Positions 1-64,000 of a stretch of 64,000 nucleotides of DNA are shown piece by piece. Positions within the stretch are counted from its first letter, which is position 1; each line of letters opens with the position of its first letter. The DNA lies in contig NZ_BMPF01000001.1 in NCBI RefSeq assembly GCF_014647455.2, positions 1,054,001 through 1,118,000 of the forward strand, written 5' to 3'. The notes under the pieces were generated by a model. That model saw nothing but the letters and a program-made list of their open reading frames with translations. It did no database searches and was not told the DNA's origin. The DNA comes from Halarchaeum grantii (lineage in GTDB: Archaea > Halobacteriota > Halobacteria > Halobacteriales > Halobacteriaceae). The translations under genes and the position numbers were made by a program.

Positions 1-1012
1 GGACCGCCGAGGTGGGCGCGTCGAGCGCGGGCGCGTCGAACGTCTGAACGGTGACGCGCTCGACGTCGGCGGGGTCGAGGGCGACGCGCCCGGCGAGGTC
101 GGCGGCGGCCGAAATCGCCGGCTGGGCGGCGAGCGGGCCGGCGTATCGCGGCGTCAGCGCGTCGTGGACGCGCTCGCACGCGGGGTCGAGCGCGAAACCG
201 TCGTCGTGGTCGTGGTCGTGCTCGCCGTCGCCCTCGAACTCACAGGCGACTTCGGACTCCTCGTCCGCGAACTCGCAGGCGGCCCCGTCCTCGCTCTCGA
301 CGGGGGCGTCGTCGGGATCGACCGCGAGCGCGGAGAGCACGGGGTGCGCCTCGAAGACGCCGCTCGGCCCCGACGTGCCGTTCGCGGCGCGGAGCGCGGC
401 GGTGACGCCGGCGCTCGCGGCGTTCGCGGACGCGACCGGTCGGTGAGTGGCGTCGGCGTCGAGCGACGCGTGGTCGGCGGCGAGCGCGATGGCGTTCGTC
501 GCTTCCTCACTATCGAGGCCGAGTGCGACGGCGGCGCCGGCGGCGGCGGAGAGGGCGCCGTGGGTCGCGGGGCCGAAGCCGTGCTCGCGAGCGGGCGCGT
601 GCCACGCGAGTTCGCCGTGGACCTCGTAGGCGGCGGCGACGGCGGTGACGAGCGTCGCGCCGTCCGCGTCGGCGTACTCGGCGGCGGCGACGCAGGCGGG
701 AATCGCGTCGCTCGGGTGGCTCGGCCCGTCCGGCGCGAGGAAGACGTCGGCGGCCCCGCTCGCGCGGAGGCGCGCGGCGTTGTCGGCGGCGGCGCTCGCG
801 GGGCCGGCGCGCGCGCCGTCGCTCGCCCAGCGCGTACAGGCGTCGCCGCCGGCGGCGTCCGTCGCGGCCGAAATACCGGGGAGAACGTCGGCGGCGAACA
901 CAGCGCCGGCGGCGTCGAGGAGGCGGCGTTTCGTCGCGTCCACGACGGCCGGCGGGAGGTCCGCGGGGGAGCGGTCGGCGACGAACGCACCGAGGTCGGC
1001 GGCGGTGGTCAT
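1..1012 (-). CDS. MmgE/PrpD family protein (C-terminus beyond window)
   Basis: The first 337 codons of a gene that runs off the left edge; the ATG is at 1012. A helix beginning KRRLLDAAGAVFA near residue 27 and the stretch HPSDAIPACVAAAEYADADG further on are typical of the all-helical domain of the MmgE/PrpD family, which includes 2-methylcitrate dehydratase and cis-aconitate decarboxylase. The substrate cannot be assigned from this fragment. Odd: an acidic Cys/His insert near residues 245-275 carries an HDHDHDD run that is not a usual family feature. The gene is tail-to-tail or co-directional with nothing on the left that can be seen; rnz lies downstream of its start on the same strand. Confidence 0.8.
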   Translation of the reverse strand, partial: MTTAADLGAFVADRSPADLPPAVVDATKRRLLDAAGAVFAADVLPGISAATDAAGGDACTRWASDGARAGPASAAADNAARLRASGAADVFLAPDGPSHPSDAIPACVAAAEYADADGATLVTAVAAAYEVHGELAWHAPAREHGFGPATHGALSAAAGAAVALGLDSEEATNAIALAADHASLDADATHRPVASANAASAGVTAALRAANGTSGPSGVFEAHPVLSALAVDPDDAPVESEDGAACEFADEESEVACEFEGDGEHDHDHDDGFALDPACERVHDALTPRYAGPLAAQPAISAAADLAGRVALDPADVERVTVQTFDAPALDAPTSAV

Positions 1013-1085
1013 ACGCCCGGGTTGGGGACACCGGGGGAAGAACGGCACGGAACCCGCTCGGCGCGCCGCAGGGCGCGAGGCGGCC

Positions 1086-2009
1086 TCACTCGGGGTACGG
1101 CACGTCGATGTCGAGGCCGTCGTGCGCGACGGTGACGTGGCCGGTGTACTCGGCCTGTGCGTCCGCCTTCAGCGGGCCGAGTTGGCCGCCGTAGCGCGAG
1201 GAGACGTGCGTGAGCGCGAGTCGCGTCGCGCCGGCTTCGCGGGCGATGCGGCCGGCCTCGCCGGCGGTGGAGTGGGCGGTCTGTGTCGCGCGCTCGGCGT
1301 CGTCGTCGGTGAAGGTCGCGTCGTGGATCAGGAGGTCGGCGTCCTCGGCGACGGCGACGGTGGCGTCGGTGGGGCGCGTGTCGCCCGTGTAGACGAGTTT
1401 GCGCCCCGGTCGGGGGTCGCCGACGACCTGCTCGGGCTCGACGACGGTGCCGTCCTCGAGTTCGACCGGGTTGCCGGCGTGGAGGGCGGAGAACTTCGGG
1501 CCGACGGGGACGCCGAGTTCCTCGGCGTGCTCGCGGTCGAAGCGACCCGTCCGGTCGTCCTCGACGAGCGCGTAGCCGACGGCGTTCGTGCGGTGCTCGG
1601 TGTGGAAGGCCTCGATGCCGTACGCCTCGCGGTCGAGGACGGTCTCGCCGGGCGAGACTTCGTGGACGTCGAGTCGGAACGAGGGGGCGGCACCGACGGC
1701 GGTGATGAGGTCGCGGACCGCGTCGCCCGTCCCCTGCGGTGTGTAGACGTCGAGGGGGGCCTCGCGGTCGTGGAACCCCCACGTCTGGACGAGGCCGGGG
1801 AGGCCGAGGACGTGGTCGCCGTGGACGTGCGTGAGGAAGACGGCCTCGACGTCGAAGCCGGTGCCGTAGCGCATCATCTGGCGCTGCGTGCCCTCGCCGG
1901 CGTCGAAGAGGAAGGCGTCGCCCTCCCGGCGGACGTAGATCGAACTCGGGTTGCGCTCGACCGTGGGGACGGCGCCGCTGGTCCCGAGGAAGGTGACGGA
2001 GAGCGTCAT
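1086..2009 (-). CDS. rnz: Ribonuclease Z (tRNA 3' endonuclease)
   Basis: Cytoplasmic zinc endonuclease that removes the 3' trailer from precursor tRNAs. The 307-residue protein has the metallo-beta-lactamase signature HVHGDH at residues 61-66, the early glycine-rich LGTSGAVPT strand, further metal-ligand motifs (GDTRPT, LTHVSSRY) and the usual family length. The frame is open 73 codons further upstream, but those residues are basic, proline-rich and unrelated; ATG at 2009 begins exactly at the conserved MTLSVTFLG strand. It is divergent from the lipoprotein gene at 2122, and the pairing of rnz with an RFC gene nearby is a known haloarchaeal neighbourhood (from memory of Haloferax). Confidence 0.95.
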   Translation of the reverse strand: MTLSVTFLGTSGAVPTVERNPSSIYVRREGDAFLFDAGEGTQRQMMRYGTGFDVEAVFLTHVHGDHVLGLPGLVQTWGFHDREAPLDVYTPQGTGDAVRDLITAVGAAPSFRLDVHEVSPGETVLDREAYGIEAFHTEHRTNAVGYALVEDDRTGRFDREHAEELGVPVGPKFSALHAGNPVELEDGTVVEPEQVVGDPRPGRKLVYTGDTRPTDATVAVAEDADLLIHDATFTDDDAERATQTAHSTAGEAGRIAREAGATRLALTHVSSRYGGQLGPLKADAQAEYTGHVTVAHDGLDIDVPYPE

Positions 2010-2045
2010 ACCGAGGAGTGGGTCGGGCGGCGTAAACCGCCTTCG

Positions 2046-2079
2046 GAACGGTTTGAACGGTTTTCCACGGACTGAACGG
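2046..2079. promoter_or_regulatory. Phased GAACGG boxes in divergent promoter region
   Basis: Three copies of GAACGG begin at 2046, 2055 and 2074, about one or two helical turns apart, between rnz and the lipoprotein gene at 2122. A similar phased array with a perfect inverted repeat precedes the secreted-protein gene at 12320. Regulatory role is inferred from position and repetition only. Confidence 0.45.
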
Positions 2080-2121
2080 CCGACGGTCTTTACCGGGACC
2101 CGGACCACGATCCGAGCACCG

Positions 2122-3342
2122 ATGCAACGACAGAGCCTACTCGCGATAGCGCTCGTCGCGCTCGTCGCCCTCGCCGGCTGTTCGACCGGCCCGGGCGGTG
2201 GCGGCGGCGCGAACGGCGAGACCGGCACGATGACCGTCTACCTCAGCGACCAACCGGGAGCGATCGAGCAGTTCGACCACCTCAACGTCACCGTCACCTC
2301 GGTGGGCGTCCACGCGGTGAACGACTCGGACGGCGGTAACGAGAGCGGCGAGTGGATACGGCAGAACGTCTCGGGCACCTACGACCTCACCGAGCTCCGG
2401 GGCGAGAACGCCACCGTCCTCGGCGCGCTCGACCTCCCGAACGGGACGTACAACAACGTCTTCGTCTCCGTCTCGAACGTGAACGGCACGCTCGACGACG
2501 GCTCGCACCCCGCCGTGAAGCTCCCGTCGAACAGGCTGCACGTGCAGAAGAACTTCACCGTCGGCGCGGGCGAGGAGTCCCACTTCGTCTTCGACGTGAT
2601 GGTTCACGAGACCGGGGACGGGAAGTACGTCCTTCGGCCGAACGTCGGTGAGTCGGGCGTCGACAAGCCGGTTCGGGAGACGGACGCCCGCGCGACTCGC
2701 GGGTCGCAGGGCGAGCAGAGCGACTCGGAGGCACCCGAGAACCGGAGCGAGCAGGGATCGGTCGTGACGTACGTGAGCGACCGGCCCGCCGCGATCGACG
2801 ACTTCCGCCACCTGAACGCGACCGTGACGGAGGTCGGCCTCCACCGCGCGGGCGGCGCGAACGGCTCGACGAACACGAGCGCGTGGCAGACCGTCGCGGT
2901 GAACGAGACGGTCGACCTCACCGAGCTGCGCGGGGCGAACGCGACGCCGGTGGTCGAGCAGACCGTGCCGAACGGGACGTACGACAACGTCTTCGTCTAC
3001 GTCTCGAACGTGAACGGCACGCTCGACGATGGCTCCCATCCCGCCGTGAAGCTCCCGTCCGGGAAGCTCCACCTCTCCACGACGTTCACGGTCGGGAGCG
3101 GTGAGACGGTCGACTTCGTCTTCGACCTCGCCGTCCACGAGACCGGGAACGGCCGCTACATCGTGAAGCCGAACGCCGGCGAGTCCGGGCCCGACCAGCC
3201 CATCGAGCGCGTGGGCGGGCACGACGAGGCGGACGCGGAGGAAACGACGACCACGACGTCGGAGAGCACCACGACGACTACGACGGCAGAGAACACCACG
3301 ACGACCACGACCAGCACGACGGCCGGAAACGCGTCGGCCTGA
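2122..3342 (+). CDS. Lipoprotein with two DUF4382 domains
   Basis: A 406-residue exported protein of unknown function. An N-terminal hydrophobic signal ends in the lipobox LAGC (Cys at about residue 19), so it should be lipid-anchored on the outer face. Two homologous domains follow, roughly residues 36-185 and 215-370; both contain the shared strings LTELRG, VSNVNGTLDDGSHPAVKLPS and VHETG, the hallmark of DUF4382. The C-terminus is a Thr/Ser/Glu tail, a probable O-glycosylated spacer, and many N-x-T/S sequons are present. ATG 2122 is chosen because the upstream in-frame codons are charged and would bury the signal peptide. Regulation may involve the GAACGG boxes upstream. Confidence 0.85.
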   Translation: MQRQSLLAIALVALVALAGCSTGPGGGGGANGETGTMTVYLSDQPGAIEQFDHLNVTVTSVGVHAVNDSDGGNESGEWIRQNVSGTYDLTELRGENATVLGALDLPNGTYNNVFVSVSNVNGTLDDGSHPAVKLPSNRLHVQKNFTVGAGEESHFVFDVMVHETGDGKYVLRPNVGESGVDKPVRETDARATRGSQGEQSDSEAPENRSEQGSVVTYVSDRPAAIDDFRHLNATVTEVGLHRAGGANGSTNTSAWQTVAVNETVDLTELRGANATPVVEQTVPNGTYDNVFVYVSNVNGTLDDGSHPAVKLPSGKLHLSTTFTVGSGETVDFVFDLAVHETGNGRYIVKPNAGESGPDQPIERVGGHDEADAEETTTTTSESTTTTTTAENTTTTTTSTTAGNASA

Positions 3343-3415
3343 GACGCGCGACGGCCGCCCCGCGCGCCGCGTAATCCGACCCTTTCTTTGCCGGGCGCGC
3401 GCTAGAGGCGGCGTA

Positions 3416-4426
3416 ATGGACGCGCCGCTCTGGACCGACACGCACGCGCCCGCCATCGCGGACCTCCCGCAATCCGACGTGCGGGACCGCCTGCGGAACG
3501 CGCTGGACGAACCGCAGAACCTCGTCGTCCACGGGCCGGCCGGCGCGGGGAAGACGGCGGCGATCCGTGCGCTCGCCGAGGAGGCGCACGCGGACCCGGA
3601 GAACGACCTCGTGGAGCTGAACGTCGCGGACTTCTTCGGGATGACGAAGAAGGAGGTGAGCGAGGACCCGCGCTTCGCCCGGTTCATCTCCGCGAAGCGC
3701 CGGCGCAACTCCTCGAAGGCCGACCTCATCAATCACGTGCTGAAGGAGTCCGCGAGCTACGCGCCCGTCTCGGGCGAGTACAACACCATCCTGCTCGACA
3801 ACGCGGAAGCGATCCGCGAGGACTTCCAGCAGGCGCTCCGTCGGGTGATGGAGCAGTACCACGAGGCGACGCAGTTCGTCATCGCGACGCGCCAACCGAC
3901 GAAGCTCATCCCGCCGATCCGCTCGCGCTGCTTCCCCGTCTCGGTGCGCGCGCCGACGAGCGAGGAGACGGTCGCGGTGCTCGAAGGGATCCTCGACGCG
4001 GAGGGCCTCACCTACGACGCGGACGGCCTCGAGTTCCTCGCCGGCTACGCGGACGGGAACCTCCGAAAGGCGGTGCTCGCGGCGCAGACGACGCACGAGG
4101 AGGCCGGCGCGGTGACGATGGACGCCGCCTACGAGGCCCTACAGGACGTCGGCCTCGACGACGAGCTCCGGGGGATGCTGGACGACGCCGCCGCCGGCGA
4201 CTTCTCGGACGCGCGCTCGACGCTCGACGACCTCCTCGTCGACGAGGGCTACGACGGCGCCGAGCTCCTGCGCGAGCTCCTGCGGGTGGGACGCTCGAAG
4301 TACAGCGGCGACGAGCTCGCGGAGCTCCACGCGCTCGCGGGCGACGTCGAGTTCGAGTTGAGCGCGGGGACGAACGACCGCGTCCACCTCTCGCGGCTGC
4401 TCGCGGAGCTGGGGCGGGACGCGTGA
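3416..4426 (+). CDS. rfcC: Replication factor C small subunit 2 (clamp loader)
   Basis: A 336-residue AAA+ clamp-loader subunit that would act with the RfcS and RfcL subunits to load PCNA onto primed DNA. Walker A GPAGAGKT is at residues 40-47 and the arginine-finger SRC motif at 170-172. The Walker B box reads LLDNAE (about 126-131) instead of the DEAD form seen in the canonical RfcS encoded at 55421-56383, so ATP handling may differ. It is clearly diverged from that RfcS, as expected of the second small subunit in haloarchaea. A T-rich TATA-like CTTTCTTT lies about 30 bases upstream of the ATG. The symbol follows Haloferax usage as remembered and is less certain than the family. Confidence 0.88.
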   Translation: MDAPLWTDTHAPAIADLPQSDVRDRLRNALDEPQNLVVHGPAGAGKTAAIRALAEEAHADPENDLVELNVADFFGMTKKEVSEDPRFARFISAKRRRNSSKADLINHVLKESASYAPVSGEYNTILLDNAEAIREDFQQALRRVMEQYHEATQFVIATRQPTKLIPPIRSRCFPVSVRAPTSEETVAVLEGILDAEGLTYDADGLEFLAGYADGNLRKAVLAAQTTHEEAGAVTMDAAYEALQDVGLDDELRGMLDDAAAGDFSDARSTLDDLLVDEGYDGAELLRELLRVGRSKYSGDELAELHALAGDVEFELSAGTNDRVHLSRLLAELGRDA

Positions 4427-4490
4427 CGGCGGTCGTCCGCGTGGCGAGCATCGCGCGTCGCGCGCCGACGAGCACGGCGGGAGGCGGCGC

Positions 4491-4916
4491 GTGAGCGACG
4501 TTCGGGCGGCCGCTCGCGGCCTCCTCACTCGCGACGGGCGCTACCTCCTCCTCGAAGCCGACTTCGACGCCGGCACCAGATACGTCCTCCCGGGCGGCGG
4601 CGTGGACTTCGGCGAGACGCACGCGGAGACCGTCGAGCGCGAGGTCCGCGAGGAGACCGGCCTCGACGTGGACGCGGGCGCGGTCGTGGACGCCTACACG
4701 TTCACCGTCGAGTACGGCGGCGGCGCGCACCACGTCTCCTCGGTCGTGCTCGCCTGCGAGGCGGGCGCCGAGGCGGTGGACGTGACGGGGAACGTGGACG
4801 ACGAACCGCTCGTCGGGCACGTCTGGGCGACGCCCGCCGACGCCCGCGAGTTGCCGCTCGCGGATGGCCTCCCGGAGTCGCTCTTCGCGGACGCCGACAT
4901 CGCGCGCGAACGGTAG
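4491..4916 (+). CDS. Nudix hydrolase
   Basis: A 141-residue protein with a complete Nudix box: GGGVDFGETHAE followed by REVREETGLDV (about residues 36-61), the Mg-binding loop-helix-loop that cleaves nucleoside diphosphates linked to other groups. The substrate is not predictable from sequence. Translation starts at GTG 4491, immediately giving the beta-strand AAARGLLTRDGRYLLLE typical of the fold. The gene is 64 bases downstream of rfcC on the same strand. Confidence 0.88.
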   Translation: MSDVRAAARGLLTRDGRYLLLEADFDAGTRYVLPGGGVDFGETHAETVEREVREETGLDVDAGAVVDAYTFTVEYGGGAHHVSSVVLACEAGAEAVDVTGNVDDEPLVGHVWATPADARELPLADGLPESLFADADIARER

Positions 4917-4947
4917 CTTTTCCTCGCGGAGGGCGCTCTCCCCGAGT

Positions 4948-5328
4948 ATGGTTCTCGGCGAGCGCTTCGGTCGGCCCGGACGACTGCTCGGTGGCGCGCT
5001 CCTCGGCTGTATCGCCGCGCTCCCGCTCGCGGTCCTCATCGCGGGGGTCGCGTGGGCGCCGTGGTGGCTCGCGGTCGGCGCGCTCCTCGGCCCGGGAGCG
5101 CTCGCGGCGGCGGCGGTCGAGGCGGACGCGCTCCCGGTCCCCTACCCCGTATTCTTCCGGTGGACGCTCGCAACGGGCGTCCTGACGACGGCGGGGTGGC
5201 GCGGCGGCGAGTTGGCGACGCCGCCGGCGGAGACGGGCGCGGCGCTCGGCTACTACGTCGCGGGGATGCTCCTCGCGGTCGCCGTCGCGTACTACGACCG
5301 GCTCTGGGACGCGCTCACCATCGACTAG
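4948..5328 (+). CDS. Small multi-pass membrane protein, unknown function
   Basis: A 126-residue hydrophobic protein with three to four predicted membrane segments (about residues 13-34, 38-60, 70-85 and 98-118) and short charged loops. I do not recognise the family. ATG 4948 begins MVLGERFGRPGRLLGG; the open frame upstream to 4864 belongs to the end of the Nudix gene in another frame. Its TAG overlaps the stop codon of the convergent gene at 5325, an unusually tight tail-to-tail arrangement. Confidence 0.7.
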   Translation: MVLGERFGRPGRLLGGALLGCIAALPLAVLIAGVAWAPWWLAVGALLGPGALAAAAVEADALPVPYPVFFRWTLATGVLTTAGWRGGELATPPAETGAALGYYVAGMLLAVAVAYYDRLWDALTID

Positions 5329-5921
5329 TCGCGGAGCGCGGCGTAGAGGGCGGGAAGGCCGAGCGGGAGCGCGAGGACGCCGAACGCGCCGGTGGCGAGG
5401 CGCGCGTGCGAGGCGTCACGGCGTCGGAGGAGGAACGCGGCGGCGCCGAGACCGGTGACGAGGTACGCGAGGTCGCTCCACGCGGAGACGTACGTCGAGC
5501 AGTAACCCCAGCAGAGGAACGTGTACGCGGGCGCGTTCCACGTCGGCGGGTGGAGTTTCGGCCAGAGGAACCGACAGTACGTGGTGAGCGCGAGCATCAG
5601 CGCGGCCGGCAGGCCGACGAGCCACGTCCGGGAGCCGACGGCCGTCCGGGGTGCGAGCCGCCGATACGCGGCGAGGAGGGCGAACGGCAGGCCGAACACC
5701 CACAGCCAGACGGCGAGCGTGTACGTCACGGGCCAGTGCTCGATGCGGGGTTGCGTGAGCGGGAGGCGGAGCGGCGCCGGGAGCGTCGCCCACGGGAAGG
5801 ACGGGTCGGGAACGGGGTTGGTGAGGAAGGCGAACAGGCCGAGGAGGGTGCCGGCGACGAGCGCGAGGACGCCGGCGTTCGCGGCGCGGGCCAGTCGGGC
5901 CGGGAGCGGATCGACGGGCAT
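5325..5921 (-). CDS. Multi-pass membrane protein, unknown function
   Basis: A 199-residue integral membrane protein with about five hydrophobic segments. The second half has aromatic-rich stretches (TYCRFLWPKLHPP, YTFLCWGYCSTYVSAW) with two cysteines that could face the membrane surface. ATG 5921 (MPVDPLPARLARAANAG) is preferred; an ATG at 5948 would add nine residues. No family is recognised. It converges on the membrane gene at 4948 with overlapping stop codons. Confidence 0.65.
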   Translation of the reverse strand: MPVDPLPARLARAANAGVLALVAGTLLGLFAFLTNPVPDPSFPWATLPAPLRLPLTQPRIEHWPVTYTLAVWLWVFGLPFALLAAYRRLAPRTAVGSRTWLVGLPAALMLALTTYCRFLWPKLHPPTWNAPAYTFLCWGYCSTYVSAWSDLAYLVTGLGAAAFLLRRRDASHARLATGAFGVLALPLGLPALYAALRD

Positions 5922-6035
5922 GGGGGGCCGTACGGACGCCTCGTTCAATGCGGTTGCCGTTCGGGAATCCGCGTGAGGCGGGGCTCGGGGGCCGCAGCCG
6001 AACGTCCCGACCGCCGCGGGCGACGGGACTCGACC

Positions 6036-7004
6036 CTACTCGAGCACGAGGACGTGCCGGTCGAGCGAGCGGTGGACGCGCCGAACGAAGCGCTCGTCGA
6101 CCCGCCAGCCGGCATCACGCGCGGCGTCGCGCCAGTCGCGGTCGGCGACGAGGACGCAGCGACCCGTCGCGACGCGGCGGGCCTCGGCGAGCGCGCCCGC
6201 GACGAGGTCCGCGAGGCCGTGCGTCTCGATCTTCGACTGCCGACCGTAGGGCGCGTCGAAGACGACGCAGTCCACGGCGTCGGCAGACAGCCCGAGGCGG
6301 GTGGCGTCGCCGCGCACGACGTCGTAGTCGTCGAGGAACGCGTCGAGGTTCTCGGACGCGCCACGTACCATCTTCTCCTGGGCGTCGTTGCCGAGCGCGT
6401 GCGCGCCGACGAGGCCGGCCTCGATGAGGACGCCGCCGGTGCCACACATCGGGTCGAGGAGCGTGTCCCCGGCACGCGCCCCGGCGAGGTTGCAGAGGGC
6501 GCGCGCGAGCAGGGGGTCCATGCTCCCCGGTTGGAAGAACGGCCGGTCCGTGGGCTTGCGCTCGCCGTAGTCGCGGACGGAGGCGGCGGCGTGCCAGCCG
6601 AGGAAACACTCCTGGCCGCCGAAGAGCGCGCGCAGTTCGTGGTCGGGGTCGTCCAAGTCCACGGTGAAGCCGCGTTCGACGAGGACGGTCCCGAGCTCGC
6701 GCTCGGCGCGCTGGGTGTCGACGCCGGTCGTGTTGCGGACGTCGCGGGCGCGGACGGCGACGCTCCCCGAGCGCTCGAGAGCGCAGTCGGCGAGGGCGTC
6801 GGCGGCCGCCGCGACGCTCGCGTCGGCGCGCGCGAGGAGGACGTCGGCGTGGCGGGTGTACGCGAGGACGGACACGCGCTCGAGCGCGACGTCGGCGGCG
6901 AGCGCGACACCGGGCGCGACGCGTTCGACGCCGTCGGCGGCCGCGGCGCGCGCTTCCGCGGCGGCGAAGGCGTCGTCCTCGCCGGCGAGTTCGAGGCAGT
7001 ACAC
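6036..7004 (-). CDS. trmG10: tRNA (guanine10-N2)-dimethyltransferase
   Basis: A 322-residue Trm11-family enzyme that methylates G10 of tRNA from S-adenosylmethionine. The N-terminal part is THUMP-like; the Rossmann methyltransferase half contains the SAM-binding DPMCGTGGVLIEA and the catalytic FDAPYGRQSKIE (the DPPY motif appears as DAPY). The frame is open far upstream to 7799 only because it runs antisense to tbp; the first plausible start is GTG 7004, giving VYCLELAGEDDAF, the usual beginning of this family. It is divergent from tbp, with 117 bases between the two starts. Confidence 0.87.
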   Translation of the reverse strand: MYCLELAGEDDAFAAAEARAAAADGVERVAPGVALAADVALERVSVLAYTRHADVLLARADASVAAAADALADCALERSGSVAVRARDVRNTTGVDTQRAERELGTVLVERGFTVDLDDPDHELRALFGGQECFLGWHAAASVRDYGERKPTDRPFFQPGSMDPLLARALCNLAGARAGDTLLDPMCGTGGVLIEAGLVGAHALGNDAQEKMVRGASENLDAFLDDYDVVRGDATRLGLSADAVDCVVFDAPYGRQSKIETHGLADLVAGALAEARRVATGRCVLVADRDWRDAARDAGWRVDERFVRRVHRSLDRHVLVLE

Positions 7005-7086
7005 GCCCGCAGTCGGCCCGCCAGTACCCTCTGTCTGTCGGTCACCGGGCGAACCATAAGGGCAGGCAGTGTCGGGACCGCCAACA

Positions 7087-7094
7087 TTTATAAA
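7087..7094 (+). promoter_or_regulatory. TATA box of tbp
   Basis: TTTATAAA about 28 bases before the tbp ATG (7122), in a locally AT-rich patch. The spacing predicts a very short or absent 5' leader. Confidence 0.8.
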
Positions 7095-7121
7095 GGTTAA
7101 ATACGACCTTAAAGTCGAAGG

Positions 7122-7682
7122 ATGACCGACCCAAAGGAAACCATCAACATTGAAAACGTGGTCGCGTCGACGGGCATCGGGCAGGAGCTCGACCTGCAGT
7201 CCGTCGCGATGGACCTCGAAGGGGCGGACTACGATCCCGAGCAGTTCCCCGGCCTCGTCTATCGCACGCAGGAGCCCAAGTCGGCGGCGCTCATCTTCCG
7301 CTCCGGGAAGATCGTCTGCACCGGCGCGAAGAGCACCGAGGACGTCCACGAGAGCCTCCGCATCGTCTTCGACAAGCTCCGCGAGCTCGACATCCAGGTC
7401 GAGGACGAACCCGAGATCGTCGTCCAGAACATCGTCACGAGCGCCGACCTGGGCCACCAGCTCAACCTGAACGCCATCGCCATCGGCCTCGGCCTCGAGA
7501 ACATCGAGTACGAACCCGAGCAGTTCCCCGGTCTCGTCTACCGGCTCGACGGCCCCGAGGTCGTCGCGCTCCTCTTCGGCTCCGGCAAGCTCGTCATCAC
7601 CGGCGGGAAGGAGCCCGAGGACGCCGAGAAGGCCGTCGACAAGATCGTCTCCCGGCTCGAAGAGCTCGGCCTGCTCGAGTAA
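7122..7682 (+). CDS. tbp: TATA-binding protein
   Basis: The 186-residue general transcription factor that binds the TATA box and recruits TFB. The two-fold internal symmetry is plain: EQFPGLVYR occurs at about residues 40-48 and again about 91 residues later, and each half ends in a basic/hydrophobic strand (SGKIVCTGAKS, SGKLVITGGKE) that contacts DNA. Length and acidity match haloarchaeal TBP. Its TAA is followed directly by a structured palindromic element that could end the transcript. Confidence 0.97.
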   Translation: MTDPKETINIENVVASTGIGQELDLQSVAMDLEGADYDPEQFPGLVYRTQEPKSAALIFRSGKIVCTGAKSTEDVHESLRIVFDKLRELDIQVEDEPEIVVQNIVTSADLGHQLNLNAIAIGLGLENIEYEPEQFPGLVYRLDGPEVVALLFGSGKLVITGGKEPEDAEKAVDKIVSRLEELGLLE

Positions 7683-7841
7683 AACGACCTTTTGTCGCGC
7701 GAACGGCTCCGCCGTTCGCTGACAAAAGCTCGACCAAAAGCACGGCGCGCCTCCCTCCGGTCGGCGCTTGGCCTCGCCTTCGGCGAGGGAACCGCGCACC
7801 CACCGGGTCCTAGCGGACCGCTCGGTGCGCGGACGCTAGCC
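7682..7841 (+). repeat. Structured palindromic element, family A, copy 1
   Basis: Starts at the tbp stop. Three nested or serial hairpins: CTTTTGTC/GACAAAAG enclosing GAACGGC-TCC-GCCGTTC; then CCTCGCC-TTC-GGCGAGG; then CCGCGCACC/GGTGCGCGG enclosing GGTCC/GGACC; tail GGACGCTAGCC. Copy 2 (8643-8801, minus strand) keeps the linkers and the tail but has different, still complementary stems. May act as a 3'-end or terminator structure. Confidence 0.75.
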
Positions 7842-8642
7842 CACACAGTTTTCGTCGTCGGGTCTCGCCGTGGAAGGGTCGTTAAATAGATCGGCAGACT
7901 GTACGGTGAACAGAATCACTCCAAAATAACACCACATATATACCTAATCAAATTTTTTAACTGGACCCTCAGGTCAGTCTCTGGAAGTCGTAGTGGTATG
8001 TGAATAAATACATTCGATAGATTATATTCTGAGATAAAGTTATTCTGCCTCTGTATATTCTATAATTTCGACACTGCCATCACTCGCCCTTATTGTTGCT
8101 CCCTCAAGTGAGTAATTAACTGATATCATTTGGGAGGTTCTCCCATATGATGAATTGACTGTTATCAGGCAAGACATATCTGTTGGGTTTTGGGGGATAG
8201 CATTAGATAGATAAACCGTATTCTCAGAATCGACAGATATAGTGCGTTTAATTATACGTTCGCCTTGGTCATCTATCTGAATATCAAACTCCAGTTTCTC
8301 CGTAGTCCAATTAGCTACTCCAAGGTCATATGGAGATGCCCGTTCGTTCGAAAGAGTTACAGCTGTTGTAGAACTACTTGTGACAGCATTATTATCATTT
8401 ACCATTGAACATCCAGTAAGCCCGACGATGGCCCCTGTTCCTACAAATCTAATTACGGCTCTACGGTTCATAGTGAGTCTATTTGTTCTATATCAGAGAT
8501 AATCAGTCTGGGGTTGAAAAGAAGGCCATAGTTTTGTGGAGTGGTGGCAAACTGGGGCACTTTTCCTCCTCGCGTCTGCTCTCGTTGGCGCTGTAGTCGA
8601 GGGAATAGGTTGGTCGGAGTCTGGCATTGAACGATTCACGTC
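7842..8642. other. Low-GC island between two inverted family A elements
   Basis: GC drops sharply compared with both sides, with runs such as CACATATATACC and AAATTTTTTAAC. The stretch 7842-8039 holds no gene I can support. The lipoprotein gene at 8040-8471 uses many AT-ending codons unlike its neighbours. The stretch 8472-8642 holds its promoter region (TATATCAG-type AT-rich DNA) and a weak small ORF. The flanking elements are in inverted orientation, so the island resembles a transferred or inserted segment. Confidence 0.6.
8040..8471 (-). CDS. Small lipoprotein of foreign composition
   Basis: A 143-residue protein with twin Arg near the start (MNRRAVIRF), a hydrophobic stretch and the lipobox LTGC (Cys about residue 21), so probably exported by Tat and lipid-anchored. 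The mature part looks all-beta and contains polar repeats of Ser/Thr; no family is recognised. Codon use is rich in A/T third positions, unlike the rest of the window, pointing to recent acquisition. It sits alone inside the low-GC island. Confidence 0.75.
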   Translation of the reverse strand: MNRRAVIRFVGTGAIVGLTGCSMVNDNNAVTSSSTTAVTLSNERASPYDLGVANWTTEKLEFDIQIDDQGERIIKRTISVDSENTVYLSNAIPQNPTDMSCLITVNSSYGRTSQMISVNYSLEGATIRASDGSVEIIEYTEAE

Positions 8643-8778
8643 GGCTAGCGTCCGGCGACCGAGTGGCTCGAAGAGCCCGGAAGGTCGCCGGTTCACTCGC
8701 GACTCCGTCGCGAGGCCGACGAGCGACTGTAAGGAGCGAGGAGTACTTTTGATCGAGCTTTTGTCAGCGCCAGCGTAG
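8536..8778 (+). pseudogene. Possible truncated small membrane protein ORF
   Basis: GTG 8536 opens an 80-codon frame whose first 36 codons read as a membrane segment (WWQTGALFLLASALVGAVVEG), while everything after codon 36 is encoded by the inverted family A element beginning at 8643. This looks like a small gene whose 3' end was replaced by the element. Expression is unproven and it may be chance. Confidence 0.3.
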
Positions 8779-8801
8779 CTGGCGCGCGACAAAAGGTCGT
8801 T
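8643..8801 (-). repeat. Structured palindromic element, family A, copy 2
   Basis: Read on the minus strand it follows directly after the hisG stop: AACGACCTTTTGTCGCGC, hairpin GCCAGC-TAC-GCTGGC, GACAAAAGCTCGATCAAAAG, hairpin CTCGCGAC-GGA-GTCGCGAG, stem CCGGCGACC/GGTCGCCGG, tail GGACGCTAGCC. Same architecture as copy 1 with stem bases exchanged in a compensatory way. Confidence 0.75.
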
Positions 8802-9650
8802 TTATTCGACGAGGCGCTCGATTTCGGTGACGAGGATGTCGCTCGCGCCGACGGCCTTCAGTTCGGAGACGGTCGCGAAGACGTCGCGTTCGTCGACGAC
8901 GGCGTGGACGGCGACGGCGTCCTCGCCCTCGACGTCCATGACGGTGGGGCCGCCCATCCCCGGGAGGACGTCCTCGACGGCGTCGAGTTCGCTCTCGGGG
9001 ACGTTCAGCATCACGTAGCGCTTGTCGTTCGCGGCGAGCACGGAGCCCAGAGCGGTTTCGACCTGCCCGACCTTCGGGTCGTCGGCGACGTCGTTGCGCG
9101 CGAAGAGGCGGACGGAGGAGTCGAGGACGTCGTCGACGACGGCGAGGCGGTTCACGCGGAGGGTGGTGCCGGTGGAGGTGATGTCGACGATGGCGTCCGC
9201 CATCTCGACGTGCGGCGTGAGTTCGGTGGCGCCGGTCACCTCGACGACTTCGACGTCGATGCCCTTCGCCGCGAAGTAGTCGGCGGTGACGTTCGGGAAC
9301 TCGGTGGCGACGGTCGCGCCCGCCAAGTCCCCGGGGTCGGTGATGTCGCCGTCCTCGGGCGCGGCGAGGACGAGGCGGCAGGAGCCGAAGCCGAGGTCGA
9401 GGAGGTCGTCGACGTTCTCGACGCGGGACTCGCGGTGCTGGTCGTAGCCCGTGATCCCCATGTCGGCGGCGCCGTCCGCGACGTACTCGGGGATGTCGGC
9501 GGCGCGCGCGAAGAGGACGGTAACGTCCGGGTCGACGGTGTTCGCGTAGAGCTGACGGTCCGCGCCGGACTCGACGGCGAGGCCCGCCCGGTCGAGGAGT
9601 TCGAGGGTCGGCTCGTGCAGGCGGCCCTTGTTCGGGACGGCGATCTTCAT
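8802..9650 (-). CDS. hisG: ATP phosphoribosyltransferase (long form)
   Basis: First enzyme of histidine biosynthesis: ATP plus PRPP gives phosphoribosyl-ATP. The 282 residues fit the HisG-long form: an N-terminal catalytic pair of domains ([25 protein letters not shown]; the PRPP-binding [15 protein letters not shown] at about residues 150-165) and a C-terminal ACT-like regulatory domain from about 205 ([26 protein letters not shown]) that binds histidine for feedback inhibition. No other his genes are adjacent. Its TAA abuts a family A palindromic element. Confidence 0.96.
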
Positions 9651-9708
9651 ACGCGGGCTTGGCGACGTCGGGCCTAAGGCGTGCCGGTGATCGCGGCTCG
9701 AAGAGCCG

Positions 9709-9760
9709 CGGAAGAGGCGAGCGGGGGGCCCGCGACCCGCGAGTGACGTCGGGCCGCGGG
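9709..9760 (+). repeat. Palindromic element, family B
   Basis: Contains GGCGAGCGGGGGG followed by CGACCCGCGAGTGACGTC, the signature shared with repeats at 14954-15060 and (minus strand) about 59225-59310. A preceding hairpin GCGGCTC-GAA-GAGCCGC is at about 9693-9708. Lies in the 155-base gap between hisG and the next gene. Confidence 0.55.
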
Positions 9761-9805
9761 GCCGACGGGAGGAGGCGAGCGTGACCGCCCGACCCGAGGG
9801 TTGAT

Positions 9806-10906
9806 GTGGCGCGACGCGAACCGTCGGACGTGTCCCTCCTCGCCAGCGCCGCCGCCCTCCTCGTCGTCTCGCTCCTCGGATATGCGCTCGCGCGCCTCTA
9901 CGGTGCGGCCGTCCACGGCACCGAGAGCGCGCTAACGCGACTGCGACGCGCGCTCTACGCGGGCTTCGTCGTCGTCACGCTCGTCGCGTTCGTCGCGACC
10001 GTCGGCGCGGGCGGGTTCGAGGCGTTCGGCGACGGCCCGCTCGGCGACCTGCTGACGTTGCTCGCGATGGCGGCCGCGCTCGTCGTCGCGGACCTCGCGT
10101 ACTACCTCGGGCTCTGGCCGGCGATCCGGGCGACGCGCGACCTCGACGCGAGCACGGCGTGGGCGGCCGCGAGCGTCGGCCGGTGGCTCGCCGCGCTCTT
10201 CGGCGCGTTCGCGCTCGCGCTCTACGCCCTCGGGCACGTCCCCACCGGGAGCGCGTGGGGCGTGCTGGGGCTCGGCGCGGGCATCGTCCTCCTCGTGTAC
10301 GTCGGGAGCGGAACGCTCGTCCGGGTCTCGCAGTCGACGCGCGCCCTGACCGACGCGGAGCGCGAGCGGGTTCGCGTGGCCTGCGAGCGCGTCGGTCTCG
10401 ACCCGCGCTCCGTGCACGCCATCGAGTCCGAGACGGTGCGCTGGGCGGGCGTGCTCGTCCGCGGGCCGCCCCGGTTCCGCACGCTCCTCGTCGGGAGCCA
10501 CCTACTCGTGGCCTACGACGCGGACGCGCTGGTCGCGCAGGTCGCGCGCGCCGCCGGGCGGGCGCGACGGGGGTACGTCGAGGCGAAGTTCGGCGCGGCG
10601 GCCGGGTTCGTCGTCGCAGTCGCCGGCCTCGTCGTTCCGGTCGGCGACGCCGTCGCGGGCGCGCTCGTCGCCGGCGGTGCGCTCACGGCCGCCTCCCTGC
10701 TCTGGCATGGGCGGCGCGTCGTCTACGCCGCCGACCGGGACGCCGCCGAAGCGACGGACCCGGGGACAGTCATCGAAACGTATCGCGCGGTCGCGGAGGA
10801 CGCCGGGCGCTCGCTCGACGGCGGCGGCGGCCGGATACGGCGCGCGCTGCGGATGCGGCCGAGTCTGCGCTCGCGCATCGCCCGCCTCGAAGAGCGGGCG
10901 GACTAA
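9806..10906 (+). CDS. M48-like membrane protein lacking the zinc motif
   Basis: A 366-residue integral membrane protein. Segments of membrane helices occupy about residues 9-30, 48-70, 75-98, 108-130 and 140-165, and again 268-305. The central soluble part ([30 protein letters not shown]) has the layout of M48 peptidases just before and at their HEXXH helix, but the HEXXH is replaced by VARAAGR; a later [13 protein letters not shown] resembles the family's E-x-x-AD region. It is therefore best read as a catalytically dead relative. GTG 9806 is chosen as the earliest start in frame. Genuine HtpX is encoded at 35291. Confidence 0.65.
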
Positions 10907-10931
10907 GGCGTCGCGGCGCGCATGCGGGGAT

Positions 10932-12227
10932 ATGACCACGCTCCGAATCGCGGACGGGCGCGTCCTCCACCCGGATTTCTCGGTGACCGAGAGCGACGTG
11001 CTCGTGGACCGGGAGAGCGGCGAGATCGTCGCCGTGGGCGACGTGGCGGCGGGGGACGAGACGCTGGACGCGTCGGGCTGTCTCGTGATGCCCGGCCTCG
11101 TGAACGCGCACTGCCACGCGGCGATGACGCTCCTCAGGGGGTACGCGGACGACAAGCCCCTGGAGTGCTGGCTCCGCGAGGACGTCTGGCCGGTCGAGGC
11201 CGAGCTCACCGCCGAGGACGTGCGCGTCGGCACGGAGCTCGCGCTCGTCGAGCTCATCCGCTCGGGGACGACGGCGTTCGCGGACATGTACTTCGAGATG
11301 GCGGAGGTCGCGGAGGCGGTCGCGGACGCGGGCGTTCGCGCGCGTCTCGGCCACGGCGTCGTCGGGGTCGGGAAGGACGCGGACGCGGCGCGCGCCGACC
11401 ACGAGGAGAGCCTCGCGTTCGCGCGCGAGTACGACGGCGCCGCCGACGGCCGGATTCGAACGGTCTACGCGCCCCACAGCCTCACGACGGTGAGCGAGGA
11501 GTTACTGCGCGAGTACGTCCCGGACGCCCGCGCGGCCGGCGTCCCCGTCCACTATCACGCGAACGAGACCGCCGACGAGGTCGACCCGGTCGTCGAGGAG
11601 CACGGCGAGCGCCCGCTCGCGTACGCGGACGACCTCGGATTGCTCGGGGAGTCGGATTTCCTCGCGCACGGCGTGCACAGCGACGCGAGCGAGATCGCGC
11701 TGCTCGCCGAGCGCGGGACGGCCGTGGTGCACTGCCCGGCGTCGAACATGAAGCTCGCGTCGGGCGCGGCGCCGGTCCCCGCGTACCGCGAGGCGGGCGT
11801 GACGGTCGCGCTCGGGACGGACGGCGCGGCGTCGAACAACGACCTCGACCTCTTCGACGAGATGCGCGACGCGGCGATGCTCGGGAAGCACGCGGCCGCG
11901 GACGCGAGCGCGGTGCCCGCGCAGGCGGCGGTGGAGATGGCGACGGCGGGCGGCGCGGACGCGCTCGGAATCGACGCGGGGCGCGTCGAAGCGGGTCGGA
12001 ACGCGGACCTCGCGGTCGTGGACTTCGAGGCCGCGCACCTGACGCCGACGCACGACGCGGTCTCGCATCTCGCCTACGCGGCGCGCGGGAGCGACGTCCG
12101 GCACACGGTCTGCGACGGCGACGTGCTGTTGCGCGACGGCGAGGTGACGGTGTTCGACGAGGCGGCGGTCCGCGAGCGCGCCGCCGACCACGCGGCCGCA
12201 CTCGTCGCTCGCGCCGAGTCCGAGTGA
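10932..12227 (+). CDS. mtaD: 5-methylthioadenosine/S-adenosylhomocysteine deaminase
   Basis: A 431-residue amidohydrolase that deaminates SAH and/or MTA to the inosyl compounds, a route for disposing of methylation by-products. Metal and substrate motifs are in order: NAHCHAAM (HxH, about residues 60-66), HYHANE, FLAHGVHS and LGTDGAASNND, matching the MtaD/TrzA-type family. ATG 10932 begins the small beta-sandwich TTLRIADGRVLHPDF; the open frame upstream belongs to the shadow of the preceding gene. SAH hydrolase is encoded 1.4 kb downstream, so two SAH-removal enzymes are neighbours. Related cytosine/guanine deaminases cannot be fully excluded. Confidence 0.85.
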   Translation: MTTLRIADGRVLHPDFSVTESDVLVDRESGEIVAVGDVAAGDETLDASGCLVMPGLVNAHCHAAMTLLRGYADDKPLECWLREDVWPVEAELTAEDVRVGTELALVELIRSGTTAFADMYFEMAEVAEAVADAGVRARLGHGVVGVGKDADAARADHEESLAFAREYDGAADGRIRTVYAPHSLTTVSEELLREYVPDARAAGVPVHYHANETADEVDPVVEEHGERPLAYADDLGLLGESDFLAHGVHSDASEIALLAERGTAVVHCPASNMKLASGAAPVPAYREAGVTVALGTDGAASNNDLDLFDEMRDAAMLGKHAAADASAVPAQAAVEMATAGGADALGIDAGRVEAGRNADLAVVDFEAAHLTPTHDAVSHLAYAARGSDVRHTVCDGDVLLRDGEVTVFDEAAVRERAADHAAALVARAESE

Positions 12228-12236
12228 CCGTTTAAA

Positions 12237-12276
12237 CCGTTCAGAACGCTCTGAACGGCCGGAACGCGGCTGAACG
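12237..12276. promoter_or_regulatory. Perfect inverted repeat and phased GAACG boxes
   Basis: CCGTTCAGA and TCTGAACGG form a perfect 9-base inverted repeat (12237-12245 and 12250-12258, spacer ACGC). GAAC boxes start at 12244, 12253, 12262 and 12273, a 9-11 base period. Position, 60-80 bases before the secreted-protein ATG, suits an operator. Related boxes precede the lipoprotein gene at 2122. Confidence 0.5.
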
Positions 12277-12319
12277 AGCGCCCGGGTTTTTCTCCATAGC
12301 GGCAGTAGGGTGGGGTACG

Positions 12320-13399
12320 ATGAGACGCACTCGAACGGTCATGGTGACGGCGATGCTCGTCCTCGCGCTCGCCGCTCCCTTCGCGGGGGGCGCGCTCGCA
12401 GCGTCCGGCGACGAGCTCGCCGTGGACGTGGCACAGGCCGACGACGGGAACGCGACGGTGACGGTCACCGAGAACGCGAGCGCGGTGGCGAACGCCTCGG
12501 TGAGCGTCACGGCGGTGAACAACTCAACGTACGCCGGTGCGGGCGACTACGCGACGGACGCCAACGGCACCGTCGCCCTCCCCGCTCCCGAGCAGAACGT
12601 CACGGTCGACGTGACGGCGACGAGCGCGAACAGTACTGCGTCGACGACGGCGACGCTCGTCGCGCCGGCGGTGGAGACGAACGCGACGCTCGACGTCGGC
12701 GTGACGCAGGCGAGTGACGGGAGCGCGACGGTCTCCGTGACGGAGAACGCCAGCGCGGTGGCGAACGCCTCCGTGGCGGTCGCCACGCAGGACAACGTGA
12801 CGTACGCGGGCACGGGCGACTACGCGACGGACGCCGACGGCACCGTCGCCCTCCCCGCACCCGAGCAGAACGTCACGGTCGACGTGACGGCGACGTTCGA
12901 GAACCGGAGCGCGTCGACGACGGCGACGCTGACCGTGGCGACGAACGCCACGAACGCCACGAACGAGTCGGCGGTCTTCGGTCAGCGCGTCTCGACGTTC
13001 GTCCACTCGCTCCTCGCGTCGGGCAACATGAGCGGGCAGGCGGTCTCCGAGTGGGTGACCGCGAACAACCCCGGGAACGCCCACGCGAACGGCCACGCTG
13101 ACGACGGAAACGAGACGGCCGACGGGAACGCGAGCGGTCCCGGGAACGCCGGCGCGGCGGACGGTGAGCGCGGGCCGCCCGAGCACGCCGGTGCGAACGG
13201 CCACGCGAACGACACCGACGAGAACGAAACCGCCGACGGAAGCGAGCGCGGCCCGCCCGAGCACGCCGGTTCGAACGGTCACGCTGACGACGGCGACGAC
13301 GCCGACGAAAGCGACGGCGACGCGGACGCCGAGAGCGGTGGCGAGCGCGGACCGCCCGAGCACGCCGGGAACGGGAACGGCGGCGGCCCCGATAACTAA
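12320..13399 (+). CDS. Secreted repeat protein rich in N-glycosylation sites
   Basis: A 359-residue exported protein with a classical signal peptide (MRRTRTVMVTAMLVLALAAPFAGGALA, cleavage near residue 27). Two Ig-like beta repeats of about 90 residues follow, both containing TVTENASAVANASV-type strands, GDYATDA.GTVALPAPEQNVTVDVTAT and many N-x-S/T sequons. The C-terminal third is a low-complexity acidic His/Gly/Asn region with three copies of ERGPPEHAG. No membrane anchor, lipobox or PGF-CTERM is seen, so it is probably released or held non-covalently at the surface. Function unknown. The phased boxes upstream suggest shared control with the lipoprotein at 2122. Confidence 0.75.
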   Translation: MRRTRTVMVTAMLVLALAAPFAGGALAASGDELAVDVAQADDGNATVTVTENASAVANASVSVTAVNNSTYAGAGDYATDANGTVALPAPEQNVTVDVTATSANSTASTTATLVAPAVETNATLDVGVTQASDGSATVSVTENASAVANASVAVATQDNVTYAGTGDYATDADGTVALPAPEQNVTVDVTATFENRSASTTATLTVATNATNATNESAVFGQRVSTFVHSLLASGNMSGQAVSEWVTANNPGNAHANGHADDGNETADGNASGPGNAGAADGERGPPEHAGANGHANDTDENETADGSERGPPEHAGSNGHADDGDDADESDGDADAESGGERGPPEHAGNGNGGGPDN

Positions 13400-13442
13400 T
13401 CGGCCGCGAGCGCCGTTGTACGGTGAGTGACCAGTAGCTTAA

Positions 13443-13600
13443 CCGCCATCGTTCTTTTCCGACGAGCGCTCCGAGCTAGAGGCCCGTGGCGCCTGCACGA
13501 CGCCACGGGGACCGAACGACGGCCATCGGAGCCACCGCGTCGGCACGCACGCCACCCTCGCGTGCCGGCGCACACCCACGGGACGGGCATCCGAAGTGTT
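13443..13600. other. Structured intergenic region upstream of ahcY
   Basis: The 228-base gap before ahcY contains two strong hairpins: CCCGTGGCG/CGCCACGGG with a 9-base loop (13490-13516) and GGCACGC/GCGTGCC (about 13541-13566), and a possible closing stem TCGTTC/GAACGA around the first. A T-rich TATA-like GTGTTTTGC sits about 25 bases before the ahcY ATG, so the hairpins are probably upstream of that promoter and belong to another transcript or to the 3' end of the preceding gene. Confidence 0.35.
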
Positions 13601-13627
13601 TTGCACGCGCCCCGCACACGCTGACGT

Positions 13628-14911
13628 ATGGATACGGCCGCACCTATCAGCGACCGCCTCGACGACGTTGAGGCGCACGTCGAGGAGGGGCGACGGAAGA
13701 TGGACTGGGCGCTCGAGCACATGCCCATCCTCAGCGCGCTCCGCGAGCAGTTCGAGGCCGGCGAGCCGCTCGCCGACCACCGCGTCGGGATGGCGCTCCA
13801 CGTGGAGGCGAAGACCGCCGTCCTCGTCGAGACGCTCGCCGAGGCCGGCGCCGACGTCGCCATCACGGGCTGCAACCCGCTGAGCACGCACGACGACGTG
13901 AGCGCGGCGCTCGACGCCCACCCGAACATCACGTCCTACGCGAAGCGCGGCGTGGACGACGAGGCGTACTACGAGGCGATGGACGCCGTCATCGCCACCG
14001 AACCGACGATCACGGTGGACGACGGGGGCGACCTCGTCTTCCGCATCCACGAGGAGTACCCCGAACTCATCGAGGACATCGTCGGCGGCACGGAGGAGAC
14101 GACGACGGGCGTGCATCGCCTCCGCGCGATGGATCAGGAGGGCGCGCTCGACTACCCGATGTTCAACGTGAACGACACCCCGATGAAGCACCTCTTCGAC
14201 AACGTGCACGGCACCGGGGAGTCCGCGCTCGCGAACATCGCGATGACGACGAACCTCTCGTGGGCGGGCAAGACGGTCGTCGTCTCCGGCTACGGCTACT
14301 GCGGGCGCGGCGTCGCGAAGAAGGCCGCCGGCCAGAACGCGAACGTCGTCGTCACCGAGGTCGACTCGCGGCGCGCCCTCGAGGCCCACATGGAGGGCTA
14401 CGAGGTCATGCCGATGGACGAGGCCGCGAAGGTGGGCGACGTCTTCGTCACGACGACCGGGAACAAGGACGTCATCACGGAGAAGCACTTCGCGAGCATG
14501 CAGGACGGCGTCGTCCTCGCGAACGCCGGGCACTTCGACGTCGAGATCAACCTCGACGAACTCTCCGAGCTCGCCGTGAGCGAGCGCGACGCCCGCGAGG
14601 GCGTCCGCGAGTACGAACTCGAGGACGGCTCGCGCGTGAACGTCCTCGCGGAGGGCCGCCTCGTCAACCTCGCGAGCCCCGTCGCGCTCGGCCACCCCGT
14701 CGAGGTCATGGACCAGTCCTTCGGCGTGCAGGCGGTCTGCGTGCGCGAACTCGCCGAAAATGGGGGGAAGTACGACGCCGGCCTCCATTCGGTCCCGGAC
14801 GAGCTCGACCGCGAGGTCGCGGAGACGAAGCTCGATGCAGAGGACATCGAGCACGACGTCCTCTCGACCGAGCAGGAGCAGTACATGGGGTCGTGGCGCC
14901 ACGGGACGTAG
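13628..14911 (+). CDS. ahcY: Adenosylhomocysteinase (SAH hydrolase)
   Basis: NAD-dependent enzyme that splits S-adenosylhomocysteine to adenosine and homocysteine, relieving product inhibition of methyltransferases. The 427-residue protein keeps the substrate-domain strings LHVEAKTAVLVETL, EETTTGVHRL, FNVNDTPMKHLFDN (the catalytic Lys/Asp pair) and the NAD-binding SGYGYCGRGVAKKA, followed by HPVEVMDQSFGVQ near the C-terminus. Length matches archaeal members, which are shorter than eukaryotic ones. ATG 13628 is supported by the TATA-like box 25 bases upstream. Followed by tandem family B repeats. Confidence 0.95.
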   Translation: MDTAAPISDRLDDVEAHVEEGRRKMDWALEHMPILSALREQFEAGEPLADHRVGMALHVEAKTAVLVETLAEAGADVAITGCNPLSTHDDVSAALDAHPNITSYAKRGVDDEAYYEAMDAVIATEPTITVDDGGDLVFRIHEEYPELIEDIVGGTEETTTGVHRLRAMDQEGALDYPMFNVNDTPMKHLFDNVHGTGESALANIAMTTNLSWAGKTVVVSGYGYCGRGVAKKAAGQNANVVVTEVDSRRALEAHMEGYEVMPMDEAAKVGDVFVTTTGNKDVITEKHFASMQDGVVLANAGHFDVEINLDELSELAVSERDAREGVREYELEDGSRVNVLAEGRLVNLASPVALGHPVEVMDQSFGVQAVCVRELAENGGKYDAGLHSVPDELDREVAETKLDAEDIEHDVLSTEQEQYMGSWRHGT

Positions 14912-15100
14912 GCGACAACCGAGCGTCAGCGAGGGCGTCGCCATACGCGAGTGGGGAGCGACGCGACCCGCGAGCGACGTAGGTGGCAACCGAACTCGAA
15001 GAGTTCGCCAGTAGGCGAGCGGGGAGGCACGACCCGCGAGCGACGTAGGTGGCAACCGAACGTCAGCGAGGGCGCCACCGATACGCGAGCGGCGCCAGCC
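14911..15100 (+). repeat. Tandem family B palindromic repeats (about 2.7 copies)
   Basis: The 32 bases at 14964-14995 (CGACCCGCGAGCG...) recur exactly at 15030-15061, giving a 66-base period. Each unit carries a hairpin: GGCGAC/GTCGCC (14911-14942), GAACTC-GAA-GAGTTC within GGTGGC/GCCA (14982-15010), and GGTGGC/GCCACC (15048-15079). The first and third share the loop CGTCAGCGAGGG while the stems differ but remain complementary. The remainder to 15147 is further repeat-like GC-rich sequence. Confidence 0.75.
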
Positions 15101-15147
15101 GTTCGCCTGCGCGCCAGCGAAGGGGCGCGAGAAACGGCGGCAGGCGC

Positions 15148-15672
15148 TCACTCGTCACCGGCCGAGCCGGGGAAGTGGAAGTCGGATTTCTCGCTGCGGT
15201 GGGGTGAGGCGGACGCCACGGCCTCGATCTTTGAGGGGGCGCGGTTCCGGACGATGTGGACGTCGTAGGCGTCCTCGGCGGCGACGGCGGCGCCGACGCT
15301 CCCGAGGGTGGAGACGATGTCGCCGGCGTTCTCGCTCCCGATGAAGACGATGGCGGCGTCGGCGTCGTCGGCGAGGTCGCGGAGCGTGCCGGCGACGGTG
15401 CCGGGCGGCGCGAAGCGGGCGACGGTGGCGTGCTCGAAGTCGGCCTGCGGGGCGAGCGAGACGACCTGCGTGTGGAGCGTCTCGACGACGGCGTCGAGGT
15501 CGAAGGACTCGGTCGGGCCGATCCAGTCGCGTTCGCGGGCGTACTCCCGGTTCCCCTCGGGGATGACGGCGGCGGCGACGACGCGTTCGTCGAGGACGGT
15601 GCTGAACTCGGTCGCGCGCACGAGCGCCGTTCGTGCGAGGTCCGACCCGTCGTACGGGACGAAGAGCGTCAT
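15148..15672 (-). CDS. Universal stress protein family
   Basis: A 174-residue single-domain UspA fold: N-terminal strand MTLFVPYDGSDLARTAL, then AIVFIGSENAGDIVSTLGSVG, the position of the ATP-binding G-x2-G-x9-G loop, and the closing strand DVHIVRN. The glycine loop is partly altered, so ATP binding is not certain. The partner or stress signal cannot be told from sequence. It is the last gene before the family B repeats on its 3' side. Confidence 0.82.
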   Translation of the reverse strand: MTLFVPYDGSDLARTALVRATEFSTVLDERVVAAAVIPEGNREYARERDWIGPTESFDLDAVVETLHTQVVSLAPQADFEHATVARFAPPGTVAGTLRDLADDADAAIVFIGSENAGDIVSTLGSVGAAVAAEDAYDVHIVRNRAPSKIEAVASASPHRSEKSDFHFPGSAGDE

Positions 15673-15750
15673 ATCCTAATTTGGTTGACTGGTCGGAAGA
15701 ACCCCGCTCCGGTTCCGAGGTGCTGGGAACGGGCGTAGCGGGAGGGGGAG

Positions 15751-15921
15751 TCACTCGGACGGGAGTGCGACGAACGCGTCGCAACCGCAGACGCACGTTC
15801 CACTCGTCCCGATAGGTCGGAAGTCGCCGTCGCCATCACCCTGGACGGGATAGACGCGTCCGCAGTCCACGCATTCGCCGACGTGCTCCGGCTCGCCGCC
15901 GGTATCTGGGTCGGGCGCCAT
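15751..15921 (-). CDS. 56-residue CxxC zinc-finger-like protein
   Basis: ATG 15921 to TGA 15751 encodes a very small acidic protein with two cysteine clusters, CVDC (about residues 17-20) and CVCGC (about 43-47), able to form a single rubredoxin-like zinc site. Small proteins of this kind are numerous in haloarchaea and generally uncharacterised. It is too short for routine ORF calling, but it has a proper start, clean acidic composition and sits alone between uspA and hjc. Confidence 0.65.
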   Translation of the reverse strand: MAPDPDTGGEPEHVGECVDCGRVYPVQGDGDGDFRPIGTSGTCVCGCDAFVALPSE

Positions 15922-16106
15922 CTCACCGTGTGGTTAGGGAAGTGAAACGAGTTCACTGTTCGGGTTGGTCACATCCCTATCTGGTTTTGGTCACTCGCCG
16001 CCACGGACGACGTGACCGCACTGGCGAGGGCGGCGAAGACGACGCCGATGGCGGTAGGTTCGCGGCGGGAAGCGTCGGCGTGGCCCCTCCCGGCGCTATC
16101 GGCCGG

Positions 16107-16112
16107 TTTATC
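16107..16112 (+). promoter_or_regulatory. TATA box of hjc
   Basis: TTTATC 24-29 bases before the hjc ATG at 16136. Confidence 0.6.
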
Positions 16113-16135
16113 CGCGCACGGCGGCGAGTGAGCGT

Positions 16136-16627
16136 ATGGTGCGAAACGAGAAGGGCGACCGGCGCGAGCGCGAGCTCGTGAATCGCCTCGACGAGGCGGG
16201 GTTCGCGGTGATGCGCGCGCCCGCCTCGGGGGCCGCGACGACGCGTGAACTCCCGGACGTCCTCGCGGGCGACGGCACGGCCTTCTACGCCGTCGAGGCG
16301 AAGTCCTCGGCGGGCGACCCCATCTACCTCACGGGCGAGGAGGTGGAGGCGCTCGTCTACTTCGCGCAAAACTTCGGCGCGCGTCCGAAGATCGGCGTGC
16401 GCTTCGACCGCGAGGACTGGTACTTCTTCCACCCTTCGGAGTTGCACGTCACGGACGGCGGGAACTACCGCGTGAAGAAGGAGACGGCGCTCGCCGACGG
16501 GGAGACGATCGACGACCTGGCGGCCGCAGGCGAGCGCGACGCGGACGGCGCGGACGTCGAGGGGGTCCTGCAGGCCGTCGCGCAGGGCGCCCTCACGGTC
16601 GAGGAAGCGACCGAGATGCTGTCGTAG
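16136..16627 (+). CDS. hjc: Holliday junction resolvase Hjc
   Basis: A 163-residue archaeal resolvase that cuts four-way junctions during recombination; acts downstream of RadA, also in this window. The nuclease core has the catalytic series: Glu in [10 protein letters not shown] near residue 12, ELPDVLAGD (Asp) and FYAVEAKSS (E-x-K). The first 115 residues cover the whole fold; the last 35-45 are an acidic extension ([16 protein letters not shown]). ATG 16136 lies at the right distance from a TATA box. Convergent with the SWIM gene. Confidence 0.93.
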
Positions 16628-17260
16628 TTACCGCGAGAGGCGCTCGAGGCGGGCGCGCGGGAACGCGTACGTCCGCACGCCGCGCTCGCGGAGCGAGCCG
16701 GGCGTCGCGTCACGAGTCGGGTAGACGGCCTCGACGACGGCATCACGCGGGTCGTAGCCGTCGTTCGTCGGATGGTCGGCGACCGTGTGATCGCCGACCG
16801 CGACGTCGGTCGCGCGCCGGGTGAGCGTCTCGACGACAACGAGGACGTCGCCGCGTTCGCGGTCGCGGACGAGCGTGCCGGGCGCGAGCGTGCAGGCCCC
16901 GCAGTAGGCCGGGTCCGGGGCGTCGGCGGCGACGAAGACCGGGTCGCCGCAGGCCGCACACGTGGCGTCGCGTTCGTCGGGCGCGGGGACGCGGCGCTCG
17001 GTGACGTCGATGGCGACGCGGCGGCGGTGCTTGCAGCGGCGCTCGCGGTAGCGGTAGTCGGGGCACGTGCATGTCCCTTCGTCGAGCGAGACGGTGTAGG
17101 CGGCGCCGCCGCGAACGACGACGTCGTAGCGGCCGTCGCCGAGCGCGACGACCGCCATCGGCTCACTGCGCGCGCGGTCGGCGCGGTTCTCGGTCGGCCC
17201 GTCCGGAGCGAGCGGGGCGAGGCGGGGGGTCGTGGTGCGAGTGGGTTTCGTTGGCACCAT
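16628..17260 (-). CDS. SWIM zinc-finger protein
   Basis: A 210-residue protein with a SWIM motif CTCPDYRYRERRCKH (C-x-C-x9-C-x-H, about residues 63-77), a DNA- or protein-binding zinc site, then a second Cys pair arrangement CAACGDPVF...YCGAC that looks like a zinc ribbon. The C-terminal part is a small beta domain. ATG 17260 is preferred over an internal ATG at 17158 because a TTTTAC box lies 24-30 bases upstream. Role unknown; haloarchaeal SWIM proteins are usually linked to chromatin or repair by inference only. Confidence 0.78.
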   Translation of the reverse strand: MVPTKPTRTTTPRLAPLAPDGPTENRADRARSEPMAVVALGDGRYDVVVRGGAAYTVSLDEGTCTCPDYRYRERRCKHRRRVAIDVTERRVPAPDERDATCAACGDPVFVAADAPDPAYCGACTLAPGTLVRDRERGDVLVVVETLTRRATDVAVGDHTVADHPTNDGYDPRDAVVEAVYPTRDATPGSLRERGVRTYAFPRARLERLSR

Positions 17261-17380
17261 GAGAACAGATAGGCGCTACGGCCGTAAAAGCGCATCACCG
17301 GGCCGGTGAGACGGCGTCTCGCGACGGCTGGGGAGGGACGGACCGCCACCCTTTTGCTCGCAGTGTGGAAAGGAGCGGGT

Positions 17381-17587
17381 ATGCTCATCGAACGCGACAC
17401 CGTCGTCGAAGCGGCCGTGACGCTCGCGGCGGTCGCGCTCTTCATCGGCATCATCGTCGTCGGTGACGAGGTCATCGGCGCGCAGGCGTTCACCCTCCAA
17501 GAGGGCTACACCGTCATCGGAGCCATCGTCGCCTTCGTCCTCGTCATGGCCGGTGCGGGCTTCTTCCTCTCCACGAAGCAGAACTAG
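17381..17587 (+). CDS. Small two-helix membrane protein
   Basis: A 68-residue protein with two hydrophobic helices (about residues 9-28 and 44-63) joined by an acidic loop, ending in LSTKQN. ATG 17381 follows a T-rich CCTTTTGC box about 30 bases upstream. I do not recognise the family. It faces priL tail-to-tail with three bases between stops. Confidence 0.7.
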   Translation: MLIERDTVVEAAVTLAAVALFIGIIVVGDEVIGAQAFTLQEGYTVIGAIVAFVLVMAGAGFFLSTKQN

Positions 17588-17590
17588 CGC

Positions 17591-18661
17591 TCAGGCGTCC
17601 GCGCTCTCCTCGTCGGTGTCTCGCTCCTCCCGCCAGTCCTCGAGGTCGTCGTCCTCGGCGTCGTCGAGTTTCGCCTCGTAGTAGCTGAGCGGGTGACTGA
17701 TGTGCTCGCAGAGCGCGTCGGGGTTCACGCAGTCGCCGTACGCCTGCATCGTCGCACACGACGGGGCCGTGTACTCGGTCGGGCTGGACTCGCCCTGAAT
17801 GTGGTCGGTCTGGTAGCGCGTCATCTCCTCGCCGAACCCCGGGTTCACCTCGTAGAGCTCGACGATTTCGTCCGTCGAGAGGCCGATGTTCCCGAGGAAC
17901 GCCGTGAGCGCGAACCGCGAGTGATGCGGGAGGTGGTCGCCGCGCTGGACGGCGTCGAGGAGGTGTTGCATACACGGCGGGAAGAGGTCGGGGACGACCG
18001 TGTCGATCTCGCGGGTGAGGTCGAGGTCCGCGAGCGTCTCGCGGATGGCCGCGAGCGGGTCGTCGAGCGCGTCGCCGATGGCGTCCGGCACGCCGAGCGG
18101 GAGGCCGTCCTCGACGCGTTCCTGCACGGCTTCCCGAAGGAGCGTGTCGAGTTCGGGTTCGCTCACCGGGACGACACCGGCGTCGAGCGGCCGATTGACG
18201 AGGCGCCACTCGTCGCCGCGCAGCGACGTCGCGAGGCGGAGGTAGGTCGCGACGTCCGCCTCGAAGCCGCCCTCTCGGAGTGCGCGGACGGTGTCGGCGA
18301 GGTCGAACTCACGCAGGAGGTCGGTGCGGGTGACGACGCCGCGACCCGCCTCGGCCGCGAAGTCAGCGCGGAAGCGCTCCTCGGCGCGGTTCGCCTCCGC
18401 CTGCGCGTAGTAGCGCGTGCAGACGTTCTCGTCGACGAGCGAGACGAGGACCCGCGCGACCGGATAGGAGAGGAGTTCGATGCGGTCCGACGCGACGCGC
18501 TCCCCGATGTCGCGCTCCGTGAGCGCGTTCTGCACGCGCTGTGTGGCGCGCTCGACGACGGCGTCCTCCTCTCGGACGACCTCGACGAGGTCCACGCCCG
18601 CCTCCTGAACGGCCCGACGGGCGTCGCGGGCGAACGGATACCGGGCGTGACGAGTCTCCAT
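17591..18661 (-). CDS. priL: DNA primase large subunit PriL
   Basis: A 356-residue regulatory subunit of the archaeal/eukaryotic-type primase that pairs with PriS. The C-terminal half carries four cysteines spaced for the Fe-S cluster: PPCMQHLL, then PSCATMQAYGDCVNPDALC, flanked by helices HHSRFALTAFLGNIG and HPLSYYEAKL typical of PriL. ATG 18661 begins the conserved METRHARYPFA; 29 further open codons upstream are unrelated. PriS is not in this window. It is divergent from the phosphatidylserine decarboxylase gene with 95 bases between starts. Confidence 0.93.
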   Translation of the reverse strand: METRHARYPFARDARRAVQEAGVDLVEVVREEDAVVERATQRVQNALTERDIGERVASDRIELLSYPVARVLVSLVDENVCTRYYAQAEANRAEERFRADFAAEAGRGVVTRTDLLREFDLADTVRALREGGFEADVATYLRLATSLRGDEWRLVNRPLDAGVVPVSEPELDTLLREAVQERVEDGLPLGVPDAIGDALDDPLAAIRETLADLDLTREIDTVVPDLFPPCMQHLLDAVQRGDHLPHHSRFALTAFLGNIGLSTDEIVELYEVNPGFGEEMTRYQTDHIQGESSPTEYTAPSCATMQAYGDCVNPDALCEHISHPLSYYEAKLDDAEDDDLEDWREERDTDEESADA

Positions 18662-18756
18662 ACGGACTGTCGGTGGGGGCGGACGCCGATAAACCGCCCG
18701 GTCCGGGACGTGACGGGACCACAAGAGGGTTGTCGGTCCCGTCCCCACTCCGGCGT

Positions 18757-19338
18757 ATGCGTCTCGCGCCCGGCGCCCGCACGTACGCCGTCCCGCCGCT
18801 CGCGCTCGCGATTCCCAGCCTGTTCGTCCTCCCGCCCGCCGGGGTCGCGCTCGCCGCGCTGGGGTGCTTCGTCCTCTGGTTCCACCGCGACCCCGAGCGC
18901 GAGGGCCCCGATTCGGGGGTTGTCGCGCCCGCTGACGGCCGCGTGAGCGTCCGCAGAGTCGAGGACGGCCGCGTCCGCGTCGGCGTCTTCATGAACGTCA
19001 CGGACGTCCACGTGAACCGCGCGCCGGAGGCGGGCGTCGTCGCGTCCGTCGACCACCGAGCGGGCGCGCACCGGCCGGCGTTCTCGAAGGAATCCGAGCG
19101 CAACGAGCGCGTCCGCATCACCACCGACAGCTACGAACTCGACCTCATCGCGGGGGCGTTCGCCCGCCGCATCCACCCCTACGTCGAGCCCGGCGACACC
19201 GTCGCGCGCGGCGAGCGGGTGGGGCACGTCTCCTTCGGGTCGCGCGCCGACGTCCTCCTCCCGCCCGAGTACGACGTCGAGGACGTCCGCGTCGCCGTCG
19301 GCGACACCGTGCGCGCCGGCGAGACGGTCATCGCCTGA
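18757..19338 (+). CDS. psd: Phosphatidylserine/archaetidylserine decarboxylase
   Basis: A 193-residue membrane-associated enzyme that decarboxylates the serine head group of archaeal lipids to ethanolamine. Two hydrophobic segments sit at about residues 9-38. The short archaeal/bacterial form is recognised by FHRDPEREGP, MNVTDVHVNRAP, the HRPAFSKESERNER loop and the self-cleavage site in VSFGSRADVLLP, where the Gly-Ser bond gives the pyruvoyl group. ATG 18757 lies just before the first membrane segment. Convergent with the UDG gene, one base between the stops. Confidence 0.9.
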   Translation: MRLAPGARTYAVPPLALAIPSLFVLPPAGVALAALGCFVLWFHRDPEREGPDSGVVAPADGRVSVRRVEDGRVRVGVFMNVTDVHVNRAPEAGVVASVDHRAGAHRPAFSKESERNERVRITTDSYELDLIAGAFARRIHPYVEPGDTVARGERVGHVSFGSRADVLLPPEYDVEDVRVAVGDTVRAGETVIA

Positions 19339-19339
19339 C

Positions 19340-19969
19340 TCAGCAGTAGTCGTCCAGCAGGCGCCCGAGCTCCGCCGCGTACTCCTCGTAGTCGTAGCCG
19401 AGTCGCGAGAGCCACATGTGTTGGTAGGCCGGATGGAGGACGGGGAGCACCGTCACGTCGAGCGGCGGGCACGGAACCGGCTCCAGGACCGCGTCGAGGA
19501 AGGAGTCGAGGTCGCGGCCCGCCGCGTCGAAGAGCACCCGCGTCGCGTGCTTCCCCGTCGTGACGACGACGGCGGGGTCGACGGCGTCGAGTTCGGCTTC
19601 GAGGTGCGAGAAGCAGTTCCCGAGCTCGTCCTCGCAGGGTTCGCGATTCGACCCCTCGCCGTCCGGCGGGAAGCACTTCACGGCGTTCGTGTAGAAGACG
19701 TCCGTGTGCCCGCTATCGGCGAACAGCGTGCGGACGATCTTGCCGGAGTGGCGCGCCGTGTACGCCATCCCCGTCCAGTTCCCGCCCTGCCAGCGCTCCT
19801 CCTCGGGCGTGCCCGCGCCCGGCGCCTCGCCGACCGCGACGACGGCCGCGTCGCGGGGGCCGTTCCCCCACGCGATGCACTCGCGGGCCTCCACGAGGGC
19901 GGGACAGCGCTCGCAGCCCGGTTCGATGGGGGACGCCGAATCGGGGTCCGGGAACTCGGGATCGCTCAT
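19340..19969 (-). CDS. Uracil-DNA glycosylase, Fe-S type
   Basis: A 209-residue base-excision repair enzyme that removes uracil from DNA. The N-terminal CERCPALVEARECI and two later cysteines (KCFPPDG, GNCFSH) fit the 4Fe-4S ligands of family 4/5-like enzymes; active-site motifs are VGEAPGAGTPEEE and the histidine-containing LHPAYQH. ATG 19969 (MSDPEFPDPD) is taken because the region further upstream is unrelated and a T-rich box lies 25-30 bases before it. The exact UDG family number is inferred. Confidence 0.85.
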   Translation of the reverse strand: MSDPEFPDPDSASPIEPGCERCPALVEARECIAWGNGPRDAAVVAVGEAPGAGTPEEERWQGGNWTGMAYTARHSGKIVRTLFADSGHTDVFYTNAVKCFPPDGEGSNREPCEDELGNCFSHLEAELDAVDPAVVVTTGKHATRVLFDAAGRDLDSFLDAVLEPVPCPPLDVTVLPVLHPAYQHMWLSRLGYDYEEYAAELGRLLDDYC

Positions 19970-20022
19970 GGGTACGCGGAGGCGGCCACGCGCAAAGAGG
20001 GGCGCGGCTTCGACGCGACCGA

Positions 20023-20280
20023 CTACGGGCGGTCCTCGACCGCCTCGACGCCGCCGGCGAAGGCGGACGCGAGCGCGCCGACGAGCGCGAAGACGCCGAG
20101 CGTCGAGAGCGCGAGGCGGGCGAGATACCGCAGGTCGGGCGCGAACGCCGCCGCGCCGCCGCCACGCGGGGCGTGCCCGAGGACGTTCGCCTCCGGGAGC
20201 GCCGCGACGTAGAGCGGGTTCGCGAGGCACGCGACGGCGACGACGAGGAGCGCAATGGCGAGGAGATGCGCGCGTTTCAC
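20023..20280 (-). CDS. Small membrane protein, unknown function
   Basis: GTG 20280 opens an 85-residue protein with a hydrophobic N-terminal helix (about residues 5-30, possibly a signal anchor) and a second helix at about 52-75. No family is recognised. Located between udg and pcn on the same strand; the 150 bases between it and pcn hold nothing I can support. Confidence 0.55.
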   Translation of the reverse strand: MKRAHLLAIALLVVAVACLANPLYVAALPEANVLGHAPRGGGAAAFAPDLRYLARLALSTLGVFALVGALASAFAGGVEAVEDRP

Positions 20281-20431
20281 GACGGCGAGTAGGCGGTGGG
20301 GGTACGTGGGTGTTACGCGAGCGTCCGGGGGTCGTCGAGGGCGGACACGTCGCGCTCACGAGGAAGGACGTGCTCGTCGAGCGCCCGCGAGAACGGTGAG
20401 AGAGAAAAGACGGGAACCGGCCGCGACGGCG

Positions 20432-21175
20432 TTAGTTCGACTGAATACGCGGGGCTAGCATATACGTGACGGAGCCGAGTCCTTCCGCGATGTCGAAGTG
20501 GAGTTTGACCGGGAACTCCTCGCCGAGTTCGAGGGTGACCTCGGCGTCCTTGGGGAGCGCCTTGTTCATGTCCTTGAGGTAGTCGAGGCTGAAGAGCGAG
20601 CGCGCGTCACCCGCCTCCAGGTCGATGAGGTCCTCGCGCTCGAGTTCGAGGTGGACGTCGTCGGTGTCGCCCTCGGCGTCGACGTAGAAGAGTTCCTTCT
20701 CGGCGTCGACGCCGAGCGCGATGTGGTCGGAGACCATGTCGGCGGCCCGGACGGCGCGGTCGATGTCCGCGCCCTCGACGACGACCTGGGCGGGGAGGTC
20801 GAGGTCGGGGAGGTCGGGCTCCTGCCGGATGCTGTCGGGGTCGATGAGCGCGAGCGTGTACTCGAGGCCCTCGATCCGGATGTGGAGTTTGCGGGTCTCC
20901 TCGTCGAGCTCGAACTGGACGAGTTGGCCGGCGTCCGCCATCCCGGCGATATCCTCGAGTCGGGAGAGGTTGACGCCGATGAGCCCGCCGTCGGCCTCGT
21001 AGGACTCGAAGGCGTCCGCGGAGAGTTCCAAGTCCACCATCCCGACGTTCGCGGGGTCGACGGCGCGAATCTCGAGGCCGTCCTCGTTGAGGTGGATCTT
21101 GCACTCGTCGACCAGCACGCTCACGGAGTCGAGCGTGTCCCGGAGCGTGTCGGCACTCACGATCGCCTTGAACAT
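20432..21175 (-). CDS. pcn: Proliferating cell nuclear antigen (sliding clamp)
   Basis: The 247-residue DNA sliding clamp, loaded by the RFC complex whose small subunits are also encoded here. Family landmarks are [16 protein letters not shown] at the start, [27 protein letters not shown], the inter-domain connecting region ([12 protein letters not shown]) and the end [14 protein letters not shown]. It is strongly acidic, as usual for halophile clamps. ATG 21175 is set by homology and by the TATA box TTTATTATG 26-34 bases upstream; 18 open codons further upstream are spurious. Divergent from rlmE. Confidence 0.97.
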
Positions 21176-21200
21176 CTTGAAGAGCGGTACGGCCGACCAG

Positions 21201-21209
21201 CATAATAAA
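21201..21209 (-). promoter_or_regulatory. TATA box of pcn
   Basis: TTTATTATG on the minus strand, 26-34 bases upstream of the pcn ATG. Confidence 0.7.
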
Positions 21210-21333
21210 CTCCCGGTGTGCGCGCGCACGCGTGAGGGAGCGTCACGGTGGCGTACCGGCGCGGTGGCCCAGCGCGGTGGCGCGGCCGGCGAGCGAAGCG
21301 CGTAAACGCCGCCGCGTCCTTTCTTGTACTATC

Positions 21334-22107
21334 ATGGCCGGGAAGGACGAGTACTACAACCGAGCGAAACAGCAGGGCTATCGCGCCCGCTCGGCGTACA
21401 AGCTGAAGCAGTTGAACCGCGAACTCGACCTGATCTCGTCCGGAGACACGGTCGTCGACCTCGGCGCCGCCCCCGGCGGGTGGCTCCAAGTCGCCGCCGA
21501 GGAGGCGGGCGAGCACGGCCGCGTCATCGGCGTGGACTTCCAGCGCATCGACGCCGTCGAGAAGGGCGGTGCGCCCGTCGAGACGATTCGCGGCGACATG
21601 ACCGAGGACGAGACGAAAGCGGAAGTGAAGGAGGCCGTCGGCGGACGCGTCGACACCGTGCTCTCGGACATGGCGCCGAACATGACCGGCGAGTACAACC
21701 TCGATCACGCCCGCTCGGTCTACCTCGCCCAGCAGGCCCTCGAGACGGCGAGCGACCTCCTCGGCGAGGGCGGCGACTTCGCGGTGAAGGTCTTCCAGGG
21801 GCAGGACCTCGAGGGGTTCAAGGACGACGTCGCCCACGAGTTCGCGTTCACCCGGACGCTCTCGCCGGACGCCTCCCGGGACGCCTCCTCCGAGGTGTAC
21901 GTCGTCGGGAAGAACAAGCTCACCGGGCCCGTGCGGGTCGGCGACGAACTCGACGTCGAGATCGTCGACGAGGGCGAGGAGGGCGACGGCATCGCGAAGG
22001 TCGAGGGCTTCACGCTCTTCGTCCCCGAGGCCGAGATGGGCGACGAGCTCCGCGTCGAGGTAGTGGACGTGAAGCCGCGCTTCGCGTTCGCGGAGCGCCG
22101 CGACTAG
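21334..22107 (+). CDS. rlmE: 23S rRNA (uridine-2'-O)-methyltransferase with TRAM domain
   Basis: A 257-residue FtsJ/RrmJ-family enzyme that methylates a uridine ribose in 23S rRNA. The K-D-K-E catalytic set is visible: Lys in RSAYKLKQLN (about residue 23), VLSDMAPNMTG, FAVKVFQG, and the late Glu in SSEVYVVG; SAM binding by VVDLGAAPGGWLQ. After about residue 195 a TRAM domain (GPVRVGDELDVEI...IAKVEGFTLFVPEAEMGDELRVEV) adds RNA binding, a haloarchaeal/archaeal extension. ATG 21334 follows a CCTTTCTTG box 20-26 bases upstream. Confidence 0.92.
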   Translation: MAGKDEYYNRAKQQGYRARSAYKLKQLNRELDLISSGDTVVDLGAAPGGWLQVAAEEAGEHGRVIGVDFQRIDAVEKGGAPVETIRGDMTEDETKAEVKEAVGGRVDTVLSDMAPNMTGEYNLDHARSVYLAQQALETASDLLGEGGDFAVKVFQGQDLEGFKDDVAHEFAFTRTLSPDASRDASSEVYVVGKNKLTGPVRVGDELDVEIVDEGEEGDGIAKVEGFTLFVPEAEMGDELRVEVVDVKPRFAFAERRD

Positions 22108-22140
22108 GTCTTCTTCCCGGTCCGGCTCGCGGGCGGACGT

Positions 22141-22305
22141 ATGGGGCCCGTGAACGCGGACGACGTCGAGTGAGTGGCGACGGAGGGCGAGCGGATGCGC
22201 TTTCGTCCGAAGAGGCTCGGCGCCGACTCGCGGACGTTCGAGGCGTGGTTCACGGAGGGGGACGCGCGCTCGTACGAGGACCCGAGCGCGGACGGGGGCG
22301 GGTGA
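22141..22305 (+). pseudogene. Possible cupin-gene remnant with in-frame TGA
   Basis: From ATG 22141 the frame reads MGPVNADDVE, then TGA at 22171, then continues in the same frame as VATEGERMRFRPKRLG... to a stop at 22305. The start resembles the N-terminus of haloarchaeal cupin proteins, with TGA where TGG (Trp) might be expected. It is short, has no full domain and could be chance. Confidence 0.28.
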
Positions 22306-23019
22306 TTACTTCGTCGGCGCGACGCGGCCGGTCGCGGCCCGGTCGCCGAGGAGGGAGACGGCGGCGTAGACGAACGGCGTGTCGAGCAGCGCGATGCCGA
22401 GTTTGAGGACGTACTGCCCGACCATCAGGGAGGCGATGACGCTCCACGGGAGCGGCGTGGCACCGAGGAGTTCGGGGCCGAAGCGGAAGCCGATGAGGAC
22501 GAAGATGACGGTGTCGATGGCCTGGCTGGACGCCGTGGAGCCGACGTTGCGCAGCCAGAGGTGCGCGCCGTCGGTCCGGCGGCGCAGGGCGTGGAAGACG
22601 TAGACGTCCCAGTTCTGACTGACGAGATACGCGCAGAGCGACCCGAGGACGATGCTCGTCGAGGAGCCGAGGACGGTGGCGAACATCCCGGGGTCGACGG
22701 AGGAGCGCGCGGCGGGCGCGAGGATCGTCGACCAGACGAGCGCGAGCAACACGAAGTTCATCGCGAAGCCCGTGTTGACGACGACGGTGGCGGCGCGCCG
22801 GCCGTAGAGTTCGCTGTAGCAGTCGCTCGCGAAGTAGGTGAGCGCGTACGCGAGCGCGGCGCCCGGCATCACGAGCGTGCTCCCCGTCACCGGGAGCGCG
22901 ACCGGGATGTCGAAGGCGAGGACCTTCGACGCGGTGAGTTGGGCGGTGACGAGCGCGGTGACGAAGAGCGCGACGAGGGCGACGCGGCCGGTCGCGAGCG
23001 GGGGTTCGCCCTCACTCAT
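22306..23019 (-). CDS. Queuosine-precursor transporter family (YhhQ/VUT)
   Basis: A 237-residue transporter with about six membrane segments, matching the VUT/YhhQ family: LTASKVLAFDIPVALPVTGSTLVMPGA near the start, the family-typical TYFASDCYSELYGRRAA with acidic loop, and SQAIDTVIFVLIGF. Bacterial YhhQ imports preQ0/preQ1; in archaea preQ0 is the precursor of archaeosine in tRNA, which makes that substrate plausible here but inferred. Its start overlaps the stop of the upstream ribbon-helix-helix gene by eight bases, implying one transcript. Confidence 0.85.
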   Translation of the reverse strand: MSEGEPPLATGRVALVALFVTALVTAQLTASKVLAFDIPVALPVTGSTLVMPGAALAYALTYFASDCYSELYGRRAATVVVNTGFAMNFVLLALVWSTILAPAARSSVDPGMFATVLGSSTSIVLGSLCAYLVSQNWDVYVFHALRRRTDGAHLWLRNVGSTASSQAIDTVIFVLIGFRFGPELLGATPLPWSVIASLMVGQYVLKLGIALLDTPFVYAAVSLLGDRAATGRVAPTK

Positions 23020-23200
23020 CGTCGTCGCGGTCGTCCTCGAGGCGGCCGTGGCGGGCGTCGATCTCGTCGAGGACGTCCAGCGTCTTCCGCAGGGACGCGC
23101 GGATCGCGTCGGAGCGGTTCACGAACTTGCCGTCGTCACCGACGTGCGCGTCGAGGTCGTCGAGCAGTTCCTGTGGAACGTCGACGGAGATCTTCGGCAT
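23012..23200 (-). CDS. Ribbon-helix-helix (CopG-like) DNA-binding protein
   Basis: A 62-residue protein with an N-terminal strand KISVDVPQELLDDLD and the following helix-turn-helix NRSDAIRASLRKTLDVLDEI, the standard RHH pattern in which two strands of a dimer enter the DNA major groove. An acidic C-terminal tail follows. It overlaps the transporter gene and so may regulate that operon, or be nickel- or ligand-sensing; the sequence alone does not tell. Confidence 0.82.
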   Translation of the reverse strand: MPKISVDVPQELLDDLDAHVGDDGKFVNRSDAIRASLRKTLDVLDEIDARHGRLEDDRDDDE

Positions 23201-23245
23201 ACCCGAGTATTCTCGAGCGAATAGTTAAGCGCCGCGTTCGTCGCC

Positions 23246-25489
23246 TCAGGCCGGCCGCTCGTCCGTGGCCGTCGGCTCCTCGGGGGTCGCGCCACCGCCG
23301 CCGCGACGGCCGCCGAGCGTCACCGCCCAGAGGCCGGCGAGGCCGACGAAGAACGCGAGCGCGATCGGCGCGCCGACGATGATCATCGTGTAGAGGCTGT
23401 CCGGTGTGACGAGCGCGCCGAACGCGAACGCGCCGAGGACGAAGACGCGCCACTGCCGGCGCATCGTCCCGTAGCCGACGATGCCCGAGAGGTGCGAGAG
23501 CCACATCGTCACCGGGACGGAGGCGAGCAGGCCGATGCCGGCGGTCGTCATGAACACCAGCCAGAGGAAGTCGCTGATTCGGAAGCTGATGACGACGTTC
23601 GCCTGGAGGGCGTCCCAGACGAGGAAGGAGATGATCGAGGGCGCGACGTACATGTAACCGAGGACGCTCCCCGTAACTATCGTGACGGTGATGGCGGCCG
23701 CCCACACGGAGACGACGCCGCGTCGCGCCGCGATGAAACCGCGTTCGCGCAGCGCCGGCCACATGAAGTAGAGGACGAGCGGGAGCGAGACGACGGCCGC
23801 GACGACCGTCGAGAGCTTCACCTCGAAGACGAGCGCCTCCACCGGGTGGAGGACGATGGGCCAGCCGAGCGCGTCCGGGTTCCCTTGGAGGACCTCCTGG
23901 GGGATGCGCCGGAGGAAGTCGTTGCGGATGAACCCGAGGCCGCCCCGGTAGAGGAACGCGAACGTCGCGGCGAGAACGAGCATGAACCAGCCGACGAGCC
24001 AGAAGAGCCGCGAGCGCAGGCTCCCGAGGATGAAGCGGATGTCGTGGTAGTAGCCGCCGATGTCCTCCTCGGTGGTCTCCTCGTCGGTGAACGCGTCGAG
24101 CACCCCCGCGCTCGTCCGCGAGAAGACGTTCCCCTCCTCCTCCTCGGCACCGTCCCCGGCCTCGCCGTCCTCCGTTTCGTCGGCGTCCTCGGCCTCGCGT
24201 TGCGCCTCGACCTCGTCGAAGCGGTCGAGGATGGCGCGCGCCTTCTCCTTCTCGTCGGCCTCCATCGCCTCGTTCGCGAGCTCGAGGGCCTCCTCCTCCT
24301 CCATCGCCGCGAAGCGCTCGTCGGGCGCGGCGCGGACGCCGGAGGCGTCGAGCACGGCGAGGTTCAGGTTCTCCGGCTTCGGCGCCTTCCCACCGTAGAC
24401 CGCGTTCTCGGCGCGCGCGGCCTCAGCGAGTGCGTCGTAGAGCGCGTAGCCGAACGCGACGACGAGCGCGACGAACGCGAAGACGGCGCCGACGACGGCG
24501 AGCGAGGCGTCGGGACCGAGGCCGACGAGCTCCGTCGCCGTCGGGAGGCTGTACTTCGAGAATCGGCCGAGCGTCCGGTTGAGCAGGCCGATCCCGCCGT
24601 AGCCGAAGAAGCCGTAGCCGAGGAGGAAACCGACGACGGCGCCGCCGGCGAGGACGTTCCAGCGCGCGAGGAGTTCGCCCGCGACGTCGACGCGCTCGCT
24701 CCCACGGCGCGCGAGCGTCACGACCTTCGCGAGGTAGAGGCTGAGCACGTAGAGGAAGAGGAGGGGGACCGACCACATGATCTGCGTGAACGGGTCCGGC
24801 GGGGAGAACACCGCGCCGAAGCCGAAGATGAGGACGACGGCGTGCTTCCAGTAGTCCCGGAAGGTCTCGTAGGGGACGATCTCGGTGTAGGAGAGCGCGG
24901 TCATCGCGAGCGGGAGTTGGGCGGCGACGCCGAACGACACCGCGAGCACGAGGATGAACTGCGTCCACGCGACGATGGAGTACATCGGCTGGAGGTTCGC
25001 ACTCATCGCGTTCCCCGCGAGGAACCCGAACATCAGCGGGAAGAAGAGCTCGTAGGCGTAGGTGACGCCGACGAAGGCGAGGAAGACGGCGACGGCGCCG
25101 GCGAGCGCGAGCTGCCACCGCGAGAGGGAGACGTCCGGGACGATTCCCCGGTCGGCGAGCGGCTGCTTCGCGTAGTAGAGGAGGATCGGGAGCGCGCAGA
25201 CCACGCCGACGATCATCCCGATTTTCACTTGCAGGAGGATGACGTCGAACGGCGTCTGGAAGATGACGTCGACGCTCGCGTCGAGGCCGAGTTTCGTGAT
25301 GAGGTCGGCCTTCAGCGCCGGCCAGATGTACCGCCGCATCGCGACGATCCCACCGAAGAGGCCGACGACGAACGCGATGAAGACGACCTGGAGGCGTTTC
25401 TGTGCCGTCCCGAGGAGGACGCCGATCGTCTCGCGGCCACTGTTAACCGCGCGGGCGGTGTCCTCGCTGACGACCCCCGAGTCGCTCAT
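23246..25489 (-). CDS. tatCt: Tandem Sec-independent translocase subunit TatCt
   Basis: A 747-residue protein made of two TatC domains in one chain, a form known only from halophilic archaea. The N-terminal TatC unit spans about residues 15-270 with SEDTARAVNSGRETI before helix 1 and the family loop LPILLYYAKQPL; extra helices follow; an acidic linker covers about 370-470 (EEEEALELANEAMEADEKEKARAI, EDADETEDGEAGDGAEEEE); the second unit spans about 480-725 (YHDIRFILGSLRSRLFWLVG, FVWDALQANVVI). TatC is the twin-arginine signal receptor of folded-protein export, dominant in haloarchaea. It is divergent from tatCo, 92 bases between starts. Confidence 0.93.
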   Translation of the reverse strand: MSDSGVVSEDTARAVNSGRETIGVLLGTAQKRLQVVFIAFVVGLFGGIVAMRRYIWPALKADLITKLGLDASVDVIFQTPFDVILLQVKIGMIVGVVCALPILLYYAKQPLADRGIVPDVSLSRWQLALAGAVAVFLAFVGVTYAYELFFPLMFGFLAGNAMSANLQPMYSIVAWTQFILVLAVSFGVAAQLPLAMTALSYTEIVPYETFRDYWKHAVVLIFGFGAVFSPPDPFTQIMWSVPLLFLYVLSLYLAKVVTLARRGSERVDVAGELLARWNVLAGGAVVGFLLGYGFFGYGGIGLLNRTLGRFSKYSLPTATELVGLGPDASLAVVGAVFAFVALVVAFGYALYDALAEAARAENAVYGGKAPKPENLNLAVLDASGVRAAPDERFAAMEEEEALELANEAMEADEKEKARAILDRFDEVEAQREAEDADETEDGEAGDGAEEEEGNVFSRTSAGVLDAFTDEETTEEDIGGYYHDIRFILGSLRSRLFWLVGWFMLVLAATFAFLYRGGLGFIRNDFLRRIPQEVLQGNPDALGWPIVLHPVEALVFEVKLSTVVAAVVSLPLVLYFMWPALRERGFIAARRGVVSVWAAAITVTIVTGSVLGYMYVAPSIISFLVWDALQANVVISFRISDFLWLVFMTTAGIGLLASVPVTMWLSHLSGIVGYGTMRRQWRVFVLGAFAFGALVTPDSLYTMIIVGAPIALAFFVGLAGLWAVTLGGRRGGGGATPEEPTATDERPA

Positions 25490-25547
25490 TTGTGTCCGGT
25501 AGCCGGCTTCCCGTTATCAATCTTCTCCTCGCTGGCCAAAAGAAAGG

Positions 25548-25553
25548 CTATAA
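25548..25553 (+). promoter_or_regulatory. TATA box of tatCo
   Basis: CTATAA, 29-34 bases upstream of the tatCo ATG at 25582. Confidence 0.55.
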
Positions 25554-25581
25554 CGCCGGAGTCGCGTACCGTAGACAGAGA

Positions 25582-26745
25582 ATGGCAGACGAACCGGACG
25601 ACGGGGTGCCGGCCGACGACTCCGCCGGCGACGCCGAGGCGAGCGACGACACGGACGTCACGCGAGCCGAACCCGCGGACCGGGACCCCGTCGAGCCGGA
25701 CATCGCCGAGGTCGACGGCGAGCCCGACGACAGTGCTGCCGCCGACGAACCGGACAGCGCCGATTCCGGGACTGCCGATGCCGACGGCTCGGACGGTGAC
25801 ACCGAGACCGGCGACCGGGACGACGAGGCCGGGGACACCGGCACCGGCGGCCGAGACGAGTCCGACGAGGAGAGCGACGACGGTGTCCCGTACGTGGCAC
25901 CGGACGACGCCGACGCGGTCTCGGACGCGGACGGGGACGACGCGGACGGCGGGGGCCCCAGCGTCCCGGACGGGGAGGAGCCGGGCCTCCCCGAGGACGT
26001 CGATGCCGAGACGGGCATGCTGAGCGGGCCCGCGACCGACGAGGAGCAACCGATAGCCGTACACGTCGAGGAGATGGTCAAGCGCCTCGGCGTCGTCATC
26101 CTCGTCGCCGGCATCGTCAGCGCGATCTGCTTCCCGCTCGGCGACGACCTCATCAGCAACATCTGGTACGGCGTCCTCCCCGCCGGCACCACCGCACAAC
26201 CCCACGTCTACGGGCCGCTGGAACTCATCGTCACCCAGTTCAAGGTCGCGTCCATCGCCGGCGTCGTCGTCGCGCTCCCCGTCCTCGTCTACGAGACGTA
26301 CGCGTTCATGCGCCCCGGCCTCTATCCGAACGAACGGCGCTACTACATCTCCGCCATCCCGACGAGCCTCGTGCTCGCCGTCGTCGGCGTCACCTTCGCC
26401 TACTTCATCGTCGTCCCCGCCGTGATGACGTACTTCCTCTTCTACTCGGAGACCGTCGCCACCGCCGCGCTCGCGCTCGGCTCGACGTTCAACCTCATCC
26501 TCATCCTGATGGCCTACCTCGCCATCGTCTTCCAGATCCCGCTGTTCGTCATGCTCGCCATCATGATGGGGCTCACGACCCGCCGGTGGCTCGTCGACCG
26601 ACGCCTCCTCTTCTGGGGCGCGTTCGCCGGTGTCTCCTTCCTCATGACCCCCGACCCGACCGGCGTCGCGCCCGTCGTCGTCGCCGCCACCATGATCGTC
26701 CTCTTCGAGGGGACGCTGTTGCTCCTTAAGTGGACGGGGAACTAG
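25582..26745 (+). CDS. tatCo: Sec-independent translocase subunit TatCo
   Basis: A 387-residue single-unit TatC with an unusually long acidic N-terminal region of about 150 residues (Asp/Glu/Gly/Ala runs) before the membrane domain. The TatC core starts at VHVEEMVKRLGVVILVAG and includes LELIVTQFKVASIAGVVVALPVLVYETYAFMRPGLYPNERRYY, split here over several helices, the hallmark F-(A/M)-RPGL-x2-NE-R motif. ATG 25582 (MADEPDDGV) is chosen over an upstream in-frame start because a TATA box lies 29-34 bases before it. Works with TatA and TatCt in twin-arginine export. Confidence 0.93.
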   Translation: MADEPDDGVPADDSAGDAEASDDTDVTRAEPADRDPVEPDIAEVDGEPDDSAAADEPDSADSGTADADGSDGDTETGDRDDEAGDTGTGGRDESDEESDDGVPYVAPDDADAVSDADGDDADGGGPSVPDGEEPGLPEDVDAETGMLSGPATDEEQPIAVHVEEMVKRLGVVILVAGIVSAICFPLGDDLISNIWYGVLPAGTTAQPHVYGPLELIVTQFKVASIAGVVVALPVLVYETYAFMRPGLYPNERRYYISAIPTSLVLAVVGVTFAYFIVVPAVMTYFLFYSETVATAALALGSTFNLILILMAYLAIVFQIPLFVMLAIMMGLTTRRWLVDRRLLFWGAFAGVSFLMTPDPTGVAPVVVAATMIVLFEGTLLLLKWTGN

Positions 26746-26772
26746 CGGGAGAAGAGCGGCCCGCGAACGCCC

Positions 26773-27600
26773 TCAGTCGTCCGCGTTCGCCGTCTCGTTC
26801 GCCGGCGACACCGACCCCGTCCGGTAGCCGTGTAGGTCCAGCGTCACGTGCTCGAAGCCGACCTCCGAGAGGTGTTCGCGGGCCGCCTCGGCGAACTCGG
26901 TGGTGAGCGCGACGTCGAGTTCCTCGGGCGCGACTTCGATGCGCGCGAGGCCGTCGTGGTCGCGCACGCGGAACTGCTCGAAGCCCCACGTCCGCAGGAG
27001 GCGCTCGGCCTTCTCGACGCGCGTCAGTTTCTCCTCGGTCACTTCGAGGCCCGTCGGGATGCGCGAGGAGAGACACGCCATCGAGGGTTTGTCCGCGACG
27101 CTGAGGCCGTAGTGGTCGGCGATCTCTCGCACCTCCTCCTTCGTGATGTCGGCCTCGAGGAGCGGCGAGGCGGCGTCGAGTTCCTCGACGGCCTGCAAGC
27201 CGGGGCGGTGGCCTTCGCCCGGGTCCGAGGCGTTCGTACCGTCGCAGACGGTCGAGATACCGAGGTCCCGCGCCGCGTCGAACATCTCGGAGAGGCGCAT
27301 CGTCCGACAGTGATAACAGCGCTCGCCGTCGTTCTGGACGAACTCCGGGTCGTCGAGTTCGCTGAAGGAGACGAGTTCGTGACGGATGCCGATCTCGTCG
27401 GCGACGCGCTTCGCGTCCGCGAGTTCGGCCTCCGGGAGCGTCTCGCTCTTGGCGGTGCAGGCGACGGCATCGTCCCCGAGCGCGTCGTGCGCGATGGCGG
27501 CGACGACCGCTGAATCGACGCCGCCGCTGAACGCGACGAGCACGCCGTCGCGCTCCGCGAGGGCGTCGCGCGCGGCCGCGAGTTTGGCCTCGACAGTCAT
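26773..27600 (-). CDS. larE: ATP-dependent sacrificial sulfur transferase LarE
   Basis: A 275-residue PP-loop enzyme that gives its own cysteine sulfur to the nickel-pincer nucleotide (NPN) cofactor precursor. The PP-loop SGGVDS is at residues 25-30; the sacrificial cysteine is in PSMACLSSRIPTG; the CYHC motif (about 95-98) sits in the family region RCYHCRT. LarB, the first enzyme of the same pathway, is encoded 5.5 kb away at 32262; LarC and LarA are not in the window. ATG 27600 starts a typical helix MTVEAKLAAARDAL. A single-cysteine LarE works stoichiometrically; some relatives carry a 4Fe-4S cluster instead, and the extra Cys pair here leaves that open. Confidence 0.9.
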   Translation of the reverse strand: MTVEAKLAAARDALAERDGVLVAFSGGVDSAVVAAIAHDALGDDAVACTAKSETLPEAELADAKRVADEIGIRHELVSFSELDDPEFVQNDGERCYHCRTMRLSEMFDAARDLGISTVCDGTNASDPGEGHRPGLQAVEELDAASPLLEADITKEEVREIADHYGLSVADKPSMACLSSRIPTGLEVTEEKLTRVEKAERLLRTWGFEQFRVRDHDGLARIEVAPEELDVALTTEFAEAAREHLSEVGFEHVTLDLHGYRTGSVSPANETANADD

Positions 27601-27693
27601 ACCACACGGTTTCGCACGGCACCCCCTTCCGTGTACCGGTCAGTCCGTCGCGATAGAGTGTTTTAAGCCGGGGGAGGCCGTCACGCCGAACGA

Positions 27694-28029
27694 ATGGTGG
27701 ACATCGAGGACGTCGCGCGCTGGCTCTCCGGTCGCTCCGTCTGGTGGCCGTTCACGGCGCTCGCGCTCCTCGTTCTGACGCGCGTCGCCGTCGGTACCGA
27801 GGGGCCGCTTGGCGTCCTCGGTGTCCCCGGCGCGCTCCTCGTGCAGGCGTACGACCGCGCCCTCGCGGCGACGGTCGGCGTCGGCGCGCTCGGGCCAGCC
27901 GACCCCGTGGGACTCGCCGTCTGCTGCTACCTGCTCGCGCTCCCCGTCGCGGCCGTCCTCCGGACGTTCGCGGCGGCGTGGCGCTGGCGGAAGGGCCTCC
28001 TCTACCCCGAGGAATACCCCCACTACTGA
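27694..28029 (+). CDS. Membrane protein, unknown function
   Basis: A 111-residue protein with membrane segments at about residues 14-35, 42-62 and 72-95 and a short basic/aromatic tail (WRWRKGLLYPEEYPHY). ATG 27694 is about 30 bases after a GTGTTTTAAG TATA-like box. No family is recognised. The next gene (MutS-like) starts 39 bases downstream on the same strand. Confidence 0.65.
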   Translation: MVDIEDVARWLSGRSVWWPFTALALLVLTRVAVGTEGPLGVLGVPGALLVQAYDRALAATVGVGALGPADPVGLAVCCYLLALPVAAVLRTFAAAWRWRKGLLYPEEYPHY

Positions 28030-28068
28030 GGGCAAGACGTTTTCCCGATGCCGCCTAACTCGGGAGCG

Positions 28069-30042
28069 ATGGAACTGGAGGAGGTCCCGGGCGTCGGCGC
28101 GAAGACGGCCGAGCGACTGCGCGAACTCGACGACCCGATGGCTGCCGTAGAGCGTGAGGACGTCGCCGCCGTCGCGTCCGCGTCCGGCGTCTCGGCGGGC
28201 CGCGCCGCGCACATCGTTCGGGGCGCGATCCGCGCGCGACACGACGACCCCGGCGGCTTCCTCGCCACCGACCGCGCCCGCGAGGTGTACGACGCGGTTC
28301 TCGAGTTGCTGCAGGAGCGCGCGGTGACGACGTACGGCGAGCACCGCCTCGCGACGATCTACCCCTCGGCGGTCGACTCGCGCATCGAGGAAGTGCGGGC
28401 GTTCGCCGAGCGAGCGCGCGAGCGCGACCCCGACCCCGGCGTGCTCGACGCGCTCGAGGACGTCGCGCCGGTCGAGCGCCCGGCGGACGTCACCGTCAGG
28501 GACCGCTGTCTCGCGACGGCGGACGCCGAGACGTACAGCGAGGCGACCGAGGCGGTCCCCGAGCTCTCCGTCGAAATCGTCGAGGACGCACACGGCCTCG
28601 CGGACCTCGCGCGCGGCTACGCGTCGGTCGTCGCGCTCGACGAGGCGTTCGCGGGCGTCACCATCGAGGGCGACGTCACCGTCGACCCGAACGCGCTCTC
28701 CCACCCAGAGGAGTACGTCCCGGAGCGCACGCTCGCGTTCTTCGCGACGAACCGCGCGTCGCTCCGGGCGGCGATTCGGGTGCATCGCCGCGCCGGCCTC
28801 GAGGCCGCCGTCGACCTCGACGAGCTCGAAGCGGGTCTCGCGGAGCTCGACGCGGACGGCAGCGTCGCGGGCGACGAAGAACTCGAGCGCTTACAGGTCG
28901 CCGTCGACGACCTCGACGCCGCCGTCTCGACCGCCGAGTCGATGGCGAACGACCAGTTGCGCGACGCCATCGAGGAGCGCGACGTCACCATCGAGGGCGC
29001 GGACCTGCTCTCGCTCGTCGAGCGCGGCGCGGGCGTCGACTCCCTGCTCTCGCGCGAGCTCGCGGACGAGTACGCCGAGGCGGTGCGCGCGGCCCGCGAG
29101 CACGTCGCGGACGCGCTCGCGCTCCGCGAGGACGAGGCGAGCCTCGCGGATCAGGCCTTCGGCGACGAGCCCACGTATCCGGTGGAGCGCCGCGAGGAGG
29201 CGGTGTCGCGTCTGCGCGAGGAACTCGTCGCCGAGCGCGACCGCCGGGCGGCGAAGCGCAAGCGCGAGGTGGCGGCGCGCCTCGCGGACCTGCGCGCGGG
29301 CGCCGCCGACCTCGTCCGGGACGCCCTCGAGCTCGACGTCGAGCTCGCCGTCAGTCGCTTCTGCGCGGACTTCGACTGCACGCCGGCCGAGCGCGCCGGA
29401 ACCGGCTTCGACATCGAGGGCGGGCGCTCGCCGCTCCTCGACGTGCCGTTCGCGGACGTCGAACCCGTCGACTACGGCGTGAGCGGCGTCGCGCTCCTCT
29501 CCGGCGTGAACTCCGGGGGGAAGACGAGCACGCTCGACCTCGTGGCGGTGGTGGTGGTGCTCGCGCACATGGGCCTCCCGGTGCCCGCCGAGTCGGCGCG
29601 CGTCCCGGCGGTCGAGGAGCTCCACTACTACGCGAAGAGCCAGGGGACGCTGGACGCGGGGGCCTTCGAGTCCACGCTCCGCGACTTCGCGGCGCTCACG
29701 CGGGGCGCGGACGCGAAGTGCGTGCTCGTCGACGAGCTCGAGTCCATCACCGAGCCCGGCGCGTCCGCGAAGATAATCGCGGGCATCCTCGAGGAGCTCC
29801 ACGACGCGGGCGCGACCGGCGTCTTCGTCTCCCACCTCGCCGGCGAGATACGCGACACCGCCGGCTACGACGTGGACGTGGACGGCATTCGCGCTGTCGG
29901 CCTCGAGGACGGCGAGCTGGTGGTCGAGCGCTCCCCGGAGAAGGGGCTGCTCGCGCGCTCGACGCCCGAGCTCATCGTGGAGAAACTCGCCGAGGAGGGC
30001 GCTGACCGGGCGTTCTACGAGGGGCTGCTGGAGAAGTTCTGA
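28069..30042 (+). CDS. MutS-family ATPase with N-terminal HhH
   Basis: A 657-residue protein with a helix-hairpin-helix at the start (LEEVPGVGAKTAERLREL), a long helical clamp-like middle region, and a C-terminal MutS ATPase: Walker A GVNSGGKTST, LHYYAKSQGTLDAGAFESTL, Walker B VLVDELESITEPG and a VSHLAGEI signature. It lacks the mismatch-recognition domain of MutS1, so a role in strand, junction or RNA-DNA processing is as likely as mismatch repair. ATG 28069 (MELEEVPGVG) is preferred over 28048 since a CGTTTTCC box lies about 27 bases before it. Confidence 0.85.
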   Translation: MELEEVPGVGAKTAERLRELDDPMAAVEREDVAAVASASGVSAGRAAHIVRGAIRARHDDPGGFLATDRAREVYDAVLELLQERAVTTYGEHRLATIYPSAVDSRIEEVRAFAERARERDPDPGVLDALEDVAPVERPADVTVRDRCLATADAETYSEATEAVPELSVEIVEDAHGLADLARGYASVVALDEAFAGVTIEGDVTVDPNALSHPEEYVPERTLAFFATNRASLRAAIRVHRRAGLEAAVDLDELEAGLAELDADGSVAGDEELERLQVAVDDLDAAVSTAESMANDQLRDAIEERDVTIEGADLLSLVERGAGVDSLLSRELADEYAEAVRAAREHVADALALREDEASLADQAFGDEPTYPVERREEAVSRLREELVAERDRRAAKRKREVAARLADLRAGAADLVRDALELDVELAVSRFCADFDCTPAERAGTGFDIEGGRSPLLDVPFADVEPVDYGVSGVALLSGVNSGGKTSTLDLVAVVVVLAHMGLPVPAESARVPAVEELHYYAKSQGTLDAGAFESTLRDFAALTRGADAKCVLVDELESITEPGASAKIIAGILEELHDAGATGVFVSHLAGEIRDTAGYDVDVDGIRAVGLEDGELVVERSPEKGLLARSTPELIVEKLAEEGADRAFYEGLLEKF

Positions 30043-30086
30043 GTCGCGGCGAAGGCTTATGTGGCGCGCGGACCCACGTCTCGGCG

Positions 30087-31211
30087 ATGGCCGACGACCC
30101 CGACGGAGGGATGCTGTCGTGGGACGAGTCGGTGTTCCGCGACGAGCACGTCTTCGAGATCGACTACGTACCGGAGGCGTTCCGCCACCGCGAGTCCCAA
30201 CTCCAGACCCTCCAGTACGCCCTCCAGCCCGCCGTCCGGGGGAATCGGCCGCTGAACGTGATGGTGCGCGGGCCGCCCGGCACCGGGAAGACGACGGCCG
30301 TCCAGAAGCTCTTCGCCGAACTCGGCGGCCAGCCCGGCGTCCGCGTGGTGCGCGTGAACTGCCAGGTGGACTCGACGCGCTACGGGGTCTTCTCGCGGAT
30401 CTTCGAGTCCATCTTCGAGTACGAGCCGCCGAGTTCGGGCATCTCCTTCAAGAAGCTCTTCGGGCAGGTCACGGAGCGCCTCATCGACGACGAGGAGGTG
30501 CTCGTGGTCGCGCTCGACGACGTGAACTACCTCTTCTACGAGAACGAGGCCTCCAATACGCTCTACTCGCTGCTGCGCGCACACGAGACGCATCCCGGTG
30601 CGAAGGTCGGCGTCGTCGCCATCTCCTCCGACCCGGACCTCGACGTCATCGAGGACCTCGACGGCCGCGTCCAGTCCGTCTTCCGGCCGGAGGAGGCCTA
30701 CTTCCCCGTCTACGACCGCGAGGAGGTCGCGGACATCCTCGGGGACAGGGTTCGCGTCGGCTTCCGCGACGGCGTGCTCGACATGGCCGTCCTCGACCGC
30801 GTCACCGAACTCACCACGAACACGGGCGACCTCCGCGTCGGCATCGACCTCCTGCGGCGCGCGGGCCTCCACGCCGAATCGCGGGCGTCCAAGACCGTCG
30901 AGTTGGAGGACGTCGAAGCGGTGAGCGAGGAGGCGCGCAACCTGCATCTCTCGCGGAACCTCGACGCGCTCAGCGACGTCGAGCGCACGCTCGTGGACGT
31001 CGTCGCCGACCACGACGGCGAGCAGGCGGGCGACGTCTACGACGCGTTCGCCGAGCGCACCGACCTCGGCTACACCCGCTACACGGAGGTCGTGAACAAA
31101 CTCGACCAGCTCGACCTCATCGACGCGCGCTACGAGAGCCTCGAGGGGCGCGGGCGCTCGCGGACGCTGACGCTCGTGCACGACCGCGAGGCCGTGAAGC
31201 GGCGCCTCTAG
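30087..31211 (+). CDS. Orc1/Cdc6 family replication initiator (first of two)
   Basis: A 374-residue AAA+ initiator with a C-terminal winged helix. Walker A GPPGTGKT is at residues 62-69; the Walker B reads VALDDVNYLF, Asp-Asp rather than Asp-Glu, which is common in one Orc subgroup. Sensor and lid regions (VGVVAISSDPDLDVI, GDLRVGIDLLRRAG) and the winged helix (TRYTEVVNKLDQLDLI) follow. No iterated repeats are visible beside this gene, unlike the second orc at 37567, so it may bind a distant origin or regulate. Starts 44 bases after the MutS-like gene on the same strand. Confidence 0.9.
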   Translation: MADDPDGGMLSWDESVFRDEHVFEIDYVPEAFRHRESQLQTLQYALQPAVRGNRPLNVMVRGPPGTGKTTAVQKLFAELGGQPGVRVVRVNCQVDSTRYGVFSRIFESIFEYEPPSSGISFKKLFGQVTERLIDDEEVLVVALDDVNYLFYENEASNTLYSLLRAHETHPGAKVGVVAISSDPDLDVIEDLDGRVQSVFRPEEAYFPVYDREEVADILGDRVRVGFRDGVLDMAVLDRVTELTTNTGDLRVGIDLLRRAGLHAESRASKTVELEDVEAVSEEARNLHLSRNLDALSDVERTLVDVVADHDGEQAGDVYDAFAERTDLGYTRYTEVVNKLDQLDLIDARYESLEGRGRSRTLTLVHDREAVKRRL

Positions 31212-31248
31212 CGGTTCGCTTTTGCCCCGGCGGGGAGAGTGGAGGGAT

Positions 31249-31950
31249 ATGAAGCAGCGCGGCGGCAGCGAGGAGGCGAAGCGAAACGCGGGCGAGCGAG
31301 CCGCCGAGTTCGTCGACGACGGGGACGTCGTCGGCCTCGGCACCGGGAGCACGGCCGCGCACGCGATTCGGGCGCTCGGGCGGCGCGTCGACGCCGGCCT
31401 CGACGTCGAGGGCGTGCCGACGAGCTTCCAGTCGCGGGAGCTCGCCCGCGAGGCGGGCGTCCCGCTGACGACGCTCGACGACGTCGGGAACGTGGACGTC
31501 GCGATCGACGGCGCCGACCAGTTCGCACGCGAGAGCGGCGCGCTCGTGAAGGGGGGCGGCGCGGCGCACGCCCGCGAGAAGATCGTCGACGCCTCCGCGA
31601 CGCGCTTCGTCGTCGTCGCCGACCCCTCGAAGGCCGCCGACGAACTCGACCACGCCGTGCCGGTGGAAGTGCTCCCGTCGGCGCGTCGCCCCGTCGCGGC
31701 CGCCGTCGAGGCGCTCGACGGCGAGGCGACCCTCCGGTCGGCCGAGCGGAAGGACGGCCCCGTGGTGACGGACAACGGGAACCTCGTCCTCGACTGCGCG
31801 TTCGGTTCCATCGCGGACCCGGGCGCGCTCGCCACCGACCTCTCGACGACGGCGGGGGTCGTCGAGCACGGGCTGTTCGTCGAACTGGCGGACGAGGTGC
31901 TGGTCGGGACCGACGAGGGCGTCGAGCGCCGCCGCTACGGGGCTGAATAA
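31249..31950 (+). CDS. rpiA: Ribose-5-phosphate isomerase A
   Basis: A 233-residue isomerase interconverting ribose-5-phosphate and ribulose-5-phosphate in the pentose pathway. Diagnostic strings are GLGTGSTAAHAI (phosphate loop), DVAIDGADQF (catalytic Asp pair), LVKGGGAAHAREKIV (Lys/Glu) and VTDNGNLVLDCAF. ATG 31249 is preferred; nine additional open codons upstream are basic and overlap the CGCTTTTGCC TATA-like box 22-30 bases before the start. Directly downstream of orc on the same strand. Confidence 0.95.
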   Translation: MKQRGGSEEAKRNAGERAAEFVDDGDVVGLGTGSTAAHAIRALGRRVDAGLDVEGVPTSFQSRELAREAGVPLTTLDDVGNVDVAIDGADQFARESGALVKGGGAAHAREKIVDASATRFVVVADPSKAADELDHAVPVEVLPSARRPVAAAVEALDGEATLRSAERKDGPVVTDNGNLVLDCAFGSIADPGALATDLSTTAGVVEHGLFVELADEVLVGTDEGVERRRYGAE

Positions 31951-31975
31951 ACGAGAGGAGAGGTTGGAGTCGGCG

Positions 31976-32143
31976 TTACAGGTCGCGCGGCTGAACGGTC
32001 TTGCGACCGTTCGCCTCGGCGCGAGCGGCGGCGTCCTCGAGGAGCTCCTCGACTTCCTCGTCGAGCGCGTCGTAGAAGTCAGACGCGACGTTCTTCTCCT
32101 CGAGCGCTTCCTTCACAGCGGCCTTGACGATGAGGTCTGCCAT
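31976..32143 (-). CDS. 55-residue DUF1931-type histone-fold protein
   Basis: ATG 32143 to TAA 31976 encodes MADLIVKAAVKEAL... ending GRKTVQPRDL. It matches half of the DUF1931 histone-fold family: helix 1 (VKAAVKEALEEKN), a long helix (SDFYDALDEEVEELLEDAAARAEAN) and the terminal TVQPRDL strand-helix junction typical of histone folds (compare KRKTVKAEDI of archaeal histones). It probably dimerises; DNA binding is doubtful because the protein is very acidic. A TATA box TTATTAAG lies 24-31 bases upstream. Too short for routine ORF lists. Confidence 0.72.
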   Translation of the reverse strand: MADLIVKAAVKEALEEKNVASDFYDALDEEVEELLEDAAARAEANGRKTVQPRDL

Positions 32144-32166
32144 ACGCGATTTGCTTCATCTGCCTA

Positions 32167-32174
32167 CTTAATAA
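32167..32174 (-). promoter_or_regulatory. TATA box of the DUF1931 gene
   Basis: TTATTAAG on the minus strand, 24-31 bases before the ATG at 32143; the spacing supports that start and a leaderless transcript. Confidence 0.6.
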
Positions 32175-32261
32175 GGCTTCCCATCAGGCGACGTGAGACG
32201 GCCGTCTGCCGGTGGCTCGCGGAGCGTAACCTACCTGTATTTGACGGCCGATACCCAGACC

Positions 32262-33029
32262 ATGCGAGAGGTACTCGAGCGGTTGGCGGCGGGCGAGTTG
32301 TCGGTGTCAGAGGCCGAAGCGGCGCTCTCAGGGTATGCGACCACGGACGCGGGGCGCTTCGACGCCGCGCGGGAGACGCGACGCGGCGTCCCGGAGGCGA
32401 TCCTCGCCGAGGGCAAAACGCCCGCCGAAGTGGGGTCGCTCGCCGTGACGGCGGTGGAGACGGCGGGGCGCGCGCTCGTCACGCGCGCCGAGCACGCGCA
32501 CCGTGACGCCGTCGAGGGCGCGGTGGCGAACGCCCACCCGGAGGCCGACGTGGTCGTGGACGAGCGCTCCCGGGTCGTCGTCGTCCACGCCCTGGACTTC
32601 GAGCCGCCGGCCCTCGACGCGACGGTCGGGTTGGTGTCGGCGGGAACGAGCGACGCCGTCCCCCTCGGAGAGGCGGACGCGGTGGCCTCGGAGATGGGCG
32701 CGGACGTCCGGCGCGTCGAGGACGTCGGCGTCGCGAGCATCGCCAGACTCCTCGACCGCGTGGACGACCTCCGCGCGTGCGACGTCGTCGTCGTCGCGGC
32801 CGGGCGGGAGGGCGCGCTCCCCACCGTCGTCGCCGGCCTGCTCGACGCGCCCGTCATCGGCCTCCCCGTCTCCACGGGCTACGGACACGGCGGCGAGGGT
32901 GAGGCCGCGATGCTGGGCATGCTCCAGTCGTGTACGGTGCTCTCGGCGGTGAACGTCGACGCCGGGTTCGTCGCGGGCGCGCAGGCCGGCCTGATCGCGC
33001 GCCGCATCGACGCCGCGCGCGCCGAATAG
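32262..33029 (+). CDS. larB: Nickel-pincer cofactor biosynthesis protein LarB
   Basis: A 255-residue enzyme that carboxylates and hydrolyses nicotinic acid adenine dinucleotide, the first step to the NPN cofactor. The C-terminal half resembles PurE: VGLVSAGTSDAVPLGEA, GVASIARLLDRVDDL, VVVAAGREGALPTVVAGL, and the loop PVIGLPVSTGYGHGGEGEAA. The N-terminal helical part contains ETRRGVPEAILAEGKTP, a LarB signature. ATG 32262 starts MREVLERLAAGELS, the usual first helix. LarE is encoded nearby; the partner nickel insertase LarC is not. Confidence 0.92.
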   Translation: MREVLERLAAGELSVSEAEAALSGYATTDAGRFDAARETRRGVPEAILAEGKTPAEVGSLAVTAVETAGRALVTRAEHAHRDAVEGAVANAHPEADVVVDERSRVVVVHALDFEPPALDATVGLVSAGTSDAVPLGEADAVASEMGADVRRVEDVGVASIARLLDRVDDLRACDVVVVAAGREGALPTVVAGLLDAPVIGLPVSTGYGHGGEGEAAMLGMLQSCTVLSAVNVDAGFVAGAQAGLIARRIDAARAE

Positions 33030-33097
33030 CGCGCGTGCGGCGAGAGCGGGGTGGGACGAGCGAAACGGCCAACCCCGTCGAGGGCTAGACGACGGGC

Positions 33098-33337
33098 GTG
33101 CATCACGTCTACGTCCTCGAGTGCTGTGACGGGAGCTACTACACGGGCTACACGACGGACGTCGAGCGGCGCGTCCGCGAACACAACTCGGGGCGGGCCG
33201 CGAAGTACACGCGCGGCCGGACGCCCGTCGAACTCCGCTACACGGAGGCGTACGACTCGAAGAGCGAGGCGATGAGCCGCGAGTACGAGATCAAACAGCT
33301 CTCGCGTCGGCAGAAAGAGGCGCTCGTGGAGGGCTAG
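33098..33337 (+). CDS. GIY-YIG nuclease superfamily protein (UPF0213/YhbQ-like)
   Basis: A 79-residue single-domain protein: HVYVLECCDGSYYTGYT holds the VYV...YTGYT form of the GIY-YIG motif, followed by the catalytic-region DVERRVREHNSG and TRGRTPVELRYTEAYDSKSEAMSREYEIKQL with the conserved Arg and Glu. Members of this small family cut DNA in vitro in some bacteria; the cellular role is unclear. Start is GTG 33098. Its 3' end is followed by a copy of the last 50 bases of radA and a family A element. Confidence 0.85.
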   Translation: MHHVYVLECCDGSYYTGYTTDVERRVREHNSGRAAKYTRGRTPVELRYTEAYDSKSEAMSREYEIKQLSRRQKEALVEG

Positions 33338-33338
33338 T

Positions 33339-33388
33339 TACTCGGGCTTCAGGCCGCCGTCCTGAACCCGCATCACCGCCTCGCCGTC
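33339..33388. repeat. Duplicate of the radA 3' end
   Basis: Fifty bases identical to 33532-33581, the last codons of radA including TACTCGGGCTTCAGG. Two copies in direct orientation, 193 bases apart, enclose a family A element. Confidence 0.85.
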
Positions 33389-33531
33389 CGGCGCCACCTT
33401 TTGTCGCGGTCGCTCGCAACGCTCGCTCCCTAACAAAATCTGGACCAAAAGCACAGCGTCGCTCCGGTGGCGGCCGGAGGCCGCCGTGGTCGCTCCTCGG
33501 CCCGCTCGGTCGCGGCGCGCCCTCGCGGTAC
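33389..33531 (+). repeat. Structured palindromic element, family A, copy 3
   Basis: CACCTTTTGTCGCG (33396-33409), a degenerate right arm AACAAAATCTGGACCAAAAGCAC, split here across 33432-33453, the hairpin GGCGGCC-GGA-GGCCGCC (33469-33485) and a CCGCTCGGTCGCGG tail match copies 1 and 2. It sits between the two copies of the radA 3' end. Confidence 0.65.
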
Positions 33532-34565
33532 TACTCGGGCTTCAGGCCGCCGTCCTGAACCCGCATCACCGCCTCGCCGTCGGCGAGGTTCGGCGCGTCG
33601 ACGAGTCGAACGATGCGCTTGTCGCCCTTCGACTTGCGGAGGTAGATGCGGAACGTCGAGGTGTGCCCGAGGATGTTGCCCCCGATGGGCTTCGTCGGGT
33701 CGCCGAAGAACGAGTCGGGGTTCGACTGGACCTGGTTCGTGATGACGACGGCGGTGTTGTGGAGGTCGCCGATCCGCAGGAGGTCGTGGAGGTGCTTGTT
33801 GAGCTTCTGCTGGCGGTCGGCGAGTTCGCCACGGCCGACGTACTCGGCGCGGAAGTGCGCGGTGAGCGAGTCCACGGAGAGGAGGCGGACCGGCCAGTCG
33901 GTGTCCTCGTTCTCCTGTGCGACCTCCTTGGCCTTCTCGGCGAGGAGGATCTGGTGGTTGGAGTTGAACGCCTTCGCGACGTGGATCTTGTCGAGGACGC
34001 TCTCGAGGAGGGCGTCGAGGTCGTCGTCGTCGGTCGGGTCGCCGTCCTCGATGCCGTGGAGTTCCATGGTGTCCGCGAGGACGTCGTCGTCGAGGCCGCG
34101 AACCATGTCGTCGATGCGCTCGGGACGGAAGGTGTCCTCGGAGTCGACGAAGACGGCGGAGCCTTCGAGGCCGCCGTGCTCCTTCGGGAGCTGGACGGTG
34201 ACGGAGAGCTGGTGGGTCACCTGCGACTTCCCGGCGCCGAACTCGCCGTACACTTCGGTGATGGACTGCGTCTCGACGCCACCCCCGAGAAGGTCGTCGA
34301 CCTCGGGGACGCCCCACGTGAGCTTCCCGATCTGCTCGCGGCGTTCGAGGACGGCAGCGCCGGACTCGAAGCCGCCGATGTCGGCCTGCTCGCGCGCGCT
34401 CTGAATGATGTCGTTCGCGCTGGATTCGCCGACGTCGCCGGTGTTCGAGAGCTCACCGGGGCTGGCGACGGCGATGCTCTGGAACGAATCGTAGCCGGCG
34501 TCGTGGAGCTTCTCGGCGGTCGCGGGGCCGACGCCGGAGAGCTCCTCGAGGTCTTCTTGAGGCAT
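33531..34565 (-). CDS. radA: DNA repair and recombination protein RadA
   Basis: The 344-residue archaeal RecA/Rad51 recombinase that forms filaments on single-stranded DNA and exchanges strands. An N-terminal helix-hairpin-helix ([23 protein letters not shown]) precedes the ATPase core: Walker [10 protein letters not shown], Walker [13 protein letters not shown], loop 2 region [22 protein letters not shown]. No intein is present. ATG 34565 is fixed by homology and by TTTATC 27-32 bases upstream. The last 50 bases exist in a second copy 193 bases downstream, around a family A element, evidence of rearrangement at the gene's 3' end that leaves the protein intact. Confidence 0.97.
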
Positions 34566-34591
34566 GTACTCCTCCGTTGTGCCGCTGTGGG

Positions 34592-34597
34592 GATAAA
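34592..34597 (-). promoter_or_regulatory. TATA box of radA
   Basis: TTTATC on the minus strand, 27-32 bases before the radA ATG. Confidence 0.65.
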
Positions 34598-34694
34598 CCC
34601 TCGTATACACCCGAGTGAAAGTGAAACTGCGGTACGTGAGCGGGCCGCTCGACGGGGTGGTGCGAAGGTTTAGGTGGGAGGAGTCGGACGGACG

Positions 34695-35294
34695 CTACTC
34701 CCAGGGGTGCCCGCCGGGGGCGTCCGGCCAGAGCGGGTACCAGTAGGCGGTGTCGTCCTCGACATCGAGTTCGCCGTCGAGGACCGACTGGAGCGAGACC
34801 TCCGTACTGGAGTCGCGCTCGTGGTCGCCTGCGGGTGCGAACGGGTAGAAGGAACCGCGCTTGAACGAGTAGACCCAGTAGACGGTGCGTCCGCCATCGA
34901 GGGGGTCGAATCCGAAGACGGCGGCGAGGAGGCGGTCGCCGTAGCCGCGCTCGGCGAGCGTGTCGGCGGCGACGTAGAGTTCGGTCGTGAGGTCGGTGAT
35001 GTCGTCGCGCTCGACGACCGCCCACGTGTAGCCGTGGTCGTCCGTCCGGATTTCCGAGAACCCGCCGCCTTCGAGGACGTCCTCGACGTCGCGAAGCGTG
35101 CTCCGGAAGTCCGTCGAGGACATCGCGGAGAGGCAGAGCCCCGCGCTCGTGGCGGGTTCGTAGTCGAGGTCGGCCTCCATCGTCACCGAGGCGCTGTTCA
35201 GCTGGAAGAAGTCCTCCGGGTCGGCCTCGCGGGTGGCGTCGCGCTCCGTGCTGAGTCCGAGGACGTCCCGGACGGCGTCGAAGAGTCCCATCAT
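34695..35294 (-). CDS. pspAB: PspA-associated protein PspAB
   Basis: A 199-residue soluble protein. The start MGLFDAVRDVLGLS and the following LNSASVTMEADLDYEPATSAGLCLS match PspAB, a family found beside htpX and PspA genes in actinobacteria and haloarchaea and thought to take part in envelope-stress responses. The rest is an alpha/beta domain ending in an aromatic-rich tail (YWYPLWPDAPGGHPWE). Its ATG overlaps the htpX stop (ATGATGA), so the two are translated from one message. The longer open frame seen upstream in the same phase is the shadow of htpX. Precise biochemical role unknown. Confidence 0.8.
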   Translation of the reverse strand: MMGLFDAVRDVLGLSTERDATREADPEDFFQLNSASVTMEADLDYEPATSAGLCLSAMSSTDFRSTLRDVEDVLEGGGFSEIRTDDHGYTWAVVERDDITDLTTELYVAADTLAERGYGDRLLAAVFGFDPLDGGRTVYWVYSFKRGSFYPFAPAGDHERDSSTEVSLQSVLDGELDVEDDTAYWYPLWPDAPGGHPWE

Positions 35295-36175
35295 GCGGTG
35301 GACGTCGTCTCCATCTCCTTCTCCATCCCCCGGAGGCGCTCGACGCGCTTCTCCGTCGCCGGATGCGTGCTGAACAGGCGCGTGATGGTGCCGCCCGTCA
35401 GGGGAATGATGAAGAACGCGTTCATCTCCGCCTGCTCGCGCAGGTCCTCGGTGGGGACGCGGTCCATCCGGCCGTCGATCTTCAGGAGCGCGGAGGCGAG
35501 CGCGGCCGGGTTCCCCGTGATGAGCGCGGCGCCGCGGTCGGCGGCGAACTCGCGGTAGCGCGAGAGCGCGCGGATGAGGAGGTAGGAGACGATCCAGACG
35601 ACGAGCGAGACGACGATAGCCACCCAGATCGGCGCCTGGTTCCGGTCGCGGCTCCCGCCGAGGAACCACCCCCAGCGGACGATGATGAACGCGATGGTCG
35701 AGAGGAACGAGGCGACGGTCATCACCGCCATGTCGCGGTGTTTGACGTGCGCGAGTTCGTGCGCGAGGACGCCCTCGACCTCCTCGTCGTTCAGTGCGTC
35801 GAGGAGGCCGGTGGTGACGCAGACGGCGGCGTGGTTCTTCGAGCGCCCGGTCGCGAAGGCGTTCGGGACGCGTGAGTCCACGACGGCGACGGTCGGCTTC
35901 GGGAGGTCGGCCTGTTGGGAGAGTCGCCCGACGACGCCGTGGAGGTGCGGGTACTCGTCCTCGCTCACCTCGCGTGCGCCCATGCTCCAGAGCGTGAGTT
36001 TGTCGCTGAAGAAGTACTGACCGAGCGAGAGGCCGCCCATGAGGAGGGCGAAGACGAGGAGGCTCGCGCCGAAGTACCACGCGAGCGCGCCCGCGAAGGC
36101 GAGGTAGACGACGAACAGCAGGGCCATCGTGAGGACCATCCGGGCCCGCAGGCCCCAGTCCGCTTTCCACTCCAT
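35291..36175 (-). CDS. htpX: Membrane zinc protease HtpX (M48)
   Basis: A 294-residue integral membrane protease for turnover of damaged membrane proteins. Two N-terminal helices (about residues 14-58), the catalytic HELAH (in VLAHELAHVKHRD), two more helices, and the third zinc ligand in REFAADRGAALITGNP are present. ATG 36175 (MEWKADWGLRARM) is chosen; 61 open codons upstream are basic and not HtpX-like. First gene of an operon with pspAB (overlapping stop/start), pointing to a joint stress function. Confidence 0.93.
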   Translation of the reverse strand: MEWKADWGLRARMVLTMALLFVVYLAFAGALAWYFGASLLVFALLMGGLSLGQYFFSDKLTLWSMGAREVSEDEYPHLHGVVGRLSQQADLPKPTVAVVDSRVPNAFATGRSKNHAAVCVTTGLLDALNDEEVEGVLAHELAHVKHRDMAVMTVASFLSTIAFIIVRWGWFLGGSRDRNQAPIWVAIVVSLVVWIVSYLLIRALSRYREFAADRGAALITGNPAALASALLKIDGRMDRVPTEDLREQAEMNAFFIIPLTGGTITRLFSTHPATEKRVERLRGMEKEMETTSTA

Positions 36176-36335
36176 ACCCGACGTTAGCGACGCGACACTA
36201 AAAGCCGCCCCCCATCGGCCGCGACGGCCGCGGCCGCCGGACGGCGGGGGCGGCGCACGCCCGTCGAGTTGGGTGGCCGGTGCACGCCCTGCCGGTGGCC
36301 GCGTCTTTTTGCCCGCGACGGCCGAGGGACGGGAC

Positions 36336-37229
36336 GTGAGTGAAACCGCCGTCGTCACCGGAGGACTCGGTCGCGCGGGCCGCTGGGTCGTCGACGCGTT
36401 CGCCGAGCGGGGCTACGAGACGGTCTGCGTCGACCTCGACCACCCCGGGTGGGAGATCTCCCCCCGAGAGAACGTGGACTTCCGCGCCGCCGACCTCGCG
36501 GACGCCGCCGAGGCGTTCGACCTGTTCGCTGACCTCGGCCCGGACGCCGTCGCGCACCTCGCGGCGCTCCCCGCGCCGGAACGCCACGCCGGGAACCGGG
36601 TGTTCGCGACGAACACGGAGTCGACGTATAACGTCCTCACTGCGGCCGGCCGCGCCGGCGCGCGGGTCGCGTGGGCGTCCAGCGAGTCCGCCTACGGCTT
36701 CCCGTTCGCCCGCGAGAAGACGCTCCCGGACGAACTCCCCATCACCGAGGACCACGAACTCCGCCCCGAGGACCCCTACGGCCTCTCGAAGGTCGTCGGC
36801 GAGGAGACGGCGGCGCGGACGGCGCGACGCTATGACGTCCCCGTGGTGTCGGTGCGGCCGTCGTGGGTCCAGCATCCCGGCGACTACAACTGCACGGGCA
36901 ACCGGGACGACATCGCCGCCGGCGCGGGGAACTTCTGGTCGTACGTCGATGCGCGCGACCTCGCGAGCCTCTTCGTCGCCGCCGTCGAGCCCGACGCGGT
37001 CACGGGTCACGAGGCCGTCAACGGCGTCGCCGCCGAGAACTACATGGACCGCCCGACCGCCGACGTCGTCGAGGAGTTCTTCGGCGAACTGCCCGCCGAC
37101 TGCACGCTAGAGGGCGAGCAGTCGGCGCTCTCGCCCGCGAAGGCCCGGCGCCTCCTCGACTGGGAGCCCGAGCACACGTGGCGCGACGCCGCCGACGCGG
37201 ACGTCGAAACGCCGTCGCTCTACGAGTAG
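36336..37229 (+). CDS. NAD-dependent epimerase/dehydratase
   Basis: A 297-residue extended short-chain dehydrogenase. The NAD loop is TGGLGRAGRWV (about residues 8-18); the catalytic Ser and Y-x3-K are in WASSESAYGF and DPYGLSKVVGEE. A SYVDARDLASLFVAA segment and a late LLDWEPEHTWRD are typical of sugar-nucleotide epimerases, but the substrate is not assignable. GTG 36336 is favoured by a TCTTTTTG box 26-30 bases upstream. Its 3' side opens onto the origin-like repeat region. Confidence 0.85.
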   Translation: MSETAVVTGGLGRAGRWVVDAFAERGYETVCVDLDHPGWEISPRENVDFRAADLADAAEAFDLFADLGPDAVAHLAALPAPERHAGNRVFATNTESTYNVLTAAGRAGARVAWASSESAYGFPFAREKTLPDELPITEDHELRPEDPYGLSKVVGEETAARTARRYDVPVVSVRPSWVQHPGDYNCTGNRDDIAAGAGNFWSYVDARDLASLFVAAVEPDAVTGHEAVNGVAAENYMDRPTADVVEEFFGELPADCTLEGEQSALSPAKARRLLDWEPEHTWRDAADADVETPSLYE

Positions 37230-37269
37230 CCGACGGGACGGGAGAGCGTCGCGAACGCCGCGCAGTCCC

Positions 37270-37530
37270 CACACACCACCAATGCCAGTAACGCCGGGGG
37301 CGCGCCGGTCGCCCCCACAGGCGTGAGTGAGGCGGCGGGGAGACACACCACCCGTGCCAGTAACGCCGGGGATAGGGTGGGTCGGTGCGCGGTCGGTGAC
37401 CCGTCGTGCCAGTATTGCCACAACACACACCACTCGTGCCAGTAACGCGGGTAGGGCGTGGCTATTTCGGACAGCACGCCGCCCGCGACGGCGACCCACA
37501 CACCACCCGTGCCAGTAACGCACGTAGGGG
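37270..37530 (+). other. Iteron array downstream of orc (probable origin, left arm)
   Basis: Four repeats of the form CACACCACCCGTGCCAGTAA(CG) at about 37270-37299, 37342-37371, 37424-37451 and 37497-37521, all in the same orientation, plus a half site CGTGCCAGTATTGCCA near 37406. Variation is limited to a few central bases. Together with one direct and one inverted copy beyond the other end of the orc gene they form a typical initiator-binding layout. The remaining bases of the 337-base gene-free stretch show no gene. Confidence 0.7.
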
Positions 37531-37566
37531 TCCGGGGGCGCGTACGGAGACCCGACGGACGGCTGT

Positions 37567-38823
37567 TCAGAGAACGTGGTTCCGGTGCGCCGTCTCGCGA
37601 ACGGCGGTGAGGTCGTCGAACTCCACCTCGAGTGCGTCGATGGCGGAGTCGAGTTCGACGTCGAGTTCGTACTGATTGTAGTTGCCGCGACCGCTCGTGT
37701 CGTCGATCTTCGTCAGGACGCCCTGGAGGGTGAGGTCGGTGAGGTGGTCGTGCATCGCGCGGCGTTTGAGCGGGTCGGAGCCCTCGCGCTTGCTCACCTG
37801 CCGGTAGCGCTGGTGGATGACCTTCGTCCGTTCGGGCGTCTCGCCCTCGGCTTCGAGGTGTGCGACCGTGAGGAGGACGAGTTTGCCGTGGCGGGTGAGT
37901 TCCTCCATCCCCTCGACGACCTGCTGGCGCTGGATCTCCTCCTCGGCGCGTCGAACGTGTTCCTCGGTGATTCGGGGGTCGCCGTCCGACGGTCCGTTCT
38001 CGGCGAAGTCACCGGCGATACGGAGGAGCCTGAGCGCCTGGCGCGCGCTCCCGCTGTCCTGGGCGGCCATCGCGGCGCAGAGCGGGACGACGCCCTCGGC
38101 GAGGACACCCTCGGCGAGCGCGCGGTCGGCGCGCTTCTCGAGGATGCGGACGAGTTGCTCGGCGTCGTAGGGCTGGAAGTGGACCTCCTTCTCGCAGAGG
38201 GAGTCCTTGACCTTCGGGGAGAGGTTCTCCCTGAACTTGAAGTCGTTACTGATCCCGATGAGGCCGAGGTTGACGTCGATGTCGTAGGTCTTGCGGGCGC
38301 GCGGGAGTTCGTAGAGGATGTCGTCGTCGCTCCCGATGGTGTCGATCTCGTCGAGGACGACGATGACGTCGCCGCCCGCGCTCTCGAAGTCCTTCAGGAG
38401 CTCGCGGAAGACGCGTTTCTGTGGGTGGCCGGTCTCGGGGAGGGGGTCCTTCTCGAGCGAGACGGTGGTGAGCGCGTGGGAGTGGGCGTCGCCGGTCCGC
38501 ATCTCGTTGACGAGGTTGACGGCGACCTGATAGCTCGACGTGATGCCGGTGCAGTTGAGTTCGACGACTTCGAGGTGTCGCTCGACGTCGGCGGCGGCGT
38601 CGAGGAGTTCGGTGATGAGGGCGTGGGTCGCGGCGGTCTTCCCGACGCCGGTGAGCCCGTAGAGGAAGAGGTTGTCCGGCTGGTTTCCTCGGAGGAGCGG
38701 CCGGAGCGCGCTCGCGCACGTGTCCATCTCGGCGTCGCGCTCCGCGAGGTTGTCCGGCTGCCAGTCTTCGCGGAGGACATCCTTGTTCGCGAAGACGAGG
38801 TTGTCGAGGTCGAACCGCGCCAT
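37567..38823 (-). CDS. Orc1/Cdc6 replication initiator (origin-linked)
   Basis: A 418-residue AAA+ origin-binding protein with a C-terminal winged helix. Walker A GLTGVGKT is at residues 56-63, Walker B VVLDEIDTIG is canonical, sensor 1 LGLIGISNDFKF and the initiator-specific LSPKVKDSL follow; the winged helix covers the last 120 residues (KLVLLTVAHLEAE, RYRQVSKREGSDPL). ATG 38823 begins MARFDLDNLVFANKDVL and is 23-30 bases from a TATA box. Repeats flank it on both sides, so it most likely binds its own neighbourhood as origin. Confidence 0.93.
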   Translation of the reverse strand: MARFDLDNLVFANKDVLREDWQPDNLAERDAEMDTCASALRPLLRGNQPDNLFLYGLTGVGKTAATHALITELLDAAADVERHLEVVELNCTGITSSYQVAVNLVNEMRTGDAHSHALTTVSLEKDPLPETGHPQKRVFRELLKDFESAGGDVIVVLDEIDTIGSDDDILYELPRARKTYDIDVNLGLIGISNDFKFRENLSPKVKDSLCEKEVHFQPYDAEQLVRILEKRADRALAEGVLAEGVVPLCAAMAAQDSGSARQALRLLRIAGDFAENGPSDGDPRITEEHVRRAEEEIQRQQVVEGMEELTRHGKLVLLTVAHLEAEGETPERTKVIHQRYRQVSKREGSDPLKRRAMHDHLTDLTLQGVLTKIDDTSGRGNYNQYELDVELDSAIDALEVEFDDLTAVRETAHRNHVL

Positions 38824-39070
38824 ACCGGGAGGACCACGCCCACACATATAAAACCACCCTTGCCAATATTGCCAGTATTGCCAATGGTGCCAGAACACAC
38901 ACCACCCGTGCCAGTAACGCGGCGCCATCCCAGCGCGGTCGGAGGCGACGATGGCCACCGAGGGATTCACGGCGGCGCGATACGGCGCTGACACGGAAAG
39001 GAGGCCCGGCGAACGCGCGGACAGCCTCTTGTCGCATCGGCGTTACTGGCATCGGTGGTGTGTGTGGGAG
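38824..39070. other. AT-rich and iteron region upstream of orc (probable origin, right arm)
   Basis: Contains the orc promoter, four T/G-TGCCA half sites at exact 9-base steps (38860, 38869, 38878, 38887), a full direct iteron (38896-38920) and a full inverted iteron (39040-39066). The AT-rich stretch 38845-38886 is the best candidate unwinding element. From 39071 to 39248 I see only the nmd3 promoter (TTTAA at 39216-39220). Confidence 0.65.
38846..38853 (-). promoter_or_regulatory. TATA box of the origin-linked orc gene
   Basis: TTTTATAT on the minus strand, 23-30 bases before the ATG at 38823; lies next to the phased TGCCA half sites, so initiator binding could repress its own gene. Confidence 0.7.
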
Positions 39071-39248
39071 TGGAGCGCGCGACGTCGTGTCCGGTTCGCC
39101 GCGAGCACGACGATGGGTGGATTCCGAGGAGCAACGGTCGCGGTGGCCGGCACACGCCGCCGAGGGGCGGCCGCGAGCGGGCGCGCGATGGCGCGTCACC
39201 CGCCGAAGGACCGGGTTTAACCGTTGTCGCGGCCTAGTGGGGTCAACT

Positions 39249-40343
39249 ATGAGCGAAGCCGCTTTCTGCCCCCGTTGCGGGGATCCCGCCCCGGAGGGGG
39301 CGACGGGTCACACCCGCCGCGAGCGGGCGCTCTGCAACGACTGCTACTTCGAGGACTTCGAGTTGGTCGACCACCCCGACCGGGTGGAGGTGACGGTCTG
39401 CGCGCACTGCGGTGCGATCCAGCGCGACGACCGCTGGGAGGACGTCGGTGCGCGCGACTACACGGACATCGCCGTCGAATCCGTCTCGGAGGCGCTCGGC
39501 GTGCACGTCGACGCCGAGGACGTCTCGTGGGGCGTCGACCCCGAGCAGGTGGACCCGACGACGATCCGGATGCACTGCCAGTTCTCCGGCGTGGTGCGGG
39601 GCGAACCGCTCGTCGAGGAGTTCACGGTGCCGGTGAAGATCGGGAAGCAGACCTGCCAGCGCTGCGGGCGCATCGCGGGCGACTACTACGCGAGCGTCGT
39701 GCAGGTGCGCGCCGTCGGCGACCGGACGCCCACGTCGGAGGAGACCGAGCGCGCCCGCGAGATCGCGGAGGTCATCACGGAGGAGATGGAGGCCACCGGG
39801 GACCGGAACGCCTTCGTGACGGACGTCTCGGAGAAGCCGGAGGGCCTCGACCTGAAGCTCTCCGACACGAAGATCGGGAAGAACGTCTCCCGGAAGCTCA
39901 CGGAGGAGTTCGGCGGCGCCTACGACTCCTCGGAGACGCTCGTGACGGAGGACGAGGACGGGAACGAGGTGTATCGGGTGACGTTCGCCATCCGCCTCCC
40001 GGAGTTCGTCCCCGGCGACGTCATCGACCTCGAGGACGACGACGCGGGGCCGGTGCTCGTGCGCTCCGTGCAGGGGAACCTGAAGGGCGTGCGCGTGACG
40101 ACGGGCGAGCCCTACGAGGCGGGCTACGAGGTCGGGGACGCCCCGGACGCCCGCAAGCTCGGGCGCGTCGAGGACGCGGCGGAGACGACGCTCGTCGCCG
40201 TCGAGGACGAGAACGCCGTGCAGGTGCTCGACCCCGAGACGTACGAGTCCGTGACCGTGGCGCGTCCGTCCTACCTCGACACCGGGCGCGAGACGGTGCC
40301 CGTGCTGAAGTCGCGCGCGGGCCTCCACGTCCTCCCGTCGTGA
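39249..40343 (+). CDS. nmd3: NMD3 family ribosome-assembly protein
   Basis: A 364-residue archaeal homologue of NMD3, which in eukaryotes escorts the 60S subunit out of the nucleus; in archaea it is thought to act in large-subunit maturation. Zinc motifs come first: FCPRCGDPAPEG, LCNDCYFEDF, VCAHCGAIQ and later QTCQRCGRIAGDYY. A middle alpha/beta region and C-terminal SH3/OB-like strands (EFVPGDVIDLEDDD...LVRSVQGNLKGV) follow. ATG 39249 is 29-33 bases after TTTAA. It overlaps the next gene by four bases (GTGA). Confidence 0.92.
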   Translation: MSEAAFCPRCGDPAPEGATGHTRRERALCNDCYFEDFELVDHPDRVEVTVCAHCGAIQRDDRWEDVGARDYTDIAVESVSEALGVHVDAEDVSWGVDPEQVDPTTIRMHCQFSGVVRGEPLVEEFTVPVKIGKQTCQRCGRIAGDYYASVVQVRAVGDRTPTSEETERAREIAEVITEEMEATGDRNAFVTDVSEKPEGLDLKLSDTKIGKNVSRKLTEEFGGAYDSSETLVTEDEDGNEVYRVTFAIRLPEFVPGDVIDLEDDDAGPVLVRSVQGNLKGVRVTTGEPYEAGYEVGDAPDARKLGRVEDAAETTLVAVEDENAVQVLDPETYESVTVARPSYLDTGRETVPVLKSRAGLHVLPS

Positions 40344-41488
40344 ACCGCCTCGCCGTCGTCGTGCCGAAGGCGCAAGCCGAGGCGAAACTCGAGACGCTCG
40401 AAGCGGAGGGCGTCTACGACGACTCCCGACGGGTCAGGGCACACGACGACGACCGGGTCGAGCTCCCGGTGCTCGCCGAACCGCGCGCGACGACGTTCGA
40501 CGCCATCCTGACCCAGGAAGACCCAGCGGTGCGGACGGCGAGCCTCGACGACTACCTCCGCGAACGCGGATGGGGCGCCGAGGAGATCGAGCGCGCGCCC
40601 GCCTCGTGGGCGGTCGTCGGCGACGTGATTCTGGTGTCGTTCCCCCCGGAGTGCCCGGACCGGGCGGCCGTCGGCGACGCCCTCCTCGAGTTGCACGGGG
40701 AGGCCGACACGGTGCTCGCGCGCGGCGGCGTCGCGGGCGAGACGCGCGAACCCGCCGTCGAGGTCGTCGCGGGGAGCGGCGACACGGAGACGGTCCACAC
40801 CGAGCACGGCACGCGGTACGCCCTCGACCTCGCGGAGGTGATGTTCGCGCCGGGGAATCAGGCCGAGCGCGTCCGGATGGGCGAGGTGGTGAGCGAGGGC
40901 GAGCGCGTCCTCGACATGTTCGCCGGTATCGGCTACTTCGCGCTCCCGATGGCGCGCGCGGGCGCCGACGTCGTCGCCGTCGAGAAGAACCCGGCGGCGT
41001 TCCGCTACCTCGCGGAGAACGCCCAGTTGAACGGCGTCGCCGCGAACGTGGAGTGCGTGCTCGGGGACTGCCGCGAGTACGACGCCACCGAGCCCTTCGA
41101 GCGCGTCGTGATGGGCTACTACGACAGCCTCGGGGGGCACGTCGCGGGCGGGAGCGAGGCGACCGACCGCGGAACGGTGAGCGGTGAAACCGCGAACGGC
41201 GCGACGACCGAACGACGCGAGGGAGTCGCGGAACGGGCGAGCGGGAGCGACGACGACACCGACCTCGACCCCTCCTACCTCGCGGCGGCGTTCGACGCGC
41301 TCGACGGTGCGGGGACCGTCCACGTCCACACGACCTGTCACGAACCGGCGTTCCCGGAGCGCGCGGTCGGGCGCGTGGAGGCGGTCGCCGAGGAGTGCGG
41401 CGTCGCGGTCGAGATCGCGGCGTCGCGCGCTGTGAAGTCCCACAGCGAGGGCGTCGTCCACGGCGTCCTCGACGTCGAGGTGGGGTGA
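40340..41488 (+). CDS. taw2: Class I SAM enzyme of the Trm5/Taw2 family, probably Taw2
   Basis: A 382-residue protein of the family acting on the guanosine at tRNA position 37. SAM-binding RVLDMFAGIGYFALPMA (about residues 190-206) is followed by VVMGYYDSLGG where Trm5 methyltransferases have an N-L-P motif; this GY form is that of Taw2/TYW2, which transfers the aminocarboxypropyl group to 4-demethylwyosine in tRNA-Phe. VHVHTTCHEP and the ending VKSHSEGVVHGVLDVEV also fit. A hydrophilic insert of about 40 residues (TVSGETANGATTERREG...) interrupts the core and is unusual. GTG 40340 overlaps the nmd3 stop. Trm5 cannot be fully excluded. Confidence 0.78.
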   Translation: MNRLAVVVPKAQAEAKLETLEAEGVYDDSRRVRAHDDDRVELPVLAEPRATTFDAILTQEDPAVRTASLDDYLRERGWGAEEIERAPASWAVVGDVILVSFPPECPDRAAVGDALLELHGEADTVLARGGVAGETREPAVEVVAGSGDTETVHTEHGTRYALDLAEVMFAPGNQAERVRMGEVVSEGERVLDMFAGIGYFALPMARAGADVVAVEKNPAAFRYLAENAQLNGVAANVECVLGDCREYDATEPFERVVMGYYDSLGGHVAGGSEATDRGTVSGETANGATTERREGVAERASGSDDDTDLDPSYLAAAFDALDGAGTVHVHTTCHEPAFPERAVGRVEAVAEECGVAVEIAASRAVKSHSEGVVHGVLDVEVG

Positions 41489-41574
41489 TGGGCGAAGGCG
41501 AGCGCCACGTCCGGCTCGCGATCCTGCTCGCGCTGCTCGTGATCGGTGCGAGCGTCGCGTGGGCCGTGCTGTAG
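41488..41574 (+). CDS. 28-residue single-helix membrane microprotein
   Basis: ATG 41488 overlaps the taw2 TGA by one base and opens MGEGERHVRL followed by a hydrophobic helix AILLALLVIGASVAWAVL and TAG. The coupling to taw2 and the positive-inside layout favour a real translated peptide; no family is recognised. Confidence 0.45.
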   Translation: MGEGERHVRLAILLALLVIGASVAWAVL

Positions 41575-41633
41575 CGGGCGGACGTAGTGCGCTGAAGGCG
41601 AGCGTTTAGGGTCGTCGGGGACGTGGGAGACGT

Positions 41634-41717
41634 ATGGATCGCCAAAGCGTCATCGCGCTCTTCTTGGCCGTGCTGATGCTCACCTCGAGCGTCGCGTACG
41701 TCGTCTCGATGGTTTAG
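41634..41717 (+). CDS. 27-residue single-helix membrane microprotein
   Basis: ATG 41634 encodes MDRQSVIALFLAVLMLTSSV plus seven more residues, one membrane helix. A GCGTTTAGGG TATA-like box is about 30 bases upstream, and the TAG overlaps the stop of the convergent helicase gene. It is similar in plan to the microprotein just before it, so the two may be functionally related. Confidence 0.45.
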   Translation: MDRQSVIALFLAVLMLTSSVAYVVSMV

Positions 41718-43525
41718 TCGACGTCCCAGACGTCCGCCATCGGGCTCCGACGCTCCTCGCGTGACTCCGTCCGCTCGGCGTCGCGGCTATCGGGAGCGTG
41801 ACGCTCGGCCTCGCGCGCCCCCTCGGAGCCGCTGGAGCGCGTCGGCGTCGTCGGCACGCCCGCCGAGACGTTCGCGGTGGCGGCGTCGGCGTCGAGCTCG
41901 GGGAGGTCGGGGACGCTCATTCTGTCGACCTGTTCGCGGAACCACGGCGGCATGTCGTGGCGTGCGCGCTCGAAGACGTCGAGGACGGAGTCGTCGGCGA
42001 TGTAGGTCGCGCCGTGGTCGTCGGGCGAGCGCACGACGCGGCCCGCCGCCTGAATGACGGTGCGGAGCGCGCTCCGGTAGTACCACGCCCACTGGTCGTC
42101 GGCGAGGCGCCGTGCGACCCGCGAGTCCCCGGTGTTGAGGAACGGAGCCTTGCAGACGACCTGCCAGCGCGCGAGGTCGCCCTTCAGGTCGAGGGCCTCC
42201 TCCATCTTCACGGAGAGGAAGGCCTCGGGTTCCGCGGACGCCTTCCACGCGTCGAGGTCGGCGTCGCGGGTGTCGCTCCCGTGCGCGCGAACGCGGTCGG
42301 CGACGCCGAGCGCGGCGAGTTCCTCCTGCAAGCGCTCCTGAATGCCGTAGGAGTGGCAGTGGACGATGCCCTTCTCCTCGGGGTGGGCGGCCATGACGCG
42401 CGCGACGGCGCGCGCGACCTTCGGGAGCGTGGTGTCGCGCTCCTCGTAGGTCATCTTCCCGCACGTCACGTCGTAGAGCGGGCGGTTCTCCACGGGAAAG
42501 GTGTGTTCGACGTCGACGAGCGCGACGTTCGCGGGGTCCAAGCCGACGGAGCGGCAGAACGCCTCCTTGTCGAGGATGGTGGCGGAGAGGAGCGCGAACC
42601 TGTTCGCGCGGTCCCAGACGGTGTGGCGGAGATACCGCTCGGGGTTCATCGGCTTCGCGGTGATGCGCTTCTCCTCGTCCTGGTCGACCACCCACGTCGT
42701 CGCCGAGTCGGGGTCGCGGTAGTCCTCGACGAACCACGACACCTCGCTGATGAGTTCTTGCAGGCTGTCGCGCTCGGCGGCTTCCTCGGCGTCGAGTTCG
42801 TCCGCTTCGAGGAGTTCGTCCTTGCGGTCCTCGCAGCGGGTGACGAGCGTGTCCGCGAACTGCGCGGCGCGCTCGGCGGGGTCGTCCGCGCCGCGGCCCT
42901 CGTCGATGGCCGGCACCCGGAGGTCGTCCCAGATCGGCACCGTTCGCGGGCCGAGTTCGACCGTCGCGTACATCTCCGCCCACTCCGCGAGGCCGTGGGC
43001 CTCGTCGATGACGCAGACGTCGCGCGTGCGGAACACCTCGGAGCCGGCGGTGCGCATGAAGTACGCGAGCGTCATCGCGGCGTGCGAGCGCGCGGACGCG
43101 ACGGCGCGCGCCGAGAAGTACGGACAGCGGTGTTTGACCGCGCAGTCGTAGCCGCGTTCGCGCGCGCAGGGCGCGCGGTCCACCGGTGTCCGCTCCTCGT
43201 CCGGGAGGATGCAGGTGTAGTTGTTCTTCCCGCGAATCACCTTCAGGTCGTCGAGCAGGTCGTCGGCGGCGACGTCGTCGAGTTGGGAGACCTGCGGCGT
43301 CGTGTAGTAGGCGCCCGTGGCCTCCGTGGGGTCGGCGTCGCCCATCTCGCGCGCACACCCCATGATGGCGCGCGCGATAAGCGACTTCCCGGAGCCCGTC
43401 GGCGCGCGCACGAGGACGACGTCGTTCCCGGATTCGAACGCCGCGCGGACGTCCGAGAGCGCCTGCTCCTGGGCGCCGCGATAGGTCGGCGCCGGGAACT
43501 CGTCGTGGATGCGCGCCGGGTTCAC
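41714..43525 (-). CDS. XPD/Rad3-like DNA helicase with Fe-S cluster
   Basis: A 603-residue superfamily 2 helicase. Walker A APTGSGKS is at residues 41-48, the DEAH box in CVIDEAHGLAEW, and the C-terminal helicase signature in QAAGRVVRSPDDHG. Four cysteines at 105, 120, 128 and 134 match the 4Fe-4S site of XPD/DinG helicases. The last 70 residues are an acidic, disordered tail. Probable roles in nucleotide excision repair or removal of blocked structures, 5'-3' polarity inferred from family. ATG 43525 (MNPARIHDEFPAPTYRGAQEQAL) gives the Q-motif at the right distance. Confidence 0.9.
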   Translation of the reverse strand: MNPARIHDEFPAPTYRGAQEQALSDVRAAFESGNDVVLVRAPTGSGKSLIARAIMGCAREMGDADPTEATGAYYTTPQVSQLDDVAADDLLDDLKVIRGKNNYTCILPDEERTPVDRAPCARERGYDCAVKHRCPYFSARAVASARSHAAMTLAYFMRTAGSEVFRTRDVCVIDEAHGLAEWAEMYATVELGPRTVPIWDDLRVPAIDEGRGADDPAERAAQFADTLVTRCEDRKDELLEADELDAEEAAERDSLQELISEVSWFVEDYRDPDSATTWVVDQDEEKRITAKPMNPERYLRHTVWDRANRFALLSATILDKEAFCRSVGLDPANVALVDVEHTFPVENRPLYDVTCGKMTYEERDTTLPKVARAVARVMAAHPEEKGIVHCHSYGIQERLQEELAALGVADRVRAHGSDTRDADLDAWKASAEPEAFLSVKMEEALDLKGDLARWQVVCKAPFLNTGDSRVARRLADDQWAWYYRSALRTVIQAAGRVVRSPDDHGATYIADDSVLDVFERARHDMPPWFREQVDRMSVPDLPELDADAATANVSAGVPTTPTRSSGSEGAREAERHAPDSRDAERTESREERRSPMADVWDVD

Positions 43526-43575
43526 TGCCTATGGGTGAGGCCCGCGCGCTCCTTAACCACCACGCTCTCCCCGAT

Positions 43576-43791
43576 TCACTCGTCCGAGATTGCCGCGACG
43601 TCCGCGGGCGACGGGTTCTCGGGGAGGCGCTCGATGCAGTCGAAGCAGAGGAAGAACTCGCTGCCGTCCTCGAGTTCGAGCGTCAACCCGCCGGGGCCCG
43701 CCTTCTCGAGGTCACCGAAGTCCCAGAAGTCCCCGACGCCGCCCGGCACCTCGACGCGCGCCCCGCAGGCGTCACAGCGTCGTGTACTCAT
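43576..43791 (-). CDS. 71-residue zinc-ribbon protein
   Basis: A small protein with two CxxC pairs, RRCDACGAR (residues 6-9) and LCFDCIER (about 49-52), forming one zinc site, with a Gly/Asp-rich centre (GGVGDFWDFGDLEKAGPGG). Function unknown; it is a type of small zinc protein common in haloarchaea. Upstream neighbour on the other strand is the cysteine-cluster protein at 43875. Confidence 0.7.
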   Translation of the reverse strand: MSTRRCDACGARVEVPGGVGDFWDFGDLEKAGPGGLTLELEDGSEFFLCFDCIERLPENPSPADVAAISDE

Positions 43792-43874
43792 GCGTCCCCT
43801 CGGGCGGCGAGCGCCTTCGGTGTGTCGGGCCCCTCCCGCATCCTTTTTCGTATCGTGCGACGAACTAGCACGTC

Positions 43875-44753
43875 ATGGAGGTGAACTGCGAGGGGTGTGC
43901 GGGCTGCTGTCTCGACTGGCGCCCGCTGAGCGAGTCGCCGGACGACCACGAGCGTCGCGGGCCGCGCCCGCCGCTCGACGACACGTACAACCTCGTGCCG
44001 CTCACCCGGGAGGACGTCCGCGCGTTCGTCGACGCCGGCCTCGCGGACGCGCTGACGCCGCGCCTCTGGACGGCGGCCGAGGGCGACGACTCGGTCGAAA
44101 TCGACGGCCACGAGCTCGCGGCGATACGCGGGAACCCCGTCTTCTTCGTCGGCATCCGCAAGCCCCCGAAGCCCGTCGCGCCGTTCGGGACGGAGCCGAC
44201 GTGGCTGCGCTCCTGTGCGTTCCTCGACCCCGAGACGCTCCAGTGTCGCATCCACGACGCCGAGCACTACCCCGCGGAGTGCGGGGACTACCCCGGGCAC
44301 AACCTCGCGCTGGATGCGGAGACGGAGTGCGAGCGCGTCGAGGCGGCGTTCGGCGGCGCGGGCGAGCGCCTCGTCGACGACGCCGTGCCCGACGAGGCGG
44401 GCGTCCTCCTCGGCCCGCAGGCGCTCGGCGAGAAGGTCTTCTGCTACCCGGACCCCGACGAGCTCTCGGGCGTCGTCGCGCGCGTCGTCGACGGGACGCT
44501 GACGCAGGCCGACAGGGCGCGGTTCGTCGGCGCCGCCGCCGCGAGCGCGCCCGGCACGACGCAGGTCGCCCCGGAGCGCCGGGAGACGGACACGGTGCGC
44601 GCCCGTGAGGCGGCGTCGTGGGTCGGCGACGCCATCGAGGAGTGGGTCGAGCGGGCGGGCACGCTCGGCGACGGGACGGACGCCGACCCCGGCCTCGGTG
44701 CGTCCGTCGAGGAGGCCCGCGGCGCGCCGTCGACGCCCGGGTGGGACGCTTAA
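43875..44753 (+). CDS. YkgJ-type cysteine-cluster protein
   Basis: A 292-residue protein whose N-terminus MEVNCEGCAGCCLDW and later RSCAFLDPETLQCRIHDAEHYPAECGDYP form the CxxCxxCC + C + CxxH pattern of the YkgJ (putative Fe/Zn-binding) family. The C-terminal 100 residues are a helical acidic extension (VVARVVDGTLTQADRARFVG) not essential to the cluster. The family has no firm function; some members are proposed iron-sulfur or metal-chelating proteins. ATG 43875 lies 20-28 bases after a TTTTTCGT box. Confidence 0.8.
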   Translation: MEVNCEGCAGCCLDWRPLSESPDDHERRGPRPPLDDTYNLVPLTREDVRAFVDAGLADALTPRLWTAAEGDDSVEIDGHELAAIRGNPVFFVGIRKPPKPVAPFGTEPTWLRSCAFLDPETLQCRIHDAEHYPAECGDYPGHNLALDAETECERVEAAFGGAGERLVDDAVPDEAGVLLGPQALGEKVFCYPDPDELSGVVARVVDGTLTQADRARFVGAAAASAPGTTQVAPERRETDTVRAREAASWVGDAIEEWVERAGTLGDGTDADPGLGASVEEARGAPSTPGWDA

Positions 44754-44778
44754 GGGACCGAGAGCCGAGAGGTGCGAT

Positions 44779-45672
44779 ATGCGCGTTCTCGTCACCGGTG
44801 CGTCGGGCTTCATCGGTCACCACCTCGTCCCCGCGCTCGTGGCCGCCGGCCACGACGTCCGCGCGCTCGTCCGCGAGTCGAGTCGCTACGACCCACCGGC
44901 GGGCGTGGAGGTCGTCGAAGGCGACCTCCTCGAACCCGCGAGCCTCGCCGGCGTCTTCGCTGACGTCGATGCCGCCTACTACCTCGTGCACTCGATGCAG
45001 GCGGGCGAGGCGTTCGCGGAGCGCGACAGGATGGCCGCACACCACTTCGCGGACGCGGCGGCGGGCGCGGGCGTCTCGCGCGTGATCTACCTCAGCGGGC
45101 TCGGCGGCGAGGACGACGAGTTGAGCGAGCACCTGCGCTCGCGGCGGGAGGTCGAGTCGGTGCTGCGCGACGGCGGCTACGAGCTCACGGTCCTCCGGGC
45201 CGCGATCGTCGTCGGCGCGGGCTCAACCGGCTTCGAGGTCGTCCGACAGCTCGCCGCGCGCCTCCCCGTGATGGTGACGCCGAAGTGGGTGCGGACGCCC
45301 TGTCAGCCGATCGCGGTCGCGGACGTCGTTACCTACCTCGCGGGCGTGCTCGACGCGCCCGAGACCGCCGGGGAGGTCTACGAGATCGGCGGCCCCGAGG
45401 TGCTCACCTATCAGGAGATGATGGAGCGCACCGCCGCGCTGATGGGGCGGCGCCTCCACGTGGTTCCGGTGCCGGTGTTGTCGCCGACGCTCTCGACGTA
45501 CTGGATCGACCTCGTGACGGACGCCCCGCGCTCGGTCGTCCACCCGCTCGTCCACGGCCTGAAGAACCCGGTCGTGGCGGACGACGACGCGATCCGCGAG
45601 CACGTCACGGTCGAGTTGACGCCGTTCGACGACGCGGTTCGAGCGGCACTCGCCGCCGAGGACGATGCCTGA
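44779..45672 (+). CDS. NAD(P)-binding protein of the atypical SDR/NmrA type
   Basis: A 297-residue Rossmann protein starting MRVLVTGASGFIGHHL (T-G-x2-G-x2-G loop) with VVEGDLLEPASL and YYLVHSMQAGEAFAERD, as in the DUF2867-related/complex I NDUFA9-like atypical SDRs; no canonical Y-x3-K catalytic pair is seen in the usual place. A quinone- or lipid-linked role is possible but inferred. ATG 44779 is chosen because the frame upstream overlaps the YkgJ gene. Its stop overlaps the start of the membrane protein at 45665 by eight bases, so they are cotranscribed. Confidence 0.78.
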   Translation: MRVLVTGASGFIGHHLVPALVAAGHDVRALVRESSRYDPPAGVEVVEGDLLEPASLAGVFADVDAAYYLVHSMQAGEAFAERDRMAAHHFADAAAGAGVSRVIYLSGLGGEDDELSEHLRSRREVESVLRDGGYELTVLRAAIVVGAGSTGFEVVRQLAARLPVMVTPKWVRTPCQPIAVADVVTYLAGVLDAPETAGEVYEIGGPEVLTYQEMMERTAALMGRRLHVVPVPVLSPTLSTYWIDLVTDAPRSVVHPLVHGLKNPVVADDDAIREHVTVELTPFDDAVRAALAAEDDA

Positions 45673-46402
45673 GGGCGCTCGCGGGCGCTCGCGCGACGGG
45701 GGGGACGAGCGCGACGACGAGCAGCGCGTCGAGTACGGCCGGGCGTGGACGTACGAGAGCATCGTCGGCGCGATTCCCGGTCTCGACGTCCCGGACAGCG
45801 TCGCGCTCGTCGTCCAGTTCGCCCTCTTCGAGGGACTGGTGCTCGCGCTCGCGGCCATCTACGGGCTCTGGGGGGCGGTACCGGCGGCGACGGCGGCGGT
45901 GGTGGTCGCGACGGCCGGGAGCGCACTCATGCTCGACCTCGGGCGGCGCCTCCGGCGCGCCTCACTGCCGGAGACGTACACGCACGTCGTCTTCGGGTCG
46001 AGCGTGGAGACGGTGCTGGGCGTGGTCGCGTACGTCACGCTCTGCACGTACCTGCTCGCGGGCGACCCCCGGGCGACGCCGACGCTTCTCGGCGAACTCC
46101 TCGGGACGCCGCTCCCGGCGCCGGCGGTGTTCCTCGCGCTCCTCGTCTGCTGGGACGTCTGCTACCGCATCGGCGTCGGCTGGTGGGCGGCGGTGACGGC
46201 GTTCTGGCGCTCGCTCGCGTTCGAGTTGGACGAGGAGACGCGCGGCGTCGTGCGCGCGGCGGACTACCGGGTCGCGGCGTTCGGCACGCTCCAACTCGTC
46301 CTCGTGCCGTTCCTCGACGCGACGCCGTTGCTGACGTTCGCGGTAGTCGGGCACGTCGTCGCGGTACTCGTCGTCGTCGGGGCGGCGAGAATGAGGAGCT
46401 AA
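45665..46402 (+). CDS. Membrane protein, conserved haloarchaeal type
   Basis: A 245-residue protein with an acidic/basic 30-residue head, a soluble stretch (YESIVGAIPGLDVPDSVALVV) and four to five membrane segments (about residues 50-90, 115-130, 145-165, 220-242). I do not assign a function. It overlaps the SDR gene upstream by eight bases and is convergent, by four bases, with the small gene at 46399. Confidence 0.72.
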   Translation: MPEGARGRSRDGGDERDDEQRVEYGRAWTYESIVGAIPGLDVPDSVALVVQFALFEGLVLALAAIYGLWGAVPAATAAVVVATAGSALMLDLGRRLRRASLPETYTHVVFGSSVETVLGVVAYVTLCTYLLAGDPRATPTLLGELLGTPLPAPAVFLALLVCWDVCYRIGVGWWAAVTAFWRSLAFELDEETRGVVRAADYRVAAFGTLQLVLVPFLDATPLLTFAVVGHVVAVLVVVGAARMRS

Positions 46403-46572
46403 TCGCGGTTCATCTTCTTGAACTGGTCGAGCAGGGCCTCGGCGGAGTCGCCCGAGTCGTACGTGACGGTCCCGTGGTAGTGGGTCCGGTCGTCGTCGTC
46501 GCTCAGGTCGACGTCGGCGTTCTTCCGCTCGCGGCGTTCGTGCTCGTCCTCGTCGTAGGAGCCGATTGACAT
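46399..46572 (-). CDS. DUF5786 small acidic protein
   Basis: A 57-residue protein, MSIGSYDEDEHERRERK... ending LLDQFKKMNRD, matching the haloarchaeal DUF5786 family. It has an acidic DDDD centre and a C-terminal helix. ATG 46572 (MSIGSY) is the family start; the ATG at 46587 would add five residues and include the palindrome just upstream. Function unknown. Confidence 0.75.
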   Translation of the reverse strand: MSIGSYDEDEHERRERKNADVDLSDDDDRTHYHGTVTYDSGDSAEALLDQFKKMNRD

Positions 46573-46593
46573 GGTAGGTCTACCCATGGGTAG
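46573..46593. promoter_or_regulatory. Nested palindromes upstream of the DUF5786 gene
   Basis: CTACCCATGGGTAG (46580-46593) is a perfect 14-base palindrome; GGTAG-GT-CTACC (46573-46584) overlaps it. Lies directly before the ATG at 46572, a place where a repressor could act on a leaderless transcript. Confidence 0.4.
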
Positions 46594-46654
46594 TCAACAC
46601 ACTATCTTTAACGTAACGGATATTCACGAACGTTAATCGGCCGCCGGGGTGGCT

Positions 46655-46939
46655 TCAGAAGGAGACGGGTTCGTGGCCGTCGACGCCCATCGGCGTCGGG
46701 TCGCGGTCCGAGTAGCCGACGCGCCCGACCGCGTCCTGTCCGACCGCGCCGATGACCGCGTGCACCGCCTCCGTCGCGTCCGCGAACTCCTCCTCGCCCG
46801 TCCGTGCGAGAACCTCGTCCAGCGACTCCTCCCCCGCCGGGTGCTCGATCCGCACGCTCCCGTACGCCTCGCGGAGTTCCGCCGTGGTCGCCGGATAGTG
46901 CGCGTCTTCGAGCAGGTCGGTCGCCGTTCGGAGCGTCAT
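46655..46939 (-). CDS. DUF5789 family protein
   Basis: A 94-residue haloarchaeal protein with a helical N-terminus (TATDLLEDAHYPATTAELREAYG), a central IEHPAGEESLDEVLARTGEEEF and the conserved ending VGRVGYSDRDP. The layout matches DUF5789, small proteins of unknown role. Alone on its strand between the DUF5786 gene and the PHP gene. Confidence 0.75.
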   Translation of the reverse strand: MTLRTATDLLEDAHYPATTAELREAYGSVRIEHPAGEESLDEVLARTGEEEFADATEAVHAVIGAVGQDAVGRVGYSDRDPTPMGVDGHEPVSF

Positions 46940-47041
46940 TACAGCCCAATCTATAGTGAACGACCATTATGAATTTGGTGGGAGTCGTGTTGGCACGGGT
47001 CGGGGCACACGCTCTTTGTCCCGGACGCCCCGAGCTGACGT

Positions 47042-47854
47042 GTGCCCTACGCCGACCTCCACGTCCACACGACCGCCTCCGACGGCGAGCTGACGCTAGA
47101 GACGCTCCCCGAGGCCGCGCGCAATGCCGGCGTCGAGGCCGTCGCCGTCACCGACCACGACACGATACACCCCGGGCTCGACGCACCGCTCACGGAGCGC
47201 GGAGGCGTCGAGGTCGTTCGCGGCATCGAGTTGCGCGTCGCCGCCCCCACCCAGCGGGTCGACCTCCTCGGCTACGGCGTGCGGGAGACGGACGCGCTCC
47301 GTGCGGAGGTGGAGCGACTGCAGGACGACCGCGTCGAACGCGGCCGGCGCATCGTCGAGCGCGTCGAAGCGAAGTTGGGAATCGACCTCGGTGTCGACGT
47401 CCACGAGGGGTTCGGTCGCCCGCACGTCGCGCGCGCCGTCGTCGAACACCCCGACACCGACTACGGAACGGTGAGCGCGGTCTTCGACGACCTCATCGGC
47501 CACGACGGCCCCTGCTACGTCGCCCGCGACGTCACCGGGTTCGAGCGCGGGCGCGCCCTCCTGCGCGAGGCGTGCGGCGCCGTCGGCCTCGCGCACCCGC
47601 TACGCTACGCGGACCCGGACGCCGCGCTCGCGCTCTGCGAGACGCTGGACGCCGTCGAAGCCCACTACCCCTACGACCGGCCCGTCGGACGCGAAGCCGA
47701 CGCGCACGCGAACGGCCCCGCTCGCGTCCGGCGCACCGTCGCGGAGCACGACCTGCTCGCGCTCGGCGGGAGCGACGCACACGGACGCGAACTCGGGACC
47801 GATGGCGTCGACCGAGGCGAATACCGCCGTCTTCGGCGACGAATCGGGGACTGA
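47042..47854 (+). CDS. PHP-domain metal-dependent phosphoesterase
   Basis: A 270-residue PHP-fold hydrolase. Metal ligands appear as ADLHVHTTASDG (residues 4-15), VAVTDHDT, RGIELRV, GRPHVARAV, LAHPLRY and GGSDAHG, the complete set for a trinuclear site. Relatives hydrolyse 3',5'-nucleoside bisphosphates or sugar phosphates; the substrate is not clear. Start is GTG 47042, directly before PYADLHVH. The next gene lies 43 bases downstream on the same strand. Confidence 0.87.
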   Translation: MPYADLHVHTTASDGELTLETLPEAARNAGVEAVAVTDHDTIHPGLDAPLTERGGVEVVRGIELRVAAPTQRVDLLGYGVRETDALRAEVERLQDDRVERGRRIVERVEAKLGIDLGVDVHEGFGRPHVARAVVEHPDTDYGTVSAVFDDLIGHDGPCYVARDVTGFERGRALLREACGAVGLAHPLRYADPDAALALCETLDAVEAHYPYDRPVGREADAHANGPARVRRTVAEHDLLALGGSDAHGRELGTDGVDRGEYRRLRRRIGD

Positions 47855-47897
47855 GGGGGCCGCCAAGTTAAGGTGGAGTCGTCCCGTACGTGTGTGT

Positions 47898-48059
47898 ATG
47901 CGCTGCCACTACTGCGACCGGAGCGCTGACGTCTCCGTCGACAAGTCCGGCGTGCGCGTCGGCCTGTGCGAGGAGCACTTCCAGGAGCGCCTGGACGAGC
48001 TCGCCGACTCGGAGGCGCTCTCCCGGCTCCGCGAGCAGCTCGACATCGACCGCGCCTGA
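47898..48059 (+). CDS. DUF6757 small zinc protein
   Basis: A 53-residue protein MRCHYCDRSADVSVDKSG... with CHYC and a later GLCEEHFQERLDEL; the four ligands (Cys3) plus His suggest one zinc. It matches the haloarchaeal DUF6757 pattern. AGTTAAGG box about 26 bases upstream of ATG 47898. Function unknown. Confidence 0.72.
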   Translation: MRCHYCDRSADVSVDKSGVRVGLCEEHFQERLDELADSEALSRLREQLDIDRA

Positions 48060-48185
48060 ACATCCCCCGCCATCTGCCCTCCACTCGACGACGGCCGCCG
48101 CGAGCGACGGCCGTTCGTCCGCGCCCGCCACGCGAATCTCGCCGCGACTCACCGACGAGCGCGGCGCCTGCCGTGACCGGTCGTT

Positions 48186-48270
48186 CTTTAAGTGGTTCTC
48201 GTTACAAGCAGTAGATACGAGCGGGGGACGCCCGTGTTTCTTCGGGCGACCGTCATAACACCGGAGAGCG
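48186..48270 (+). ncRNA. Putative structured RNA, copy 1
   Basis: Begins CTTTAAGTGGTTCTCG (the TTTAA could be the TATA box). The first 37 bases recur at 48295 with one change. Predicted helices: CTCGT/ACGAG and, downstream, CGCCCG/CGGGCG. The second stem differs from that of copy 2 but stays paired. If TTTAA is the promoter, transcription would begin near 48212. Direction and boundaries are inferred. Confidence 0.4.
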
Positions 48271-48294
48271 GCGCCGCCGTCAGCCCGAACCGCC

Positions 48295-48370
48295 CTTTAA
48301 GTGGTTCTCGTCACAAGCAGTAGATACGAGCAGGGGTTCCCGGTGTCCTCGGGAACCAACATCGAACCCG
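48295..48370 (+). ncRNA. Putative structured RNA, copy 2
   Basis: CTTTAAGTGGTTCTCG unit again, 109 bases after copy 1. Helix CTCGT/ACGAG is conserved and the next helix is GGTTCCCG/CGGGAACC with loop GTGTCCT, covarying with copy 1 (loop GTGTTTCTT). Confidence 0.4.
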
Positions 48371-48483
48371 AGAGCGACGCGGCAACCAGTTCTCGACGCC
48401 GCAGACGCCGTTCGCTCTACGCGTGCCGCCGGTCAGGCACGCATACTCACGGGACGTCCCTCCCGGTTCGCCCGTTCCCGGCG

Positions 48484-49966
<1,483 letters not shown>

Positions 49967-50665
49967 TCAGTCCGCCGCGCGCGGCGTCCGCGCCGCCGCG
50001 AACGCACAGAAGTTATCGAAGAGCCGCTTGGCCTCGCAGGCCGCGTCGTAGTTCTCCGCCGTGATACCGTCGAGGACGGCCGCCTTGCGCTCCTCGGCGA
50101 GGTCGTCCTTCCGGACGGTGACGCGCTCGGCCGTCTCCGTGTCGTACTCGGGGTGGAACTGGACGCCGTAGGCGTTCCCGCGCCGGAAGGCGTGGATGCC
50201 GTAGTCGTTCTCCGCGAGCAGCTCCGCGTTCGGTGGGAGCTCCGTGACGGCGTCCGAGTGCGTCGTGAACACCGTGAACTCGGAGTCGACGCCGTCGAAG
50301 AGCCGGTCGGAGCCGTCGTGCGTCACCTCGCGGTAGCCGATCTCGTACTCGTCCATCCCCTCGACGGTGCCGCCGAGCGCGGCCGCGACGAGCTGGTGGC
50401 CGAAACAGACGCCGAGGATCGGGAGGCCGCGCTCGTGCGCGCTCGCGACCCACTCACGGGTCGGCGCGATCCACTCCTCCTCGTCCCAGTAGACCGACGC
50501 CCGCGACCCCGTGACGACGACCGCGTCGAAGTCGTAGCCCTCGGGGAGTTCCCCGCCGGCGACGTGGAACTCGACGAGGTCCCCGTCCACCTCGCGGCGG
50601 AAGTTCCGCGCGGTGTCGGCGGGGTCGTGGGCGGCGTTCAGCAACGCGATGCGGAGGCGCTCCAT
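49967..50665 (-). CDS. Class I glutamine amidotransferase-like protein
   Basis: A 232-residue GATase1 domain. The nucleophile elbow is LGVCFGHQLVAAALGG with the Cys, and FHPEYDTE supplies the catalytic His/Glu pair. It resembles the stand-alone GMP-synthase-like amidotransferases (GuaA_like, YfeJ), which lack a synthase partner; the acceptor is unknown. ATG 50665 (MERLRIALLNAAHDP) is chosen; twenty open codons upstream do not fit the family. Confidence 0.83.
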   Translation of the reverse strand: MERLRIALLNAAHDPADTARNFRREVDGDLVEFHVAGGELPEGYDFDAVVVTGSRASVYWDEEEWIAPTREWVASAHERGLPILGVCFGHQLVAAALGGTVEGMDEYEIGYREVTHDGSDRLFDGVDSEFTVFTTHSDAVTELPPNAELLAENDYGIHAFRRGNAYGVQFHPEYDTETAERVTVRKDDLAEERKAAVLDGITAENYDAACEAKRLFDNFCAFAAARTPRAAD

Positions 50666-50769
50666 GGAACCTAGAACCAGGTGCATCGGAAAATGGTTGT
50701 CGCCGACCGGCGGCGTTTGCCGCACTCGCGAACGCGGCCCCGAGAGACGAACCCGCCGCGTCGCGTCGC

Positions 50770-53556
50770 CTACTCCTCCGCGACGTCGCGGAGGACGTCC
50801 GGCGCCGCCGCCAGCGCGTCATCGACCGCGTCGGCGTCGGGTCCGCCGCCCTGCGCGAAGTCGGCGGGGCCGCCGCCGCCGCCGCCGACCATCCCGGCGA
50901 GCTCGCTCACGACCCGCCCGGCGTTCACGGGCGCGCCGTCGGGGACGCCGACGACGAACTGCGCGCCGTCCGCACCACTGCCGACGACCGCGATCCTGTC
51001 GTCCTCGACGAGCGCGTTCGCGGTCGCGCGCAACTCGTCCATGTCCGCGTCGAGGCGCTGGATCGTCGCCGACCACTCGCCGACCTCGACCTCCTCGCCG
51101 GCCGCGCCGCCCGACGCGCGCGCCGCCGCGAGCTGCTCCTTCAGCTCCTCGATGCGCTTGCCGCGCTCCTTCCACTCCGTGAAGAAGCGCTCTGCGGTGT
51201 CCGGTACCTCCTGGGGGGAGACGTCGAAGGTGTCGGCGGTCGCGTCGAGGTAGTCCTCCTGGCGCTGGACGTGCTCGAGCGCCGCGACGCCGGCCGCGAA
51301 CGTGATTCGCTCGACGCCGTCCTGGATGCGCTCGGTGTTCAGGATCTTGATCGTCCCGATGTCGCCCGTGCGCGTCACGTGCGTCCCCGCACACGCCTGG
51401 ACGTCCTCCGCGACGTGGATGAGCCGGATGTTCTCGCCCGGCGGGATGCCGCCCTGATAGAGGTCGAAGCCGTGCTCGGCCTCCGCCTCGTGGCGATGAG
51501 GCCACTCCTGCTCGACGGCGGTGTTGTCGGTCACGATCTCGTTCGCGACGCGTTCGATGGCCTTCACCTCGTCGCGCGAGATGCGGTCGTAGTGCCGGAC
51601 GTCGATGCGCGAGGAGTCCGTGCCCTTCTGTGCGCCCGCCTGCCGGACGTGCGGGCCGAGCACCTCGCGCGCCGCGTGCCCGATGAGGTGGGTCGCCGTG
51701 TGATGCTGCATGAGGCGCTGGCGACGCGACATGTCGATCTGGCCGCGCACGAACTCGCCCTTCCCCGGGTCCTCGTCCGTCCGGTGGAGGACGACGCCGT
51801 CGCGCATCTGGACGTCCGAGACCTGCACCGTCTTGTCGTCCGTCGAGAGCGTCCCGTGGTCGGCGGGCTGCCCGCCGCCCTCCGGGTAGAACATCGTCTG
51901 GTCGAGCACGACATCGTACTCGGGGTCGCCGTCCTCGCTCTCGCGCTCGAAGACATCGAGGACGACCGCCTCGAACTCCGCGCGGTACTGGTCGTCGTAG
52001 TAGAGCTCCTCCGTGTCCGGGAGCTCCGAGAGGCGCTCGTCGGTCTCCTCGGACTCCTCGAACGCCGCCCCGGAGTCGTGGCGCGAGGCGACGAGCGAGT
52101 AGAAGTCGTCCGGCTCGTCCACCGTCGCGCCCACGTCTTCGGCGATCTCCCGAACCATGTCGGGCTGGATGCCGTGGCTGTCGTAAAACTCCACGAGCTC
52201 GCTCGTCGGGATGGGCTCGCCTTTCTCCGCGTACTCCTCGGCGAGCTGGCGGACGCGCCGGCCGCCGCGCTCGAGCGTGCGCTCGTACTTCGCGGACTCC
52301 GAGCGCACGATGTCGCGGATGGTCTCGCGGTTCTCGTAGCCGAGGCGCTCGGCCTGCCGGTCCACGAGGTCCTCGAGGTCGACGTCCGCGTCGATGTCGT
52401 CGATGAGGCGCGCCGTCCGCCGGAGCACCATCCGCGCGAGGTAGCCCGTCCCGACGTTCGACGGGACGATGCCGTCGCCGAACATGTAGGCGAGGGTGCG
52501 GACGTGGTCGGCGATGGCGTAGATGTTCTCCAAGGGCCGCATCAGCTCGTGGAGGCGCTCGGTCTCCACGTCGAGCTTGTCCGCGATGTTGTCGCGGGCC
52601 GCGTCCATGTCCTCCACCTCGTCGATGTCGAGGTGGCCCGCGAGCTTCGCCGCGCGGTGGATGAGTTCCTCCTCCGCCTCGGTGTGGTCGATGCCCGCCG
52701 CGTCCTTCAGATAGGCGATGGCGTCCGGGTACACCGCCTCGTAGACCGTGGGCGTCCCCTGCGAGACCCACGTCCAGCGCTCGAGGCCGTAGCCCGTGTC
52801 GACGATGTACGTGTCCATCGGCGAGTACGTGTTCCCGTCCTTCATCTCGTACTCCCCGTCGGGGTCCTGCTCCATCGACATGAAGACGAGCGTCGCGAGC
52901 TCCGCGCCCTTGTAGAGCACCTCGAAGGCCGGCCCGGCGTTCCCGCCACCCACCCACGGGTCCTCGATGTAGGTGATGTCCTCGGGGTCCGCGCCCATGT
53001 CGGCGAAGAACTCGTCGCAGTAGGCGACCGTCTCGTCCTTCCAGTAGACCTCGCCCTCGTAGGCGTACTCGCGCTCGGCGTCCTCGCGCGTGTTGAAGGC
53101 GTGGTGCGCCATCATCTCGAACGCCATCGTGTGCCGCCCGGTCTTCCCGACGTTGTCGATGTCCTGCATGCGGATGCAGGGCTGGCTGATGGTGAGGGGG
53201 TTGGCGGGCGGCGGCGTCTCGCCGGAGGTGACGAGCGGCTGGAAGTCGTAGATGGAGGCCTGCGTCAGCAGGACGTCGTCGCGCCAGCGGTTCGCCGCGA
53301 CCGGATAGGGGTCGATGCGCTCGTGGTCGTGCGCCTCGAAGAAGGAGAGGAAGCGCTCGCGCATCTCCACCAGCGAGTACTCCTCGTCGAAGCCGGGGTC
53401 GTCGATGAAGCCGTAGTCCTCACACGGCGGCTCGCCGCACGTCTCCCGCTCCGGGTCCCGCGTCCAGAAGTGCGCACCGCACTCCGTACACTCCCCACGC
53501 CGGAAGCCCTCCTCCTCGAAATAGTCGAGGCGGTACTCCGCTTCGAGGTCGCTCAT
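50770..53556 (-). CDS. alaS: Alanyl-tRNA synthetase
   Basis: The 928-residue archaeal-type AlaRS that charges tRNA-Ala. The N-terminal zinc-ligand region [23 protein letters not shown] is followed by the class II core ([29 protein letters not shown], split over motifs), the editing domain with [11 protein letters not shown], where the His pair binds zinc, and RDGVVLHRT, and the C-terminal oligomerisation/C-Ala part ending [15 protein letters not shown]. No split or frameshift. Divergent from the lipoprotein-like gene at 53664. Confidence 0.97.
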
Positions 53557-53663
53557 TGCCTCTTTCTGGCCGACCGAACGGCAAAACGTTTCCGCACTCC
53601 GCCCTTCTCGCGACGCTCGTCGCCGCGCCCGGCTTTATCGGGCCGCCCCGCGTAGCCGGGCGT

Positions 53664-54122
53664 ATGGACCGCAGGCGCCTCCTCGCGGGCGTCGCGTTCG
53701 GCGCGCTCGTGATGCTCGCGTCGTTCGCGCTCGCCTTCGGGCCGCTGAACCCCTGCACGAACGCCGCGACGTTCGAGGTGCCGCGGATGGACGCGGGCGT
53801 CGCGCACGACGGGAGCGCCGCCGTCGTCACCTACGAGGGGTCGGCGACGCTCACCGGAACGTCGACCGTCTCCCTCGCCGTCACCGTCGGCGCGACCGGG
53901 AGCGGGGGCGAGCGAACGGTGCTGTGGGCGGCGGCGAACGGGTCGGGACAGGCGGCGCTCCCCCTGCGGATGGGCGCCGAAACGCGGGTGGACGGGGTGG
54001 CGGCGGGCGAGACGGTGACGGTGGTGTGGACGGGCTACGAGGTCGCGCCGGCCTACTGTCCGCCCGAGCGCGGCGACGGCCCGCTGACGCGCGTCGTCGC
54101 CGAGCGCACCGTCGGGGCGTGA
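53664..54122 (+). CDS. Exported protein of unknown function
   Basis: A 152-residue protein with twin Arg-like N-terminus MDRRRLLAGVAFGALVMLASFALAF and so a Tat- or Sec-type signal/anchor. The mature part is a beta-rich domain with three cysteines (NPC near residue 30, YCPP near 132). No lipobox. A GCTTTATCGG box is about 30 bases upstream of ATG 53664. No family is recognised. Confidence 0.65.
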   Translation: MDRRRLLAGVAFGALVMLASFALAFGPLNPCTNAATFEVPRMDAGVAHDGSAAVVTYEGSATLTGTSTVSLAVTVGATGSGGERTVLWAAANGSGQAALPLRMGAETRVDGVAAGETVTVVWTGYEVAPAYCPPERGDGPLTRVVAERTVGA

Positions 54123-54213
54123 GGCGCGCTCGCGCCCGTCCGCGCGGACCCGCCCACCGGTCGGCCCCGCCGAGGCCCCCGCTCTTTTCCTCCGCGCGCG
54201 CCTCGACACGCGT

Positions 54214-55227
54214 ATGGCGAGAATGATCGACGGGGAGTGGCGCTACGACGTCGAGCAGATACAGAGCGACGAGACGGGGGAGTTCGAGCGGGACACGACG
54301 TCCTTCCGGGACTGGATCGCGGGGACGCGACGCGGTCCCGACGACGTCGTCGAGGACGGCCCCGAACCCGAGGCGGGCCGCTATCACCTCTACGTCTCCT
54401 ACGCCTGCCCGTGGGCGCACCGCACGCTCCTCACGCGCGCGTTGAACGGCCTCGAGGACGTCGTCTCCGTGGACGTCGTCGACCCCGTCCGGAAGAACGA
54501 GGGCTGGGAGTTCGCCCCCGAGAAGCCCGGCTGCACTACCGAAAGCCAGTACGGATACGACTTCCTCCGGGAGGTCTACGCCGAGGCGGACGAGGACTAC
54601 ACGGGCCGCGTCACGGTGCCCGTCCTCTGGGACAAAGAGGAGGAGACCATCGTGAACAACGAGTCCGAGGAGATCATGCGGATGCTCGACACGGCGTTCG
54701 GGGAGTACGCGACGAACGACGTCGACCTCTACCCCGAGGGCTATCGCGAAGACGTCGACGACGTCATCGACGACATCTATCCCGTCATCAACAACGGCGT
54801 CTACCGGGCGGGCTTCGCGGAGTCACAGGAGGCCTACGACGACGCCGTCGCCGACCTCTTCGACGCGCTCGATCAGTGGGACGAGACGCTCGCCGACCAG
54901 CGCTACGCGGCGGGCGACCGCCTCACGCTCGCGGACGTCGCGATGTTCACCACGCTCTATCGCTTCGACGAGGTCTACCACACGCACTTCAAGTGCAACG
55001 AGAAGCGGATCGCCGACTACGAGCACCTCTGGGGCTACCTCCGCGAGCTCTGCCAGCTCCCCGGCGTCGAGCCGACGCTCCACATGGACCACGTGAAGAA
55101 CCACTACTACCGGAGCCACCCGGACGTCAACCCCTCGAACCTCGTCCCGGTCGGCCCCGACCCGGACTTCTTCGCGCCCCACGGCCGCGACGACCTGCCG
55201 GGCGGCCCGCCCACCGACCTCGCGTAG
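54214..55227 (+). CDS. Glutathionyl-hydroquinone reductase-like GST
   Basis: A 337-residue Xi-class glutathione transferase-fold protein. The catalytic CPWA is in YVSYACPWAHRTLL (about residue 65), VPVLWDKEEETIVNNESEEIMRML follows as the thiol-binding strand-helix, and the C-terminal helical domain has GDRLTLADVAMFTTLYRFDEVYHTHFKCN, all typical of glutathionyl-hydroquinone reductases (YqjG/ECM4). Haloarchaea are known to use gamma-glutamylcysteine instead of glutathione, so the natural thiol partner is probably that or unknown. GCTCTTTTCC box about 27 bases upstream of ATG 54214. Confidence 0.87.
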   Translation: MARMIDGEWRYDVEQIQSDETGEFERDTTSFRDWIAGTRRGPDDVVEDGPEPEAGRYHLYVSYACPWAHRTLLTRALNGLEDVVSVDVVDPVRKNEGWEFAPEKPGCTTESQYGYDFLREVYAEADEDYTGRVTVPVLWDKEEETIVNNESEEIMRMLDTAFGEYATNDVDLYPEGYREDVDDVIDDIYPVINNGVYRAGFAESQEAYDDAVADLFDALDQWDETLADQRYAAGDRLTLADVAMFTTLYRFDEVYHTHFKCNEKRIADYEHLWGYLRELCQLPGVEPTLHMDHVKNHYYRSHPDVNPSNLVPVGPDPDFFAPHGRDDLPGGPPTDLA

Positions 55228-55420
55228 CGCCTCCTCGGCGCGTTCCTCACGGGTCGCTATCGTCGTACGGGCGACCCCCAAGGCGCCCGTACGGACACGC
55301 GGGGCCTCCGGTCCCGCATGGCTCCCCGTCGGTCGTTCGCGGCTCCTTCGGGGCCGCGCTATTTCTCGCGTCTCGCTCCGCTCGGTATTCCCGCGGTCCC
55401 CGACTGTGCTCGGCTCCGCG
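55228..55420. repeat. Hairpin-rich intergenic DNA
   Basis: Serial hairpins: a perfect 10-base stem CGTACGGGCG/CGCCCGTACG (55264-55293), GCGGGGCC-TCC-GG-T-CCCGC (55299-55317) and GCGGC-x-CC-TTC-GG-x-GCCGC (55339-55357). Lies between the 3' ends of the GST-like gene and rfcS, so bidirectional termination is possible. Confidence 0.5.
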
Positions 55421-56383
55421 TTATTCGGCTTCGAGCGCCACCGACGCGAGGAGCGCTTCGAGTTGCACCTGCTCGTTCGCCCCCTCGGCGATCCGGTAGT
55501 CGGCCTCGCCGATGCGGTCCATGAGCCGAACCGCCTGCTGTTCCGCGAGGTCGAACTCCCAGACCGAGCGGTGGAGTTGGTCGATTATGTCGCCGCCCGC
55601 GAGGCCGCGCTCCGTGAGGAGGTCGTCGAGCGTCGCGCGCGCCGCGACGAACTCACCGTCGATGGCCTCCGTCACCATCGTCTCGATCTCCTCCGGCCGC
55701 GCGGTGCTCGTGATCGCGTACACCGTCTCCTCGGTCACCGCCTCGCCGGTCGCGGCGGCGGCCTGCAGAGCGTTGATGGCGCGGCGCATGTCGCCGTCAG
55801 CCGCGTAGACGAGCGCGTCGACGCCGGCCTCGGTGTAGTCGACGCCCTCGGCCTCGGCGACCTCGCGCACGCGCCCCGCGACGGCGTCGTCACCGATGCC
55901 GGCGAAGCGGAAGACCGCACACCGCGACTGGATGGGGTCGATGATCTGCGAGGAGTAGTTACAGGAGAGGATGAAGCGGACGTTGTTCGAGAACTGCTCC
56001 ATCGTCCGGCGGAGTGCGGACTGGGCGTCGCTCGTGAGCGCGTCCGCCTCGTCGAGGAAGATGACGCGGTAGTCGTAGCCGCCGAAGGACGTCCGCGCGA
56101 AGTTCTTGATTCGGTCGCGCACGACGTCGATCCCGCGCTCGTCGGAGGCGTTCAGCTCGAGGAAGTTCTCCTCCCAGTCGTCGCCGTAGAGCTCCTTCGC
56201 GATCGCGGTCGCCGCCGTCGTCTTCCCCGTCCCTGCCGGGCCGGCGAAGAGGAGGTTCGGGAGGTCGTCCTCGGCGACGTAGCTCTCGAGGCGCGAGACG
56301 ACGTTCTCGTGGCCGACGATGTCGTCGAGCGAGTCCGGCCGGTACTTCTCAACCCAGATCTCCTGTCGCCCCGCGTCTGCCAT
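55421..56383 (-). CDS. rfcS: Replication factor C small subunit
   Basis: The main 320-residue clamp-loader ATPase subunit that opens and loads PCNA. Walker [12 protein letters not shown] (about residues 48-58), Walker [12 protein letters not shown] (canonical DEAD), sensor 1 [13 protein letters not shown], the SRC arginine finger in [10 protein letters not shown]. No intein, although haloarchaeal copies often have one. ATG 56383 ([24 protein letters not shown]) is the family start. Divergent from the SAMP2 gene, 166 bases between starts. Confidence 0.97.
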
Positions 56384-56549
56384 AGTGGGGGACAGACGGC
56401 CGCGGCCCATAAACACCGCGAGACGGAACGCGGCGCCTCCCAGTGGTCGGTGCCGCGAGCCAGCGGGGGAAGCGAGCGAGCGCGACGGCGGGAGTGGGCG
56501 ATGCCGCGCCGACGACACGCTGATACGGTCGGCCACCCACGTCTCGGGT

Positions 56550-56747
56550 ATGCGCGTCACCGTCGAAGTCGTCGGCGAGGGCGTCCACGAGTTCGACGTC
56601 GAATCGGCGTCCTACGCCGACCTGCTCGAGCGCGTGGACCTGAGCCCGCACGAGGTGTCCGTGATGGTCGACGGCCGGCCCGTCCCGGAGGACCAGCCGG
56701 TCGAGACCGACCACGTGACCGTCCTCCGACTCGTGCAGGGCGGGTAG
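56550..56747 (+). CDS. samp2: Ubiquitin-like small archaeal modifier protein SAMP2
   Basis: A 65-residue beta-grasp protein ending in the diglycine QGG, needed for adenylation by UbaA and for conjugation to lysines or sulfur transfer to t[25 protein letters not shown] is very close to the Haloferax SAMP2 pattern as remembered; the rfcS neighbour is also the same in Haloferax. ATG 56550 gives [15 protein letters not shown]. The next gene starts two bases after its stop. Confidence 0.9.
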
Positions 56748-56748
56748 C

Positions 56749-57147
56749 GTGTCGAGTACCACCGTCGCCGTCCGGCCGGCGAGAGCGAGCGAGCGCGTCG
56801 ACGTCCTCTCGGTGCTCGACGCGGCGATGCTGGAAACGGACGCCGAGGCGCTCGCGGACCACATCGACGCCGGGAGCGTGCTGGTCGCCGTCACCGGCGA
56901 GCGCAGTACGCGCGTCCTCGGCGTCATGGAGGCGCGCGAAACCGAGTCCGGCGCACACATCGAGGGCGTCGCAGTCCGGCGGAAGAGGCGAAATCAGGGC
57001 ATCGGCACGGCGCTCGTGGAGGCCGCCGCCGAGCGGTGGCGCCCGCTCACGGCCGACTTCGACGCGGCCGTGCGCCCGTTCTACGAGGCGCTGGGGTTCG
57101 ACGTCGTTGAGGCGGACGACGGCCGCTATCGCGGCTGCCTACACTAG
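56749..57147 (+). CDS. GNAT family N-acetyltransferase
   Basis: A 132-residue acetyl-CoA-dependent transferase. The acetyl-CoA loop VRRKRRNQGIGTALVEAA (R-x-x-G-x-G/A) is clear, followed by a strand and FYEALGFDVVEA. The substrate is unknown. GTG 56749 lies just after the SAMP2 stop, so both are likely cotranscribed. Its 3' end overlaps the convergent phosphohexomutase gene by nine bases. Confidence 0.85.
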   Translation: MSSTTVAVRPARASERVDVLSVLDAAMLETDAEALADHIDAGSVLVAVTGERSTRVLGVMEARETESGAHIEGVAVRRKRRNQGIGTALVEAAAERWRPLTADFDAAVRPFYEALGFDVVEADDGRYRGCLH

Positions 57148-58518
57148 GGGTTCGACGAGGTCGCGACCCGCATCGAGGAGGGCCTCGACGCGCGCCTCGC
57201 TCGACGCTTCCGCGTAGACACGCATCTTCGGCTCCGTCCCGCTCGGGCGGACGAGGAGCCACGAGCCGTCCGCGAGGAGGACCTTGAAGCCGTCCGCGTC
57301 GTTCACGCGCTCGACGTCGACGCCGGCGACTTCCTCGGGCAGCGAGTCGGCGAGTTCGGCGACGACGGCGGCTTTCCGGTCGTCCGGGCAGTCCACCGAG
57401 ATCTTCGACTGGCGGACGTCGCCGTGCTCCTCGAGGAGGCGGTCGACGCGGTGGTCGTAGGACTCCTCGGCGGCCGCGGCGGCGGCGAGGAGCGCCATCA
57501 GGACGCCGTCCTTCTCGCGGATGTGCCCGCGAACGCTGAAGCCCCCGGACTCCTCGCCCGCCATCAGGGCGTCGCGCTTCCCCATCTCCTCGGCGACCCA
57601 CTTGAAGCCGACCGCAGTCTCGTAGGCCTCCTCGCCGTGCGCGGCGGCGACGCGGTCGACGAGGAAGCTCGTGGAGACCGTGCGGACCGCCGGCCCGGAG
57701 TCATCTTCGAGGAGGTAGTCGTAGGTCGCGGCGAAGAAGAGGTTCTCGTCGAGGAAGCCGCGCTCGGGCGTGACGACGGCGATCCGGTCGGAGTCACCGT
57801 CGTTCGCGATACCGAGGTCGGCGTCGTGCTCTTGGACGGCGAGCGCGAGCGCCTGCAGGTTCGCCCGGTCGGGCTCGGGCGGGGTGCCGCCGAAGTCGGG
57901 GTCGCGCTCGCAGCGGTGGCGCTCGACGCTCGCGCCCGCGGCTTCGAGGAGGCGGTCGGTGACGTCGCGCCCGCTCCCGTGCATCGCGTCGTAGACGACG
58001 TCGAGACCGTCGAGGTCGGCGCCCACGAGGTCCATCGCGTGCTCGGCGTGGGGCGTCCGGAAGTCGACCTCGCGTATCTCGCCGCGCTCGACGTCGGGGT
58101 CGGCCTCGGGCGGCCGGAGGTTCGCCTCGATGGCTTCGGTGACGTGCGGGAGGGCGGGCGCGCCGTCGTCGGGGATGAACTTCACGCCGTTGTACTCCGG
58201 GGGGTTGTGCGACGCCGTGACGACGAGCGCGCCGGCGAGGTCGCGCTCGACGATGCCGTAGGCGACGAGCGGCGTCGGGAGGTCGCGCTCGGGCAGGAGG
58301 ACGTCGTGGCCGTTCGCCGCGAGGACGTCCGCGATCTCCTCCGCGAACTCCCGCGAGGTCGCGCGGGCGTCGTAGCCGACCGCGACCGGGTCGCCCCCGT
58401 GGTCGACCGTCGCGAGGTAGTCGGCCGTCGCTTGCGCCACCGCACGCACTCGCGGCGTCGTGAACACGTCGAGCGTCGCGCGCCAGCCGTCGGTGCCGAA
58501 CGCGATTACGTCGTCCAT
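57139..58518 (-). CDS. Phosphohexomutase (phosphoglucomutase/phosphomannomutase/GlmM type)
   Basis: A 459-residue alpha-D-phosphohexomutase. Family motifs in order: FGTDGWRATL, the phosphoserine loop TASHNPPEYNG (about residues 96-106), metal loop NDGDSDR (about 240), sugar-specificity GEESGG and phosphate-binding RPSGTEPK near the end. Which hexose it isomerises (glucose, mannose or glucosamine phosphate) cannot be settled. ATG 58518 (MDDVIAFGTDGW) is chosen; nine open codons upstream are extra. Confidence 0.9.
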   Translation of the reverse strand: MDDVIAFGTDGWRATLDVFTTPRVRAVAQATADYLATVDHGGDPVAVGYDARATSREFAEEIADVLAANGHDVLLPERDLPTPLVAYGIVERDLAGALVVTASHNPPEYNGVKFIPDDGAPALPHVTEAIEANLRPPEADPDVERGEIREVDFRTPHAEHAMDLVGADLDGLDVVYDAMHGSGRDVTDRLLEAAGASVERHRCERDPDFGGTPPEPDRANLQALALAVQEHDADLGIANDGDSDRIAVVTPERGFLDENLFFAATYDYLLEDDSGPAVRTVSTSFLVDRVAAAHGEEAYETAVGFKWVAEEMGKRDALMAGEESGGFSVRGHIREKDGVLMALLAAAAAAEESYDHRVDRLLEEHGDVRQSKISVDCPDDRKAAVVAELADSLPEEVAGVDVERVNDADGFKVLLADGSWLLVRPSGTEPKMRVYAEASSEARVEALLDAGRDLVEPLV

Positions 58519-58650
58519 ACCCCCACCTCCCGACGCCGGCGGCAAAACGACTGCGGTCAGGCCGACTTCTCGTCACGAACGCATCGGAAGAAAGGATGTC
58601 GGGGCCGCGACGGCCGCAGCCGACTCGGAGAAGCGGGTTCGGACGCGGTG

Positions 58651-59076
58651 TTACTCGTCGTCCTCGGTCGAGGTCGACTCTTGGGCCCGCTCGCCCCGAT
58701 AGATGTCCGCGCCGTCCTGAACGACCTTCTCCGCGAGCACCGCGCACTTGACGCGCATCGGCGTCACGTCGACGCCGAGGAGGTCGAGGACGTCCTGGCG
58801 GTCGAGGTCGTCGATCTCGTCGAGCGTCATCCCCGGCAGCTCCTGCGAGAGGAGGCTCGCGGACGCCTGACTGATCGCGCAGCCGTCACCGTGGAACGCC
58901 ACGCGCTCGACCGTCTCGCCGTCATCGGCGAGTTCGACGTCGAACTCGATTTCGTCCCCGCAGGAGGGGTTGAACCCCTCGTGGCTGAACGTCGGGTCCT
59001 CGAGTTCCCCGTGGTTTCGGGGGTTGCGGTAGTGGTCGAGGATCTGCTGTCGGTACATGTCCGAACCCATGCTCAT
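58651..59076 (-). CDS. sufU: Fe-S cluster assembly scaffold, SufU/IscU type
   Basis: A 141-residue scaffold or zinc-dependent sulfur acceptor that works with the cysteine desulfurase SufS (encoded at 59955). The three ligand cysteines are in NPSCGDEIEF, HGDGCAISQAS and MRVKCAVLAEK, and the SufU-type insertion around LSQELPGMTLDEIDDLDRQDVLDLLGVDV is present, favouring SufU over IscU. Acidic C-terminal tail. ATG 59076 or 59070 are both possible. Confidence 0.9.
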   Translation of the reverse strand: MSMGSDMYRQQILDHYRNPRNHGELEDPTFSHEGFNPSCGDEIEFDVELADDGETVERVAFHGDGCAISQASASLLSQELPGMTLDEIDDLDRQDVLDLLGVDVTPMRVKCAVLAEKVVQDGADIYRGERAQESTSTEDDE

Positions 59077-59224
59077 GATGGCTACGTGTACGGACGTATC
59101 GCGGAAAAGCGTTCCGTCGCCGGCGTTCCCGGCCGTCCTCGTCGGTCGGTCGCGCTACTCGCGAGGGCACCACGCGGTCGGAGGCGCGTCCACCCGGCGC
59201 CTCGTCTGCTCACGGCTCCACCGT

Positions 59225-59310
59225 TCGCGCTGTCCGCGGTTCCTCGCGTCGCTCGGAACCGCGTCGACTCGCGGGTCGCCGCCGCTCCCCGCTCGCTCTA
59301 TTCGAGCCCC
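59225..59310 (-). repeat. Palindromic element, family B
   Basis: On the minus strand: GCGAGCGGGGAGCGGCGGCG, then CGACCCGCGAGTCGACG, then stem GCGGTTC/GAACCGC with a CGAGCGACGCGAG loop. A second hairpin GAGGCGC/GCGCCTC lies at about 59190-59212. Nothing else is supported in the 297-base gap. Confidence 0.5.
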
Positions 59311-59373
59311 CTCGCTTCGTTCGGCGTCTCGTCGACCGCCGTGTTTTACCGCCCTCCCGTCCCACGGCGAACC

Positions 59374-59823
59374 ATGAGCCACCGGGACCGCCTCGCGCGG
59401 ACGCTCCTCGACGAGTCGTGGGCGTACGGCTACACGCTCACCATCTGGGGCGCGGGCGCGTTCCTCATCGCCGAATACGGCGTCCCGAGCCACCTCGACG
59501 TCGTCGGCTACGTCGGGGGCTCGCTCCTCGGGTTCGCCGCGCTCACGTGGTACAGTTTCGGCGGCCTGCTCGTCGGCGTCGAGCGCGACAGCCGCGACGT
59601 CCGCTCCCCCGTCGAGATGGTCCACCTCTTCGCGACGTTCTGCAACCTCGTCGGCGCGCTCCTCACCATTCAGGTCGCCCACGCCCTCGGCGTCTCCGAG
59701 AGGGCTACCTTCGTCGCCGTCGGCGTCGGCGCCACCGTCGGCTACAGCCTCCTCCTGCTCGTCGAGGAAGTCGTCGGCGAGCGCTACCGGCCCGGGGACG
59801 CGGCGCGGGACGGCGGCGAATGA
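59374..59823 (+). CDS. Membrane protein, unknown function
   Basis: A 149-residue protein with four predicted membrane segments (about residues 17-38, 44-66, 84-104, 108-130) and charged ends (MSHRDRLARTLLDESWAYGY; GERYRPGDAARDGGE). ATG 59374 is about 28 bases after a GTGTTTTACC box. No family is recognised. The 3' end is followed by a family A-type hairpin cluster shared with the convergent sufS. Confidence 0.7.
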   Translation: MSHRDRLARTLLDESWAYGYTLTIWGAGAFLIAEYGVPSHLDVVGYVGGSLLGFAALTWYSFGGLLVGVERDSRDVRSPVEMVHLFATFCNLVGALLTIQVAHALGVSERATFVAVGVGATVGYSLLLLVEEVVGERYRPGDAARDGGE

Positions 59824-59954
59824 CGAGGCGGGATGCGACGACGGCTTTTGATCGAGCTTTTGCCAGGGCGCGAAGCGCCCGCAGTGGTTCGAGAGAGCGA
59901 AGCTCTCTCGTCATCCCGCGAGACGCGGAGCGTCTCGCTTACGACAAACGGTCG
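59824..59954 (-). repeat. Structured palindromic element, family A, copy 4
   Basis: Read on the minus strand from the sufS stop: CGACCGTTTGTCGTAAGC, then three hairpins with GCGAGACGC, GAGAGAGC and GGGCGC-type stems and GAA/TCC loops, then GCAAAAGCTCGATCAAAAGC. Same outer frame as copies 1 and 2 with three internal hairpins instead of one. Confidence 0.6.
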
Positions 59955-61202
59955 TCAGTCGAAGATGTCGATGGCGCCCTCGACGCCCTCGATGAGGGTG
60001 TCGACCTCCGCGCGGGTGTTGTAGAGGTAGAAGGACGCGCGGATGCTCGCGGGGACGCCCAGCGTGTCGTGGAGGGGTTGGGTACAGTGGTCACCGGCCC
60101 GAACCGCGACGCCGTAGTCGTTCAGGATGCTGGAGAGGTCGTGCGCGTGGATGCCCTCGACGTTGAACGCGACGAGGCCGCCGCGCCGATCAGCCGGCGG
60201 GCCGTAGATTTCGACGCCGTCGAGCGCCGAGAGCTCCTCGTAGGCGTACTCGGTGACGTACTCCTCGTGGGCGCGGATGTTCTCGAGGCCGACCTCCTCA
60301 ACGTAGTCGGCGGCCTCCGCGAACGCGATGCCCTCCGAGATGCTGGGCGTGCCCGCCTCGAACTTCCACGGGAGGTCGTTCCACGTCGCGTCGTCGTAGG
60401 TGACCTTCTTGATCATCTCCCCGCCGTAGAGGTAGGGATCCATCGACTCGAGGAGGTGGTTCTTCCCGTAGAGCGCGCCGATGCCCGTCGGGCCCGCCAT
60501 CTTGTGCCCGCTGAAGGCGTAGAAGTCCGCGTCGATGGCCTCGACGTCGACCGGGCGGTTCGGGACGGCCTGCGCGCCGTCGACGAAGATCAGCGCGTCC
60601 TGCTCGTGGGCCATGTCGGCGAGTTCGGAGACGGGGTTGACGGTGCCGAGGACGTTCGAGGCGTGCACGACGGAGACCATCGCCGTGTCCTCGTCGATGA
60701 GGTCGCCCGCCGCGTCCATGTCGAGCGTCCCGTCCTCGGTGATGGGGATGTACTCGACGGTCGCGCCCGTCTTCTTCGCGATCTGCTGCCACGTGACGAG
60801 CGAGGCGTGGTGCTCCATCTGCGTGAGGACGACCGTGTCGCCCTCGCCGAGCTCGTTCAGCCCCCACGCGTACGCCACGAGGTTGAACGACTCCGTCGTG
60901 TTCTTCGTGAAGACGAGTTCCTCGCGCCCGCCGGAGGCGCCGACGAACGCCGCGATGCGGTCGTGGGCCTCCTCGTAGGCGATAGAGGCCTCCTGACTCA
61001 GCTGGTGGATGCCCCGGTGGACGTTCGAGTTGTACTCGTAGTAGTACTCCGTGATCGAGTCGACGACGCGTTTGGGCGTCTGCGTCGTCGCGGCGTTGTC
61101 GAAGTAGACGAGCGGCGTCCCCTCCGCGACCTCGCGCTCCAGAATCGGGAAGTCCGCTCGGAGCGCCTCGACGTCGAGCGGGCTCTGTTCCTGCGTCCCC
61201 AT
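59955..61202 (-). CDS. sufS: Cysteine desulfurase SufS
   Basis: A 415-residue PLP enzyme that takes sulfur from cysteine for Fe-S cluster building. Start MGTQEQSPLDVEALRADFPIL, the YFDNAATTQTP strand, HHASLVTWQQIA, the PLP lysine in FYAFSGHKMAGPTGIG and the active-site Cys in VRAGDHCTQPLH (group II form) are all present. ATG 61202 fits the family start; longer frames upstream are shadows. Its nearest partner, sufU, is 0.9 kb away on the same strand, with a membrane gene between. Confidence 0.96.
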   Translation of the reverse strand: MGTQEQSPLDVEALRADFPILEREVAEGTPLVYFDNAATTQTPKRVVDSITEYYYEYNSNVHRGIHQLSQEASIAYEEAHDRIAAFVGASGGREELVFTKNTTESFNLVAYAWGLNELGEGDTVVLTQMEHHASLVTWQQIAKKTGATVEYIPITEDGTLDMDAAGDLIDEDTAMVSVVHASNVLGTVNPVSELADMAHEQDALIFVDGAQAVPNRPVDVEAIDADFYAFSGHKMAGPTGIGALYGKNHLLESMDPYLYGGEMIKKVTYDDATWNDLPWKFEAGTPSISEGIAFAEAADYVEEVGLENIRAHEEYVTEYAYEELSALDGVEIYGPPADRRGGLVAFNVEGIHAHDLSSILNDYGVAVRAGDHCTQPLHDTLGVPASIRASFYLYNTRAEVDTLIEGVEGAIDIFD

Positions 61203-61287
61203 ATTGTGCTGGAGTAGGGGGTCGGCACGTTTGGTAGCTTCGGAACGGGCGGCTCGTTGCCGTCGTCGCGGACGGCCCGGCCCGGCG

Positions 61288-61590
61288 TCAGAGACGCATG
61301 TACTGGGCGTGCGGGACGCCCCCAAGGTCGAGGACGTTCGCCTCCTCGACGTAGCCCGCCTCAATTGCCGCCGCGACCGCCGTGTCGCCGACGAGGTTCG
61401 CGACCGTCGCCCGACCGAGGCTCTCGACGAGGGCGTCGGGGTCCGTCTCCGCCTCGGCGTCGCCGTAGAAGTCGGCTTCGACGGTGATCGAGACCGTGCC
61501 GTTGTCGTAGGTGTCGCCGACGATGTCCGAGTCCGCGGCGGCGACGAGCACGCCACGGTCGGTGCGGCGCTCGGTGAGGCGGACGCTCAT
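61288..61590 (-). CDS. DUF424 family protein
   Basis: A 100-residue archaeal protein. Landmarks are VLVAAADSDIVGDTYDNGTVSITVEADFYGD, ATVANLVGDTAVAAAIEAG and the conserved end NVLDLGGVPHAQYM, matching DUF424. The fold looks small alpha/beta; the role is unknown, but the family often neighbours translation or RNA genes. ATG 61590 overlaps the stop of the TPR gene by four bases (ATGA), so it is the second gene of that operon. Confidence 0.85.
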   Translation of the reverse strand: MSVRLTERRTDRGVLVAAADSDIVGDTYDNGTVSITVEADFYGDAEAETDPDALVESLGRATVANLVGDTAVAAAIEAGYVEEANVLDLGGVPHAQYMRL

Positions 61591-62333
61591 CCCTGATCGA
61601 CGAGGCGCTCCTCCTGCTGGCTCCGGATCTCCTCGGCGTGCTCGACGACGTCCGTCGCCTCCTCCTCGCGGCCGAGTTCGTCGAGCGCGCGCGCCTTCTC
61701 CTCGAAGACGTCCGCCTGCTTGAAGCCGAGGCGGATCGCGTTGTTCAGCGCGTCGAGCGCCGGCTCGTGGCGGCCCTGCTCGTTCTCCATGAATCCGAGG
61801 TTGTACCAGCCGTGCGGGAGGCGCTTGTCCTTGCGGACGGCCTCCTCGGCGTGGTGGTAGGCGTCCTCGGTCTCGCCGAACTCCCAGAGGGCGTACGCGA
61901 GGTTCGTCTCCGCCTCGGCGGCGAACGGGCCGTCCTCATCGAGGAAGAGGGCTTCCTCGTGGGCGCTCGCCGCCGCGTCCCACTCCTCGAGTTCCGCGTG
62001 GGCGACGCCCTGGTTCACCCGCGCCTCCTGCTCGTCGGTGTCGTTGGCGGCGTAGCGGGCGGCGCGCTCGAAGGCGTCGACGGCCTCCTCGTAGCGCTTG
62101 ATGCCCATGTAGCTCAGGCCGACGTCGATGAGCGCGTCGGAGTCCACCTCGTCGCCGGCGATGTTCGCGTCGTCGAGCAGGTCGACGAGCACGTGGTCGT
62201 CCACGGGGTCGACATCCGTCGGATCCACCTCGAGCTCGGGCGGGTCGATGTCGAAGCCCTCGTAGGGCTCCTCGAAGCCCTGCCCCTCGGAGAACTGGTG
62301 GCCGTCGCCCTCGCGGGGCTCGCGGTCAGTCAT
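61587..62333 (-). CDS. Tetratricopeptide repeat protein
   Basis: A 248-residue soluble protein. After an acidic, disordered head of about 70 residues, at least four TPR units follow (LSYMGIKRYEEAVDAFERAARY, VNQGVAHAELEEWDAAASAHEEA, LAYALWEFGETEDAYHHAEEAV, WYNLGFMENEQGRHEPALDAL), making a peptide-binding superhelix. The partner is unknown. Operon with DUF424, overlapping by four bases. ATG 62333 is divergent from thpR. Confidence 0.86.
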   Translation of the reverse strand: MTDREPREGDGHQFSEGQGFEEPYEGFDIDPPELEVDPTDVDPVDDHVLVDLLDDANIAGDEVDSDALIDVGLSYMGIKRYEEAVDAFERAARYAANDTDEQEARVNQGVAHAELEEWDAAASAHEEALFLDEDGPFAAEAETNLAYALWEFGETEDAYHHAEEAVRKDKRLPHGWYNLGFMENEQGRHEPALDALNNAIRLGFKQADVFEEKARALDELGREEEATDVVEHAEEIRSQQEERLVDQG

Positions 62334-62387
62334 GCCCACGGATATGTGGCCCGCGTGGTTAAGGGCTACGCCGTCCGTTCTCGGAGT

Positions 62388-62945
62388 ATGCGGCTGTTCG
62401 TCAGCGTCGACCTCCCCGAGTCGCTCGTCGACCCGGTCCGCGACCTCCAGTCGGCGTTCGCGGACGCGGACGGCCTCGACCCCGTCGACCCCGCGAACGC
62501 GCACGTGACGCTGAAGTTCCTCGGCGATCTCACCGACGAGGAGTACGAGGACGCCGTCGCCGCGCTCGAACGCGGCGTCGAGGCCGCCGGCGTCGGGCCG
62601 TTCGAGGCCTCCTTCGAGGGGCTCGGCGTCTTCCCGAGCATGGAGTACATCTCGGTCGTGTGGCTCGGCGTCGGCGCGGGCGCCGACCACCTCACGGCGC
62701 TCCACGACGCGTTCGAACGCGAGTACGCCGCGCTCGGCGTCGAGCCCGACGACCACGAGTTCACGCCCCACGTCACGCTCGGTCGGTTGAGACACGCCGG
62801 CGGAAAAGGACGCGTCCGAGAGGTCGTTCGGGAGCGCACGCCCGACGTCGGAGCGATGCGCGTCGGCGAAGTCCGCCTGACGGAGAGCACGCTCACCCAC
62901 GACGGCCCCGAGTACGAGACGCGCGAACGCGTCCCGCTCCGCTGA
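62388..62945 (+). CDS. thpR: RNA 2',3'-cyclic phosphodiesterase
   Basis: A 185-residue 2H phosphoesterase (formerly LigT) with the twin catalytic motifs HVTLKFLG (about residues 39-46) and HVTLGRLR (about 127-134). It opens 2',3'-cyclic phosphates on RNA ends, of use in tRNA maturation or repair. Starts MRLFVSVDLPESLVDPV as expected of the family; ATG 62388 lies close to a GGTTAAGGG TATA-like box. Convergent with the DUF7522-like gene. Confidence 0.92.
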   Translation: MRLFVSVDLPESLVDPVRDLQSAFADADGLDPVDPANAHVTLKFLGDLTDEEYEDAVAALERGVEAAGVGPFEASFEGLGVFPSMEYISVVWLGVGAGADHLTALHDAFEREYAALGVEPDDHEFTPHVTLGRLRHAGGKGRVREVVRERTPDVGAMRVGEVRLTESTLTHDGPEYETRERVPLR

Positions 62946-62948
62946 TGG

Positions 62949-63383
62949 TTACTCGTCCTCGGGTTCGCCGAGGTTGCCCTCGCGCCAGTTCTCCAGCGTC
63001 TCCTCGAGGGCGGACGCGCACGATTCGACGTCCGTCATCGTCAGGCCGTCCGTCGTGATGAAGACGCCCTCCCGGTCGGTCGTGACGCGGAGGAGGTAGC
63101 CGTTCTCGAACGCGCGGATCGTGTACTGGTAGTCGCCGAGCTCGCTCGCGCCGTAGGTATCCTGAGTGAGCTGGAAGGACTGCCACTCCGCGCCGATGAA
63201 CGAGGAGAGGTCGGCGTCGCGCTCGAGGTCCGAGCGGAGGTAGACCTGCTCGAAGTCGGTGCGCGTGAAGTACGTCACCGAGCGGAGGCTATCGCCCACC
63301 GCCGTTCGGGCGATGATACGCAGGCGTTCGCGGGCTTCGTCCGAGAGCATGTCGTGCCCCAGTTCCGCGTCTTCGTTGGCCAT
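62949..63383 (-). CDS. Conserved haloarchaeal protein (DUF7522-like)
   Basis: A 144-residue soluble acidic protein with a helical first part (DEARERLRIIARTAVGDSLRSV), a YFTRTDFEQVYLRSDLERDADL segment and a beta strand pair YTIRAFENGYLLRV / EGVFITTDGLTM. This layout is common to small haloarchaeal proteins of unknown role; the DUF number is from memory. ATG 63383 lies near an AATTAAGGG (minus strand) box about 25 bases upstream. Confidence 0.65.
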   Translation of the reverse strand: MANEDAELGHDMLSDEARERLRIIARTAVGDSLRSVTYFTRTDFEQVYLRSDLERDADLSSFIGAEWQSFQLTQDTYGASELGDYQYTIRAFENGYLLRVTTDREGVFITTDGLTMTDVESCASALEETLENWREGNLGEPEDE

Positions 63384-63478
63384 ACGTGGCGTGTTCGCGC
63401 ACAGGCCCTTAATTGAATTGGGGGCGGCCGGCGAGCGCAGACCGCCTCATCGGCGCTCACCGGGCCAGAAGAACAACG

Positions 63479-63484
63479 TTTTAA
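63479..63484 (+). promoter_or_regulatory. TATA box of the rpl39e-rpl31e operon
   Basis: TTTTAA, 28-33 bases before the rpl39e ATG at 63512; the spacing implies a leaderless first gene. Confidence 0.7.
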
Positions 63485-63511
63485 GCGCGGCGGGTAAACG
63501 TTCGTACCACT

Positions 63512-63664
63512 ATGGGCAAGAAGTCCAAGGGCAAGAAGAAGCGGCTGGCGAAGCTGGAGCGCCAGAACAGCCGCGTCCCGGCCTGGGTCATGATGAAGAC
63601 GGACCGCGAAGTCCAGCGAAACCCGAAGCGCCGCAACTGGCGGCGTAGCGACACGGACGAGTAA
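63512..63664 (+). CDS. rpl39e: 50S ribosomal protein L39e
   Basis: A 50-residue, highly basic protein of the large subunit exit-tunnel region. [19 protein letters not shown] and the ending [17 protein letters not shown] are diagnostic; the basic composition stands out in an otherwise acidic proteome. First gene of the operon, two bases before rpl31e. Confidence 0.97.
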
Positions 63665-63666
63665 CG

Positions 63667-63948
63667 ATGAGCGCAAGCGACTTCGAGGAGCGCATCGTCA
63701 CCGTTCCGCTCCGGGACCTCAACGCCGTACCGAAGCACGAGCGCGCCGGCAAAGCCGCGACGCTCGTCCGCGAGCACCTCGCGAAGCACTTCGCGGTCGA
63801 CACCGAGGAAGTCCGCCTCGACCCCTCCATCAACGAAGCCATCTGGTCGCGTTCGAACAAGAACCCGCCGAGCAAGCTTCGCGTCCGCGCCGCGCGCTTC
63901 GAGGAAGAGGGCGAGACCGTCGTCGAAGCCGAGCACGCGAGCGAATAA
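63667..63948 (+). CDS. rpl31e: 50S ribosomal protein L31e
   Basis: A 93-residue large-subunit protein near the tunnel exit. ERIVTVPLRDLNAVPKHERA at the start and the WSRSNKNPPSKLRVRAARFEEEG stretch match L31e, with the usual halophile acidic tail. Follows rpl39e by two bases. In archaea tif6 commonly comes next, which would lie beyond the window edge; the last 52 bases hold nothing I can support. Confidence 0.97.
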   Translation: MSASDFEERIVTVPLRDLNAVPKHERAGKAATLVREHLAKHFAVDTEEVRLDPSINEAIWSRSNKNPPSKLRVRAARFEEEGETVVEAEHASE

Positions 63949-64000
63949 CCGCCTTGCTTCGCGCTGCGTTCTCCGGATCGCCGTACGTCGGTGTGTTCGC

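Follow-up and report, generated by a model that had tools for sequence, protein, structure and literature searches.

For several haloarchaeal orc/cdc6-adjacent origins, ORBs have been recorded on either side of the gene (Wu et al. 2012, PMC3528665). Genetic work on Haloarcula hispanica showed that every origin requires its cognate cdc6 and that oriC2 is under negative control by oriC2D, an ORB cluster downstream, which probably acts through titration (PMC3936714). Haloarchaeal origins can be gained, lost or disrupted (PMC4441112), and one whose cognate cdc6 is defective may be supplied from another place (PMC3119063). We analyzed an orc gene surrounded by repeats in a 64,000-nt stretch of the Halarchaeum grantii genome (the window; Table 1). 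The best reading of the locus is an acquired Orc-ORB module with a downstream titration-type cluster, and the module is a probable candidate origin. The module is genuine and of a known kind, and it is probably functional.

The orc product has the AAA+ ATPase, Cdc6 lid and C-terminal winged helix of the Orc1/Cdc6 family (domain matches AAA, PF22703 and PF09079) with intact Walker A and B motifs (GLTGVGKTA and VIVVLDEID), and phmmer matched it to S. solfataricus Cdc6-1 (2qby_A) at E = 3e-62. A leaderless transcript is expected from the position of the TATA box. The first-pass annotation of the window had described six repeat copies around this gene: four on its 3' side that share an orientation and two on its 5' side, one direct and the other inverted. 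The coordinates bear out both the copies and their layout, the reading frame is intact, and the annotation's call of a likely replication origin was reasonable. It missed a degenerate seventh site and two ladders of core boxes, one of four units and one of two. A second Orc-like AAA+ gene lies in the window at 30120-31091; it is 29% identical, gave no Cdc6_C winged-helix match, has no flanking ORBs, and forms a separate long-branched clade with C1:671098.

Table 1. Coordinates of the orc gene, its repeats and adjoining features (positions in the window).
Feature	Position	Strand	Remarks
NAD-dependent epimerase gene	36285-37229	+	Same extra block as orc, between HtpX and NMD3
ORB1	37271-37293	-	CGTTACTGGCATTGGTGGTGTGT; matrix scan
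ORB2	37343-37365	-	Matrix scan
Two core-only boxes in 9-bp phase	37408-37425	-	TGCCAGTAT TGCCACAAC on + strand; abut ORB3; read directly
ORB3	37425-37447	-	Matrix scan
ORB4	37498-37520	-	Matrix scan; ORB1-4 form the downstream (3') cluster
orc1/cdc6 initiator gene	37567-38823	-	418 aa, intact; AAA+, Cdc6 lid, Cdc6_C winged helix
Least stable, most AT-rich stretch of module	38842-38902		About 50% GC
TATA box of orc	38847-38852	-	About 25 nt before ATG; assigned from position
Degenerate seventh ORB	38849-38871	-	CAATATTGGCAAGGGTGGTTTTA; overlaps TATA box; 18-20 bits
Four tandem 9-bp ORB-core boxes	38860-38895	-	TTCTGGCAC CATTGGCAA TACTGGCAA TATTGGCAA; lead into GGGTGG and TATA box
ORB5	38897-38919	-	Matrix scan
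ORB6	39041-39063	+	Inverted relative to ORB5; matrix scan

Read from core to G-string, ORB1 to ORB5 run on the minus strand and ORB6 on the plus strand, and ORB5 and ORB6 form an inverted pair. The annotation held that the repeat has no G-string and is unlike the haloarchaeal ORB, which is incorrect: on the strand opposite to the one it read, the repeat is CGTTACTGGCAnnGGTGGTGTGT, a core plus a G/T string (core first, CGTTACTGGCA-nn-GGTGGTGTGT), and the CACACACCACC half is the G-string GGTGGTGTGTG seen from its complementary strand. The genome-wide search that it had proposed as a check located TGCCAGTAACG only at this orc, with six exact matches in the whole 3.02-Mb genome, all at the module, and 0 matches for a reversed control pattern. 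A matrix made from the six ORBs was scanned over the 1.13-Mb contig. At a cut-off of at least 14 bits, the matches were the six ORBs, the degenerate seventh, and, at 49-51 kb of the contig, five ORBs that belong to another orc gene. Outside the module the matrix recovers nothing but these ORBs, which speaks well for the repeat being an ORB of the ordinary haloarchaeal format with a different core. A score like that of the degenerate copy (18 bits) is given once or twice by the shuffled contig; its position makes the site notable. A literature search with the letters of the repeat returned chance matches only.

The genome encodes about 17 Orc-like genes of >300 aa. About 14 of these have a flanking repeat family of their own, in which a G/T string comes after a distinct core (ACACTTGCAGC-GGTGGTGTGTG, TTACTGCGGAC-nGGTGGTGTT and AACAGCGGAAGC-AGTGGGGTGGG, among others), so that the pair in the window is one among many parallel specificities. 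The universal Orc1 is found at C2:706-708 kb with a canonical-looking ORB, TTCCAGACGAAACAAAGGGG (canonical oriC1). Broken orc remnants with several stops were observed on a small contig (G000:C9:55993-56601).

The closest Orcs are 63-64% identical to the window Orc, near-identical among themselves, and mostly located on 100-300-kb plasmids of many haloarchaeal genera; in a tree the window Orc groups with this plasmid family (support 100/100). The plasmid relatives carry a sister box, TTACTGGCAATAGTGGAGTGTG (CGTTACTGGCAATAGTGGAGTG-type boxes), as an upstream inverted pair in the orientations of ORB6 and ORB5, and also downstream of the gene. Among 26 genomes of the family, clusters of this ORB motif were detected only here, at the same site in the congener G001, and, as the sister motif, beside the 64% identical Orcs of G017 and G023, the other motif matches being isolated single ones. 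Judged from this co-occurrence of Orc clade and motif, ORB sequence follows the Orc family. A specific Orc-ORB pair is strongly supported by the sequence comparison: in its genome the motif is confined to this orc, and boxes of its family recur in the same two-sided layout beside the 63% identical relatives. The repeats are almost certainly the binding site of the adjacent Orc. To that extent the distinct initiator-origin pair of the annotation stands; its format is haloarchaeal after all, and its origin activity is what we infer. The near-invariant plasmid Orc WP_004594472 was present in two records, with a short Cdc6/Cdc18 gene adjoining in both, and one plasmid carrying this Orc has merA nearby. 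Its occurrence on plasmids of many haloarchaeal genera marks a recently spread replicon.

Among four congeners, orc is present only in the window's genome (G000), which NMD3 DNA identities place outside the other three. In G002, G003 and other genera of the family, HtpX directly adjoins NMD3, and neither an orc nor repeats of this kind are present; the window has the epimerase, orc and the boxes in the gap between the two genes. Searches of the three congeners at E<=1e-60 matched neither the epimerase nor orc. The same gap in G001 (G001:C107:2625-3601; L050 525-1501) is about 980 nt long and contains nine boxes of the window's specificity, six one way and three the other, and no orc. No orc fragment was found in this gap or its contig, and the best Orc anywhere in G001, whose assembly is 89% complete, is 48% identical. 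The G001 array keeps the ladder-plus-ORB arrangement that lies upstream of orc in the window. It also has a canonical-looking palindromic core, GTTTCCAGTGGAAC, at about 697-710 (L050). A possible remnant of the orc leader in the array (10-nt match, shuffle p = 0.002) was dropped because the G002 and G003 controls score nearly as well. The four congeners show one origin locus in three states: complete, ORBs without orc, and empty. The simplest reading is that the origin module is ancestral, with orc lost in G001 and everything lost in G002 and G003; alternatively, there may have been independent gains.

The block between HtpX and NMD3 could also be the residue of an integrated plasmid or element of which only the replication module and the epimerase are left, with an origin useful mainly to the ancestral replicon. 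Its absence from G002 and G003, the epimerase without a close match in three congeners, and the plasmid location of the closest Orcs in many genera all point that way, whereas a non-exhaustive search of the flanks showed neither an integrase nor an attachment site alongside, nor a short Cdc6/Cdc18 partner gene like that of the plasmids, and the 37% protein divergence makes a recent transfer from the plasmid family unlikely. We hold an integrated element to be possible, with considerable reservation; it is compatible with, and does not exclude, the best explanation of an acquired Orc-ORB module.

The four-copy ladder running into the TATA box is the least expected feature of the module, and the pattern extends beyond this locus. 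On the minus strand, ORB5 is followed by TTCTGGCAC CATTGGCAA TACTGGCAA TATTGGCAA in exact 9-bp phase, and then by GGGTGG and TTTTATATG. Other orc genes have the same plan with cores of their own (GCTCCGGAC ACTCCGGAC ACTCCGGAC GCGGTGG CTTTATT; GAACACTTA GAACAGTTA GAACACTTG CAGGGGAGGG), and ladders were seen among the orc upstream regions L008-L016, L075-L092 and L174-L187. We compared self-similarity at lags 5 to 14 and scored as a ladder at least 13/18 at lag 9. Of the 34 orc upstream regions from the genus (these include orthologues and are not independent), 15 reached this level, and none did so at any other lag from 5 to 14. Of 401 other genes of the contig, 22 reached it at lag 9, several through coding sequence. 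Three of 14 plasmid orc genes of other genera did so at lag 9 and none at other lags; by eye, most of the plasmid orc genes have two ladder units and a GTGG-TTTTAT junction. Universal Orc1 genes, with start codons placed approximately, gave 0/26.

For 8 of 11 promoter segments the best-matching ORB core was that of the same locus, a result equalled by 0 of 20,000 permutations; with the cores typed by hand and some full boxes falling inside the segments, this result is supportive rather than clean. Fusion of the G-string to the TATA box was found in 23/51 orc promoters vs. 9/779 genes, or vs. 9/53 when only genes with TTTAW are counted (p = 0.003). As a marker, this fusion by itself performs less well than the ladder. 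Elsewhere in the window (12230-12319), a 9-bp ladder (TTCAGAACG CTCTGAACG GCCGGAACG) precedes a non-orc gene (12320-13396, weak DUF6795 match) and is perhaps a similar regulatory array.

Variation of the promoter core with the ORB core of the locus also bears on whether the repeats could instead be bound by an unrelated transcription factor or be merely structural, their place around orc being incidental. The repeats do adjoin promoters, and archaeal Orc paralogues can be pure regulators, as is Orc1-2 of Sulfolobus (PMC9738581), yet the repeat is exclusive to this orc and its relatives and its core plus G-string format is common to the repeats of other orc genes. We regard such a coincidence as very improbable. 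The cognate ladders suggest autoregulation, each initiator controlling its own gene, and the simplest function for them would be repression of each orc by its own product. The ladder, whose DNA has the lowest stability in the module, may also serve as the unwinding site, which is compatible with repression. We give about even chances to the broader proposal that haloarchaeal orc genes of the multi-copy, mobile clade share an undescribed promoter architecture, in which two to five tandem 9-bp copies of the locus's own ORB core lead into a short G-string (often GGTGG) immediately beside the TATA box; each Orc would polymerise at a 9-bp pitch and shut its own promoter off, with specificity varying by locus, the architecture being kept, and universal Orc1 lacking it. 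A search of the openly readable literature found no description of an orc promoter ladder or of orc autoregulation in haloarchaea. With the conserved 9-bp ladder at orc promoters, the coexistence of many initiators in one cell can be put to a direct test; a binding specificity of its own and self-repression may insulate each of them. The pairs of Orc protein and binding core provide material for a recognition code, to which the module adds a chromosomal Orc-ORB specificity.

The annotation had also placed an AT-rich stretch between the two 5' copies. The DNA between ORB5 and ORB6 is in fact 72% GC (window mean 70%), and the AT-rich stretch lies outside the inverted pair, between ORB5 and the orc start codon. 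The canonical ORB-DUE-ORB unit, with an AT-rich unwinding element between inverted ORBs, is absent, the AT-rich stretch adjoining ORB5 on the other side. In the plasmid relatives, the upstream inverted pair brackets DNA of 30-35% GC, and this difference counts against the origin reading. So do the dispensability of the module in the genus (absent from G002 and G003, orc missing from G001) and the presence of universal Orc1 elsewhere in the genome. In Haloquadratum, predicted origins are located at inflections of the cumulative skew curve, the minimum being the likely terminus (PMC3119063). The cumulative GC-skew maximum of our contig is 8 kb from the module and the contig end is 34 kb away; the contrast in skew slope is in the top 0.2% at ±34 kb and only in the top 5-23% at ±20-30 kb, depending on the span analysed. 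GC skew was rejected as origin proof because of the nearby contig end and this dependence of the local contrast.

A real but dormant or decaying module, with Orc binding the boxes and regulating itself and no firing under normal conditions, must also be weighed here. Dormant origins in Haloferax mediterranei fire when others are deleted (PMC4595724). The GC-rich DNA within the inverted pair, the loss of orc or of the whole module in congeners, and the about 14 other Orc-ORB pairs in the same genome would be consistent with dormancy, but six near-perfect ORBs, an intact Orc and the nearby GC-skew maximum argue for recent selection, and we consider a dormant module rather unlikely.

We conclude, with good confidence, that the locus is a cognate haloarchaeal-type Orc1/Cdc6-ORB replicator-initiator module, which its closest relatives lack in its entirety and which most resembles the plasmid-borne family, and that it would work as follows. 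Orc would bind the 23-bp boxes through the core TTACTGGCA and the G-string GGTGGTGTGT. Unwinding and MCM loading would likely take place on the upstream side (ORB6, ORB5, AT-rich ladder and promoter). The downstream boxes, four in a single orientation, would most likely titrate Orc and restrain initiation, as oriC2D does in H. hispanica; from this analogy we infer that ORB5/ORB6 with the AT-rich ladder form the initiation side and ORB1-4 the titration side. Orc on the core ladder and on the degenerate box over the TATA box would most likely repress its own gene.

Compared with the haloarchaeal orc/cdc6-adjacent origins of Wu et al. (2012, PMC3528665), the module is similar in its Orc of >300 aa with AAA+ and winged helix, in flanking ORBs with a G-string, in the inverted pair, and in the linkage of Orc family and ORB sequence; it differs in the ORB core TTACTGGCA and in the AT-rich stretch outside the inverted pair. 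Among the matches listed for the window Orc, none of at least 60% identity lay on a plasmid of the classic genomes. Like oriC2-cdc6E/oriC2D of H. hispanica (PMC3936714), the module has its origin side ahead of orc and a cluster rich in ORBs immediately after it, and resembles an imported second origin; unlike oriC2D, it has four downstream boxes instead of eleven, and it belongs to a different Orc family. The plasmid Orc family WP_004594472 (Halorubrum, Halobellus, Haloprofundus, Halorussus and others), 63% identical and of the same length, has in common with the window the inverted upstream pair, the downstream boxes, the TTACTGGCA core and the core-only boxes in 9-bp phase. It is unlike the window in being plasmid-borne, with AT-rich DNA within the inverted pair, the G-string GTGGAGTGTG and an accompanying short Cdc6/Cdc18 gene. 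In bacteria, dnaA has initiator boxes in its own promoter, and datA is a titrating cluster. The initiator and boxes of the module are unrelated to these, and the likeness, an initiator gene with putative sites for its product in the promoter and a putative titrating cluster nearby, would be one of logic only; the same analogy is drawn in PMC3936714.
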